A stretch of DNA of 44,453 nt from a virus, in the IMG/VR virus record IMGVR_UViG_3300017605_000168, positions 1 to 44,453 of that record; one strand, 5' to 3'. Within the stretch, counting starts at the first letter, position 1; the number at the start of each line of letters is the position of its first letter. Below the pieces are notes generated by a model that ran no database searches, was not told where the DNA came from, and was given only the letters and a program-made list of their open reading frames with translations. This document shows, in pieces, positions 1 to 44,453 of this stretch. The position numbers and the translations under genes are program-made.

Positions 1-1
1 A

Positions 2-136
2 CTACCGATTTGTCCGTGGTGCGACAAGCCGGTTGAGCCCGGTGGACCCTTCGTGAAAGCGCACTGGCCTTGTCACCCCACGCCCACTCGCGGGGGCCAG
101 ACGGACGAGGAGTCAGGTGGTGATGGCAACCATTAA
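2..136 (+). CDS. C-terminal fragment of a small zinc-finger-like protein
   Basis: This open frame enters from the left edge and ends at TAA 134-136, so only the last 44 residues are visible. They begin with CPWC and continue with spaced His and Cys residues (H-x2-C-H), a pattern typical of small phage zinc-binding proteins. The frame overlaps the next gene by 14 bases, a coupling seen throughout the window. No enzymatic function can be inferred. The reading frame is chosen for its Cys/His pattern; the two other frames stop early. Confidence 0.5.
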   Translation, partial: LPICPWCDKPVEPGGPFVKAHWPCHPTPTRGGQTDEESGGDGNH

Positions 137-380
137 GAACGAACATATTGTCTGGGCCTACGCGGAGCGGGAAGACGGCGCAGGGCAAGTCCTGATTGTT
201 GGTCTGACCGAGACCGGCGTTGGCTACATGAAGACCGAATTCGGTCAGTCGCTGGTCATCAATCCGCCGGGACGCGGCTTCAGCAACGTGACGCAGGTCT
301 TGGTCTTCATGGCCGACAGCAAAGAGCAATTGAAGAACATATTCCGCGAAGCCGGAATCATCGTCAGTGAGGCGCACTGA
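123..380 (+). CDS. hypothetical protein, about 85 aa
   Basis: A small acidic-to-neutral protein with alternating beta-like hydrophobic stretches (HIVWAYAER, GQVLIVGLTE, VTQVLVFMAD) and no recognisable motif. The start is ambiguous: in-frame GTG 117, GTG 120 and ATG 123 all lie 4-10 bases after GAGGAG at 107-112. ATG 123 is preferred as the only AUG. Its TGA overlaps the next ATG (TGATG at 378-382), implying coupled translation. The function is unknown. Confidence 0.7.
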   Translation: MATIKNEHIVWAYAEREDGAGQVLIVGLTETGVGYMKTEFGQSLVINPPGRGFSNVTQVLVFMADSKEQLKNIFREAGIIVSEAH

Positions 381-535
381 TGAAGGTTCGCTACAAGATT
401 CATTGGGCCGGTGATCGCCGTAGTCCGGGATTGAAATGGGAAATCTGGGACTGGACAATCCGAGCGCCCATTGCCTATCTCGAAACTCGATCTATTGCGC
501 GCAAGATTTGCGCTTTACTAAACGCATCGAATTGA
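380..535 (+). CDS. hypothetical protein, 51 aa
   Basis: A short frame starting at the ATG embedded in the previous gene's stop (TGATG). The product is basic and Trp-rich near residues 19-25 (KWEIWDW), followed by a region with a RKICALLNAS-like amphipathic end. It stops at 533-535, one base before the next ATG. Its tight fit between two genes is the main support. The function is unknown. Confidence 0.55.
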   Translation: MKVRYKIHWAGDRRSPGLKWEIWDWTIRAPIAYLETRSIARKICALLNASN

Positions 536-536
536 A

Positions 537-1025
537 ATGGCGAAGGCTTACCTCTCGACCGGCGCGTGTATCAGTCCATGCGGAACGTATCGCTACTGGC
601 TGTCTCGACAGTTCGGCATAGGTTCTCGGTCGATCATGTTCGTCGGGCTGAATCCGTCCACGGCTGACGAAACGCTGGACGATCCGACGATTCGTCGCTG
701 CGTCTCGTTCGCAATGCTGTGGGGTTACGACCGGCTGTATATGGGGAACGTCTACGCGTTGCGATCGACGGATCCGAGACTGCTGTATACGACCACGGTC
801 GATCCGGTTGGGCCTGACAATCTGTTCCACTTGAACGAAATGGCCGTCACGGTCGAACGGATTGTCGCTGCGTGGGGCGCGAACAAACTCACGCCGAAGG
901 CCAAAGGCATCGCCGACTGGCTGAAATCACTGAACAAGACCTACTGTCTCGGCCAGAACATGAATGGGACGCCGAAGCACCCGTTGTATATCTCGTCGCG
1001 TTCATTGTTGCGCAAGATGGTCTAA
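537..1025 (+). CDS. DUF1643 family protein
   Basis: The 162-residue product matches the DUF1643 family in length and signature. It has a central FVGLNPSTADETLDDPTIRRC segment (about residues 34-55; one motif in this family), followed by GNVYALRSTDP (about 70-80) and a WGA segment (about 112-114). The family occurs in bacteria and phages, and its biochemical role is not established to my knowledge. It lies in the run of small genes upstream of terminase and overlaps the next start (TAATG at 1023-1027). The assignment rests on recalled family motifs. Confidence 0.8.
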   Translation: MAKAYLSTGACISPCGTYRYWLSRQFGIGSRSIMFVGLNPSTADETLDDPTIRRCVSFAMLWGYDRLYMGNVYALRSTDPRLLYTTTVDPVGPDNLFHLNEMAVTVERIVAAWGANKLTPKAKGIADWLKSLNKTYCLGQNMNGTPKHPLYISSRSLLRKMV

Positions 1026-1219
1026 TGCCAACTCCATCGGCTGAGTTTATCGAGGATTCGCTCAAATGGCGCGGCAAAGTGCTGACCGGAAGATATGCTC
1101 ATTGGTGTCCAGAGTGGGACGATCTTCCCATCGACGAAACGTGCGACGAATGGCCCTGTGATTGCGGCATTAAGGATTACATCGATGGCAAAACGACCGA
1201 GGCGGCGGAACAATCCTGA
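1025..1219 (+). CDS. hypothetical Cys-containing protein, 64 aa
   Basis: Translation is likely to start at ATG 1025, which overlaps the stop of the DUF1643 gene. A longer in-frame extension upstream would run through that gene. The product is acidic with several Trp and Cys residues (HWCPEWDD, then CDEWPCDCG about residues 39-47), suggesting a metal or disulfide site. It overlaps the next gene, whose ATG is at 1185. The function is unknown. Confidence 0.6.
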   Translation: MPTPSAEFIEDSLKWRGKVLTGRYAHWCPEWDDLPIDETCDEWPCDCGIKDYIDGKTTEAAEQS

Positions 1220-1460
1220 AGCGAACCAACTGCGTTCGGTCGCGGCTGGACCTGAACGATTGTTCGACGATCTGACTGCGCCGTTCCGCAAAGTGGTCGA
1301 GGCGACCGAAACGACGCGGAACGGATTACGAGCCGTCGCAGGCGAGATGCAGCAAGCGGCCGAGAAACTGAATGCGGTTGCGGATAAGCTGGATCTGATT
1401 GCCGACGGGCTAGACGTGATTCTCCGCGCGCCGATTCTTCAGCGATTTCGAAACCAGTAG
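1185..1460 (+). CDS. putative coiled-coil protein, 91 aa
   Basis: The N-terminus is very basic (MAKRPRRRNNP). The rest is helical with heptad-like spacing of Leu, Val and Ala (about residues 30-85), as in small coiled-coil phage proteins. ATG 1185 lies inside the previous gene. An upstream in-frame ATG at 1095 exists but would lengthen the overlap to 125 bases and is less likely. Its stop TAG 1458-1460 shares a base with a GTG that could start the next gene. The role is unknown. Confidence 0.6.
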   Translation: MAKRPRRRNNPEANQLRSVAAGPERLFDDLTAPFRKVVEATETTRNGLRAVAGEMQQAAEKLNAVADKLDLIADGLDVILRAPILQRFRNQ

Positions 1461-1465
1461 TGCTA

Positions 1466-2233
1466 ATGGCTCGTAAATCAAACGCATCGCCAATCAACGT
1501 AGAACCGACCATTCGCATCTATCCGGGCACGAAGACCGAAAGAACGGTCGCGCGGTGTCAGCAGGTGCGAAAAGACGGATCACAGTGTAAGAAACCGTCG
1601 ATGAACGGACTGCCGAAGTGTCGCAAGCATGGCGGCGCGAACATGCTGCGAATTGGTCCGGCGAATCCCAATTGGAAAGGCGGCGTTTCGACGACCGTTC
1701 ACCGGATGCCGGGACGATGGACCACGATGCTGGCTCCGTCGCATCAGGCCAGCTACATCCGGTCGCTGGAAGACCCGGAACTGCTGTCGCTGGTCGGTGA
1801 AATCGGGCTGGTCGATGTTCGATTGGAAGAAGCCGTCAGCCGGACGAAGACGTTCGCGGACTGGTCAGCGGTGAAGGATGCCTATGACCGGCTGGTGGCA
1901 GCGATGGCCGTGTCGAACAGTGCCGAGATTCGCGCGTCGCTGGAGGCGCTGCGCGATTTGTCCTACGGCCAGACGGACAACGACGACGCGTGGCGGGAAG
2001 TGTTGGACCTAACGGAACGACGTCGCGATTTGGTCGAATCCGAACGGCGACGTAAGATAGAACTGAGTTTGTATCTCACGCGAGAGCAGGCCGATATGAA
2101 GGCTCAGTTGCTGCTGGATATCATTCGCCGGAACGTGACCGATCGGTCGATCATTGTCGCGATCGTGTCTGAATTCCGGAACGCGATGGAAGCGGCGCGA
2201 ACGATCGACCGACCGACGACGATCGACGTTTAA
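1466..2233 (+). CDS. putative small terminase subunit with HGG-type zinc motif
   Basis: The 255-residue protein carries a C-x2-V-x5-C-K-x9-CRKHGG motif near residues 28-60 followed by NPNWKGG. This combination is common in phage proteins encoded next to terminase. The rest is helical and acidic/basic with no nuclease motif. Position directly before TerL (3-base gap), size and helical content suggest a DNA-recognition (small terminase) role, which is inference. The start is ATG 1466; GTG 1460 is an alternative two codons upstream. Confidence 0.6.
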   Translation: MARKSNASPINVEPTIRIYPGTKTERTVARCQQVRKDGSQCKKPSMNGLPKCRKHGGANMLRIGPANPNWKGGVSTTVHRMPGRWTTMLAPSHQASYIRSLEDPELLSLVGEIGLVDVRLEEAVSRTKTFADWSAVKDAYDRLVAAMAVSNSAEIRASLEALRDLSYGQTDNDDAWREVLDLTERRRDLVESERRRKIELSLYLTREQADMKAQLLLDIIRRNVTDRSIIVAIVSEFRNAMEAARTIDRPTTIDV

Positions 2234-2235
2234 CC

Positions 2236-3786
2236 ATGGGCGCTGCGCGAAAAGTCGCGATCGATCATTCCATCCCGGTCTCACAAATCTACGACGACAA
2301 ATTGTTGCGAGGGCTAGAGCAGATCGGAGACGATCTCGCGCAGCAACATATAGCCGTGAACGCGGCCAGCGCGCATGTCCAGCCAGCGCAGGCGCGGACC
2401 GGAATGCTGGATTTCACGCGCTATACGTTTCATGGGTTCGAAGAGTCGTGGCATCACGGATCGATCGCTGAATTTCTCGACCGGTTTGTTGCTGGGGAAA
2501 TCACGCGCGGGATGATCTTCATGCCGCCGCGACACAGCAAGTCCGAATTCGTTTCTCGACGCCTTCCAGCCTACATCTTCGGCAAGCGACCATCGGCCAA
2601 AATCATCGCGGCCAGCTATACGCACGATCTGGCCGTCATGATGTCGCGCGACGTTCAGCGAATCATCGAAACGCCAGCCTACGAGAACCTGTTTCCGAAC
2701 ACGCGCATCCTCGGCAAACAGACCGATCCGTTGTGGGAAATCAACAACGGGCAGGGCTACTATCGCGCGGCAGGCGTCAACGTCGGTATCTCCGGAATGG
2801 GCGCGTCCTACGGACTGATTGACGATCCGATCAAGGACGCCGCCGAAGCGAACAGTCAGGTCTATCGCGAGAATCTGTGGCAGTGGTATACGTCCACGTT
2901 CTACACCCGCCTTGAGATGCCGGGATCGATTCTCCTGACGATGACTCGCTGGCACGAAGACGACCTTGCAGGACGACTGTTGAAGATTGCGCGCGAGGAT
3001 CCGCAAGCCGACCAGTGGACCGTGTTAGACCTTCCGGCGCGAGCCATCAAAAACCAAAAAAATCGTAAGCAGGGAGAACCGCTCTGGCCGTCTCGATTCG
3101 GAGACGAACGGTTGATGAAGATTGAACGCACGCTGGGCGACTGGTGGGATCCGATGTATCAGCAGCGTCCCGGCAAACCCGGCGGGACGATGTTCAAGCG
3201 GCATTGGTTCGAAGTCGTCGATCACGTTCCATCCGGTTGGATGGGTGCGAAATTCGTGCGTCGCTGGGACGTCGCAGGCACGGCAGGCGGCGGCGATTGG
3301 ACCGTCGGCACGCTCATGGCGGAACTGTCCTACGTGAACGGGACCAAGCTGTATGTGATCTTGAGCGTGATTCGTGGTCAGTGGGATTCCGGCGGGGTCA
3401 ATTCCGTCATCCAACAGACGGCGAAAACCGATCGCGAGAAGTGGGGGTTCGTCCGGATTCGTGAGGAACAGGAACCGGGATCATCGGGTAAGGCGGTGAT
3501 CAACCAACACAAACAGATGCTGGCTGGTTACGATTATGCAGGCGTGCCGACGACCGGCGAGAAGACCATCAACTGGGCACCGTTCGCGGCCATGTGTAAG
3601 ACGCCGGAAGCGGAGACCGGTTCAGTGAAGTTACTGCGCGGTCCGTGGAATTTCGAGTGGTTAGAGGAGATGGTTCGGGTGCCGAAAGCCGCCCACGACG
3701 ATCAAGCCGATTCAGCAGCTGGCGCGTTCAATGATCTGACCGGTGCAGCAGGAGGCGTGAAAATCACGGCTGTATCAGGATACTAA
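2236..3786 (+). CDS. terL: terminase large subunit (packaging ATPase/nuclease)
   Basis: The 516-residue product has the two-domain terminase layout. The ATPase part shows a Walker A variant PPRHSKSE at residues 97-104 and a Walker B-like YGLIDDP at 192-198, followed by the LTMTRWHEDDLAGRL signature (about 234-248). The nuclease part shows RRWDVAGT (D345), REEQEPGSSGK (about 409-419) and HDDQADS (487-493), the acidic residues expected of an RNase H-like fold. The enzyme cuts and pumps DNA into the prohead through the portal encoded just downstream. It ends at TAA 3784-3786 with the next ATG directly adjacent. Confidence 0.95.
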   Translation: MGAARKVAIDHSIPVSQIYDDKLLRGLEQIGDDLAQQHIAVNAASAHVQPAQARTGMLDFTRYTFHGFEESWHHGSIAEFLDRFVAGEITRGMIFMPPRHSKSEFVSRRLPAYIFGKRPSAKIIAASYTHDLAVMMSRDVQRIIETPAYENLFPNTRILGKQTDPLWEINNGQGYYRAAGVNVGISGMGASYGLIDDPIKDAAEANSQVYRENLWQWYTSTFYTRLEMPGSILLTMTRWHEDDLAGRLLKIAREDPQADQWTVLDLPARAIKNQKNRKQGEPLWPSRFGDERLMKIERTLGDWWDPMYQQRPGKPGGTMFKRHWFEVVDHVPSGWMGAKFVRRWDVAGTAGGGDWTVGTLMAELSYVNGTKLYVILSVIRGQWDSGGVNSVIQQTAKTDREKWGFVRIREEQEPGSSGKAVINQHKQMLAGYDYAGVPTTGEKTINWAPFAAMCKTPEAETGSVKLLRGPWNFEWLEEMVRVPKAAHDDQADSAAGAFNDLTGAAGGVKITAVSGY

Positions 3787-3996
3787 ATGGACAGCGAATG
3801 GCTGGTCTATTATTGCGACGACGGCAACCATGTCGTGCCGAACAACGATTTGGTCCAACATATCCTGTCTGATGATTGTTGGTGCGTTCCCTTCCGCAAG
3901 GACGGGTCTATAGTGCATAATTCGGCAGACGACCGTGAAATCTACGAACGCGCGGCGTGGTCGCAGTATCGTCGAACCGTGAACCCCTTCAATTAG
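3787..3996 (+). CDS. hypothetical protein, 69 aa
   Basis: A small ORF between TerL and portal whose ATG directly follows the TerL stop codon. The product is acidic and Trp/Tyr-rich, with WLVYYCDDGNHVV at the N-terminus and no known motif. It may be a minor head factor or a passenger gene; nothing in the sequence decides. The spacing to portal is 7 bases. Confidence 0.6.
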   Translation: MDSEWLVYYCDDGNHVVPNNDLVQHILSDDCWCVPFRKDGSIVHNSADDREIYERAAWSQYRRTVNPFN

Positions 3997-4003
3997 GATC
4001 GTC

Positions 4004-5464
4004 ATGCCTGTTGACACGCCGAACGAGGAATACAGGAAATACACGCTCAAATGGTCACGGTGTCGCGATACGTTCGACGGCGCGGACGCGGTCAAATCGA
4101 AACGAGAAACATACCTGCCAGTGCTCGGCGGTCAGGAAATCACGCCTGAACAGAAAGCCGCCTACGATTCATATCTCTTCCATGCGATTTTCTTCAACGC
4201 GGTTGCGCCGACGGTCACGGCGCTGACCGGCGCGGTATTCATGAAGCCGATGTCGCTGGAGAAGATCCCGAAGCCAATCGAGGAGCTATTCACCGATATC
4301 ACGATGGCTGGTCAGACGCTGGAGCAGTTCGCTCGCGATATGGTTGGTCAGGTGGTGCATCCCGGTCGCTATGGCGTGCTGGTCGATCTGCCGCAGGAAC
4401 CGTCTGCGAATCCGAGACCGTATGTGGTGGCCTATCGAGCGGAGCAGATCATCAACTGGCGCACCGCCGTGATCGACGGCGAGAAGGTGCCGACGATGGT
4501 GGTTCTGAAAGAGACCGACGCGGAGGCTACCGACGATCGGTTCGTGGATAAGGTCGTCGATCGGTTTCGCGTGCTGGAACTGGTCGCGGGAATCTACACA
4601 CAGACGCTGTGGAGCGAATCGCCTACCAAGAAGGGCGAATATATCGAAGGTCCGACGCTGATTCCAACCAGACGCGGCGAGCCGCTGACGTTCATTCCGT
4701 TTACGTGCGTGGGTCCGGAGGGCGTGATCTGGGAAATCTCGGATCCGCCGCTCATGGCGCTGACGGATATGAACCTCTCGCACTATCTGACGATGGCCGA
4801 TCTGGAATGGGGTTCGCACTGGACGGCGCTTCCCACACCGGTTCTCTCAGGCGTCTCCGACGATACGCCGGTCTATATCGGATCGTCGCGCGCGATCAAG
4901 TTGCAGGATCCGAACGCGAAGGCCAGCTATCTGGAATTCACCGGACAAGGTCTCGGTGCGTTGCGCGAGAACGAGAAGGCCAAGCGCCTCATGATGGCGT
5001 CGCTTGGTGGTCGGTTGCTAGACGAGACCGGCCTACAACCAGCGACGGCGACGGAAGTCCTGATTCGTCATTCTGGCGAGCACGCGTCGCTGTTGACTAT
5101 CGCGATGTCGTGCGGACAGGCGCTGTCGCGGGTGGTCCAGTGGATGTCGTGGTGGCTGACGCAGGATACGGAGATAGACAAGGATCCGACCGTTGGACTC
5201 TCGACCGATTTCTACCCAGTGAAGATGACGCCGGACGAACTGTCGAAACTGATGCTGGCGTGGCAGGCGAACGCTATCAGCTACGAAACGTTCTTCGCGG
5301 CTTTGCAGGATGGAGGCATCTATCCGCCGGGAACCACGCTTGAAGACGAGAAAGCCAGAATCGACGCTGAATCCGAAGAGGCCGCTCAAAAGGCTCTGGA
5401 GATTGCACAAGCGCAAGTCGGCAACGACAACCAAGGGGATCCGATCCCAGAACTAAACAACTAA
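4004..5464 (+). CDS. portal protein, DUF4055 family
   Basis: The 486-residue protein resembles the DUF4055 portal-like family. It starts with a YRKYTLKWSRCRD..G element and a KRETYLPVLGGQ segment, continues with long helices (ALTGAVFMKP, residues about 75-84) and GRYGVLVD (about 122-129), and has a Gln/Glu-rich C-terminus. Portals form the dodecameric ring at one capsid vertex through which TerL threads DNA. Its place between TerL and the Mu F-like protein and its length are normal for a portal. It stops at 5462-5464, and the next ATG is adjacent. Confidence 0.88.
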   Translation: MPVDTPNEEYRKYTLKWSRCRDTFDGADAVKSKRETYLPVLGGQEITPEQKAAYDSYLFHAIFFNAVAPTVTALTGAVFMKPMSLEKIPKPIEELFTDITMAGQTLEQFARDMVGQVVHPGRYGVLVDLPQEPSANPRPYVVAYRAEQIINWRTAVIDGEKVPTMVVLKETDAEATDDRFVDKVVDRFRVLELVAGIYTQTLWSESPTKKGEYIEGPTLIPTRRGEPLTFIPFTCVGPEGVIWEISDPPLMALTDMNLSHYLTMADLEWGSHWTALPTPVLSGVSDDTPVYIGSSRAIKLQDPNAKASYLEFTGQGLGALRENEKAKRLMMASLGGRLLDETGLQPATATEVLIRHSGEHASLLTIAMSCGQALSRVVQWMSWWLTQDTEIDKDPTVGLSTDFYPVKMTPDELSKLMLAWQANAISYETFFAALQDGGIYPPGTTLEDEKARIDAESEEAAQKALEIAQAQVGNDNQGDPIPELNN

Positions 5465-5632
5465 ATGGCGCATGTTGAATATAGAATGACGCCAAGAACG
5501 AAAACATGGTCGTGGGTGCTTTACTACGGCCAGTCACCCATCATGAGCCAGTCAGGATTCTCGACCGAACACGACGCACGCCAATCGTTCGAAATTATCA
5601 AGCTGGCGATTCAGTCACTCCAAACATCATGA
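5465..5632 (+). CDS. hypothetical protein, 55 aa
   Basis: A small ORF whose ATG abuts the portal stop and whose TGA overlaps the ATG of the PAP2 gene (ATGA at 5629-5632). The product begins MAHVEYRMTPRTKTWSWVLYY and has a beta-rich front and a helical end (ARQSFEIIKLAIQSL). I do not recognise a family. Support is mainly the exact fit to both neighbours. Confidence 0.6.
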   Translation: MAHVEYRMTPRTKTWSWVLYYGQSPIMSQSGFSTEHDARQSFEIIKLAIQSLQTS

Positions 5633-6114
5633 CCAAACTTACGACGACGACGATCGCGCTGGTCTTGCTGGCCTTGCTGGTCTCAGCGCCGGTGTTCGCG
5701 CAGGACAATCCGTCTGCGTGGCCACCGGAGCATAGGAATCTCGCCAATAACATTTCGTGGGCGACGGTTTCAACGAACGTCTTTTTCGATTCCCTACACG
5801 CGCTGAAACATCCCACGACGACCAAGAAACATGCGGTGCTCTGCACGCTGTCGCGTTACGCGATTACCAGCGGCGCGTCGCATCTGACGAAGTCTCTCGT
5901 GCATCGCGAACGTCCTGATGGCAGCGACAACCGATCGTTCTACAGCGGCCATACGGCGTGGGCGTTCGTCTCGTCTGGCTGGAAATGGGAAATCGGGATC
6001 CCGCTGGCGATCGGAACCGGCTACGGTCGCGCGGCAGCGAATCGACACTATTGGACAGATATCGCAGCTGGCGCCGGGGCGGGTCTCGCGGCACAATTGG
6101 TGTGCAAACCATAA
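5629..6114 (+). CDS. secreted PAP2-superfamily phosphatase (phage moron)
   Basis: The 161-residue product starts with a Sec-type signal peptide: a short basic start, hydrophobic residues 9-20 and a cleavage-like VFAQ near residue 25. It then shows all three PAP2 acid phosphatase motifs: K-x6-RP at K88-R95-P96, YSGH with the catalytic-type His at H108, and R-x5-H-x3-D at R134/H140/D144. Family members remove phosphate from lipid phosphates or pyrophosphates, including undecaprenyl pyrophosphate. Exported action on envelope lipids is inferred. ATG 5629 overlaps the previous stop, and a longer upstream in-frame start at 5506 would lose the signal peptide start. It sits, oddly, between portal and head morphogenesis genes. 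Confidence 0.85.
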   Translation: MTKLTTTTIALVLLALLVSAPVFAQDNPSAWPPEHRNLANNISWATVSTNVFFDSLHALKHPTTTKKHAVLCTLSRYAITSGASHLTKSLVHRERPDGSDNRSFYSGHTAWAFVSSGWKWEIGIPLAIGTGYGRAAANRHYWTDIAAGAGAGLAAQLVCKP

Positions 6115-6404
6115 TGGCGATCGACGCAAACGTTGCATACGTTGAAGTTCGTGAAGACGGATCGGGAACGCTCCACCTATGCGACCGCATCCCTGAAGGT
6201 TCGCGAGGCCAATCGCGTTTGTCTTTTGATTCTGCGCCCTACGAAGTGACCGCCTTAAACGGTTTAGCGATCTGGGGCGGCGGAAGCCAGATCATGTTAG
6301 GAGAAACGGAAATCGCCAAACGCGACGGCTATACAAAAATCTCGTTCACTGAACGAGAAATGTTCTTGCTGGCTGTCGCTCGATACCATCAAAAACATCG
6401 ATAG
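6114..6404 (+). CDS. hypothetical protein, 96 aa
   Basis: ATG 6114 overlaps the PAP2 stop (TAATG). The product looks beta-rich with an N-terminal AYVEVREDGSGTLHLCD stretch and a C-terminal FTEREMFLLAVARYH helix. The longer in-frame extension to 5958 would run inside the PAP2 gene and is rejected. No family is recognised. It may belong with the PAP2 gene as an inserted pair. Confidence 0.6.
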   Translation: MAIDANVAYVEVREDGSGTLHLCDRIPEGSRGQSRLSFDSAPYEVTALNGLAIWGGGSQIMLGETEIAKRDGYTKISFTEREMFLLAVARYHQKHR

Positions 6405-6407
6405 GCT

Positions 6408-7253
6408 ATGCCAGCGCATCCGATCTACTGGGTAGCCGACCGACTTGCACCAACGATGCGGAAGCAGTTCATGGACGCCGTGACCAGACTCCAAGGTCGC
6501 ATTTCGATCGCGGTGCTCGACGACGCCGTTCGGCGGCGCGGGATGCCAAAGACAGCCGTCGATGCGTTCAAGACCTTCAACGAACAGCTAGACAAATCGG
6601 TCGGCGCGACACTGCATACGGTCTGGGAAAAGACCGCGCAATCGGAAGAGCGCAAACTGGCGACGCGCCTTGGTCTCACGGCGCGATTCGATATGGTCAG
6701 ACCGGAAGCGATCGAAGCGGCGCGGTTGCGATCGTCGTTCCTGATTCGCGAAATCACGTCGGAGACACGCTCGTCGGTCCAGCAAATGATTGCGTCCGCG
6801 ATCCGCGACGGGACCGCACCACGCGAGGCCGCAAAACAGATTCGTCAGGTAGTCGGTCTCACGTCACGGCAGGCCGGAGCCGTAATCAACTACCGGAACA
6901 GTCTTCGCGAAGCTGGCGCAACGAAAGCAGCGGCTGACAAGGCCGCGTTTCAATACGCACGCCGATCGCTGAACAACCGCGCGCTGACGATCGCGAGAAC
7001 GGAAACGATCCGATCGTCGGTCGATGGGCAGCTGGAAGCATGGAAGGGCGCGCAGGACAAAGGCTTGATCGCGGAGACAACCGAAAAGGAATGGCTGACG
7101 GCTGACGATGAGCGTCGCTGTCCGCAATGTGAAGGATTACAGGGCGCGTCGGTCTTAATCGATGACGTCTTCGAAGGCTCGCTCGCTGGACCACCAGCGC
7201 ATCCCAGATGCCGCTGCACGCTGGTCCTCACTCACACAACCCGACGACGATAG
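6408..7253 (+). CDS. Mu F-like / SPP1 gp7-like head morphogenesis protein
   Basis: The 281-residue product has a helical N-terminus and the conserved C-terminal minor head domain. TIARTETIRSSVDGQLEAW (about 193-211) is followed by EKEWLTADDERRCPQCEGLQG (about 226-246, one motif) and PPAHPRCRCTL (about 261-271). The C-x2-C and H-x-RCRC residues are the metal-binding signature of the family. These proteins are minor capsid proteins linked to the portal and sometimes injected with DNA. Location after portal and before scaffold is typical. Confidence 0.88.
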   Translation: MPAHPIYWVADRLAPTMRKQFMDAVTRLQGRISIAVLDDAVRRRGMPKTAVDAFKTFNEQLDKSVGATLHTVWEKTAQSEERKLATRLGLTARFDMVRPEAIEAARLRSSFLIREITSETRSSVQQMIASAIRDGTAPREAAKQIRQVVGLTSRQAGAVINYRNSLREAGATKAAADKAAFQYARRSLNNRALTIARTETIRSSVDGQLEAWKGAQDKGLIAETTEKEWLTADDERRCPQCEGLQGASVLIDDVFEGSLAGPPAHPRCRCTLVLTHTTRRR

Positions 7254-7265
7254 GAGAATTCCGAC

Positions 7266-8096
7266 ATGGCTTTGAAAGCAGTATTGCCGAAGACCGATTA
7301 CGAAGGGCTGGATGGGGCGCTGAAGCCGTTCTACAAGTCCGAGGGCGATCGGTTCGTGCTGGACATGGAAGGCTTCGAAGATCATTCAGCGGCGCGCGGT
7401 CTCAAATCGGCGCTGGACAAGGAACGCGGCGCGAAGGCTGAACGCGAACGCGAACTGAACGAACTGCGCGACAAGGTTGGCGATCTGGATCCGGCGAAGG
7501 CGCGCGAGGCGCTGAAACGGATCAAGGAAATCGAAGACGCTGAGAAGCTGGGCGACATTCCGGAGAAATTCAAGAAACCATTCGAAGAGGCGGTCGAACA
7601 TCGGACGCAGTCGATGCGAACCGACTTCGAGAACCAGAAGAAAGGCTTCGAAAAGAAGATCAACGATCTCGGCGGTGAGAAACAGTCGCTGACCGAGAAG
7701 CTTGAGGAACTGATGATCGTCAACGAAGTCCGGTCCGAGGCCGCGAAGCTGGGTCTCTACGACTGGGCGATCGAGGATGCGGTCCTACGCGCACGGCAGG
7801 TCTATCACATTAAGGACGGCAAACCGATCCCGATCAAGCCGGGAACAAAGGACGAAATTCTGTGGGGCAAGAATCCGCAGGAACCGAAACCAATCGCGGA
7901 ATGGTTGTCGGATGCGACCGCTGAGCGTCCGGGCTGGGTGAAGGATTCGAACGGCGGTGGCGCGCGGAACGATCCGCGTTTGACCGGCGGGAAGGTTTAC
8001 AAGATCAAACGCGAAGATGCTCGCGATACGACGAAGTATCAGGCGGCAAAGGAAGCGGCGAAAAAATCTGGACAAACATTAGAGATTGTAGATTAA
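7266..8096 (+). CDS. head scaffolding protein
   Basis: The 276-residue product is highly charged and helical, with a long coiled-coil centre (about residues 38-155) rich in Glu, Lys and Arg (ALDKERGAKAERERELNELR is an example) and a basic C-terminus ending in a KKSGQTLEIVD tail. This pattern, and the position directly before the coat gene, fits a scaffold that templates prohead assembly and is then removed. An RBS-like AGGAGAA precedes ATG 7266. No protease gene is visible nearby, as in P22-type assembly. Confidence 0.8.
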   Translation: MALKAVLPKTDYEGLDGALKPFYKSEGDRFVLDMEGFEDHSAARGLKSALDKERGAKAERERELNELRDKVGDLDPAKAREALKRIKEIEDAEKLGDIPEKFKKPFEEAVEHRTQSMRTDFENQKKGFEKKINDLGGEKQSLTEKLEELMIVNEVRSEAAKLGLYDWAIEDAVLRARQVYHIKDGKPIPIKPGTKDEILWGKNPQEPKPIAEWLSDATAERPGWVKDSNGGGARNDPRLTGGKVYKIKREDARDTTKYQAAKEAAKKSGQTLEIVD

Positions 8097-8130
8097 GATA
8101 CCTATCAGCTGTTGTCCTTCCGCTAGGGCG

Positions 8131-8169
8131 CGGCAACCGACGAGGTCGAGACGGTCACGTTGGTTGCCG
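8131..8169 (+). promoter_or_regulatory. hairpin in the scaffold-coat intergenic gap
   Basis: The 144-base gap 8097-8240 holds no ORF worth calling. It contains an 8-bp perfect stem, CGGCAACC at 8131-8138 pairing with GGTTGCCG at 8162-8169, with a 23-base loop. No T-run follows, so it is not a plain intrinsic terminator. It could be a partial terminator, an RNA processing site or a stabiliser raising coat mRNA over scaffold mRNA. A GGAGTAGGTGGC sequence before ATG 8241 offers the coat RBS. Confidence 0.4.
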
Positions 8170-8240
8170 ACGCTACAAAGGGCGAGACGCCTGCTGGAAT
8201 GTGACGGAACTTTAGTTCTCGTTTCATTGGAGTAGGTGGC

Positions 8241-9377
8241 ATGGCAAACGCCCTTGGCCTATACGATCCCCTGTTCTACGCACAGGAAGGCATCATCCAA
8301 CTCAAGAAGGCGCTCGGCATGGCCGCTCGCGTCTATCGTGGGTTTGATCGGACCCCGCAGGAGCGCGGATCCACGATCATGATCAACAAACCCTCGACGT
8401 TTGTTGCTCAGGATGCACCTTCGACGGCGCAGGACATCGCACCGGGACAGACCAGCATGACGCTGGCGTTCTGGAAGGAAGTGAAATTCTTCCTGACGGA
8501 CAAAGAACTCACCTTCAGCGGCGAACGCATCATCAACGATCACATTGTTCCGGCCGCACGCGCGCTGGCGCTGGACGTCGATACGCGGCTGTTCGGTCTC
8601 GCGGAAGACATTCCGTGGTTCGTCGATACGACCGCTCCGGCGGCTGTTTCGGACATCACCGCCGCGCGCAAGGTGCTGTTTTCGAACGGCGTCCCGATGG
8701 ACGAGAACGATCTGTTCCTCGGCGTCGATCCGCAGTTGGAATCGGAATTTCTCGCCCTGCCAGCCTTCTCGCAGGCGTCCGGCGCTGGCGACGTCGGCGT
8801 GAACACGCAGTTGCGCGGGACGATCGGCACGAAATTCGGATTCAACGTCTTCGCCTCCCAGAACGTGCCGACACACGTTGCTGGTGTCTCCGCTGACGCG
8901 GTCGGTGCGTTGACGGCGACCGCGAACGCAGGCGCGACGCAGATCTCTTTCAACGCGGTCACGGCATCGGGCACGTTCAAGCGCGGCGATTCGTTCGTGC
9001 TGGCTGGCAATACGCAGCGATACGTCTTCGCCGCCGATGCGACGGCCGACGGCACAGGTCTCGTGACGAACGCGTCGGTCTTTCCGCCGCTGGTGCAGAC
9101 CTACAACTCCGGCGTCGTGATCACGGCGTCGCTCTTGAACCACGTCAAGAACATGGCGTTCCACCGGTCAGCGTTCGCGCTGGCGATGGCTCCGCTGTCG
9201 CGTCTCGGCGCGGAACTGGGCGCGAAGATCGAAACCGCCGTGGACGAGGATTCGGGTCTCGCGATTCGGTCGCGTATGTTCTACGTCGGAGACGCGTCAA
9301 GGGTCTATGTTGCGTTGGATATCCTCTACGGATTGAAGACGCTGGAGCCGAACGCCGCCGTTATCCTTCGCGACTAA
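8241..9377 (+). CDS. major capsid protein, P22-coat type
   Basis: The 378-residue product resembles the P22 gp5 coat family: an early YRGFDRTPQERGSTI segment (about 32-46), a HK97-like core, and a C-terminal HRSAFALAMAPL (about 306-317) followed by YVGDASRVYVALDILYGLK (about 351-369). A beta-rich Thr/Ala insertion around residues 215-290 may correspond to the family's insertion (I) domain. It forms the icosahedral shell with the scaffold encoded upstream. The length is slightly under P22 coat (430 aa), consistent with a reduced insertion. Confidence 0.87.
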   Translation: MANALGLYDPLFYAQEGIIQLKKALGMAARVYRGFDRTPQERGSTIMINKPSTFVAQDAPSTAQDIAPGQTSMTLAFWKEVKFFLTDKELTFSGERIINDHIVPAARALALDVDTRLFGLAEDIPWFVDTTAPAAVSDITAARKVLFSNGVPMDENDLFLGVDPQLESEFLALPAFSQASGAGDVGVNTQLRGTIGTKFGFNVFASQNVPTHVAGVSADAVGALTATANAGATQISFNAVTASGTFKRGDSFVLAGNTQRYVFAADATADGTGLVTNASVFPPLVQTYNSGVVITASLLNHVKNMAFHRSAFALAMAPLSRLGAELGAKIETAVDEDSGLAIRSRMFYVGDASRVYVALDILYGLKTLEPNAAVILRD

Positions 9378-9411
9378 CGACCGACGACCGACTAGGAGGG
9401 GAGCGTGCGTG

Positions 9412-9876
9412 ATGGGAAGTTTGCCGACGGTAACTGTGAAGGCTGATACGCCTCTCGGTTACAAGATTATCAACCGGGACGACTTCAATCCGTCGAAGGA
9501 TTCGTTGGTCGAACTGGACGTGTTCGGTAATTTGATGTCGGAAGCGATCGTGGGCAGTGTCGAGACCGTTCGACAGAAACGCGCCTACCGGCGCAGAGGG
9601 TCAGTCAATGGCAAAGCGAAGCAAGGGCGACAACACCGCAACGCTGGAACGGCCGAAGGCGAACGGTCGTCGGTCCAAGCGGGTGAACGGCCAGAAGGGA
9701 AACGCCGATCGAAACGCACTGCCAGCGTCGGTCGCGACGGGCAACCCGGATCGTCAGCGGGAGCAGTCGCGTCGCCAGTTGTCGGACAACCGGTTCCGAA
9801 CGAACCTGTCGGAAGAGGATCGGCAGAAGGAAGCGGCGAAGTTGTCGCGAGTGGATCGCGAATCATCGAAGGCTAA
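9412..9876 (+). CDS. hypothetical protein following coat; long C-terminal overlap
   Basis: A strong AGGAGGGG (9394-9401) precedes GTG 9409 and ATG 9412. Residues 1-65 look like a structured small protein (VTVKADTPLGYKIINRDDF) of the kind often found just after phage coat genes. From base 9608 the frame stays open for 269 bases while a second ORF reads the +1 frame. That part would be a low-complexity Gly/Ser/Arg/Glu tail. The N-terminal portion is credible; the translated C-terminal tail is uncertain. Confidence 0.55.
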   Translation: MGSLPTVTVKADTPLGYKIINRDDFNPSKDSLVELDVFGNLMSEAIVGSVETVRQKRAYRRRGSVNGKAKQGRQHRNAGTAEGERSSVQAGERPEGKRRSKRTASVGRDGQPGSSAGAVASPVVGQPVPNEPVGRGSAEGSGEVVASGSRIIEG

Positions 9877-10231
9877 CGGCGATTCACCGAAGCATCGCGC
9901 GAAGACCGTCGATGAATTCCACGACCAGCAGGTGCCGGATCCAGCACCGACGTCCGTGATCGATCACGGCATCAAGAACCACGGTCGCGAGGAACACAAC
10001 CACGTTCCCGCTGGTGCCAACTCGCACGTTGAGGGTCCGGCACCGCGCCGGATTTCGAAGATTCAGGATGACGACCTGATTCTGGAGACGTTGCGGCTGG
10101 AAACCAAGGCCGACAATCTGTATTTGATGCGTCGCGAGGAACGCGAAGCCGACAAGCCGCGCGACTACGTGATCGACGCGATCAACCAGCGGCTGAAGGA
10201 AGTTCAGGGCGAGCCGATTCTCGACGAATAA
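9608..10231 (+). CDS. hypothetical charged virion-region protein, 207 aa
   Basis: The N-terminal half is very basic and polar (many Arg, Lys, Asn, Ser), probably disordered. The C-terminal half contains a His-rich segment (DHGIKNHGREEHNHV) and a final helix (YVIDAINQRLKEVQGE). The codon pattern through the overlap (frequent AAG, GCG, TCG, CGG, AAC) looks like neighbouring genes, which favours this frame as real. ATG 9608 is preferred; an upstream in-frame GTG at 9557 would add 17 codons. No known family is recognised. Confidence 0.65.
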   Translation: MAKRSKGDNTATLERPKANGRRSKRVNGQKGNADRNALPASVATGNPDRQREQSRRQLSDNRFRTNLSEEDRQKEAAKLSRVDRESSKANGDSPKHRAKTVDEFHDQQVPDPAPTSVIDHGIKNHGREEHNHVPAGANSHVEGPAPRRISKIQDDDLILETLRLETKADNLYLMRREEREADKPRDYVIDAINQRLKEVQGEPILDE

Positions 10232-10271
10232 GCGCGCTCATTCGTCGATTCAGTATCTCGGAGGGCGTGTT

Positions 10272-10454
10272 ATGACGGATGAGAACGCGAATGGTATCGA
10301 CGACGAGGTTGAAGATCGTCGGCAACATATCAAACGCAGCGAGGATCCGGCTGCGGCGAAAGACGTCGAAGGCGACGTGAGTTTTCCTGCGCTGGACGAA
10401 CAGCAGCAGGCGCAAACGGCGCAGACGCGCCGCCGGAAGCGGAGAAAGTCCTAA
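10272..10454 (+). CDS. hypothetical acidic protein, 60 aa
   Basis: A small, probably disordered protein with an acidic first half and a Gln-rich, basic end (QTRRRKRRKS). ATG 10272 follows GGAGG at about 10260 with normal spacing. No domain can be named. Similar small charged proteins are frequent next to capsid genes, but nothing specific supports a role here. Confidence 0.5.
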   Translation: MTDENANGIDDEVEDRRQHIKRSEDPAAAKDVEGDVSFPALDEQQQAQTAQTRRRKRRKS

Positions 10455-10482
10455 CGAGCGGTGAGTGCAGCGAGGCAGGCAG

Positions 10483-10512
10483 TGGCCGGTCGGAAGCGTT
10501 TCCGGTCGGCCA
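10483..10512 (+). terminator. hairpin, possible weak terminator
   Basis: In the 79-base gap 10455-10533, TGGCCG (10483-10488) can pair with CGGCCA (10507-10512), and an inner GGAA can pair with TTCC, separated by a GTC/GGT internal loop. It is followed by TTGTTG rather than a clean T-run, so termination would be weak. A GGGAGGA RBS for the next gene follows at about 10524-10530. Confidence 0.35.
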
Positions 10513-10533
10513 TTGTTGCGAATGGGAGGATCA

Positions 10534-10926
10534 ATGGCAACCACGAAAACGCGCGCCGATCGGTTGAATGATTTAGTTCGACGTCGTGCGCCGAAGGCGG
10601 CAGCGTTTCATGACAAGCATGGTCGCTGGCCCCAGCGCGATCCAGTCGAAGGTGAAGCGGCACGATTCGAAGATCCGCAAACGTCGGTGAAGAAACTGTC
10701 GGCGGTTTTCGGCGCGGATCCGGAGCGCAAGAATCGGCAGAAGGATTCGATTCTCAGGGATGCGGAATTGGCGGACCAATTCCGTCGGCAAGCGCCCTAC
10801 GAGATCAAGACCACGAATGCCGGAGAGACCAAGATTCTCCTGACGACCGAAGACGGCGACGTGATCGGTGGCAAGGGAGCCACGATGGAAGATGCGCTCG
10901 CTGCGCTGGAGGCCAAACTGTCATGA
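10534..10926 (+). CDS. hypothetical virion-region protein, 130 aa
   Basis: ATG 10534 follows GGGAGGA with 3-4 bases of spacing, so the longer in-frame extension from 10465 is rejected. The product is helical and basic at the front, with DEL-like charged helices, and ends in a beta segment with TKILLTTEDGDVIGGKG followed by a helix. The stop overlaps the next ATG (ATGA at 10923-10926). I recognise no family. Confidence 0.65.
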   Translation: MATTKTRADRLNDLVRRRAPKAAAFHDKHGRWPQRDPVEGEAARFEDPQTSVKKLSAVFGADPERKNRQKDSILRDAELADQFRRQAPYEIKTTNAGETKILLTTEDGDVIGGKGATMEDALAALEAKLS

Positions 10927-11672
10927 ACCAAGTGAACCAAGGCGGAAAAGCGCGACCGGTGGGCGATCTGTCGCACCGCGTGGTTCGCGATCTGGGATTG
11001 CTGCAACCGGCACCGACCGGATGGAAGATTCGCAACTTCCTTCGATACCGTCGGCGTGAGGTTCCGCAAGGCGTCGCGTATGCGTTGCTGGGCAACCTCT
11101 CCGGGATCGCGGTGGTTCGTCCGACGCTGACAGGGATGGTCTATCGACGGCCGGAAGGCTTACCGATCGATATCAACCGGCGCGTCTCGGAATTGTTGCG
11201 CGAGAACGTGAGCGTGCGCGAACTGGCGCGGCACTTCGGCGGATCGGTGACGGACTACGGCGTTATGTCGCGCCGTCTGGTCACGGATACCGGTGTCGCG
11301 TTTCTCGTGGATGCGTTGCAGAATCTGACGGAACCGGAGAACTTCAAATTCCATGCGTTCGGCACCGGGACCACGGCTGAAGCCGCCTCACAGACGGCGC
11401 TGGTCACGGAACTGACGACGCAATACAACCCTGACAATACGCGGCCGACCGGATCGCAAACCGAGTCGGCGGCGAACGTCTATCGAACGGTCGGCACGTT
11501 GTCACCGGATACCGGCGGAACGATCGCGGTCACGGAACACGGCCTGATGTCGCAGGCGGGAACCGGCGGCGGAACGATGTTCGATCGGTCGGTCTTTACG
11601 GCGGTCAATCTTGTCGCAGGCGCGGATTCGTTGCAGACGACTTACGATCTGACCATTGCATCAGGCGGCTAA
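10923..11672 (+). CDS. putative phage structural protein, 249 aa
   Basis: The N-terminal 100 residues are basic. The C-terminal part is Thr/Gly/Ala-rich and beta-like: FHAFGTGTTAEAASQTALVTEL (one stretch, about residues 138-159), then NVYRTVGTLSPDTGGTIAV, then DSLQTTYDLTIASGG at the end. This C-terminal arrangement recurs in phage virion proteins of unknown role. Its place between coat and neck genes suggests a head decoration or attachment protein; that is inference. Confidence 0.6.
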   Translation: MNQVNQGGKARPVGDLSHRVVRDLGLLQPAPTGWKIRNFLRYRRREVPQGVAYALLGNLSGIAVVRPTLTGMVYRRPEGLPIDINRRVSELLRENVSVRELARHFGGSVTDYGVMSRRLVTDTGVAFLVDALQNLTEPENFKFHAFGTGTTAEAASQTALVTELTTQYNPDNTRPTGSQTESAANVYRTVGTLSPDTGGTIAVTEHGLMSQAGTGGGTMFDRSVFTAVNLVAGADSLQTTYDLTIASGG

Positions 11673-11688
11673 CGTCACAGAGTGATTC

Positions 11689-11970
11689 ATGGCAATTCAG
11701 ACTTACAGATTGCTTACTGCGTTGGGTGGTCAGATCACGCTGGACGCGGTTTACAACGACGCGAATCTCAGCGCATCTCAGGTGCAATATACGAACACGA
11801 CTCCCGATCCCGTCACAATCGTGGTCACCCGGCGATCGGACGGTCAGCAGTTCAGTGGCGTCGCGGCACCGGGAAGCGTCGATGTTCGCGTGAACGTTCC
11901 GAATACGCAAATGTCCTTCGACGCGAAAGGACGGTTGCTTGGCTGGGATTTCGGCATCGCGACCGGGTAA
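11689..11970 (+). CDS. hypothetical small beta-rich protein, 93 aa
   Basis: The product is Thr/Val-rich with alternating hydrophobic residues (VTIVVTRRSDG, SVDVRVNVPNT) and few helix formers, consistent with a small beta-sandwich. It is followed closely by the next ORF (3 bases). No family is recognised, but the composition fits a virion surface protein. Confidence 0.6.
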   Translation: MAIQTYRLLTALGGQITLDAVYNDANLSASQVQYTNTTPDPVTIVVTRRSDGQQFSGVAAPGSVDVRVNVPNTQMSFDAKGRLLGWDFGIATG

Positions 11971-11973
11971 CGA

Positions 11974-12657
11974 ATGCCTGCGTCCGGCAGTTCTCTGACC
12001 AGCGGAACAAGCGATAGTTCGACGACGACCGTCGCGACGTCTGCTGGGTTCAATGCTGTTGCAGGCCGTTTCATTTGGGTATGGGTAGGATGGGAGAACA
12101 CCATCACGAACGTATCTTCGGTGACGGACTCCGCTGGAAATACCTACGTGATATCGCCGCTTCAGCGCGCGGGAACAGCGGGTCCGTTTGGTCAGCTTGC
12201 CTACGCTTACAACATTTCTGCGCACGCGTCGAACATCGTGACGGCAACACTCGCGGCGGCAGCAGATTTCAAGCGTATCGCCGCGAGACAAATCTCTGGG
12301 ATGCCAGCGACGGATACGCTGAGCGCTCACGTAAAGAACCAAGGATCGAGCGGAACGAACGCGAACGCAGGAAATCTAACACCAACCGGACCGTCGTCGG
12401 TGTTAGTGCAAGGAACGAAGGGGTTCTCAGGCGTCACCTATACGCCGGGAACGGGCTTCGCGGAGTTGATAGAAATAGTCGAGAGCGCCGTCGAAGAATG
12501 GCTGAACGCTGCCGGGGCCGGTCCATTCACTGCGAATATGACAGCTTCGTCAGCGCAGGATTGGGCGTCTGCCGCCGCCGCGTTCACCGTGGATGAGACG
12601 TTACCCGGTGTCGATTATCGGAATTTTCCGAAGTTCCCGTTACAGAGAACCTCATGA
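11974..12657 (+). CDS. putative virion protein with jelly-roll-like domain
   Basis: This 227-residue protein is Thr/Ser/Ala-rich and beta-like. Its plan (a long strand WVWVGWEN, then SSVTDSAGNTY, a central AYAYNISAHASNIVTATL, a late W/A segment) resembles the middle domain of the 1549-aa fibre protein at 26811 (residues about 970-1180). This suggests the same fold in two virion proteins. It overlaps the next gene by four bases (ATGA). The role is probably capsid or neck decoration. Confidence 0.6.
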   Translation: MPASGSSLTSGTSDSSTTTVATSAGFNAVAGRFIWVWVGWENTITNVSSVTDSAGNTYVISPLQRAGTAGPFGQLAYAYNISAHASNIVTATLAAAADFKRIAARQISGMPATDTLSAHVKNQGSSGTNANAGNLTPTGPSSVLVQGTKGFSGVTYTPGTGFAELIEIVESAVEEWLNAAGAGPFTANMTASSAQDWASAAAAFTVDETLPGVDYRNFPKFPLQRTS

Positions 12658-13535
12658 TCATCCTGCCCAATACGACTGACAAGCTTCAGTTGGTGACGAG
12701 TGCGGCAGGCAAGATCGACTGCATCGTTTCGTATAGCGACGTCTCGCAAGCGACGCCTCCGGTGGTTGCGCCGTTCGGTCGGCAACTGTCGTCGCCCACG
12801 ACGGCAACGACGACGGATATTTTAGGTTCTCCCGGCGCAAGCACGACGCGGACGCCGGAAGAAATGACGTTCCGGAACGCGCACGCGTCGGTCGCGAATA
12901 CGATCACGGTGCTCTACAACGCGAACGGCACGACTTACGAGATTCACAAAGTCACCTTGGCTCCCGGCGAGATGCTGGAATACATCCAAGGGATCGGCTG
13001 GTTTCTTGTCGCGAACCAGTTGCCGAACATTCGCAACCAGAGCACCGCCGACCAAGCATTGTCAGCCGGAACCGAGACGTATCTCACCGGATCGGATATC
13101 CGGATTCCATCGAACCGGCCGATCGCGATCGGGACTCGGTTTCACTGGCGCATCTCTGCGACGAAGACCGCCGCCGGGACGGCAGCGTGGGCGATCAACG
13201 TTCGGTTCGGGACCGCCGGAACGACAAGCGACAGCGCGCGACTCACGTTCACGTCGGCGCAGTTGCAGACGGGGGCAGTGGATACGGCGACGTGGGAAAT
13301 TCGCGTGGTCGTGCGCGGACCGATTAGTTCGTCGTGCGTGGTTGCTGGTGCGTTGGAATTTCAGCACAAGCTGGACATCACCGGCTGGTCGGTGTTGCGC
13401 GTCGATGCGTTCTCGCTGGTCTCGTCCGCGTTCGATATCACGCCGACCGGAACGATCGTCGGACTGAGCTTCGCGCCGGGAGCGTCGGTGGTGCCGACGT
13501 TCCAAGTTGTCAGCGCTGAATGCGAGAACATCTGA
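12654..13535 (+). CDS. putative virion/fibre-type protein, 293 aa
   Basis: The N-terminus (MIILPNTTDKLQLVTSAAGK) and the following YNANGTTYEIHKVTLAPGEMLEY segment (about 85-105) resemble a domain seen in many uncultured-phage structural proteins. The second half is beta-rich with alternating Thr/Val. The ATG overlaps the preceding stop, and the TGA overlaps the next ATG at 13535. It lies in a run of virion surface-like genes between coat and neck. The exact role is unknown. Confidence 0.6.
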   Translation: MIILPNTTDKLQLVTSAAGKIDCIVSYSDVSQATPPVVAPFGRQLSSPTTATTTDILGSPGASTTRTPEEMTFRNAHASVANTITVLYNANGTTYEIHKVTLAPGEMLEYIQGIGWFLVANQLPNIRNQSTADQALSAGTETYLTGSDIRIPSNRPIAIGTRFHWRISATKTAAGTAAWAINVRFGTAGTTSDSARLTFTSAQLQTGAVDTATWEIRVVVRGPISSSCVVAGALEFQHKLDITGWSVLRVDAFSLVSSAFDITPTGTIVGLSFAPGASVVPTFQVVSAECENI

Positions 13536-14971
13536 TGCCGCTGAACGCCTTCAACAACCATCTCTCAGCGACAGGAATCGCGTTGAATCAGCGGCTGTTT
13601 ATTCAGACGTGGTTCAACCGATCGCTCGCATCGTTCGATCTGACCGGCGGCGGCACACTGTTCACGCTGAATCTGTCGGGCACGATCACGCCGTCGGCGG
13701 CAATCTTCCAAACTACGTCGAAGAATGCGGCAGGCACCGTGACACCGGCTGGCGTGCTGGCGAAGCTGGTGACGAAGAAACCAGCCGGAACGATCACGCC
13801 TGCTGGTGCGCTCGCGAAGCAGGCGCAGAAGACGGCATCCGGATCGATCACACCGGCCGGTCTCCTGACGCAGACGCGGATTTTCGGTAAGGCGTTGACG
13901 GCGACCATTACCCCGGCTGCGACGCTGTTCAAATCGATTGGAAAACCGTTAGCCGGAGCCGTGACGCCTGCCGGTGCGCTCCGCAAGCTGACCACGAAAG
14001 CGTCCTTCACCGGCTCGATCGCACCGACCGGCGCGGTGGTCCGTCAGACGTTGAAGGTGTTCGCAGCGACGATTACGCCGTCGGCCATTATCACGACGAC
14101 GCGTGTATTTCTGCGCTCGCTGGCTGGAACCGTGACTCCGGCAGGCGCGATCGTCAAGGCAGCGGCAAAGAAGCTGACGGGAACCGTGACGCCGACCGGC
14201 GCGGTTGCGAAACAGACGGTTCGATCGCTGGCCGGGGTTGTGACGTCGTCCGGAATCGTATCTCGTAAGACGTTGAAGGTGGCAACCGGGACCATTACAC
14301 CGTCGGGTCTCGCGACGTCCATTCGCGCCAGTCTCCGGACGCTGACCGGAACCATTACGCCAACTGGACAGTTCCAGAAGGCCGTAGGCAAGACCGTTTC
14401 CGGTACGGTCCAACCGGTCGGCGCGGTCAAGAAGTCGCTATCTGCGCCAAGAGCGGGACAAATCCAGCCGGTTGGCGCGTTACGCAAATCAGTCGCGCGT
14501 TCGTTGGCCGGAACGGTCGGGCCAGCCGGTCTGATATCGAACGTCCGACTGATGATCAAGTCGGTCGCAGGAACTGTGACGCCTGCCGGACTACTCAAGA
14601 AGCAGACGCAGCGATCGGCGGCTGGAACCGTGACGCCGACCGGGATCGTGAAGCCGAAATTACTGAAGGGGCTGAGCGGTGCGGTTTCGCTGGCCGGGAG
14701 TCTCGCGAAAGCGATCGTGGTCTCGTTCAGCGGCGCGGTTCTGCCCCACGGATCCATCCTGAACGTGGTCGGCGGTCAGGTGCAACGCGCGATCGTGCAT
14801 CTCTACGCGATCGGGATGCCGAAGATCCGACTAGCAGCGGTCCGAACCGAAGCCGTGATCCGGATGATCGGCGGAACGTCCGCGATTCGATTGTCGGCGC
14901 TGAAGACGAATGCGGTTCTCAAGTTGCAAGGCGTGTGGTCGAAGATGATCCGGATGATTAGCGAATCATGA
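13535..14971 (+). CDS. tandem-repeat virion protein (20 repeats of 18-20 aa)
   Basis: The 478-residue product is dominated (residues 48 to about 414) by twenty tandem units of the form [AST]-G-x-[VI]-x-P-x-G followed by a basic ten-residue segment. Units 4, 8, 12 and 16 have 20 residues and almost all others 18, giving a super-repeat of about 74 residues. A short N-terminal head and a C-terminal KIRLAAVRTEAVIRMIGG region flank the array. Regular beta-turn repeats suggest a solenoid fibre. The start ATG 13535 overlaps the previous stop (TGATG); ATG 13520 is an in-frame alternative. No enzymatic motif is present. Confidence 0.75.
   Translation: MPLNAFNNHLSATGIALNQRLFIQTWFNRSLASFDLTGGGTLFTLNLSGTITPSAAIFQTTSKNAAGTVTPAGVLAKLVTKKPAGTITPAGALAKQAQKTASGSITPAGLLTQTRIFGKALTATITPAATLFKSIGKPLAGAVTPAGALRKLTTKASFTGSIAPTGAVVRQTLKVFAATITPSAIITTTRVFLRSLAGTVTPAGAIVKAAAKKLTGTVTPTGAVAKQTVRSLAGVVTSSGIVSRKTLKVATGTITPSGLATSIRASLRTLTGTITPTGQFQKAVGKTVSGTVQPVGAVKKSLSAPRAGQIQPVGALRKSVARSLAGTVGPAGLISNVRLMIKSVAGTVTPAGLLKKQTQRSAAGTVTPTGIVKPKLLKGLSGAVSLAGSLAKAIVVSFSGAVLPHGSILNVVGGQVQRAIVHLYAIGMPKIRLAAVRTEAVIRMIGGTSAIRLSALKTNAVLKLQGVWSKMIRMISES
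13676..14776 (+). repeat. coding tandem-repeat array, about 54-60 bp units
   Basis: Twenty in-frame units encode G-x-[VI]-x-P-x-G motifs. Unit lengths in residues run 18,18,18,20; 18,19,18,20; 18,18,18,20; 18,18,18,20; then 18,18,18 and a final shorter unit. Units have diverged at DNA level, so this is an old array rather than a fresh expansion. Confidence 0.85.
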
Positions 14972-15378
14972 GTATCACCCAGAACATCACGGCGGCGCAC
15001 AAATGGTTCATTGGCGAAGACAAGATTCTGGAATTCGAACCGCTGGCCGACGATGGCAAACTGCCGACCGATCCGACGAAGGGCGTTGAAGATGTTTCTG
15101 GTCGAACGTTCGCCTATTGGCTGGCGAAATCCGAGACCGCTGTCGAACCGTTCTTTGAAAAACGAACCGGCGGACAAGGCATCACGATCACAGGCGTCTA
15201 CAACGCGGACCGATCGGTGAATACGCAGCGAATCGCCGTCGCGATCGAAGACACCGATACCGACGATTTGAAAGCCGGAACGTGGTATCACGCGCTGAAG
15301 CAGATTGTCGCTGGCGGCGACGCGATCTATGTAGACGGCACTGTGATCTTGCAGAAGGCCCCAGCGCCGCCGGAGTAG
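14968..15378 (+). CDS. BppU-N-like Ig-fold virion protein, 136 aa
   Basis: The sequence has the pattern of short phage beta-sandwich proteins related to the baseplate BppU N-terminal domain: an early KWFIGEDKILEFEPL strand pair, DVSGRTFAYWLAK (about 42-54), GGQGITITG (about 67-75) and a late AGTWYHALKQIVAGGD segment. Such domains often connect head or baseplate parts. It overlaps the upstream stop by four bases. The family assignment is by pattern and is moderate. Confidence 0.6.
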   Translation: MSITQNITAAHKWFIGEDKILEFEPLADDGKLPTDPTKGVEDVSGRTFAYWLAKSETAVEPFFEKRTGGQGITITGVYNADRSVNTQRIAVAIEDTDTDDLKAGTWYHALKQIVAGGDAIYVDGTVILQKAPAPPE

Positions 15379-15380
15379 GT

Positions 15381-15899
15381 ATGCCGACGATCATTGCGAC
15401 TGCCGGAGCACCAAACGCGAACAGCTACGCGACGATCGCGGAATCGGATGCGTATCATCTTGGACATATCGATCCGGCTGTATGGGATGATGCCGATCTT
15501 GACGTTCAGCAACGCGCGTTGATCACGGCAACGCGACTACTCGATCAGCATCTCGTGTGGATCGGCTACGTAGCAGACGACCAGCAGGCGCTCGCGTGGC
15601 CGCGTATCTGGGCACGAACACGCAACGGTTTTCTGTTTCCGACGAACGCGATTCCGCAGGCGGTGAAAGACGCGACGTCGGAACTGGCGCGGCGGCTGAT
15701 TGAGTTGGGCACCATTCCAGCGGACAGCGTCGGTGACGATGAATTGAAATCGCTGAAGGCCGGTCCGGTCTCGCTGGAATTCAACGTGGGAGCGTCACCG
15801 GATCCGCTGCCCGATCCGGTCTATCAGATGGTGAAGTTTCTCGCGGTGCCGGATACGGCGAACCGTGGGATCGCGTCGGTTCCAGTGATTCGCACATAG
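15381..15899 (+). CDS. head-tail adaptor, DnaT-like family
   Basis: The 172-residue product has the signature of the family often named putative DnaT-like ssDNA-binding protein: ANSYATIAESDAYH near residues 12-25, QQRALITATRLLDQ (about 48-61), LAWPR (about 72-76) and IPQAVKDATSELARRL (about 94-109). In phages these are helical adaptor (Ad1-like) proteins that dock under the portal. ATG 15381 follows the upstream stop by two bases. The gene order (coat, adaptor, closure, completion, terminator, tube) supports a neck role. Confidence 0.75.
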   Translation: MPTIIATAGAPNANSYATIAESDAYHLGHIDPAVWDDADLDVQQRALITATRLLDQHLVWIGYVADDQQALAWPRIWARTRNGFLFPTNAIPQAVKDATSELARRLIELGTIPADSVGDDELKSLKAGPVSLEFNVGASPDPLPDPVYQMVKFLAVPDTANRGIASVPVIRT

Positions 15900-15910
15900 G
15901 AGAAACCACG

Positions 15911-16414
15911 ATGGCTGTAGCAGCACGACTCACAGCGTTGGCGACAGGGTTGATCACGAAAGGATTCGCGCACGGAGACAGCGGTCAGTTGCCATTCAAC
16001 ATTGGCGGCACACTGGAATTCAAAGATGGGATCGGTGCGGGTCAAGCCGATCGCGTCTTCTCCGAACGACGCACGATCGCGGCCGGTGGGAACCTCGATC
16101 TGGATCTGTCCGGCGGCGGACTGGTCAACGAATTTGGCGATGCGGTGACGTTCGCGAAGGTGAAGGCGATCTCGATCAAGCACGCGTCCGGCGTTGCGAA
16201 CGCGGTTATCGGCAACGGCGCGACACCGTTTCTCGGACCGTTCGGCGCAGCGGCGCATACGATTGCGATTCCGCCGGGCGGCGCGTTCTCGATTGGCCGA
16301 ACCGATGCCGCCGGATGGCCGGTCACGAACACGACAGCGGATATTCTCCGGATCAACAATCCGGGCGGCGCGTCGATCGACGTGGATATCTGCATCGTCG
16401 GCACGTCGGCGTAG
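15911..16414 (+). CDS. putative structural protein, 167 aa
   Basis: A beta-rich Gly/Ala protein with GGTLEFKDGIGAGQADRVF near residues 32-50, an RTIAAGGNLDLDLSGGGL segment and FGDAVTFAKVKAISIKH, ending with VDICIVGTSA. This arrangement is familiar from phage virion proteins but no function is known to me. AGGAGAAACC before ATG 15911 gives a good RBS. It may be a neck or decoration protein. Confidence 0.65.
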   Translation: MAVAARLTALATGLITKGFAHGDSGQLPFNIGGTLEFKDGIGAGQADRVFSERRTIAAGGNLDLDLSGGGLVNEFGDAVTFAKVKAISIKHASGVANAVIGNGATPFLGPFGAAAHTIAIPPGGAFSIGRTDAAGWPVTNTTADILRINNPGGASIDVDICIVGTSA

Positions 16415-16418
16415 GACG

Positions 16419-16790
16419 ATGGTTGACGTTCCTGCAAAGATTCGGGCCGGGATCGCGAAGGCGAAAGCCATACTCGATCCGATGATGGTGGACGTTCTAC
16501 ACCTTGCGGTCGTAGGGCGGGACCAGCATGGCCCGGTCTATGCGGACGAACCAATCACGCGGCGCGCGTTAGTTGAAGATGTAGGCGAAGTAGTAGTCAC
16601 CGATAGCGGCGAAGAACGGATGGCGGCAACCAAGCTGACGTTTCTAGAGCCAATTCCTATCGACGAATTAGACGTCTTCACGGTGAACGACAAAGAACTC
16701 AACGTTGCGCGCCGACAAGGATTGCTCGATCCTGACGGCGTGCCCTACTACAGCGAAGTCTTACTTGGACGCTCGAGGTTCCGAACGTGA
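16419..16790 (+). CDS. putative head-closure protein, 123 aa
   Basis: The product has a helical start (PAKIRAGIAKAKAILDPMMVDVL), then a beta-rich part and an ...LLDPDGVPYYSEVLLGRSRFRT end. Its size and position between adaptor and tail-completion genes match head closure (stopper) proteins, but no decisive motif is seen. ATG 16419 is chosen near the upstream stop; the long in-frame extension to 16194 runs inside the neighbour. It overlaps the next GTG start by four bases (GTGA). Confidence 0.55.
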   Translation: MVDVPAKIRAGIAKAKAILDPMMVDVLHLAVVGRDQHGPVYADEPITRRALVEDVGEVVVTDSGEERMAATKLTFLEPIPIDELDVFTVNDKELNVARRQGLLDPDGVPYYSEVLLGRSRFRT

Positions 16791-17176
16791 GTCGCTTCGT
16801 CTGGATCGGCGCAAAGGAATTCGAAGCGAATCTTCGGAAACTGGCGAAAGATTCGCGCCGCTCTCTCGCGAAAGCGTTGCGGAAGTTTGCCGATACCGAG
16901 ATGAAAGAGATGAAGCGCCAGACGCCGGTCGAATTCGGCACCTTGCGCGACAGCGGCACGGTTGACGATCCGGAATGGGTGAACGATTCAACACTGGTCT
17001 GCGAACTAGGTTTTGGCGGCGCAGCGGAAGGATACGCGATCTATGTCCACGAGGATCTGACCGCGTTTCACAGCATTGGAAATGCGAAATTCGTGGAACG
17101 ACCTTTGAATGAATCTGCACCGTTCTTTATGGAACGTGTCGGGAAGGACTGGGCTGAAGATCTAGGGTTGTCGTAA
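16787..17176 (+). CDS. HK97 gp10-like tail completion protein
   Basis: The 129-residue protein shows the gp10-like pattern: an N-terminal helix with Lys/Arg, then KRQTPVEFGTLRDSGTV (about 44-60), GYAIYVHEDLTAFHSIGNAKFVE (about 82-104) and a final helix. Family members join the neck and tail tube. It starts at GTG 16787, overlapping the upstream TGA, and ends in TAATG with the next gene. The motif TPVxxGTLRxS is the strongest evidence. Confidence 0.78.
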   Translation: MSRFVWIGAKEFEANLRKLAKDSRRSLAKALRKFADTEMKEMKRQTPVEFGTLRDSGTVDDPEWVNDSTLVCELGFGGAAEGYAIYVHEDLTAFHSIGNAKFVERPLNESAPFFMERVGKDWAEDLGLS

Positions 17177-17580
17177 TGGCAGAGACGTTACCAGCATTCG
17201 CGTCGGCACTACTCGCGGCCGGATTCGGCGTAGATGGTCAGACGTTCTTTTCTGGCTCGGACGTTGATGTTCCGCCGGGAACGCTGGCATCGGCTCCGGT
17301 GATTTCAGTTGTCGAAACCGGAGGCGAACCGGATGCCGTGGCGCACGACGGCAACAAAATCGCGATGCCGTGGTTTCAGATCACGGTTCGTCATGCGAGA
17401 TATCCGAATGCGTCTGCGTTGATCCATCAGATCCATGCGTGGGCGAACAAATCGAACGTGACGTTAGGTGGGAAGTTCTGGTTGTGGATCCGACCGGTGC
17501 AACGACCGTTTCCGCGCGGACAGGATGCGTCGTCGCGAACGCTAATCTCGTTCAATGTCCGAACCGCAGTGCGTGACTGA
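17176..17580 (+). CDS. tail terminator-like protein, 134 aa
   Basis: The product has a helix at the front, PVISVVETGGEPDAV (about 40-54), MPWFQITVRHARYPNASAL (about 65-83) and a central IHQIHAWAN helix. This resembles small minor capsid/tail terminator proteins that cap the tail tube. It lies between the gp10-like protein and the tube protein, the usual site for a terminator. Recognition is by order and general pattern. Confidence 0.65.
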   Translation: MAETLPAFASALLAAGFGVDGQTFFSGSDVDVPPGTLASAPVISVVETGGEPDAVAHDGNKIAMPWFQITVRHARYPNASALIHQIHAWANKSNVTLGGKFWLWIRPVQRPFPRGQDASSRTLISFNVRTAVRD

Positions 17581-17596
17581 TTCATAGGAGTGACAA

Positions 17597-18016
17597 ATGT
17601 CAAACGCAGTTTCAGCAACCGGGATTTCCGTTAAGCGTGCGACGATCGCCGCTCCGACGGTCTTCACCACGATCGGTGAAGTCATGACGGCGACGCCGCC
17701 GGGATTCAGCCGAAACAAGATTGAGACGACCACGCACAACGACGGTGCCGAGTCGTATGTGCTCGGCATCCTGCGACAGAAGGATCCGTCGTTCCGGGTC
17801 AATTGGGTCGGATCCGACTCGACTCACGACACGTTGCTGGATGATATGCTCAACAACGTGAAGGCGGTCTGGCAGTTCGCGACGTTGTCGGGTATCACGC
17901 TCACTGGTCCGGGCTACGTGCTGCGATTCGAGCCGGTCGATTGGGCGACCGATTCAGCGTTGCAGGCGGACATCGGCCTGACGTGGGCGGGACCGATCAC
18001 CGTCGTCACGCCGTAA
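17597..18016 (+). CDS. major tail tube protein
   Basis: The 139-residue product begins with a Thr/Ala segment and TTIGEVMTATPPGFSRNKIE (about 25-44), followed by a T-T-H-N-D-G-A-E-S-Y stretch. These are typical of siphovirus tube proteins. The rest is beta-rich with LRQKDPSFRVNWVGSD. It forms stacked hexamers around the tape measure. TAGGAGTGAC before ATG 17597 provides a good RBS. Position just before the chaperone frameshift pair is canonical. Confidence 0.82.
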   Translation: MSNAVSATGISVKRATIAAPTVFTTIGEVMTATPPGFSRNKIETTTHNDGAESYVLGILRQKDPSFRVNWVGSDSTHDTLLDDMLNNVKAVWQFATLSGITLTGPGYVLRFEPVDWATDSALQADIGLTWAGPITVVTP

Positions 18017-18093
18017 ATCGCGACCGGTCAGGTGCGGACCACCAATCGACGGACATCGCACCGGATATGTCCGTCCGAACAAACGGGGCAACG

Positions 18094-18588
18094 ATGGAAC
18101 CGACGATCGACGACAGTATCAACGAACCACGCACCGGAGACGAACCGGTGAACGGCCAGCCAGTTCGCGTGCTCACCGCGAACGATATTTTCGCCGTCGA
18201 AGATATCAAGATCGTGCCGGTAGACGTGCCGGAATGGGGTGGGATGGTCTACGTGAAAGCGATGACAGGCCTGCAACGCGAGAAATACATCCAGTCGATG
18301 CGCCAGATCATCGGCAAGGGTAACGACGCAACCGTGGCGGTCATTCTGGAACACGGTTCAGGCAAGCTGGCGGCGCTGACAATTTGCGATGCGAAAGGCA
18401 ATCTACTGTTCGACCGATCGCCGGAGACCATCAAGAAACTCGGTCAGAAGTCCGCTCGCGCGCTGGAACGCGTCGTCGATGCGTCGGCCAAACTGAATGG
18501 TCTCGACGACGAGAAGGACCAGAAGAGCAAAGCAAAAAAAGATTCGGCGGACCAGACGGCGTCAGACTCCGCTTTGAATATCGACTAG
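18094..18588 (+). CDS. tail assembly chaperone (gpG-like, zero-frame product)
   Basis: The product carries TANDIFAVEDIKIVPVDVPEWGG (about residues 28-50), like many phage tail chaperones, followed by a helical region and a Lys/Asp-rich end (DEKDQKSKAKKDSADQ). It overlaps a second frame joined by a -1 slip at 18534-18540. ATG 18094 follows GGGG with normal spacing; ATG 18067 is an alternative nine codons upstream. Such chaperones bind the tape measure before tube polymerisation. They are not normally found in the finished virion. Confidence 0.82.
   Translation: MEPTIDDSINEPRTGDEPVNGQPVRVLTANDIFAVEDIKIVPVDVPEWGGMVYVKAMTGLQREKYIQSMRQIIGKGNDATVAVILEHGSGKLAALTICDAKGNLLFDRSPETIKKLGQKSARALERVVDASAKLNGLDDEKDQKSKAKKDSADQTASDSALNID
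18534..18540 (+). promoter_or_regulatory. slippery heptamer A-AAA-AAA for -1 frameshift
   Basis: In the chaperone frame the codons read GCA AAA AAA GAT, so the seven bases 18534-18540 are A_AAA_AAA, a standard X_XXY_YYZ slip site. A -1 slip enters the frame that stays open to 18920. The downstream frame has no convincing start of its own, so the fusion is its likely route of expression. Confidence 0.85.
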
Positions 18589-18920
18589 CGGCGCACCTTG
18601 GCAAGACGCGCCGACAGTTGCTGTCTGAAATAGACGCCACCGAACTGGACGACTGGTATCTACTGGAATCGGTGGATCCGTGGGGTCAGCTACGCGACGA
18701 TATTCGTATTGCGGATCTGTCGGCGCACATTGCCAATCTACTCGCGCGCCGGAAGGACGGTGACAAGGGCTTCAACTGGACGGACTACCTGTTGCGATTC
18801 GAAATCGACCAGCAGGAAGTTACACCACAAACGACGGAGCAGATAGAAAAAATCCTGCTTCGCTGGGCCAAGATCACGAACGCACGGTTCGCGCAAAAGG
18901 GCCTGTATCCAGAATCGTAA
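18540..18920 (+). CDS. gpT-like tail chaperone extension (frameshift product)
   Basis: Reading resumes in the -1 frame at base 18540 and continues to TAA 18918-18920, adding about 126 residues. The segment RLAAHLGKTRRQLLSEIDATEL followed by DDWYLLESVDPWG is a typical T-chaperone motif; the former spans about residues 15-36 of the extension. The full fused protein begins at 18094. The G/GT ratio set by the slip is known in lambda-like phages to matter for tail assembly. The tape measure gene follows after 12 bases. Confidence 0.8.
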   Translation, partial: RFGGPDGVRLRFEYRLAAHLGKTRRQLLSEIDATELDDWYLLESVDPWGQLRDDIRIADLSAHIANLLARRKDGDKGFNWTDYLLRFEIDQQEVTPQTTEQIEKILLRWAKITNARFAQKGLYPES

Positions 18921-18932
18921 GGAACCTATCCG

Positions 18933-21900
18933 ATGCCGCTTTCAGTCGGAAAAGTCTTCGGACTGCTGGAACTGACTGACAAGTTCAGTCAGGCGATTGA
19001 AGGCGCGGCAGACAAATTCGCTGCGGCCTCTACTCGTATCGAAAAAATCGGCAACAACGTTACCCAGCTAGGCGACAAAATGACGATGTCGCTGTCGCTG
19101 CCATTGGTTGCGCTGGGAGGAGGCGCGATCAAAGCGGCTGTCGATTTCGAAGCGTCATTCGCTGGCGTTCGTAAGACGCTGGACACGACCGGCCTGTCTG
19201 CATCACAGGCCGAAGCTGCGTTCAAGGAAATGGCAGGACAAATCCGAGAGATGGCGCTTCGTATGCCGCTCTCGGTCAACGAAATCAATCGCGTTGCAGA
19301 AGCCGCCGGTCAGCTAGGCGTGAAACGTCAGGACGTCGTTGCGTTTTCCGAGACGATGATCAAATTGGGCACCGCCACCAACCTCACAGCCGACGAAGCA
19401 GCGACAGCGATGGCTCGGTTCAGCAACATCATGGGCGAACCAACCAGCAACGTCGATCGTCTCGGCGCGGCGCTGGTTGCGTTGGGCAACAACGGCGCAT
19501 CGACGGAGAAAGAAATCGTCGATATGTCCTTGCGGCTGGCTGGCGCTGGCAAAACGATCGGTCTGACGTCGTCGCAAGTCTTGGGCATGGCGAATGCGCT
19601 GTCGTCACTCGGTATCGAGGCCGAAATGGGCGGCTCTGCGATGTCGAAGATGATGATCAAGATCGCGAGCGCGGTCTCACAGGGCGGCGACGCGATGGGC
19701 AAGTTCGCGCAGATTGCCCACATGACGAACGAGGAATTCGCGAATCTGTTCAAGGCGGATCCCGGAGCGGCGATCGGGAAATTCATTGAAGGTCTCGGCA
19801 AGACCAAGTCCGAGGGCGGCGACCTACTGCGCGTGATCGACGATCTGGGTATCTCGGAGACGAGATTGCGCGACACGATGTTGCGCGTCGCGAACGCTGG
19901 AACGATGGTCTCGGATTCGATGAAGCTGGGACAGGACGCGTTCCGCGACAACAACGCGTTGAACAACGAATACGAACAGCGGCTGAAGACGACGCAGGCG
20001 CAGTTGATTCTGTTTCGGAACAAGATCTACGACCTTGGGATCACGCTGGGCCAGACGCTGATTCCAGCGATGATGAAACTAGTCGATGCGGCGATGCCTT
20101 TGCTGACATCGATGGAGCATATGGTTGTCGCGTTCGCGAACCTTCCGGAACCGGTCCAGACATTCGGGATCGCGCTACTCGGAATCGTGGCGGCGATCGG
20201 CCCTGTCCTCTCGTGGGGCGGACGGTTGATTTCGTTACTCGGTGCGATCGGCGGATTCTTCGGCGGCGGCGCAGCTGCCGGAGCAGGCGCTGGCGCAGCC
20301 GGAGCAGCGGCAGGCGGTCTGACGGTCGGCGTCATGGCGTTCGGCGGCGCACTGGTAGCGCTGGGCGGGACCGGTCTATATGCGTTGTTGAAGGTTGGCG
20401 ATGCGGCCAAGGGTCTCGGAGAGTCGTTCCGCGCTGGCAAGACGTGGGCGGAATCGTTCGGCAACACGCTCGACTTTCTGAAGGCGCGGCACGAAACGTG
20501 GCTGTCTCGTGCGTTCGGTGTCTTCAGCGAAAATAAACCTACGGGAGCCGGAACACGAGCGAAGGATATCAGTTTGCCGTTCGAAGGACCGCAAGTCACG
20601 AATCCGGTCCCGCCTGAAACGCATACCAGCCTGACGCAGTTCGCAGACGAACTGAAAAAGGCCGACGATGCGATCAAGGGTCTCGCAAAGACGGCTTACA
20701 ACGATCTCGTGACCGCGATTAAATCAGGCGCGTTCACGATGGAACAACTGAAGGAGAAGTCTGGTCTCTCCGAGGTAGCAATCGAACGCGTGAAGGATCG
20801 GATTCAGCAGCAAGCGAAAGCGGCGAAGGATGCCGCGAAGGAGAATAAAGACTTAGAGAAACTGTTTCAGTCGATGGCCGACAAGGTCGAATATGGTCTA
20901 TCGCCAGCATTCGAACATGCGTTCCCAGCCATCGTCAATTACAACGACGCGGCGCACAAGATGGCGTTCGCGATGATGGGCTGGGACAAGATCGACGACG
21001 CCAAGGAAATGGTCAAGTCGCTGACGATCGCGCAAGAAATGGGGATGCCCGTTTCTCAAATGACGCGAGACACGCAGGACGAAATCAACAAAACCATCCT
21101 CGCCGCGATCGAGGCCTACCGAACCCTTGGCATGGTTGCGCCGGACGCGATGAACAAGCTGTATATCGCGACGATTCAGATGCCAAAGGCGGTCGGTGGC
21201 ATTTTTGGTAGTTCGCTGCCGGGAAAGGAACTGCCCATCCCGCAGGCTCCAAAACTGCCGCCGACGTTCTTTCAGCAACTGTTCGGAGACGACTTCGGCG
21301 CAAAGCTGTCTAACGGCATCATTAGCGCGTTTCAGGGTGGCGGCGACGTCGGCAAAACGATCGGCGGTTTGTTCGGGAGCAAGCTAGGCGAGATGGCCGG
21401 GAAGACAGCCGGAAAAGCGATCGGCGGTCTGCTAGGTTCAACGCTGGGATCGATCATTCCGGGTATCGGCACGTTAGCTGGCGGCGCGCTCGGATCGTTT
21501 CTGTCGAAAGGATTCAGCGCGATTTTCGGCAAGGGCGAAGGCCGCTCGATGGTCGAGGATTTCGCCAAACAGTTCGACACGTCCGCGATGGGATCCGGAT
21601 TCGACGAACTGCACGCCAAGCTGATGGCGCTGAACGTGGACGGAAGCACGGTCGGCACGAGTCTCTGGGTGGCGTTGACGCAGGGTGTCGGCAAGAATAA
21701 TCCCGCACAGGCGAAGGCAGCGATCGACGCGATCACGGAAGCGCTGGCAAAACAGGCGGCGAAGCAGGCCGACGCAGCCAAGGCCGCAGGCGATACCGCC
21801 GAAGCGCAGACGAAAGCGACGGACGCTGTCCAATCAAAACTCGACAGCCTTAACGACGAATACGACCGGCTGTTCGATTCAATCAAGGGCGAGGCTCCGG

Positions 21901-22217
21901 AAGAAGCGATGGGCGTCGTTGAGCGCGAGACGCGCGAACGAATGGCGGCGATCGACAAGGAACGCGCATCGCTTGAAGAACAGTTGCACAAGACGCTGGA
22001 AAATTGGGTCAAGACCGACGTTCCGCCGATCCGGATTCCCTACTACTACGAACGTGAGGGTCCAGATCTGCCTTCGTCGATCGGATCACCGGGAGATTCG
22101 CAGTCAGGCAGTAACAACGGCACGACGCAGCAAATCAACGTCAGCGTAGACGGCCGCGTGATCGCGCGAGCGGCCATTGAGAATATGCCGGATGAAATCA
22201 ATCTCCAAGGTGTATGA
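18933..22217 (+). CDS. tail tape measure protein, TP901 type
   Basis: The 1094-residue product has the usual tape-measure plan. An N-terminal core (about residues 60-330) contains AAVDFEASFAGVRKTLDTTG and long Ala/Lys helices. A Gly/Ala-rich hydrophobic section lies at about 405-490, and a second GLFGSKLGEMAGKTAGKAIG-type section at about 800-870. Charged coiled coils fill the remainder. It sets tail length and may form the DNA passage at infection. Its length would predict a tail of roughly 160 nm by the usual 1.5 angstrom per residue rule. It overlaps the next gene by four bases. Confidence 0.92.
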   Translation: MPLSVGKVFGLLELTDKFSQAIEGAADKFAAASTRIEKIGNNVTQLGDKMTMSLSLPLVALGGGAIKAAVDFEASFAGVRKTLDTTGLSASQAEAAFKEMAGQIREMALRMPLSVNEINRVAEAAGQLGVKRQDVVAFSETMIKLGTATNLTADEAATAMARFSNIMGEPTSNVDRLGAALVALGNNGASTEKEIVDMSLRLAGAGKTIGLTSSQVLGMANALSSLGIEAEMGGSAMSKMMIKIASAVSQGGDAMGKFAQIAHMTNEEFANLFKADPGAAIGKFIEGLGKTKSEGGDLLRVIDDLGISETRLRDTMLRVANAGTMVSDSMKLGQDAFRDNNALNNEYEQRLKTTQAQLILFRNKIYDLGITLGQTLIPAMMKLVDAAMPLLTSMEHMVVAFANLPEPVQTFGIALLGIVAAIGPVLSWGGRLISLLGAIGGFFGGGAAAGAGAGAAGAAAGGLTVGVMAFGGALVALGGTGLYALLKVGDAAKGLGESFRAGKTWAESFGNTLDFLKARHETWLSRAFGVFSENKPTGAGTRAKDISLPFEGPQVTNPVPPETHTSLTQFADELKKADDAIKGLAKTAYNDLVTAIKSGAFTMEQLKEKSGLSEVAIERVKDRIQQQAKAAKDAAKENKDLEKLFQSMADKVEYGLSPAFEHAFPAIVNYNDAAHKMAFAMMGWDKIDDAKEMVKSLTIAQEMGMPVSQMTRDTQDEINKTILAAIEAYRTLGMVAPDAMNKLYIATIQMPKAVGGIFGSSLPGKELPIPQAPKLPPTFFQQLFGDDFGAKLSNGIISAFQGGGDVGKTIGGLFGSKLGEMAGKTAGKAIGGLLGSTLGSIIPGIGTLAGGALGSFLSKGFSAIFGKGEGRSMVEDFAKQFDTSAMGSGFDELHAKLMALNVDGSTVGTSLWVALTQGVGKNNPAQAKAAIDAITEALAKQAAKQADAAKAAGDTAEAQTKATDAVQSKLDSLNDEYDRLFDSIKGEAPEEAMGVVERETRERMAAIDKERASLEEQLHKTLENWVKTDVPPIRIPYYYEREGPDLPSSIGSPGDSQSGSNNGTTQQINVSVDGRVIARAAIENMPDEINLQGV

Positions 22218-23968
22218 GCCTTCTGATTCTTCTAGGATTCGGGAAGACGCACACCGCCGGAGCGCCCCCGTGGGATGCGACGTGGTCGATCGCTGGCGTC
22301 AACCGCGACGCCTATGTTCGCGTCATGGAGAACTTCGATCTCACGTTCCGCCTGGGTTCGCGAGCCATTCTTCGCGCAACCGTCGTTGACCGGGATCACA
22401 TTGTCGATACCGAAAATGCCTATCGTCCACAAATCGACGACGACGTTATTGCTACCGACCGGCACACGCTTGCGCCGATCTACACCGGAAAAATCCTCAA
22501 CGTCGAAGACGATTCATTCGAAAACCATCGTGGCGTTGCGACGCGCATCGAGTGCGTTAGCAATCAAATGGCGCTGGCACGGCGCGTGGTCGTCGGAAAA
22601 AGTTACGACGTCGGAACGACGCTGAAGGAAATCGCTCAGGATCTGATCTCGACCTATCTCACCGAATTTAGCATTACATTAAATCCGGCGATGCTGCCCG
22701 GACCGACGCTGAGCGAACGTCTCGATATTGACGGAATCTATGTCGAGGATGCTTTCCGGCTACTGTCGAAAATGTTCGGCTGGGTCTACCGTCTGGAACC
22801 GACGAACGTTTTGGACATGTTCGAAGTGGGTTCGATCGTCTCGCCCTACGATCTGGACGGTGACGCGATCTACGGCAAGGTGATCTGGAAGAAAACGAAA
22901 GGCACGTATGCGAATCGGGTTATTCTAAGGGCAGGCGGGAACAAGACCTTTCCTGCATCGGAAACGTTCCAAGGGAACGGCGTTACTCGAATCTTTCCAC
23001 TCAGCTATCGACCGACCGAATGGGTCAATTCCTACTACGACGGCGGATACGTTCACACAGCGCCCTACGAAGTGCCGTCGCTGTTCGAATTCAACTTCGA
23101 CGTCGCGAACCGCCGAGTTATCCAGCAAGACGTCACTTCCGGCGTGCCTCATCCGCCTATCCAGCCGGGACATACCTTGCGCGTGGACTATACCGCGCAG
23201 GGACCGATCACGGTCATCGCCAAGGACGACGCGGAAATCGCTCTGCGCGGCTCGTGGGACACGATCGTGGACGAACCGGATATCACGGATATCGCGAACG
23301 CGAATCTCTTCGCAGCGAACCACCTAGACCGGCGGCTGGCCCTTCCGCGATCGGTCGTCGTGAACGTCAAGGGCGGTTACGTCTCGCCGGGATCCGTGCT
23401 GACGTTCAACCTACCCAAGCGACAGATTTCCGGGCAGTGGCTGGTGACAGCGGCGCGCGGTGTCGAACGCGAAGACGGGAAGATCGCGTGGACGCTGGAG
23501 CTATTGGAAGGGCTGCAAATTCAGTCGAATTCTTGGCTGGACTTCTGGAAAAACCTTGTGGGCGGGAACACGTCAGGGACCGGCGCATCTGGAGGCACTT
23601 ACAATCCCGTTCCGCCGAGCCAGCAAGTGATAACCCGTCAGGTCTACTTTCTGGGCGGCAGCAACATTGAATACGTTCGCGGTGCGGCGGCAGCGTGGAT
23701 TCCATCGTCGGCCATGCGGGTCACGTTGCAGGGTCCAGCGTCCATGACTGTCAGGGCGAGATTGCGCGCAAGGACAGGGACCGTGATTGCGCGATTGCAG
23801 AACGTCTCGGACAACATCACGGTCGGAACCAGTGGGCCCGTCTCGACTCCGAACTGGACTGATGTCGCATTTCCGGTCACGCCGACCGGAGGCTCGAAAC
23901 TGTATGAATTGCAAATTCAGCCGACGCTGGCAAATACGGACGTCGCCGCGATTGGATATGTGGAATAG
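22214..23968 (+). CDS. tail tip/baseplate hub-like protein, 584 aa
   Basis: The protein follows the tape measure and is beta-rich with an internal ISTYLTEFSITLNPAML-like segment, LSERLDIDGIYVEDAFRLLSKM (about 170-191; a hub-type helix seen in gp27-like proteins) and a C-terminal Fn3/jelly-roll-like section after a Gly/Thr linker (about residues 455-470). Hub proteins close the tail tube and carry fibres. Sequence evidence is moderate; gene order is the main support. Its last 11 bases overlap the following gene. Confidence 0.65.
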   Translation: MSLLILLGFGKTHTAGAPPWDATWSIAGVNRDAYVRVMENFDLTFRLGSRAILRATVVDRDHIVDTENAYRPQIDDDVIATDRHTLAPIYTGKILNVEDDSFENHRGVATRIECVSNQMALARRVVVGKSYDVGTTLKEIAQDLISTYLTEFSITLNPAMLPGPTLSERLDIDGIYVEDAFRLLSKMFGWVYRLEPTNVLDMFEVGSIVSPYDLDGDAIYGKVIWKKTKGTYANRVILRAGGNKTFPASETFQGNGVTRIFPLSYRPTEWVNSYYDGGYVHTAPYEVPSLFEFNFDVANRRVIQQDVTSGVPHPPIQPGHTLRVDYTAQGPITVIAKDDAEIALRGSWDTIVDEPDITDIANANLFAANHLDRRLALPRSVVVNVKGGYVSPGSVLTFNLPKRQISGQWLVTAARGVEREDGKIAWTLELLEGLQIQSNSWLDFWKNLVGGNTSGTGASGGTYNPVPPSQQVITRQVYFLGGSNIEYVRGAAAAWIPSSAMRVTLQGPASMTVRARLRARTGTVIARLQNVSDNITVGTSGPVSTPNWTDVAFPVTPTGGSKLYELQIQPTLANTDVAAIGYVE

Positions 23969-25499
23969 GCTCTGCGCGCTCTGTGCGGCGATCGTGATCG
24001 CGACAGCGTCGCTGTCTGGTCAACAGCAAGTCGTCGTGACAGACGTTATCTCTGCGAATGGCGATCTGGTCGTCGATCCGATCGGCAAGGACGTTCTACC
24101 CAATCTCGGTTACGACATCAATCTCGGATCGTTGCAGAAGAAATTCCTGACGCTGCACGCCGCCGAGTTGTGGGTGGAGACGTTGGTCGCGCAAAACACA
24201 ATGGCAACGATCGGCGGACGCGTGCTTGTTGCGCCGACGAATGTGCTGGTTGGCGATCTGACCGCAGGCGCGTTGTTCATGACGGTCAAATACAACAACA
24301 TGGCCGTGAACGATCGCGTCTATATGGAGGCGAACGGTCAGGTTGAATTCATGGCGATCGCCTCCGGTCCGACAGGGACCGCTGGAAACTACGTTTACGG
24401 AATCACTCGAAACCTAGATGGCAGCGGCGCGAATGCATGGACAGCAGGCGATGCGATTCTGAATACAGGCCAAGCGGGGAACGGTTTCATTGACATCTAT
24501 TCGACCCGCGGCGTTCGCGCAGGCACGGAAATCGGTCCGACGATTGTTGGCAACGTTCGAAACTCCCTAACCTTCAATGATTGGGGGCCACGTTGGGCGC
24601 TTGGGAATCTTAACGGTCTCTACGGATTCAACGTCAATACATACGGCGCAGCGTTCGGTAATCCAAACGGAAACTGGATCATCGTTGAACCGATCTTCGG
24701 GCTGCGAATGGGCTATGGCGTCACGCAATCGATCGCGATTGACACAGCCGGGAACGCATTCTTTGCCGGATCCATAACCGCGACCGGCGGATCGATCGCC
24801 GGGTTCACTATTACCGGACCCTACATTTTCGCCGGAGCCGGTGCCACTCGGGTAGGAATGTCGTCTGACGGAGCGAATGCGTTTTGGGCTGGCGGCGAGA
24901 ATACAGCGACGTCACCGTTCTTCGTTGGATCCAACGGTGCGATGCGCGCGACAAGCGCCACGATTTCAGGGACCATCAGCGCGTCAACGGTCTCGGGTTC
25001 CACGGTCAGTGGAAATACCATCAGCGGCGGAACCATCAGCGGAACGACGATCACAGGAACGACGATCACCGGTTCCACGTTGCAAGCTGGGGGATCCGGC
25101 GGCGACGTCACGATCGATTCGTCTGGGATCTCGATCACGGCCGGGACTGGAACTAGTCAGCGAATCAAATGGAACAACAGCGCGCAGGTTTACGCAGCCA
25201 GCAGCTACGTAGAATTATTCGGACCATCCGAAGTTCGTTTGACGTCAGGAGGCGTGGTGACGGCCGACGGGATGCGCCCAAGCAGTTCCGGACAAGGTCT
25301 AGGCGACAGTTCTCACCGCTGGGGAGAGACGTGGATTTCAGGCGATATCCACCAAACACCAAGCGATACGACATCGGCTGACGTTCCGATGGTCTATTCG
25401 ATCGCGAACGGGATCTATTACAAGAAAACCAACACGTTCACCGGGACATGCAGTTCCGGATCGTTCACGGTTGAAAAAGGAATAGTTACAGGGTGCTGA
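23958..25499 (+). CDS. tail/fibre protein with signal-peptide-like N-terminus
   Basis: ATG 23958 gives 513 residues starting with MWNRLCALCAAIVIATASLSGQQ-type sequence over residues 1-23: a charged start, a hydrophobic core and a small-residue cleavage region. The longer frame from 23787 lies inside the preceding gene. The body is Gly/Thr/Asn-rich. Residues about 333-380 are repeats of TISG and TITG units, probably a beta-solenoid. The C-terminus has GQGLGDSSHRWGETW, typical of fibre ends. It is a likely tail fibre; a cleavable signal would be unusual for a virion protein. Confidence 0.7.
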   Translation: MWNRLCALCAAIVIATASLSGQQQVVVTDVISANGDLVVDPIGKDVLPNLGYDINLGSLQKKFLTLHAAELWVETLVAQNTMATIGGRVLVAPTNVLVGDLTAGALFMTVKYNNMAVNDRVYMEANGQVEFMAIASGPTGTAGNYVYGITRNLDGSGANAWTAGDAILNTGQAGNGFIDIYSTRGVRAGTEIGPTIVGNVRNSLTFNDWGPRWALGNLNGLYGFNVNTYGAAFGNPNGNWIIVEPIFGLRMGYGVTQSIAIDTAGNAFFAGSITATGGSIAGFTITGPYIFAGAGATRVGMSSDGANAFWAGGENTATSPFFVGSNGAMRATSATISGTISASTVSGSTVSGNTISGGTISGTTITGTTITGSTLQAGGSGGDVTIDSSGISITAGTGTSQRIKWNNSAQVYAASSYVELFGPSEVRLTSGGVVTADGMRPSSSGQGLGDSSHRWGETWISGDIHQTPSDTTSADVPMVYSIANGIYYKKTNTFTGTCSSGSFTVEKGIVTGC

Positions 25500-25500
25500 C

Positions 25501-25872
25501 ATGACCAAGTGGATCGTGAAGCTAATTTTTGTGTTGTCATTCGCAGCCGTCACTAGCGGTCAAGAGAAGGCCGTTCTTGACAAACCGCTCGTGGTCACGA
25601 CGTCAGACTATGAAATCGTAGGTTTGTCATTCACGCGTCTACCTACGTGGCGATTTGTTATCACATATACCGACAACAACGGCCAGACACAAATGGACGT
25701 GCATCAAGGCGAAACGTCCACCAATGTCCCGTCTAACGTCGCTGCCGATACGTTCATCATTGCGCTGAACAAAGCGAACCTTTCAACCAAGTCTCTGGAA
25801 CGTCGGCTGATGGAGCATCTGATATCAGAGGGCAAGATTCCAGCGGCGACTATCAATGGGAGTCCGAGATGA
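25501..25872 (+). CDS. hypothetical secreted protein, 123 aa
   Basis: Residues 1-21 form a convincing Sec signal peptide (basic MTKWIVK, hydrophobic LIFVLSFAAV, then TSGQ). The mature part is a small beta-rich domain with ITYTDNNGQTQMDVHQGE and a C-terminal helix that includes LERRLMEHLISEGK. It starts one base after the fibre gene stop and overlaps the next ATG. No family is recognised. It may act in the periplasm or accompany the adjacent fibre. Confidence 0.65.
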   Translation: MTKWIVKLIFVLSFAAVTSGQEKAVLDKPLVVTTSDYEIVGLSFTRLPTWRFVITYTDNNGQTQMDVHQGETSTNVPSNVAADTFIIALNKANLSTKSLERRLMEHLISEGKIPAATINGSPR

Positions 25873-26159
25873 TCCCTCTTCGACCGATCGCGCTTCTTTC
25901 GGCGCTGGTCTGCGCGCTCGCGATCATCGTCACGCTTGCTCTTACGCAGAGCCGTCCCTTCGCGCAGGATACGCCGCCTCCACCGCTGACCGAGACGCAG
26001 AAACTGAAACTCGCGAACGCGCTCCAGCGCGTGCAAATCGCGCAGTATGAACTGAAATCCGCAACCGGCGAGGCACAGACGTTGATCAAGTCGCTCTCGG
26101 TTCCGGGCTATGACATTTCGCTGCAAACGTTCGAATACGTGAAACAGGTCAAGAAATAG
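25869..26159 (+). CDS. small signal-anchored helical protein, 96 aa
   Basis: Residues about 6-26 are strongly hydrophobic (PIALLSALVCALAIIVTLAL) and are followed by SRPFAQDTPPPP, which looks like a cleavage region or a linker after a membrane anchor. The rest is a helical Lys/Gln/Leu segment (KLKLANALQRVQIAQYELK). It overlaps the preceding gene by four bases. Size and layout would also fit a spanin-like i-type subunit, but it lies far from the lysis genes, so this is only a possibility. Confidence 0.6.
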   Translation: MIPLRPIALLSALVCALAIIVTLALTQSRPFAQDTPPPPLTETQKLKLANALQRVQIAQYELKSATGEAQTLIKSLSVPGYDISLQTFEYVKQVKK

Positions 26160-26173
26160 TCGAGGGAACCTGA

Positions 26174-26605
26174 ATGGCGACACTGAACATCAACGTCGGA
26201 CTGATTCGAACGGACCTACTCGGGTCTGATTCGTCGCACGTTCAGTATCAGAAGCTGATGGATGGCACCGTCGGCAGTGAGACCGTCGCGAAGGTGACAG
26301 CGAACGGTCTTCAGGTCGATCGCACGAAGAAGTCTCTCACGGCGGCTGCGCCGAACAACGTCTCTGTCGGAGTTGCGAGCGGTGCGCTCGTGGCGACGAA
26401 TGCAAACCGGACAGGACTGAACATCAAGAACCTATCAGGTAACGTAGTCTCGATCGCGTTCGGAACAGCGGCGCTTCTCAATAAGGGCATCACGTTGAAT
26501 CCCGGCGAGGACTGGTCGATGGGCGAATTCGATTTTACGACCGCCGCCGTCAACGCAATCGCCAGCGTCGCTGCAAGCACAGTGGCTATTCAGGAGTGGT
26601 CCTAA
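26174..26605 (+). CDS. putative tail/virion protein, 143 aa
   Basis: A Thr/Ala/Val-rich protein with SLTAAAPNNVSVGVASGALVATNANRTGLNIKN spanning about residues 54-86 (a repeated-looking beta pattern) and GITLNPGEDWSMGEF at about 106-120. Similar short domains accompany fibre genes in other phages. GAGGGAACCTGA before ATG 26174 gives an RBS. The function is unknown. Confidence 0.6.
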   Translation: MATLNINVGLIRTDLLGSDSSHVQYQKLMDGTVGSETVAKVTANGLQVDRTKKSLTAAAPNNVSVGVASGALVATNANRTGLNIKNLSGNVVSIAFGTAALLNKGITLNPGEDWSMGEFDFTTAAVNAIASVAASTVAIQEWS

Positions 26606-26802
26606 TGCCGTATGGACGCGGAAAAGCGGCGAGCGGCGGTGGATCGGTTCCGACCGACTCAGACGGCTACGCGCTGATCACCGGACAGCCGCCGATGCTG
26701 GTCACAATCGAAGCCTTGCCGAACGGAAACAAACGTCTGTTGATGTTGGTAAAGGATGGTTCAACCGAACGAACGCTGGTCGATCGTGAAGTGCCAGCAT
26801 AG
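26605..26802 (+). CDS. hypothetical protein, 65 aa
   Basis: ATG 26605 overlaps the preceding stop (TAATG). The product has a Gly/Ser-rich start, then a small beta-rich part (MLVTIEALPNGNKRLLMLVK). In-frame GTG 26596 is an alternative start. Close packing between two fibre-region genes is the main evidence. Confidence 0.55.
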   Translation: MPYGRGKAASGGGSVPTDSDGYALITGQPPMLVTIEALPNGNKRLLMLVKDGSTERTLVDREVPA

Positions 26803-26810
26803 GTGAATAC

Positions 26811-29800
26811 ATGAATCGACGCCGAGATAATCTAAGTGTTGCGGTTGCGGTCCTGCTGTTTGTTGCGCTGACGTTATGGGCACCGTTGTCAGTCACTTCA
26901 CAAGGCAGCATTCGAAAGGTCTACGCTGGTGGCACTTCGACGGCAGGTGACTTGACATATACGCCGACGCAGCTACAGAACGCGATCGACGATGCCGCTC
27001 CCGGCGATACGATCTACATCCAGAACGATCTGTCTATCAGTGCTCCGGGAGGCACCAGCTTCGTGCTGCGGCAGAAATCCTGTCCCGCACAGAACGATAC
27101 GTGTTGGATCACCATTACCGGCGGTATTGACTCGACCGGCGCGTTCGCAGGCACCTATCCGGCGGCAGGCGTTCGCATCGGACCGTCGAATGCGGCTTCG
27201 CTTCCTGACATCATCCCTAGTGTCAATAACTATCCAGCGATTCGCACCAGCTGGCCTTCGGAGACCGGCCCGGGATGTTCAGTTCCTACATGCGTTGCGA
27301 GCTACTGGCGCCTGAAACGTCTGGAAATCCGATCGTTCTCTCCGTGGAACGGCGGCGCGATGCTGGTTCTTGGGACCAACAATGCTCCGGCCGACGTCAC
27401 TTCCGGAGACAACCAGAATCTTCCTGCGGAGATTCCTCACCATATCGATATCGACCAAGTCTACATACACGGAGATCCCATCGACGGCCAGCATCGCGGC
27501 CTAACGAACGCGGCGAAGTTTACGACGATGGAGAACAGCTACGTAGACGACATCAAGAGCGTGCAGGAGACGCAAGCGGTCAACATCATCAACACGACAG
27601 GGCCACAGTCATATATCAACAACTACTTTGCTGCGACCGGTGAAACGTTCTTCACTGGAGGCGGCGACGGATACCTTCAGTTCTCGTCCACCATTACCGG
27701 CACACCTACCACGACGGCTGCGACGCTCTCGGTCTGTCCGAGCATGGGAACGAGCGCGAACCACCAATGGTTCACGATCGAAGTTGGCGGCACAGAATAT
27801 TTTAGGATGGTAAATACCATCAACACTTCGACGTGCGCGATTACATGGACTGAACCGTTGCCGGGAATTCCAGACACGCCCGGAGACGTTCACTGGACGT
27901 TACAGTTTGGCGGGTTGCTGGTCGAAAAAAATCTTATCACCAAGAAAGTCTCTTGGCGCGATCCGATTCAGGCTGGACCGACCGGAGTTACAGCAACGGC
28001 GACGACCGGAGGCACGCTGACCGCGTCGGCCGGGAACTGCTATCGCGTGATGTCGCGACAGAAGACCACGAACGACATCATGGCGCAGTCATCCGAGACC
28101 GCCGAACAGTGCGCCACGACCACGTCAACAAACAATGCGGTCAATCTCTCGTGGACAGCCAGCGCGAACGCTGACGAGTATGTCATTTACTGGCGCCTCG
28201 GGAATACGACGCGCAAGATCGCGACGGTGAACGCGCCGACCACGTCCTACAGCCATACATCACCAACGGCCGGGACGCAGGTTGTCGGCACGCCGCAGTC
28301 TCCGACCGTGACGCCAGTCACCGGTAGCGGAGGCACGCTTGCGGCTGGAACCTATCACTATCGAATCATCGCGTATCCAAACGAGCAACCAGCAACCGCC
28401 GATCTGGTTTGCACGTTATCGGCAACCGGCCGGTGCGATTTCACTTGGTCCGCCGTGACAGGGGCAACCAGCTATCGCATCTATGGCCGTCAGGATCCGC
28501 AGAACCAATACACGCTCTCGACAACGACCAGCGGGTCGGACGTAGGCGGTTCGAACAATTCCAGCGATATCTTTTCATTCGATACGCCTACCGTTTGGAT
28601 CGTAAAGAACACACTGGAACTGAAAAACTGCGATGGTCTCAGCGACGCCGGACCATGCGTGGTGCGTGGAAATATCATTGAAAATTCGTGGCTGCAAGCG
28701 CAGACGGGAATGGTTGTCAACATCAAGTTGAACAATCAAAACTTCACCGACGACGGAGCGGCGCTGCGAAACTTCACCTTCGAAAACAATATCGTCCGAC
28801 ACGGCACGCGCGCATTCCAAATCTGCGCCTACGACTGCGATGGTCACGGCTCGGGGCTGATGGAAGACGGGACGATCAAGAACAATTTGATTTATGACAT
28901 TGGTTCGTCGTGGGGCACCAACCAGTCAACGTTCTACTTTGGATACGGTTTCAACGTCGGAGCGCCAGCGAGTCGAACCGGTCAACGTCTGACGGTTGAT
29001 CACAATACGATCCTGAACGACGTGACAAACTACGGCCCGGCGCTCATCAGCAGTGATACGACGCAGAAATGGGCCGATCTGAAGTGGACCAACAACATCG
29101 AACGACGTGGTCAGAATGGCTGGCACGCGCTGTTCAACGGATCATTCGGCAGCGGCGGCGAAGGCACGACGGCTTGGAATAACTCGACCAGCGGCACAAA
29201 TCGTCTGATGAATGGCAACGTCCATTCCGGGGCGCTGGGTGTCAGCTATCCCGATACAACGATCTCGTTCTTCCCTGACGAGACCACGTTACAGGCGTGC
29301 TTCACGAACTACGCCGGAGGCGACTATTCACTGGCGTCAGGCTGCGCGTGGAACAATGCCGGAACCGATTCACTGGATATCGGCGCAGACATCGCGCTTG
29401 TCAACGCGTATACATCGATCGCGGCCAGCGGCGACAATTCCGGCACGCTGAGTATCGTGACAACTACGCTGCCAGACGGGACTGTCGGCACAGCATATTC
29501 GCAGACACTGTCTCGCGTCGGCGGCACGGCACCCTTTACGTGGACCGTGCAGAGCGGCACACTTCCGACCGGTCTCTCGCTTTCGACGGCTGGCGTGATA
29601 TCAGGGACGCCGTCAGGGACGCCGGGAACGGCTACGTTCACCGTTCGCGTCACAGATACGACGTCAGCCTTTGACGATCAAACTTTGGCCCTGACGGTCA
29701 ATGCGTCCGGTGGCGGCGGATCGAGCGCTCCGGTCTGGAATTCGTCGAACAGCAATGGCGGCGTATCACCTACGTCTGTATCGGTTTCCATGACACCGGC

Positions 29801-31460
29801 AGGAACGAACCGATACATGGTATGCGGTGTCTTCGTGCAATCGACGGCACGCAACGCGACCAGCGTTGTCTTTAACGGCACGGAATCATTGACGTTCCAG
29901 CGCGCTAGAAACTTCGACAACGGGAGCGGGATTCAGGCGCGTGCGGAATATTGGGACATCATCAATCCGTCGGCCGTGACCGCAAACGTTGTCGCCACAA
30001 TGAATCTCGCGACCGCCACGGTCGTGGGTTGTTCGGTCTATACGAACGTGAATCAAACGACGCCGCTCGGCACGTTCGCAGACAACGGCGGCAACTCGGC
30101 GCTGTCAGCGGTGACGTTTACCAGCGCGACGAATGAACTTTCGATCGACGTGACATCGATTCGCGTCGGCACGACCGGCGTGACCGAGGGTGCCGGTCAG
30201 ACGAACCGCGTGGAACGGCAATCAGGATCCGGCGCTGGCAACGTAACCGGCGCGATGTCACAGAAAACAGGCGTCACGTCTGCGACGCATACATGGAGCG
30301 TGGACGATTCAACCAGCAAGTCATGGGCGTCAATTGGCGTCTCGCTGAAGGGTGTGTCTGGGGGTCCGCCTCCGACACCGCTGACGATCACGAGCACGTC
30401 ACCAATCGCGACCGGTCAGGTTGGCGTTGCATATACGTATGCGTTTGCAGCGACTGGTGGGACCGCGCCCTATACGTGGTCGCTTGTGACCGCCGCGAAC
30501 ACGCTGCCTGCTGGCGTGACGCTGTCTTCTGGTGGCACGCTATCGGGAACACCGACGTCTACGTTGACGAAGACGTTCACCGTGCGCGTTACGGACGCTG
30601 CGGCGGCGACGGCCGACGGCGTATTCTCGGTTCGGATGTTGCCGGTCAGACCAATTTCTGTGAACGGTCTAGAGCGAAACGTCTATTCCACCGCAGGCAA
30701 CGAACCTGCGCTGTCGAACAATCGCGTAGTCATGTCAGGCGACTTATGGAATGACGAAATACTCGACCAGCTTAAAAGGCGTCGCAACAATGGGACATGG
30801 GAAACACTAAGCGCCGGACAACTGGCGAGCCTTGGCGACGTCTCGATCGTTGCACCGACAAACAACCAGTCGTTGCGCTATGACGAAGGCACCAACAAGT
30901 GGGCGAACGTTTCGGTCAATACGTTCACACAGGGAGGCAATGCGTTTGGAACGACGGCCATTCTCGGCACGTCGGATTCGTTCGATATCAACCTCATCGC
31001 AAACGGAACCGTTCGTCTCAAGAGTGACAATTTTCCGGGCGTCGCCTTGCGCGCAAACGGAGATAACAATCCGGAACTCTACGTCAGCCAAGGGGAAGCA
31101 ACGGACTGGATGAATCTAGGGTTCAACGCTGCCGACGGTCGGCGCATTGTTGGTCAAGTAGGCGGCGGCACGAATCGTTCTTATCAGGGTCTTGCCGGAG
31201 CGGTATCGGGAACGGACTATATTTGGGGTATCGGTTCGTCCACGAACAGTGGCGGAACCAATACGCGATGGGCAGGCGTCAGGCTCGATGGTTTGTTCAG
31301 TATCAAGCATCTATCGCTGGAGACAGGAGCAAAGCCGACGTGTTCGGCGTCAGAGCGGGGAACCTTCTGGTATGTAGCAGGCGGCGCTGGTGTTAAGGAC
31401 ACAGTGGAGGTCTGTGCGAAGGACGCGTCGAACGCTTACGCGTGGCGAACCATCTACTAA
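26811..31460 (+). CDS. giant multidomain tail fibre, beta-helix with Ig-like domains
   Basis: The 1549-residue protein begins with a Sec signal-like segment (residues 12-32, hydrophobic, ending VTSQGS). A parallel beta-helix-like region (about 35-380) follows and appears to resume at about 585-860 with NNIVRHGT and DHNTILND motifs. Between them lie two Fn3-like modules (about 385-580). Next come a putative Ig (He_PIG) domain (about 880-968, with LPTGLSLSTAGVISGTPSG), a jelly-roll-like domain (about 972-1181), and a second He_PIG (about 1190-1275). The C-terminus has a collar-like DILDQLKRRR helix region and a TFWYVAGGAGVKDTVEVCAK end common to phage fibres. Host binding or polysaccharide contact is inferred. 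Confidence 0.8.
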   Translation: MNRRRDNLSVAVAVLLFVALTLWAPLSVTSQGSIRKVYAGGTSTAGDLTYTPTQLQNAIDDAAPGDTIYIQNDLSISAPGGTSFVLRQKSCPAQNDTCWITITGGIDSTGAFAGTYPAAGVRIGPSNAASLPDIIPSVNNYPAIRTSWPSETGPGCSVPTCVASYWRLKRLEIRSFSPWNGGAMLVLGTNNAPADVTSGDNQNLPAEIPHHIDIDQVYIHGDPIDGQHRGLTNAAKFTTMENSYVDDIKSVQETQAVNIINTTGPQSYINNYFAATGETFFTGGGDGYLQFSSTITGTPTTTAATLSVCPSMGTSANHQWFTIEVGGTEYFRMVNTINTSTCAITWTEPLPGIPDTPGDVHWTLQFGGLLVEKNLITKKVSWRDPIQAGPTGVTATATTGGTLTASAGNCYRVMSRQKTTNDIMAQSSETAEQCATTTSTNNAVNLSWTASANADEYVIYWRLGNTTRKIATVNAPTTSYSHTSPTAGTQVVGTPQSPTVTPVTGSGGTLAAGTYHYRIIAYPNEQPATADLVCTLSATGRCDFTWSAVTGATSYRIYGRQDPQNQYTLSTTTSGSDVGGSNNSSDIFSFDTPTVWIVKNTLELKNCDGLSDAGPCVVRGNIIENSWLQAQTGMVVNIKLNNQNFTDDGAALRNFTFENNIVRHGTRAFQICAYDCDGHGSGLMEDGTIKNNLIYDIGSSWGTNQSTFYFGYGFNVGAPASRTGQRLTVDHNTILNDVTNYGPALISSDTTQKWADLKWTNNIERRGQNGWHALFNGSFGSGGEGTTAWNNSTSGTNRLMNGNVHSGALGVSYPDTTISFFPDETTLQACFTNYAGGDYSLASGCAWNNAGTDSLDIGADIALVNAYTSIAASGDNSGTLSIVTTTLPDGTVGTAYSQTLSRVGGTAPFTWTVQSGTLPTGLSLSTAGVISGTPSGTPGTATFTVRVTDTTSAFDDQTLALTVNASGGGGSSAPVWNSSNSNGGVSPTSVSVSMTPAGTNRYMVCGVFVQSTARNATSVVFNGTESLTFQRARNFDNGSGIQARAEYWDIINPSAVTANVVATMNLATATVVGCSVYTNVNQTTPLGTFADNGGNSALSAVTFTSATNELSIDVTSIRVGTTGVTEGAGQTNRVERQSGSGAGNVTGAMSQKTGVTSATHTWSVDDSTSKSWASIGVSLKGVSGGPPPTPLTITSTSPIATGQVGVAYTYAFAATGGTAPYTWSLVTAANTLPAGVTLSSGGTLSGTPTSTLTKTFTVRVTDAAAATADGVFSVRMLPVRPISVNGLERNVYSTAGNEPALSNNRVVMSGDLWNDEILDQLKRRRNNGTWETLSAGQLASLGDVSIVAPTNNQSLRYDEGTNKWANVSVNTFTQGGNAFGTTAILGTSDSFDINLIANGTVRLKSDNFPGVALRANGDNNPELYVSQGEATDWMNLGFNAADGRRIVGQVGGGTNRSYQGLAGAVSGTDYIWGIGSSTNSGGTNTRWAGVRLDGLFSIKHLSLETGAKPTCSASERGTFWYVAGGAGVKDTVEVCAKDASNAYAWRTIY

Positions 31461-31473
31461 ACGGGGATGATCA

Positions 31474-31710
31474 ATGCTGGAAGGTTGGTTCAACGATCCG
31501 AGTCGAGTTGGGGCGACGGTTCTTCTGTTAGCAGCCGTCTTCTCATTCTGGAAAGGGCTTGTCGTTCCGCGATGGATCTTCGACAAAGCTGTTTCCGACT
31601 GTGCCGAATACAAAGCGCGCAACGACCGACTACTCGATCAGCTGGAACGCCAAGTCTCTGTAGCCGAAATCAGCGCAACGACTGCTGCACGCGTTGCGAG
31701 GAAAATATGA
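31474..31710 (+). CDS. single-span membrane protein with coiled-coil tail, 78 aa
   Basis: Residues about 12-31 form one hydrophobic span (VGATVLLLAAVFSFWKGLVV). A basic/acidic helix follows with heptad-like spacing (RNDRLLDQLERQVSVAEI). It opens the lysis-type gene block. It could be a holin accessory, an antiholin or an i-spanin-like protein. No family assignment is possible. The stop overlaps the next ATG (ATGA at 31707-31710). Confidence 0.6.
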   Translation: MLEGWFNDPSRVGATVLLLAAVFSFWKGLVVPRWIFDKAVSDCAEYKARNDRLLDQLERQVSVAEISATTAARVARKI

Positions 31711-31877
31711 AATGGCTAAATCGGGTGTTCAACATCAAACAACCGAACAAACTGAACGGGTGCGATCCAGAAATACGGAAGAAACGAGAGATGGATGAGA
31801 GAGAAGACAACATCAAACGCCGACTCGATGCGCTAGAAGAATTAGCGCAAACCCTGAAGGGACAGGAGCATGGTTAA
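31707..31877 (+). CDS. small charged coiled-coil protein, 56 aa
   Basis: ATG 31707 overlaps the previous stop; an in-frame extension to 31467 lies inside that gene and is rejected. The product is Lys/Glu/Arg-rich, ending in a helix EDNIKRRLDALEELAQTLK. It overlaps the next ORF by eight bases. A regulatory or structural partner of the membrane proteins on either side is plausible but unproven. Confidence 0.5.
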   Translation: MKWLNRVFNIKQPNKLNGCDPEIRKKREMDEREDNIKRRLDALEELAQTLKGQEHG

Positions 31878-32424
31878 CGCCGACGTCGCAGAAATTGTTT
31901 GGCTGATGGTCATTACAAGCTGCGTCATGGTCTCGACGCTGAACATGATAGGTTCGCGATCGGATATGGTGAGGGTTGCGAAAGAAGTCGAAGGAGGTTC
32001 GACCGTTCCGAAGGTGCGCCGGTTCATGGTCAAAGCCATCTACGCCAGCAACCGAATTATCCTGACTGCAAAGGCGTTAATTCTGTTCGCTGCGGTTTGG
32101 TCTACGCTCACGCCTCCACCTCCTCCTGATATCTGGACGATGCCACAGCCGCGCAATAACCTCGTGACATGGATCTGCGTCTCGCTGGTCCTAACGGTTC
32201 ATGCCATCATGTCGATGCGCTGGCGTCACATGCTGAGTATCGGAGACTACGGCGATGGAGTCGAGGAACACAATCGACGCGCGACCGATCAGGTGATCGT
32301 TCAGAAGATTGACGTAATCGAATCGCGCACGGCCAGCATCGACGAAAAAGCAACCAAGATCGAGGAAGCAGTCACACAGAACGGGACGACGACGAACGGA
32401 AAACGGCATGACGCCGGACAATGA
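31870..32424 (+). CDS. three-span membrane protein, holin candidate
   Basis: Three hydrophobic segments are visible at about residues 6-28, 63-80 and 98-115, with a Pro-rich loop (TPPPPPDIW) between the second and third. A charged C-terminal region follows with a helix IDVIESRTASIDEKATKIEEA. Three spans and position directly before the muramidase suit a class I holin. At 184 residues it is larger than most. It overlaps the muramidase start by 17 bases. Confidence 0.6.
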   Translation: MVNADVAEIVWLMVITSCVMVSTLNMIGSRSDMVRVAKEVEGGSTVPKVRRFMVKAIYASNRIILTAKALILFAAVWSTLTPPPPPDIWTMPQPRNNLVTWICVSLVLTVHAIMSMRWRHMLSIGDYGDGVEEHNRRATDQVIVQKIDVIESRTASIDEKATKIEEAVTQNGTTTNGKRHDAGQ

Positions 32425-32986
32425 AATCGTCGATCTAATCCTTCTCCACGAAGGCGGTCAATACACCAATCATCCGTCAGATCACGGTGGTCCGACGCGC
32501 TGGGGTATTACGATTCAAGTTCTCTCGATCTATCGTGGCGGACGAGCGGTCTCGGCGCTAGACATCGAACGATTAACTCGCGACGAAGCCTCAGACTGTT
32601 ATCTCAGCCTGTTCATCCGACCGTTCGCGCAAATAACGCAGGAACCTTTGAGGCTGAACGCGATCGACCTTGGTGTGAACGCTGGGGTAGTTCGTTCGGT
32701 CAAAATCTTGCAACAAACGATAGGAGTCGATGTAGACGGTCGTATCGGCCCACAGACGTGGCAAGCGGCGCAAATGCACGAATGGAATGACCTATTCACC
32801 GGTCTTCGTCTCGGTTTCTACGAGAGCATCATTGCGCGCGATTCATCGCAACTGGTCTGGCGCAACGGCTGGCGACGTCGCGCGCTGTCATTTGTATTTC
32901 CTGAAATTCGGATGGTCGCAAAGGACTTGCGACACGCTGATGAAATTTATCTGCCGCTCTACGGGCACATGGGAAAGGCGACTTAG
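32408..32986 (+). CDS. GH108-type endolysin (muramidase)
   Basis: The 192-residue product has the glycoside hydrolase 108 signature: ILLHEGGQYTNHPSDHGGPTRWGIT (about residues 11-35), where E15 is the expected catalytic acid. A peptidoglycan-binding-3-like part follows, with GVNAGVVRSVKILQQTIGVDVDG (about 92-114) and RIGPQTW. Such enzymes cleave the N-acetylmuramic-N-acetylglucosamine bond. No signal peptide is visible, so a holin (the upstream three-span protein is a candidate) would be required for access. Confidence 0.9.
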   Translation: MTPDNEIVDLILLHEGGQYTNHPSDHGGPTRWGITIQVLSIYRGGRAVSALDIERLTRDEASDCYLSLFIRPFAQITQEPLRLNAIDLGVNAGVVRSVKILQQTIGVDVDGRIGPQTWQAAQMHEWNDLFTGLRLGFYESIIARDSSQLVWRNGWRRRALSFVFPEIRMVAKDLRHADEIYLPLYGHMGKAT

Positions 32987-32988
32987 TC

Positions 32989-33798
32989 ATGCCAAAATTC
33001 GGACGCATCTACACTCCTGACGAGAACGACAAGCACTATCCGCTTCGTCTCGTGCTGGATCCGTTAAGAGCGGTTGCGTTTCCACACGATGTTCCGCCGG
33101 GACGTCGCAGCTATCGAAGCGGTCCGATCCTAGATCAAGGAAATACCGGAACATGCGTCGCGCACGGATGGTCAGCGAAAATTGCTGGCGGACCGATCAT
33201 GCAACCGATGCCGATGACGCCCTACGATTTCTATCGCCTGCTCGTGAAGCTGGACGAGTATCGCGAGAACGATTTCGAAGCTGTTGCGCCAGACGCGCTT
33301 CTGCAATACGGATCATCCGTGCGCGGCGGCGCGAAGGCGGCGCAAAAGATCGGCGCGTTGAAAAGCTATCTGTGGGCCGAATCCGTTAGCGACGTGCGTG
33401 GTTGGCATCTGGTCGGTAAGGGAGGATTCGTGATCGGCGTCGATTGGAAAACTGGCATGATGGAGACCGACAGCGAGGGCTTCATCAGCTACACCGGTAA
33501 CGTCGAAGGTGGTCATTGCGTCGCGACGGTCGCATGGGATGACTTCAGGCAGCATCGCGGTCATACGGTCCGCGCCGTGCAGATTCAGCAATCGTGGGGC
33601 TTGCCGTGGGGCGACAAGGGCAAAGGATTCGCGTGGATCGAAGAGGGCGATCTGGCAAAGATGATCACCGACAACGGTGAATTCTGTGCGGCGACCGAAC
33701 AGCGAATCAAGCCGCTGAACACGACGGAAGGCGTGCCGGGACCAGTCCACGAACAGCCGATGCGTCTCAACCCGGAGGATCCGCCGAACTGCGAGTAA
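32989..33798 (+). CDS. papain-like (C1A) cysteine protease with altered Asn site
   Basis: The 269-residue product shows LDQGNTGTCVAHGWS (about residues 48-62, with Q50 and nucleophile C56), GGHCVATVAW (about 174-183, H176) and IQQSWGLPWGDKGKGFAWI (about 199-217). In papain-family enzymes the last motif starts NSWG; here residue 201 is Gln instead of Asn. The fold and two of three catalytic residues are present, so activity is uncertain. There is no signal peptide or propeptide. It is encoded directly between the muramidase and the propeller-like protein. Confidence 0.8.
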   Translation: MPKFGRIYTPDENDKHYPLRLVLDPLRAVAFPHDVPPGRRSYRSGPILDQGNTGTCVAHGWSAKIAGGPIMQPMPMTPYDFYRLLVKLDEYRENDFEAVAPDALLQYGSSVRGGAKAAQKIGALKSYLWAESVSDVRGWHLVGKGGFVIGVDWKTGMMETDSEGFISYTGNVEGGHCVATVAWDDFRQHRGHTVRAVQIQQSWGLPWGDKGKGFAWIEEGDLAKMITDNGEFCAATEQRIKPLNTTEGVPGPVHEQPMRLNPEDPPNCE

Positions 33799-33804
33799 TC
33801 GACG

Positions 33805-35643
33805 ATGAAACTCAACTCTCGCGGAGAACGGTGTGCCGGGATCGGCGGAACGACCGTCAGCTATAACGGTCAGCCGATCGCGTCGCCTGCCGGTGGAGCG
33901 AACTGGATGGACGACGATCATATCGTCTATCAAGTATGTTCGATGGCGCGGCCGAGGAACAATCCGAAGACGCTCACGTTCGACGAATATTGCGAACAGA
34001 TGCGAGCGTTGCACGACATTCACCGACCGCATCGGTTCTCAGGTTGGACCGGAATTCCTGTCGGTGCGCCCATCGAAGCGTGTCGCGTTGAACGCTACAA
34101 CGTGCGAACTGGCGTGAAGGATACCGTCTTCACGCATGGCGCGAATTTCATCGAAGCAAGAGGCGGTCTCGCAGCGGTATGGTATGGGACGCGCGATCCG
34201 ATGATCGTCGGTATCACGCTCAGCGACGGTCGCAGATTTCCGATCTCTGGGCTTGGTTCGGTCGGCCCTGATGGTGCGGTCGCAATCAAAAACGACTATC
34301 AGTCAAACGGTCCGTGGTCGGTTCACGAAAAAGACGGATCGACGTGGCAGCTAACCGCAGGCGACGCGATCCAGATCAATCTGCTGGGCAATCGGCGCGC
34401 GGTGTTTGCTGGCAACGCGGGATGGACAGGCGTCAATGCGCCAGTCCCAGTCATGCTTCCCGGCGCGGTATGGTGGACGTGTGTCATTGAAATCGACAGC
34501 GAACTGTGGGCACTGTATCAACACGAAGACGGAAGTCTCGTGCTGCACCCGTTTACGGCGACCGTGGGATTTCGTCTGGCGCCTCCGGGAAGTATGACCT
34601 ATCGACCGGACATCGTTCGTCTCAGCGCAACCGTCGTGCGCGTCGTCTGGGCCAGTCGTGAAGACGAAGGGCCGGACGTCCAGCAATCCATCGATTTCGA
34701 TATCACGTCAACACGGAGCGATCTGGGCGCCATTCTGCCGCCTCCACCGCCTCCACCTCCACCTCCACCTCCACCTATGGCACAAGGAATTACCGACGCT
34801 CAATTCGCTACGTTGCAAGAGGAACGCAATAAAATTCCCGGCGAGATACTGACCGATGAACAGCGGGGCGCAATCCTCAACGCGACGGCTTACAAACACC
34901 GCAACGATGCAGGCGCGCGTCTCGGCTTGCAACGAAAAGACAGCGGAACTGGATCCGTTCAGCCGAAAACAGGAACGCGCATCTGGAACGGACTGCGGAT
35001 CATCGACAAGGACGGGCACCATTGGGGCGAAGACGTATGCGGCGCGTGTTCATCGGGCCGCTTCAATCCTGTCCGCGCGACACCGGGAACCGCTGAAGAC
35101 GTGAAAGACCTATGGATCGATCCGGTCGCACCGACCGACGAACCGCAGACGTTCACGCATAAATACATCGGAGGCAGCAATGACACTGGAACGTGTGACC
35201 AGTGCGGACTGTCTCGCTTCGACAGCGTCCACAAGATTCCGCAAAGTCTCATCAACCACGACTACGACGGCGGCGAGCAGGATACCGGCCTGTGCGATAT
35301 CTGCCAGAAGCCGCTCGAGGATTCGATTCACGGACAACCCGAGGAGCCTTCACCTGTGGACAAACACGAATTCGTCGGCACTGGAAAATTCTGTTCGGAG
35401 TGCGGCAAACCGAAGGCGGATCCGATTCACGATATGACGCCAGCGCCGGGAGGCGGCACCGTGGACATGGGACCGACGAACGCGCTATTGGAGCAGATGC
35501 TGGCCGAACAGAAGATCACGAACCAGAAACTCGACCAACTACGGACTGACGTCACGAAATCCGTGACCGGCGCGATTGCGGAATTAATCGCGGCGATCAA
35601 GTTGGGCGGTCTCTTCAAAGAGAAGAAACCAGCCAAGAAGTAG
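33805..35643 (+). CDS. propeller-like protein with polyproline linker and zinc knuckles
   Basis: Residues 1 to about 305 look like repeated beta blades (GGANWMDDDHIVYQV, GLAAVWYGTRDPMIVGI, GNAGWTGVNAPVPVML). A run of 13 prolines (residues 312-324, encoded 34738-34776) precedes a helical part and then three repeats of H-x8-9-G-x-C-x2-C-x6-D-x-[VI]-H starting near residues 452, 485 and 521; a degenerate copy starts near 405. A C-terminal coiled coil and a Lys-rich end follow. The ATG right after the prolines is not preceded by an RBS, so one long protein is likelier. The role is unknown; a virion or cell-wall-binding protein is possible. Confidence 0.7.
   Translation: MKLNSRGERCAGIGGTTVSYNGQPIASPAGGANWMDDDHIVYQVCSMARPRNNPKTLTFDEYCEQMRALHDIHRPHRFSGWTGIPVGAPIEACRVERYNVRTGVKDTVFTHGANFIEARGGLAAVWYGTRDPMIVGITLSDGRRFPISGLGSVGPDGAVAIKNDYQSNGPWSVHEKDGSTWQLTAGDAIQINLLGNRRAVFAGNAGWTGVNAPVPVMLPGAVWWTCVIEIDSELWALYQHEDGSLVLHPFTATVGFRLAPPGSMTYRPDIVRLSATVVRVVWASREDEGPDVQQSIDFDITSTRSDLGAILPPPPPPPPPPPPPMAQGITDAQFATLQEERNKIPGEILTDEQRGAILNATAYKHRNDAGARLGLQRKDSGTGSVQPKTGTRIWNGLRIIDKDGHHWGEDVCGACSSGRFNPVRATPGTAEDVKDLWIDPVAPTDEPQTFTHKYIGGSNDTGTCDQCGLSRFDSVHKIPQSLINHDYDGGEQDTGLCDICQKPLEDSIHGQPEEPSPVDKHEFVGTGKFCSECGKPKADPIHDMTPAPGGGTVDMGPTNALLEQMLAEQKITNQKLDQLRTDVTKSVTGAIAELIAAIKLGGLFKEKKPAKK
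34738..34776 (+). repeat. polyproline microsatellite, 13 Pro codons
   Basis: The stretch consists of CCG and then alternating CCT/CCA codons (with one more CCG) encoding 13 consecutive prolines that link the propeller-like and zinc-knuckle halves of the protein. Hexamer CCTCCA repetition suggests slippage-prone length variation. Confidence 0.85.
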
Positions 35644-35645
35644 CG

Positions 35646-36365
35646 ATGGCACTGACCTACTACATTCCGGTAGCAGGAACGTGGGGCGTTGACGATGCGT
35701 GGGTTGTCAGCGATACGGGCCTGTTCACCGGAATGATGCTCAGCGACGGGATGGCTCCGTTACGCGCGACCGACAAGACGCCCATCTTCAATTGGGACAG
35801 CAAGCTGAATGGCCTTTGGTGGACCGGCAGCGAAAGCTGGACCTACTATGGGATCAAGCTGGCCGATCTGTTGGAACAAATTCCTTTTGAGTTTCGCAAC
35901 CTGATTGCCCACAGTCACGGCGGCAACGTCGCGTTGAACGCAGCGAATGTGCTCGCGACTCGACCGGGGTTGCCGCGCATCCGAACGTTAACGACGGTCG
36001 GAACGCCTGTTAGGGCCGACATCAACGCGCGAGGAGCAGCGGAGATGATCGACTTTTGGCAGCACATTTGCGATGCGCGATGGGACTGGATGGGCACATT
36101 GAAGCATGTTGTCAAGAATGGCCCAACGAAGACGCTAGGCAAGATCGGTGACGGTGCGTTCTCTCTGGAGCGTCGCTTTCTGATTCCCGGAGTCACGAAC
36201 ATTCTGGTCAAGGACATCTACCATTCGGAAGTGCTGAACGATCCCGTCGAGATGCGCCGCTGGATCGACGACGGCTGGAATTACAACATCAAAAACGCAG
36301 GCGGCAAACATCCGGAGACGAACGGTGATAACGGACAACCATGTTCGAACGGCAAGGTTCGTTAG
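35646..36365 (+). CDS. alpha/beta-hydrolase (lipase/esterase-like), 239 aa
   Basis: The sequence shows NLIAHSHGGNVAL (about residues 85-97), a nucleophile elbow in which S90 is the likely catalytic serine. An oxyanion-type VAGTWG lies near residue 9-14, and IYHSEVLND near the C-terminus provides H193 as the candidate catalytic His. The acid residue cannot be fixed. Such enzymes hydrolyse esters, including lipids; envelope lipid action is inferred from the neighbouring lysis genes. No signal peptide is visible. The end overlaps the nuclease gene by 41 bases. Confidence 0.75.
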   Translation: MALTYYIPVAGTWGVDDAWVVSDTGLFTGMMLSDGMAPLRATDKTPIFNWDSKLNGLWWTGSESWTYYGIKLADLLEQIPFEFRNLIAHSHGGNVALNAANVLATRPGLPRIRTLTTVGTPVRADINARGAAEMIDFWQHICDARWDWMGTLKHVVKNGPTKTLGKIGDGAFSLERRFLIPGVTNILVKDIYHSEVLNDPVEMRRWIDDGWNYNIKNAGGKHPETNGDNGQPCSNGKVR

Positions 36366-36972
36366 GACGCTTGACGGCGACACCTTCGAATGCGTGCTCG
36401 ACTTGCTACCGACGGTGGTCTCTCCGAAAGCGATGGTTGGCGCCCATATTCGCGTCTACAACTGGAACGCCGCCGAACTGGACGAAACCGACGGACCGAT
36501 CATGCGAACGTTGTTTGACCAGCAACTGAGACGCGCGAAACGGATCGACGTGGAGATGCGCGGACATTCGTTTGAGCGGATCGTGGCCTCGGTATATCTG
36601 GACCAGTCGTTATTCGCTGGACTGCTGGTTGAGCATTTGCGATCGTTGCAGCGAGCGAGACAATCGATCATGCCGACCATCCCAGATCTTCCGGCGCATC
36701 TCAAAACGTCTCCCGGTGTAGATATGACCACGCCTCCGATCGAGTGGTTGCAGCCGACAACGCACATGATCATGGATGCGGTGAAGAATGCCGACTTCGG
36801 AGAAGGCAAGCATGTCGTCGTGACGTGGATCGCGACAACTGAAGGCGTGAACGCGGCGGTCGTCGCGAAGGTGATCGAGAGCGAAAAAATAGACTTCAAG
36901 GTTGTCAGTTGGGTCGGCAAGAAATGGGGAGCGCCGATCGAGGCTGGTATCGCTGGACAGATTTCATTTTGA
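36325..36972 (+). CDS. staphylococcal nuclease-like protein with C-terminal extension
   Basis: The N-terminal 95 residues match the SNase fold pattern: RTLDGDTFECVLDLLP (about 14-29), IRVYNWNAAELDETDG (about 42-57) and SFERIVASVYLD (about 82-93). R43 and E51 are spaced like SNase R35/E43, and R85 aligns with R87, so the catalytic trio appears kept. A second region (about 120-215) with KHVVVTWIATTEGVNAAVV is not recognised. Translation starts at GTG 36325 inside the hydrolase gene. No signal peptide is present. It may degrade host DNA or act in recombination. Confidence 0.7.
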   Translation: MITDNHVRTARFVRTLDGDTFECVLDLLPTVVSPKAMVGAHIRVYNWNAAELDETDGPIMRTLFDQQLRRAKRIDVEMRGHSFERIVASVYLDQSLFAGLLVEHLRSLQRARQSIMPTIPDLPAHLKTSPGVDMTTPPIEWLQPTTHMIMDAVKNADFGEGKHVVVTWIATTEGVNAAVVAKVIESEKIDFKVVSWVGKKWGAPIEAGIAGQISF

Positions 36973-37065
36973 CGGTCGGCGGCGTAAGGGCGCTATTCCG
37001 CTGGGAACGCAGCCTGCCCCGGTTGCGAGGCGTAGTGTCTTCAAGAACCTCACCCGTCGGCCGTC
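36971..37065 (+). ncRNA. candidate structured RNA closed by a 12-bp stem
   Basis: In the 139-base gap after the nuclease gene, 12 bases at 36971-36982 (GACGGTCGGCGG) can pair with 37054-37065 (CCGTCGGCCGTC) over all 12 positions, counting two G-U pairs. The roughly 71-base interior contains smaller possible stems (GCTG/CAGC, GCC/GGC). It is not a tRNA. It could be a processed RNA or an elaborate terminator of the late block. The stop codon of the nuclease overlaps its first bases. Confidence 0.4.
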
Positions 37066-37075
37066 AATTCATTCC

Positions 37076-37105
37076 TTGACAGTTTGTCATTTCATACCCT
37101 AGGAT
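37076..37105 (+). promoter_or_regulatory. putative promoter ahead of HNH gene
   Basis: TTGACA (37076-37081) is followed after 18 bases by TAGGAT (37100-37105), a 4/6 match to -10. The spacer holds GTTTGTCAT, close to a half-site of the four palindromic operators downstream. Because AGGA at 37101-37104 may also be the RBS of ATG 37112, either a leaderless transcript or a different -10 is possible. Confidence 0.5.
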
Positions 37106-37111
37106 TCCGGC

Positions 37112-37528
37112 ATGGCGAACCGACACGACCGAGGCGGAAACGGATCCTACGGCATGAATTGGATCCGCAAGGAACGACGCCTTGCGATCTACCTCCGAGA
37201 CGGTCTCTCGTGCCTATGGTGCGGTCTCACGGTTGAAGACGGGATCCAGCTAACGCTCGATCACGCGGTTCCACGGTCGCGACACTTGAACCACGCATCC
37301 GATAATCTGTTCACGGCGTGCATATCCTGCAACGGTTCGCGCAAGCACTGGTCGGTCGCAACGTTCGCGTGGACAATGGCGCAGAGGTTCGACGGGTTGA
37401 TTCCAGCCTCAACAATCGTCGAGAACATCCGATACCAGTTACGCCAGCCGGTTGACGTCGAAACCGCCAAAGCCATCATTCAGCGGCGCGGATTCAAAGC
37501 CGCTCTGTCGCTGAAGAACATCGCGTAA
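37112..37528 (+). CDS. HNH endonuclease
   Basis: The 138-residue product carries a full HNH-type signature: CLWCG (C34/C37), LTLDHAVPRSR (about 47-57, with D50-H51), DNLFTACISCNG (about 64-75, with C70/C73/N74). The two Cys pairs bind structural zinc. The gene stands alone after the late block and before the first operator-promoter repeat. It could be a homing nuclease, a packaging accessory or a host-attack enzyme; the location at the early edge does not decide. Confidence 0.88.
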   Translation: MANRHDRGGNGSYGMNWIRKERRLAIYLRDGLSCLWCGLTVEDGIQLTLDHAVPRSRHLNHASDNLFTACISCNGSRKHWSVATFAWTMAQRFDGLIPASTIVENIRYQLRQPVDVETAKAIIQRRGFKAALSLKNIA

Positions 37529-37556
37529 ACTCCGAAATTTCCTGAGCGAATATCGG

Positions 37557-37588
37557 CATTTGACATATAGAATGACAAATGAGATGAT
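37557..37588 (+). promoter_or_regulatory. operator-promoter repeat, copy 1
   Basis: An imperfect palindrome at 37557-37581 consists of arms CATTTGACAT and ATGACAAATG with a 5-base centre (ATAGA); the arms differ at one pair. TTGACA (37560-37565) lies inside it, and GATGAT (37583-37588) follows at 17 bases as -10. Similar sequence extends about 15-20 bases upstream (TGAGCGAATATCGG). The gene start is 37637. No other repeat of this type was found outside 37-42 kb. Confidence 0.8.
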
Positions 37589-37594
37589 TCTCTG

Positions 37595-37616
37595 GTCGGC
37601 GCAATTCGGCGGCGAC
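37595..37616 (+). promoter_or_regulatory. 5' leader hairpin, copy 1
   Basis: GTCGGCGC (37595-37602) pairs with GCGGCGAC (37609-37616) in 7 of 8 positions around loop AATTCG. It lies close to the predicted transcription start. An RBS GGGAG follows before ATG 37637. Copies 2 and 3 share the position and loop type. Confidence 0.6.
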
Positions 37617-37636
37617 GGAAACCGGGAGACAGCGAC

Positions 37637-37921
37637 ATGGCACGAACGAGACAGACGGTCAACGTGAAAGCGATCATCGAAAAGGTCAACCAGTTCAACG
37701 CGACCAGCAAGGTGAGCGCTGACATCCGTCATGGTCAGAACGTGCTCGCGGAGACCATCCTGCACGCGGCAAACGCGTATGCGGGATTCGGGTATCTGAC
37801 AGCGGCGAATGTGCCTGCTGGCGAACTGCCGGGAATCATCTACGGCGACAGGGCCGGAAACGGTTCGGACAACCAGTATCCGGACGAGTCGAGAATCTTT
37901 TTCTACACGTCGAAGCTGTAA
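37637..37921 (+). CDS. hypothetical early protein, 94 aa
   Basis: The product begins MARTRQTVNVKAIIEKVNQFN and contains AYAGFGYLTAANVPAG (about 48-63). This plan, helical front then a Gly/Tyr-rich centre, recalls small early proteins of other phages but has no known function. It is the only gene between operator copies 1 and 2. GGGAG precedes its ATG with 8 bases of spacing. Confidence 0.7.
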   Translation: MARTRQTVNVKAIIEKVNQFNATSKVSADIRHGQNVLAETILHAANAYAGFGYLTAANVPAGELPGIIYGDRAGNGSDNQYPDESRIFFYTSKL

Positions 37922-37932
37922 GCAGGGCATGG

Positions 37933-37964
37933 CATTTGACAAATAGAATGACAAATGCCATACT
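37933..37964 (+). promoter_or_regulatory. operator-promoter repeat, copy 2
   Basis: The same palindrome occupies 37933-37957 with one base changed (CATTTGACAA arm start). TTGACA is at 37936-37941 and CATACT at 37959-37964 as -10 (17-base spacer, 4/6 match). It follows gene 37637 directly and precedes the 38009 operon. The upstream flank is less like copies 1 and 4. Confidence 0.8.
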
Positions 37965-37973
37965 CTCTCTGTC

Positions 37974-37989
37974 AGCGCGATTGGGCGCT
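37974..37989 (+). promoter_or_regulatory. 5' leader hairpin, copy 2
   Basis: AGCGC (37974-37978) pairs with GCGCT (37985-37989) around GATTGG. Relative to copy 3 (GGCGC/GCGCC) both sides of the closing pair have changed together, which is a compensatory change. GAAACGGGAG follows as in copy 3, with ATG 38009 eight bases after GGGAG. Confidence 0.6.
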
Positions 37990-38008
37990 CGAAACGGGAG
38001 ATACGAAA

Positions 38009-38107
38009 ATGAAGCTGGTCCTGAAGAGAAAAGAATTCAAGAAGCTGAGCAAGGGCGCGATTTCGATGTTGTTGGGCGCTGGCGTTTCGATCACGGTGCA
38101 GCGATGA
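38009..38107 (+). CDS. short basic peptide, 32 aa
   Basis: The first ORF after operator copy 2 encodes a 32-residue Lys-rich amphipathic peptide (MKLVLKRKEFKKLSKGAISM at the front). It has a strong RBS (GGGAG) and overlaps the next ATG (ATGA at 38104-38107). It could be a leader peptide coupling translation, or a genuine small protein. The function is unknown. Confidence 0.5.
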   Translation: MKLVLKRKEFKKLSKGAISMLLGAGVSITVQR

Positions 38108-38400
38108 AAGCCGCAATCGCAACGACTATTCTTAAGCAGTTGGGAGGGATAGGATTCGCGGTCATGACTGGCGCGAAAGACTTCGTCGGTCTGGAATCCG
38201 GATTGATGTTCCGGATTCCCAAGGCGAAGGATGGAATCAACCGCGTGCGCGTGGTTCTGACGCCAGCAGACGATTACACGGTCGAATTCTGGCGCACGCG
38301 CAGGACGTCTGCGACGCTGGTCGAGACGCGCGACAGGGTCTACTGCGACCAGCTACAGGCCGTGTTCACGTCAGTGACGGGTTTACATACGAGGTTCTGA
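38104..38400 (+). CDS. hypothetical early protein, 98 aa
   Basis: The ATG overlaps the stop of the 32-aa peptide. The product starts with a hydrophobic helix (AAIATTILKQLGGIGFAVMTG) followed by a beta-rich centre (NRVRVVLTPADDYTVEFW) and an ETRDRVYCDQLQAVF end. An upstream in-frame extension to 37936 would read through the operator and leader, so it is not favoured. No family is recognised. The stop overlaps the next gene (TGATG). Confidence 0.65.
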   Translation: MKAAIATTILKQLGGIGFAVMTGAKDFVGLESGLMFRIPKAKDGINRVRVVLTPADDYTVEFWRTRRTSATLVETRDRVYCDQLQAVFTSVTGLHTRF

Positions 38401-38588
38401 TGAAGTCAGCACTGCAAGTCGGTCAACGCGTCCGCGATATTCTCGGCCATCGTTACGACGTGGTCGAGGTATCACCAGACGGCTATCGCGTGAAAGTCCA
38501 GCCGCTGACGCCGATCGGCACGCCAGCGACGTTATATCCGCTCGGCGTGCCGGTCTGGGGGTTCCGATCAGATTTTCGAGAGGAGTAG
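38400..38588 (+). CDS. hypothetical small beta-rich protein, 62 aa
   Basis: The product resembles an SH3-like small barrel in pattern (VGQRVRDILGHRYDVVEV then YRVKVQPLTPIG). It starts within the previous stop codon region (TGATG at 38398-38402) and is followed by the next gene after 3 bases. The function is unknown. Confidence 0.6.
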   Translation: MKSALQVGQRVRDILGHRYDVVEVSPDGYRVKVQPLTPIGTPATLYPLGVPVWGFRSDFREE

Positions 38589-38591
38589 GCG

Positions 38592-38792
38592 ATGGTTCTA
38601 CACGAAGACGTGATCATGTTGCGTCGTAAGGGACAGGCTGCGCTGGAACGGCTGCACGGTAAGACGTCGCGCGTTCTATCAGCGATGAAGGAACTGGGCG
38701 AACTCGACGAGAAGGCGACTCGCTGGACGTCAGCGGACGAGCGGCGGTTCAAGGATCTGGAAGCAATTATCACGGCAAAGGACAACCAGTAA
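38592..38792 (+). CDS. hypothetical helical protein, 66 aa
   Basis: A charged, mainly helical protein with RRKGQAALERLHGKTSRV and LGELDEKATRWTSADERRF segments. GAGAGGAGTAGGCG before ATG 38592 gives an RBS. It overlaps the next start (TAATG at 38790-38794). No family is recognised. Confidence 0.6.
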   Translation: MVLHEDVIMLRRKGQAALERLHGKTSRVLSAMKELGELDEKATRWTSADERRFKDLEAIITAKDNQ

Positions 38793-38914
38793 TGTTGAGA
38801 ATTCTTTTTGCGTTCTTGCGCGCGCTGACCATCAGCGGTGTGCGTGGACGTCGGCCGGGGCGCTCGATGGCACGTCGCGCTGGTTATCGCGCGGTGCGAA
38901 AGATCTTCCGATGA
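38792..38914 (+). CDS. Arg-rich peptide, 40 aa
   Basis: A 40-residue ORF with a hydrophobic start (MLRILFAFLRALTI) and a very basic end (RGRRPGRSMARRAGYR). It is locked to its neighbours by start/stop overlap on both sides (TAATG at 38790-38794, ATGA at 38911-38914). Nucleic-acid or membrane binding is conceivable. The short length makes the call tentative. Confidence 0.45.
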   Translation: MLRILFAFLRALTISGVRGRRPGRSMARRAGYRAVRKIFR

Positions 38915-39258
38915 CGAACCTTTACTACAACGTGAGTCCGCGCTATACCGGCGGCTCGCCAGCGCAGGTGACGCTCCGGATCGCTGACCAAGTTGCGCGC
39001 GAGGAACAGACCGCGCATGCGAGGGCGCTCACCGGCATCTACGGTGACGAAGAGCGAGAAAGAGCGGCGCAAGGGCTGCGCGGTATCTCTGAAGAAGTCA
39101 GCGAACGCGCGGACGCGTGGATCGTCCGAGACCTGATAACCGGTGAGCGGTTCGTCCGACCGTTCACAATCTACGGCGAGACGGCGCTTCGACAGTCGCG
39201 CAGGTTCTGGCGACTGCGGCAGAAATACGAGCTACCGCTGGAAACGGAGTTGAAGTGA
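38911..39258 (+). CDS. hypothetical early protein, 115 aa
   Basis: The product is rich in Arg and Glu, with helices around residues 20-60 and a beta/turn part near DAWIVRDLITGERFVRPFT (about 68-86). It overlaps both neighbours by single stop/start junctions. I do not recognise the family. Confidence 0.65.
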   Translation: MTNLYYNVSPRYTGGSPAQVTLRIADQVAREEQTAHARALTGIYGDEERERAAQGLRGISEEVSERADAWIVRDLITGERFVRPFTIYGETALRQSRRFWRLRQKYELPLETELK

Positions 39259-39503
39259 TGTTTTACATCCTGCTAGTCGTGACGCCAGCCGGATTCGTAT
39301 CGACATGGATCACGGACGACGTTCACGAAGCGTCCAGTCCGCTCTTCGGTCCGCGTCGCTGGCAGGATGCGCTAGAACTTCTCCCGGTGACGGCAACCGA
39401 GATTCACGTTCGAATCGAGGCAAATGCCGTGCAATGGCCGGATCGTATTGCAGGCAAATCGACGACGACAGGAGTCTGCTCATGGAACGAAAAGAGTTTG
39501 TAA
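39258..39503 (+). CDS. hypothetical early protein, 81 aa
   Basis: Starts at ATG 39258, which overlaps the preceding TGA; GTG 39255 is an in-frame alternative. The front (MFYILLVVTPAGFVSTWI) is hydrophobic but reads more like beta strands than a membrane anchor. It overlaps the next ORF by 22 bases. The role is unknown. Confidence 0.6.
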   Translation: MFYILLVVTPAGFVSTWITDDVHEASSPLFGPRRWQDALELLPVTATEIHVRIEANAVQWPDRIAGKSTTTGVCSWNEKSL

Positions 39504-39607
39504 GGACAATCTTCAAAAGCGCCGAGTGGGAAGGCCTACTCGCTGACGGTTGGGTCACGATCTGCGTGAACAGCCAGAACGTCGCACTGATGGTGAAGTC
39601 GTCATGA
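39482..39607 (+). CDS. hypothetical peptide, 41 aa
   Basis: A short ORF inside the end of the previous gene: MERKEFVRTIFKSAEWEGLL at the front and a beta-like WVTICVNSQNVALMVK end. GGAGTC about ten bases upstream may serve as RBS. ATGA overlaps the next start at 39604. Support is the tight packing. Confidence 0.5.
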   Translation: MERKEFVRTIFKSAEWEGLLADGWVTICVNSQNVALMVKSS

Positions 39608-39816
39608 TTCGCGAGGGAAAGCCGGTGATGATCGCCTGGGTCTCGCCAGAAGGAATCGACGTCACGCATCTGGACCGCAAACCGATCGACGCGATCGAAT
39701 TGCGATGCGCCGGAGCAGGTTGGCGCTGGCACGACTTCGACGGCAACGAATGGGGTTCGGCAGGAGCGGCAATCAACGACGAGATAGTGCCGCGATGGGT
39801 GAAAAAGGAAATATAG
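39604..39816 (+). CDS. hypothetical early protein, 70 aa
   Basis: Translation probably starts at ATG 39604 overlapping the previous stop. The product has IAWVSPEGIDVTHLD and a Trp/Gly-rich CAGAGWRWHDFDGNEWGSAG centre (about residues 35-54), suggesting a small beta fold. A longer in-frame start at 39550 is less likely because of overlap. Family unknown. Confidence 0.6.
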   Translation: MIREGKPVMIAWVSPEGIDVTHLDRKPIDAIELRCAGAGWRWHDFDGNEWGSAGAAINDEIVPRWVKKEI

Positions 39817-39825
39817 GATCAAGCC

Positions 39826-40005
39826 ATGACCGAAGACGAATACGTGAGAACGCAAGCGATTATCAGGATTCGAATTGCAAATTCATGTATGCGCGATGCT
39901 GGTCCTTTAGACGGCGTTGCGAACAGGAAATTGATCGCGGCCATCAAAGCGACAGAGCGCGTCCTACAGATTCTCATGGACGAAGAAAAACAGGAACGAA
40001 CATGA
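39826..40005 (+). CDS. hypothetical helical protein, 59 aa
   Basis: A small, helical, charged protein (EYVRTQAIIRIRIANSCM; later LIAAIKATERVLQILMDEEK). Its TGA overlaps the ATG of the YkgJ-like gene (ATGA at 40002-40005). It may be translationally coupled to that gene. No function is apparent. Confidence 0.55.
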   Translation: MTEDEYVRTQAIIRIRIANSCMRDAGPLDGVANRKLIAAIKATERVLQILMDEEKQERT

Positions 40006-40436
40006 ATCCGTTCAACCGAACGCAATGCGCGTGCGATCGTTGTGTCCAGTGTTGCAAACGCCAGCCCGGACCGCTGGCCGTCGGGGACTTTGAACGGATC
40101 GCGAGTTTCATGCGACTCGATTTAGACAGAGCGAAATCGTTCTTCCGCAATTCTCCGGGCGCAGTGGTATCTGTCGCCGGAGAACCGTATCGGATCCGAA
40201 CGATCGTGCCTGCCGCAGATCGATCTGGTAGATGCGTATTTTTGGACAGAGACGATCGCTGCCAGATTCACGAAGTCGCGCCGTTCGGATGCGCGTTTTT
40301 TGATATGCACATGGCGCCAGACGTCGCGAACGTTCGCGCGATCTGGTATCTCAGGGAAATCGACAGCGACGAGTCGTATGGGCGGCTACGCCGTTCGCTG
40401 CAATTCGCTGACACCTACAATCCGACGCACGCGTAG
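40002..40436 (+). CDS. YkgJ-family Cys-cluster protein, 144 aa
   Basis: The product has a CACDRCVQCCKRQPGPL segment (about residues 8-24) with C-x2-C-x2-CC, and later CVFLDRDDRCQIHEVAPFGCAFF (about 77-99). This layout is characteristic of the YkgJ/Fe-S or zinc cluster family of unknown enzymatic role. It closes the copy-2 gene group; operator copy 3 follows within 30 bases. The longer in-frame extension to 39705 is rejected. Confidence 0.78.
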   Translation: MNPFNRTQCACDRCVQCCKRQPGPLAVGDFERIASFMRLDLDRAKSFFRNSPGAVVSVAGEPYRIRTIVPAADRSGRCVFLDRDDRCQIHEVAPFGCAFFDMHMAPDVANVRAIWYLREIDSDESYGRLRRSLQFADTYNPTHA

Positions 40437-40465
40437 GAGCATGAGAATTCCGGAGCATTTTGCTG

Positions 40466-40497
40466 CATTTGACATATAGAATGACAAATGAGATACT
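40466..40497 (+). promoter_or_regulatory. operator-promoter repeat, copy 3
   Basis: The palindrome at 40466-40490 is identical to copies 1 and 4. TTGACA (40469-40474) and GATACT (40492-40497) are 17 bases apart. The upstream flank (GGAGCATTTTGCTG) is loosely like the others. It drives the DUF6011 gene and the two ORFs after it. Confidence 0.82.
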
Positions 40498-40506
40498 TCT
40501 CTGGTC

Positions 40507-40522
40507 GGCGCGATTGGGCGCC
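40507..40522 (+). promoter_or_regulatory. 5' leader hairpin, copy 3
   Basis: GGCGC (40507-40511) pairs with GCGCC (40518-40522) around GATTGG. The following TGAAACGGGA matches copy 2. The RBS is GGAG about 9 bases before ATG 40548. Its predicted position is within a few bases of the transcript start. Confidence 0.6.
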
Positions 40523-40547
40523 TGAAACGGGAACGGAGAAGAAAATC

Positions 40548-41249
40548 ATGGTCAGCAAATACGCCGGTTACTGCAAATCCTGTCGAGGCGAAATCAAGGT
40601 CGGAGAAACCATCAACTGGACGAAGGGTTATGGTGCGGTCCACGCGAATCCGGCAACCTGCCGAGCGTTCGAAGCCGCGCGCAAGGCGTTCGTTCCGGAA
40701 CCGACTGGCGTTACTGCTGACGGCTCCAAGATCGTGGCGTTTCTGACCGCTGCGCGCGAGCGCGGTCTCAAGTTCCCCAAGGTTCGCTTCGCTGACGCGT
40801 CCGGCCGGGAAATCTCGCTGACGCTGGCTGGTTCGACCAGCAAATACCCGGGCGCGGTGCAGGTCAAGCTGGCTGGCAACTGGATCGGCCGGATCGAATC
40901 GACCGGTAACGTTGCTGGTCCGCTCTCGCGGGAAGCGGCGCTGGTCGAGACGCTACGCGCAATCGGCGCGGATCCAGCGACAGCGGCGAAGACCTACGGC
41001 CAACTGACCGGACACTGCTCGTTCTGCGCCAAGGAACTGACGGACGCCGGATCGATCGAAGTCGGCTACGGTCCGGTCTGCGCGCGGAAGTATGGTCTGC
41101 CGCACACGCCGAAGGGATCCGGCAAGGTCGTTTCCTTGCCGGACGTCGCGCTCGCGTCCGGCGCGGACGTGGACGAAACCGCATACGACTCCGCTCCGGA
41201 TTCTGTGGACCGTGCGGACGCCTACTACAGCGCGATCGGAGGCTGGTAA
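40548..41249 (+). CDS. DUF6011-domain protein with zinc sites, 233 aa
   Basis: The start is ATG 40548, after the leader; the in-frame extension to 40488 would cross the leader. An N-terminal zinc-ribbon-like YCKSCRGEIKVGE (about 8-20) is followed by a beta-rich centre. A DUF6011 motif lies at about residues 160-188: TGHCSFCAKELTD then SIEVGYGPVCARKYGLP. The last ~40 residues are acidic. These proteins are often found with DNA-metabolism genes in phages but lack a proven role. Its TAA overlaps the next ATG. Confidence 0.82.
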   Translation: MVSKYAGYCKSCRGEIKVGETINWTKGYGAVHANPATCRAFEAARKAFVPEPTGVTADGSKIVAFLTAARERGLKFPKVRFADASGREISLTLAGSTSKYPGAVQVKLAGNWIGRIESTGNVAGPLSREAALVETLRAIGADPATAAKTYGQLTGHCSFCAKELTDAGSIEVGYGPVCARKYGLPHTPKGSGKVVSLPDVALASGADVDETAYDSAPDSVDRADAYYSAIGGW

Positions 41250-41416
41250 TGAAGGACCGCGCAGCGAACCGGATGATGCTAGCGAAATCAGATTTCTGGG
41301 AGGCGCGTCATTACTGCGCCTCCGCTTGCCGCCGCGCACGACGGACCGCAAAGCGAGACGCAAAGCGTGCATTCCGCAGAACGTTCAACCGGCACGTTGC
41401 CCTGAGGGAGTCGTAA
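41249..41416 (+). CDS. basic Cys-containing protein, 55 aa
   Basis: The product is Arg/Ala-rich with a YCASACRRARRTAKRDAKRA segment (about 22-41). It resembles small basic phage peptides that follow DUF6011-type genes, but has no known activity. The start overlaps the previous stop (TAATG at 41247-41251). It is too short for certainty. Confidence 0.5.
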   Translation: MKDRAANRMMLAKSDFWEARHYCASACRRARRTAKRDAKRAFRRTFNRHVALRES

Positions 41417-41418
41417 TA

Positions 41419-41658
41419 ATGGAACCAAGAACGCCATACGACCTGCTACAGGCAGGGATCGATAGCCTTCCGTGCGGGTTCAGCCTGCGGCACGCGTTTC
41501 GCGACCGACTCCGACACTACAAGAACTGTCCGGATGCGTATTGCCAGAACCGACTCAGGGAATCGCGCAACGTATCGATGATGCTGGCGGACGCGATTCG
41601 ACGACGAAACGCGGATCGGTGCCCGGACTGCGGTCTCGGATCCTGCAACTGTGAATAG
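41419..41658 (+). CDS. zinc-ribbon-like protein, 79 aa
   Basis: An ORF starting at ATG 41419, two bases after the preceding stop. It has an N-terminal helix, C-x4-C near NCPDAYC (about residues 36-42) and a terminal CPDCGLGSCNCE cluster (about residues 68-79). Metal binding is likely. GAGGGAG upstream is a possible RBS. The longer frame from 41092 lies inside the DUF6011 gene. Operator copy 4 follows 34 bases later. Confidence 0.6.
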   Translation: MEPRTPYDLLQAGIDSLPCGFSLRHAFRDRLRHYKNCPDAYCQNRLRESRNVSMMLADAIRRRNADRCPDCGLGSCNCE

Positions 41659-41691
41659 GAGTAAACACCGGAAATACTGAGCAAATACTGG

Positions 41692-41723
41692 CATTTGACA
41701 TATAGAATGACAAATGCGAGTAT
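41692..41723 (+). promoter_or_regulatory. operator-promoter repeat, copy 4, leaderless gene
   Basis: The palindrome (41692-41716) is identical to copies 1 and 3, and its 14-20 base upstream flank (CTGAGCAAATACTGG) closely matches copy 1. TTGACA lies at 41695-41700. GAGTAT (41718-41723) is a weak -10 at 17 bases. The next ATG is 41730, about where a transcript would start, so the leader hairpin is missing. Confidence 0.75.
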
Positions 41724-41729
41724 AGATAC

Positions 41730-41933
41730 ATGACGAACGAATTGACGGCGGCGGAGCAGCTGGTTTTTAGCGCGGTCGAAAACGAACTTTGCACCGAGAC
41801 CGACCACGAGCAGGCGATCGTCAACGCGTGGGGCAATCGTGGCGCGTATATCGACGGCCATGAATCCGGCACGACGTTCGAAGAATTCGAGAACGCATTC
41901 CGCGTTCACTACGGTTGGGCAGTGGAGAACTGA
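41730..41933 (+). CDS. hypothetical early acidic protein, 67 aa
   Basis: The product is acidic and mostly helical (TAAEQLVFSAVENELCTETD, then TTFEEFENAFRVHYG). No RBS is seen upstream; ATG 41730 would be at the 5' end of a transcript from copy 4. It is followed by a second small gene after two bases. Family unknown. Confidence 0.6.
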   Translation: MTNELTAAEQLVFSAVENELCTETDHEQAIVNAWGNRGAYIDGHESGTTFEEFENAFRVHYGWAVEN

Positions 41934-41935
41934 TC

Positions 41936-42118
41936 ATGGACCTGAAGAAAATCGCCGCCATTCGTGACCGGAACCGGATCGCGATGGAAGCCGAGAACGC
42001 AGCCAAGGCCGAGGCCAAGGCGCGCGAGGCTGAAATCGCGGAGCGAAACCGGAAGATGTTCAATCACAACATGGCGCACGCGGCGGCGCTGGTCCTGTCA
42101 ATGCCGGGCGTCCGCTGA
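41936..42118 (+). CDS. hypothetical coiled-coil protein, 60 aa
   Basis: The product is a charged Ala/Glu/Lys-rich helix (AENAAKAEAKAREAEIAERN) with a more hydrophobic end (AALVLSMPGVR). ATG 41936 lies 2 bases after the preceding stop. It probably forms a coiled coil. The in-frame extension to 41915 overlaps that gene. Role unknown. Confidence 0.55.
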   Translation: MDLKKIAAIRDRNRIAMEAENAAKAEAKAREAEIAERNRKMFNHNMAHAAALVLSMPGVR

Positions 42119-42191
42119 CCGGCAAACGGCTCGCGAGAATCGTTGAAATCCGAAACCATTACACGGCGCTTGCCGCCAAGGAGTCGCAGTC

Positions 42192-42410
42192 ATGATCGAA
42201 GCCGCTGTCAATCATCTCGTGAAGGAACTCGCGGTCAAAGGCGCGCGGAAGTTGACTACGGCCGACGGAAACCGCGCGCTTCGCGTCGTCGCGAATCAGG
42301 CTGGCTTTCCTGACGCGTTCAGCGGGTATGGTGCGCTCGTCGCGAGAACGGCGAACGCTCTTCTGGGCGGCACGCTTCACGGTTCCAATCGATTGGAACG
42401 TGCCAAATAA
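42192..42410 (+). CDS. hypothetical protein, 72 aa
   Basis: A small Ala/Val-rich helical protein with KGARKLTTADGNRALRVVAN at about residues 17-36. AAGGAG at about 42178-42183 sits at good spacing from ATG 42192. Its last 34 bases overlap the 3' end of the minus-strand gene (convergent). No family is recognised. Confidence 0.6.
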   Translation: MIEAAVNHLVKELAVKGARKLTTADGNRALRVVANQAGFPDAFSGYGALVARTANALLGGTLHGSNRLERAK

Positions 42411-42808
42411 TCCGCGCGCCAACGTTGTTCGGCCAGCGCACGCTCAGCTTCGACATGGTGAAGGCGGCACAAACGATGAAATTCACGCGGTTTGTCGTAG
42501 TCGGGATGATGGTTTTCGGCCTTGGTCAGACCGCAGACTTCGCACGGACCCTTGGGAAGTTCTCCGCGACACTGGAGAACGCGCGTATACGACCGACAGC
42601 GGTTTTTCTTTTGTTCTTCAGGGGTTATCGGTCGTTTGGTCGCGTTCTTCCGCCGCTCGCGCATTCTGGCGGCATGGCACGCGCGGCAATAACTATGAAG
42701 GCCGCGACGATGGACCATACGACGCCCGATTCGGCAGCAGGCGCAGCGGTTTTGCCGAAGTGCGTGAAACAGGCGCTCAGTTGAATTCGGAGCAACGTTT
42801 ACAACCAT
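42377..42808 (-). CDS. minus-strand HNH/zinc-finger protein, 143 aa
   Basis: Reading the complement from ATG 42808 gives a product with two zinc-type sites. CACC...YCRACHAARMRERR is early (about residues 22-48); later comes GPCEVCGLTKAENHHPDYDK (about 87-106) with HRLCRLHHVEAER. This combination, Cys-x2-Cys, HH-x-DY and C-x2-HH, matches HNH-like phage nucleases or zinc proteins. It is the only convincing minus-strand gene here and probably arrived by insertion. In-frame GTG 42853 is an alternative start. The two + strand ORFs across it lack any such motif. Confidence 0.75.
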   Translation of the reverse strand: MVVNVAPNSTERLFHALRQNRCACCRIGRRMVHRRGLHSYCRACHAARMRERRKNATKRPITPEEQKKNRCRSYTRVLQCRGELPKGPCEVCGLTKAENHHPDYDKPREFHRLCRLHHVEAERALAEQRWRADYLARSNRLEP

Positions 42809-42828
42809 ATTTGCTATTGTAACGTTGC
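42792..42828. promoter_or_regulatory. divergent palindrome, probable operator/promoter
   Basis: GCAACGTTTACAA (42792-42804) and TTGTAACGTTGC (42817-42828) form an inverted repeat with a single bulged T. On the plus strand TGCTATTGT (42812-42820) is an extended -10 candidate for the ligase gene. On the minus strand TACAAT (complement of 42816-42821) is a 5/6 -10 whose start would fall at ATG 42808. No good -35 is visible on either strand. Confidence 0.55.
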
Positions 42829-42858
42829 CGCACGCGTGGAACACAGGAGACACGACCG

Positions 42859-43971
42859 ATGATCACGAAACAATACGCTAGCTCGTCGTCAGACAAGACC
42901 TACGAGACGCGCTTCCATGAAGACCTGAACAGTTACGACTGCACTTGCCAAGGCTGGGTCTACAGTAAGGCCGCTCCGAAATCCTGCAAGCACACGAAGG
43001 ACATGGCGAAATTGGTCAGTTCCGGCTCACTGCTGGCCGCAGGTGCGACGATCGGCGGTTCGTCCGACGTTTCGGCCGGACCCGCTCCCGCTCTGCCCCC
43101 AGCGACCGATACGCCGGTTCTAGAGACGCAGACTCGGCCTATGCTGGCGTCGGCAATGGCCGACGGTCAGACGGTTGCCGACTTCATGGATGGCGAGTGG
43201 ATTCTGGAAGAGAAGCTAGACGGCGAGCGGATCCTGATCCGCGTGAAGGATAACCGACCGCTGGCGTGGTCGAGACCGCGCCGCGTCAAAGGTGGCGGGA
43301 TGAAGACCGGCATCAAGGAACTACCGCCGCATCTTCTGACGGCGCTCGCGGATCTGCCGGATGGCATCTACGACGGCGAGTTAGTGGTTCCGGGCGGCAC
43401 GTCAAGCGACGTTCGCAAGGGCGGCATCAAAAACAACACGAAACTGAGAATCGTTCTGTTTGATGTTCTGGAAGTCATGGGCGCAGACGTCAAGGATTTG
43501 CCATACACCGAACGACGTCAGATGCTGGAATTGTCGGTCTCGCATCACACGGTCGAGAACGCTTCCCCGGTTCTCTGGGCGGTTGCAATCGAAGCGGTCT
43601 CTGCTGAAGCCGTCGCGCGCATCTGGGACCGAGGCGGCGAAGGCGCAATCCTGAAACGGGGAACGGCGCAGTATCGGCCGAACTATCGATCGAAGGATTG
43701 GATCAAGGTCAAGCGCGAAGGCACGATCGAAATGATCGTGACCGGATACGAGGCGGGAGAATTCGGACCCTACAGCAAGTGCAAACTGTCGTCTCCTGAC
43801 GTTCCGAAGGGTTCGTCTGTGAAGACGAAGAACGCGGACTGGTTGCGCAAACTGGCGGCACGTCCTGACTATTACATCGGAAAAACTCTGGTCGTCGAGT
43901 ATACGGAGCGGACACCGGACGGTCGGCTGCGTCACCCTCGGTTCGACCATTTCAAGGGAGAGGGCGACTAA
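42859..43971 (+). CDS. SWIM-domain ATP-dependent DNA ligase
   Basis: The 370-residue protein begins with a SWIM-type zinc site (YDCTC, then CKH: C28, C30, C43, H45). After a linker (about residues 55-90) comes the ligase core: EEKLDGER with K119 as the likely adenylated lysine, DGIYDGELVV (about 168-177), EGAILKR (261-267) and WIKVKR (281-286), then an OB-like C-terminal part. It seals nicks in DNA using ATP. AGGAG (42845-42849) gives the RBS, and the palindrome 30-65 bases upstream may control it. It overlaps the next ATG by one base. Confidence 0.9.
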   Translation: MITKQYASSSSDKTYETRFHEDLNSYDCTCQGWVYSKAAPKSCKHTKDMAKLVSSGSLLAAGATIGGSSDVSAGPAPALPPATDTPVLETQTRPMLASAMADGQTVADFMDGEWILEEKLDGERILIRVKDNRPLAWSRPRRVKGGGMKTGIKELPPHLLTALADLPDGIYDGELVVPGGTSSDVRKGGIKNNTKLRIVLFDVLEVMGADVKDLPYTERRQMLELSVSHHTVENASPVLWAVAIEAVSAEAVARIWDRGGEGAILKRGTAQYRPNYRSKDWIKVKREGTIEMIVTGYEAGEFGPYSKCKLSSPDVPKGSSVKTKNADWLRKLAARPDYYIGKTLVVEYTERTPDGRLRHPRFDHFKGEGD

Positions 43972-44183
43972 TGCCGAAACACGAAGAAACCGGAATGGTT
44001 GAAGCTGACATCACGATCAACGGCGCCGCGCTGTCGTTCGCTGAATCAATGGCGGTGCGCGTCGCTATCAGTAGCTTCCGGATGTCGCTGCCACACATGG
44101 CGAGCGCGCTCGGACCGATCGCTGACAACTACGATCGCCTGCTTCGTAGCATTGAAGAGACGATTTTCCTGACGTGCAAGTGA
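43971..44183 (+). CDS. hypothetical protein, 70 aa
   Basis: The ATG overlaps the ligase stop (TAATG). The product starts with an acidic/polar part and has helices (AVRVAISSFRMSLPHM; DNYDRLLRSIEETIF). It overlaps the following start. It may be a ligase-adjacent accessory; no family is recognised. Confidence 0.55.
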   Translation: MPKHEETGMVEADITINGAALSFAESMAVRVAISSFRMSLPHMASALGPIADNYDRLLRSIEETIFLTCK

Positions 44184-44453
44184 TGGCGCGACAACTGAAA
44201 CCGCAAAAGGTCTCGGACTGGCGTCATGTTCGGCGCGGCGTGTCGATTCCGCTGTATCTGGACCGGAACACACACGAATTCTTTTTCGAATTCCTGAAAG
44301 AGCGATATACGAAACCGTCGCTGGCCGAATTACAACGGCTGGCGCATGACGTGGTCGAGCGCGAAACGTCGCTGGAATGGCATCCGATGATTACCGTGCG
44401 GAAGCTGTCTCCGTTCTGCGAGCGTGGCGAGACCTTCATCGGATTTACGATCG
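44183..44453 (+). CDS. 3'-truncated hypothetical protein
   Basis: ATG 44183 overlaps the previous stop, and the frame is open to the window edge (90 codons plus one base). The visible part is basic at first, then shows LYLDRNTHEFFFEFLKERY (about residues 25-43) and a helix LAELQRLAHDVVERE. The end is missing, so no function can be named. No joining frame was accepted at the left edge. Confidence 0.5.
   Translation, partial: MARQLKPQKVSDWRHVRRGVSIPLYLDRNTHEFFFEFLKERYTKPSLAELQRLAHDVVERETSLEWHPMITVRKLSPFCERGETFIGFTI

Follow-up and report, generated by a model that had tools for sequence, protein, structure and literature searches.

Four copies of a 25-bp dyad overlap four predicted sigma70-type promoters in a 44,453-bp stretch of viral DNA (the whole of which is referred to here as the window), and we assign a probability of roughly 0.6 to the reading that these dyads, judged from the sequence, act as operators through which a repressor absent from the window co-switches four transcription units. 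In the proposed model, the promoters would be read by the host RNA polymerase, and each of them would be covered by one dyad operator, which spans the -35, the spacer and the extended -10. A repressor, dimeric or of higher order, would bind CATTTG(A/T)CAT-N5-ATG(A/T)CAAATG, block the polymerase and in this way switch the four small units together; its gene would lie outside the fragment, either in a missing part of the phage genome or in the host. In three of the units, a conserved hairpin is predicted at the 5' end of the RNA, with a ribosome-binding segment behind it, and the two together probably tune stability or translation, and the fourth unit would produce a leaderless transcript. The weak -10 of copy 4 and the lack of a regulator among the genes found in the window count against the operator model.

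A pattern search of the window with CATTTGACATNNNNNATGACAAATG identified three sites with 0 mismatches (copy 1, 37557-37581; copy 3, 40466-40490; copy 4, 41692-41716) and one site with 1 mismatch (copy 2, 37933-37957), all on the plus strand, which agrees with the positions and the single deviating base of copy 2 given in a preliminary description of this DNA. The chance expectation for the element is 0.00, as determined from 100 dinucleotide shuffles, and the matches on the minus strand are only the four plus-strand sites in reverse reading; the earlier statement that the element is confined to four sites in the window holds as well. Copy 1 consists of CATTTGACAT-ATAGA-ATGACAAATG and copy 2, in which one base is changed, of CATTTGACAA-ATAGA-ATGACAAATG, and the 5-bp centre ATAGA is identical across the four copies. 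No further half-sites with at most one mismatch are present in the window, apart from a degenerate pair at 17590-17606. All four elements share one orientation, and each of them is located in an intergenic gap 5' of a gene. Several identical dyads within one 4-kb region could also be non-transcriptional repeats, for instance iteron-like sites for replication, partition or recombination; however, the shared orientation, the placement of each copy 5' of a gene and the presence of TTGACA with a -10-like hexamer at a 17-bp spacing in each of them make this explanation highly improbable.

In 4/4 copies, TTGACA starts at position 4 of the element and is followed after 17 nt by a -10-like hexamer, as had been noted before. 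The -35 and -10 hexamers are located on the plus strand at 37560-37565 and 37583-37588 (GATGAT) in copy 1, at 37936-37941 and 37959-37964 (CATACT) in copy 2, at 40469-40474 and 40492-40497 (GATACT) in copy 3 and at 41695-41700 and 41718-41723 (GAGTAT) in copy 4. Each copy possesses an extended -10 (TGn), the TG of which is the 3'-terminal dinucleotide of the dyad, and the spacing of the hexamers falls within 16-18 bp throughout, with copy 4 being weak. A generic promoter scan reported copies 1 to 3 (10/12, with TG before the -10), and GAGTAT of copy 4 was absent from its output. We infer promoter activity from these features and place the predicted starts 7 nt past the -10, at ~37595, ~37971, ~40504 and ~41730, respectively.

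The inverted repeat that overlaps the promoter in these intergenic copies is a near palindrome, as was already described: 9/10 pairs of the arms match around ATAGA, and copy 2 has one extra mismatch. The broken pair is caused by an A in place of a T in the left arm, and it is this A that completes a perfect TTGACA. In simulations in which the promoter hexamers were fixed, such a dyad in such a register was found in ~3e-5 of random sequences (1/30,000), and any dyad with 10-bp arms that is as good in ~0.3-0.5% of them. The mean pairwise identity of the four copies is 98% in the element versus 46% in the -10 zone; it amounts to 52% over the last 15 bases 5' of the element, to 23% and 29% further upstream, and, 3' of the -10 zone, to 42% across the leader and to 27% past it, a likeness that does not represent four independent observations, since the copies may be recent duplicates. 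Copies 1 and 4 are also alike upstream, as the preliminary description had stated, with 80% of the 15 bases 5' of the element in common. The high identity within the 25 bp compared to the -10 zone indicates that the dyad, more than the promoter, has been kept alike, and two traits, the sharp edges of the dyad and the lower identity of the -10 compared to the spacer, speak for a site bound by a protein rather than for simple duplication of a promoter. The layout of promoter plus dyad in the former proposal, in which a single dimeric regulator would govern four transcripts, fits the sequence, and the identity profile points to the dyad as the unit that is conserved.

The centre of the dyad is located near -26, and the spacer comprises 17 bp. 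A dyad centred at -26 in a promoter with a normal 17-bp spacer is at a position typical of repressors. This arrangement is more in keeping with a repressor than with an activator of class I/II or of the MerR type; activation of the latter type was rejected, as the spacer is 17 bp long and not 19-20 bp.

Copies 1 to 3 are followed by a common 5' leader of ~30-45 nt, absent from the preliminary description, which contains a hairpin and then a GAAAC-GGGA segment, and with a start 7 nt past the -10, the RNA would have the hairpin at its 5' end. The leader of copy 1 (37592-37640, plus strand) contains a variant hairpin, followed by GGAAACCGGGAGA and the ATG at 37637 of a gene encoding a 94-aa protein (37637-37921, plus strand), which has distant relatives in three IMG/VR contigs. 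This protein was considered as a ribbon-helix-helix autoregulator and rejected, as its weak model (pLDDT 66) has two helices followed by strands rather than this fold. The leader of copy 2 (37968-38011, plus strand) comprises the hairpin AGCGC-GATTGG-GCGCT and GAAACGGGAGA, and the likely transcription unit of this copy includes a 98-aa gene (38104-38400, plus strand) assigned to phrog_9437. The leader of copy 3 (40501-40551, plus strand) comprises the hairpin GGCGC-GATTGG-GCGCC and GAAACGGGA, and the gene behind it encodes a 233-aa DUF6011 protein (40548-41249, plus strand); a gene for a CxxCxxCC protein, which may chelate zinc or iron, is found directly 5' of this copy (40002-40436). The closing pair of the hairpin is altered on both sides, with A-T in the second copy and G-C in the third. 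The leader hairpins fold barely better than shuffled sequence (z -0.5 to -1.2), so that a role of the hairpin is only a suggestion, and a search of Rfam gave no match. Such a leader is missing from copy 4, for which the predicted start coincides with the A of the ATG at 41730; this would yield a leaderless transcript of a gene for a 67-aa acidic protein without family match (41730-41933, plus strand).

No exact copy of the element was obtained from IMG/VR. A generalised palindrome was found there in two AT-rich contigs as single sites, and a relaxed pattern matched at least 119 stretches, none of which, among the matches listed, resembles a related promoter family. Searches of IMG/VR with the portal, the major capsid and the DUF6011 protein detected no close relatives, and with named phages, DNA similarity was absent or at chance level. 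The repeat lists of Dinoroseobacter phage R5C, whose capsid marks it as a distant relative, hold no comparable repeated promoter. The 25-bp element is also absent from the three contigs that encode a relative of the copy 1 gene (L025, L026 and L027). These contigs carry their own repeated sigma70-like promoters in 3, 3 and 5 copies, respectively, whose sequences differ from CATTTGACATNNNNNATGACAAATG, and they resemble the present case in having 3-5 phage-specific promoters of this type around a homologue of the copy 1 gene. In L025, the promoters at 8510, 12834 and 15092 possess a TACCT-N6-AGGTA dyad in the spacer (3/3 copies), and those of L026 (9224, 9503 and 10289) and L027 (1104, 3034, 3607, 9509 and 12415) are without a consistent dyad. 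Repeated promoters are not rare, a dyad within them is not universal, and the examples of L026 and L027 imply that repetition alone is no proof of regulation. A strong constitutive promoter cassette could have been spread by recombination without any regulator dedicated to it; in this case, the dyad would be incidental or reflect a preference of the polymerase. Besides the promoters without a consistent dyad in L026 (3 copies) and L027 (5 copies), the fact that copies 1 to 3 share the leader as well as the promoter is in line with this idea. However, the -10, which is normally the best-kept part of a promoter, is far less alike than the dyad (46% versus 98%), and chance dyads as good as the present one are rare, for which reasons we regard a cassette of this kind as possible but rather unlikely.

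Terminase, portal and capsid genes are recognisable in the window, along with further families of head, tail and lysis proteins. The elements are located between the structural and lysis genes and a gene for an ATP-dependent ligase, in a segment for which we infer the label of an early region. No replication module was seen in the window, and in phage R5C (78 kb), which provides the best capsid match, the replication genes come after the tail genes; part of the genome is therefore probably missing, and the record probably represents a fragment of a phage genome. Among the window proteins scanned against Pfam and PHROGs, no DNA-binding regulator was identified, with one family listing behind this search covering 25 of 32 families. 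Likewise, the Pfam matches of the scanned proteins include no HTH family, and six-frame searches of the window for GntR, HTH_3, RHH and integrase were empty, in agreement with the earlier remark that the window lacks a regulator gene.

A phage fragment without a regulator is also what would be seen if the dyads were operators of a host transcription factor, which would place four phage units under host physiology. One lead is a GntR regulator of the FadR type: the symmetric arms (C)ATTTGTCAT-N5-ATGACAAAT(G) are found in B. macuxiense and B. tropiciagri in the intergenic region that separates a gene of the GntR/FadR family from a TRAP-transporter operon read in the opposite direction, and three more Bradyrhizobium genomes have them next to the orthologous GntR gene. 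The palindrome TTTGTCATAATGTATGACAAA is conserved beside the FadR-type GntR gene in Bradyrhizobium (L009, 3164-3188; L010, 5324-5348; L030, L031 and L032) and is likely to be the operator of this adjacent regulator. However, the 5-bp centres differ (ATAGA in the phage versus AATGT in Bradyrhizobium), and the pattern is also present in 13 further stretches of the genome collection, most of them from unrelated organisms, which means that an identical half-site can be coincidence. Control by a host factor is unlikely on balance, and the resemblance of the arms offers a weak lead on the type of regulator. Still less probable, and in our view very doubtful, is the specific version in which a regulator of host metabolism, such as a GntR protein of the FadR type or a similar one, would control four small operons and the base change in the half-site also builds the -35; if it were true, gene expression during infection would respond to host nutrition.

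Operators of the lambda type are dyads on early promoters, at which the repressor excludes the polymerase. The present elements are similar in that a dyad overlaps the promoter; however, there is one dyad per promoter, and neither a divergent switch region nor an integrase nor a cognate repressor gene nearby was found in the possibly incomplete record. The stoperators of cluster A phages such as L5 are multi-copy repressor sites, which are short, asymmetric and mostly located within transcribed regions. They likewise occur in many copies in one phage genome, whereas the elements described here are symmetric and confined to promoters. A closer parallel is provided by the cluster K mycobacteriophages TM4 and Adephagia, which carry extended start-associated sequences (ESAS) (PMC3203893, PMC11373665). 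ESAS are defined by imperfect inverted repeats of 15-17 bp with a variable spacer and the 13-bp SAS GGGATAGGAGCCC (PMC3203893, PMC12699233). Adephagia possesses seven ESAS copies of 46-47 bp, which combine SigA-like hexamers 17-18 bp apart with an inverted repeat, and the authors of that study regarded it as plausible that a regulator yet to be identified represses them (PMC11373665). As in the window, several intergenic SigA/sigma70-like promoters with an inverted repeat are found per phage, and in many cases a conserved segment close to the start codon comes after them. However, the sequences are unrelated, the dyad described here is near-invariant with 10-bp arms and a fixed 5-bp centre, and its leader has a hairpin instead of the 13-bp SAS; no GGGATAGGAGCCC was found by reading between element and start codon, which sets the elements apart from ESAS proper. 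On sequence grounds, the elements would belong with the multi-copy, dyad-bearing phage promoters, a kind that is already known. They add a clean, near-invariant operator-promoter family with two kinds of leader from an uncultured phage that is distant from the named phages searched, and its regulator, if found, would help to show which protein recognises the inverted repeats in phage promoters of this repeated kind, a point on which the work on cluster K ESAS gave no answer (PMC11373665).

Further features are located close to the elements. A promoter without dyad, TTGACA-18-TAGGAT, which includes TTGACAGTTTGTCAT, is found at 37076-37105, 5' of an HNH gene at 37112. In addition, an HNH/endonuclease-like gene (42377-42853) is encoded on the minus strand, opposite to the otherwise plus-strand region around it. 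A separate long inverted repeat, GCAACGTTTACAA...TTGTAACGTTGC (42791-42828), precedes the ligase gene (42859, plus strand); it was kept apart from the element, as its sequence differs. This repeat is also located at the 5' end of the minus-strand HNH gene and could represent a divergent operator.
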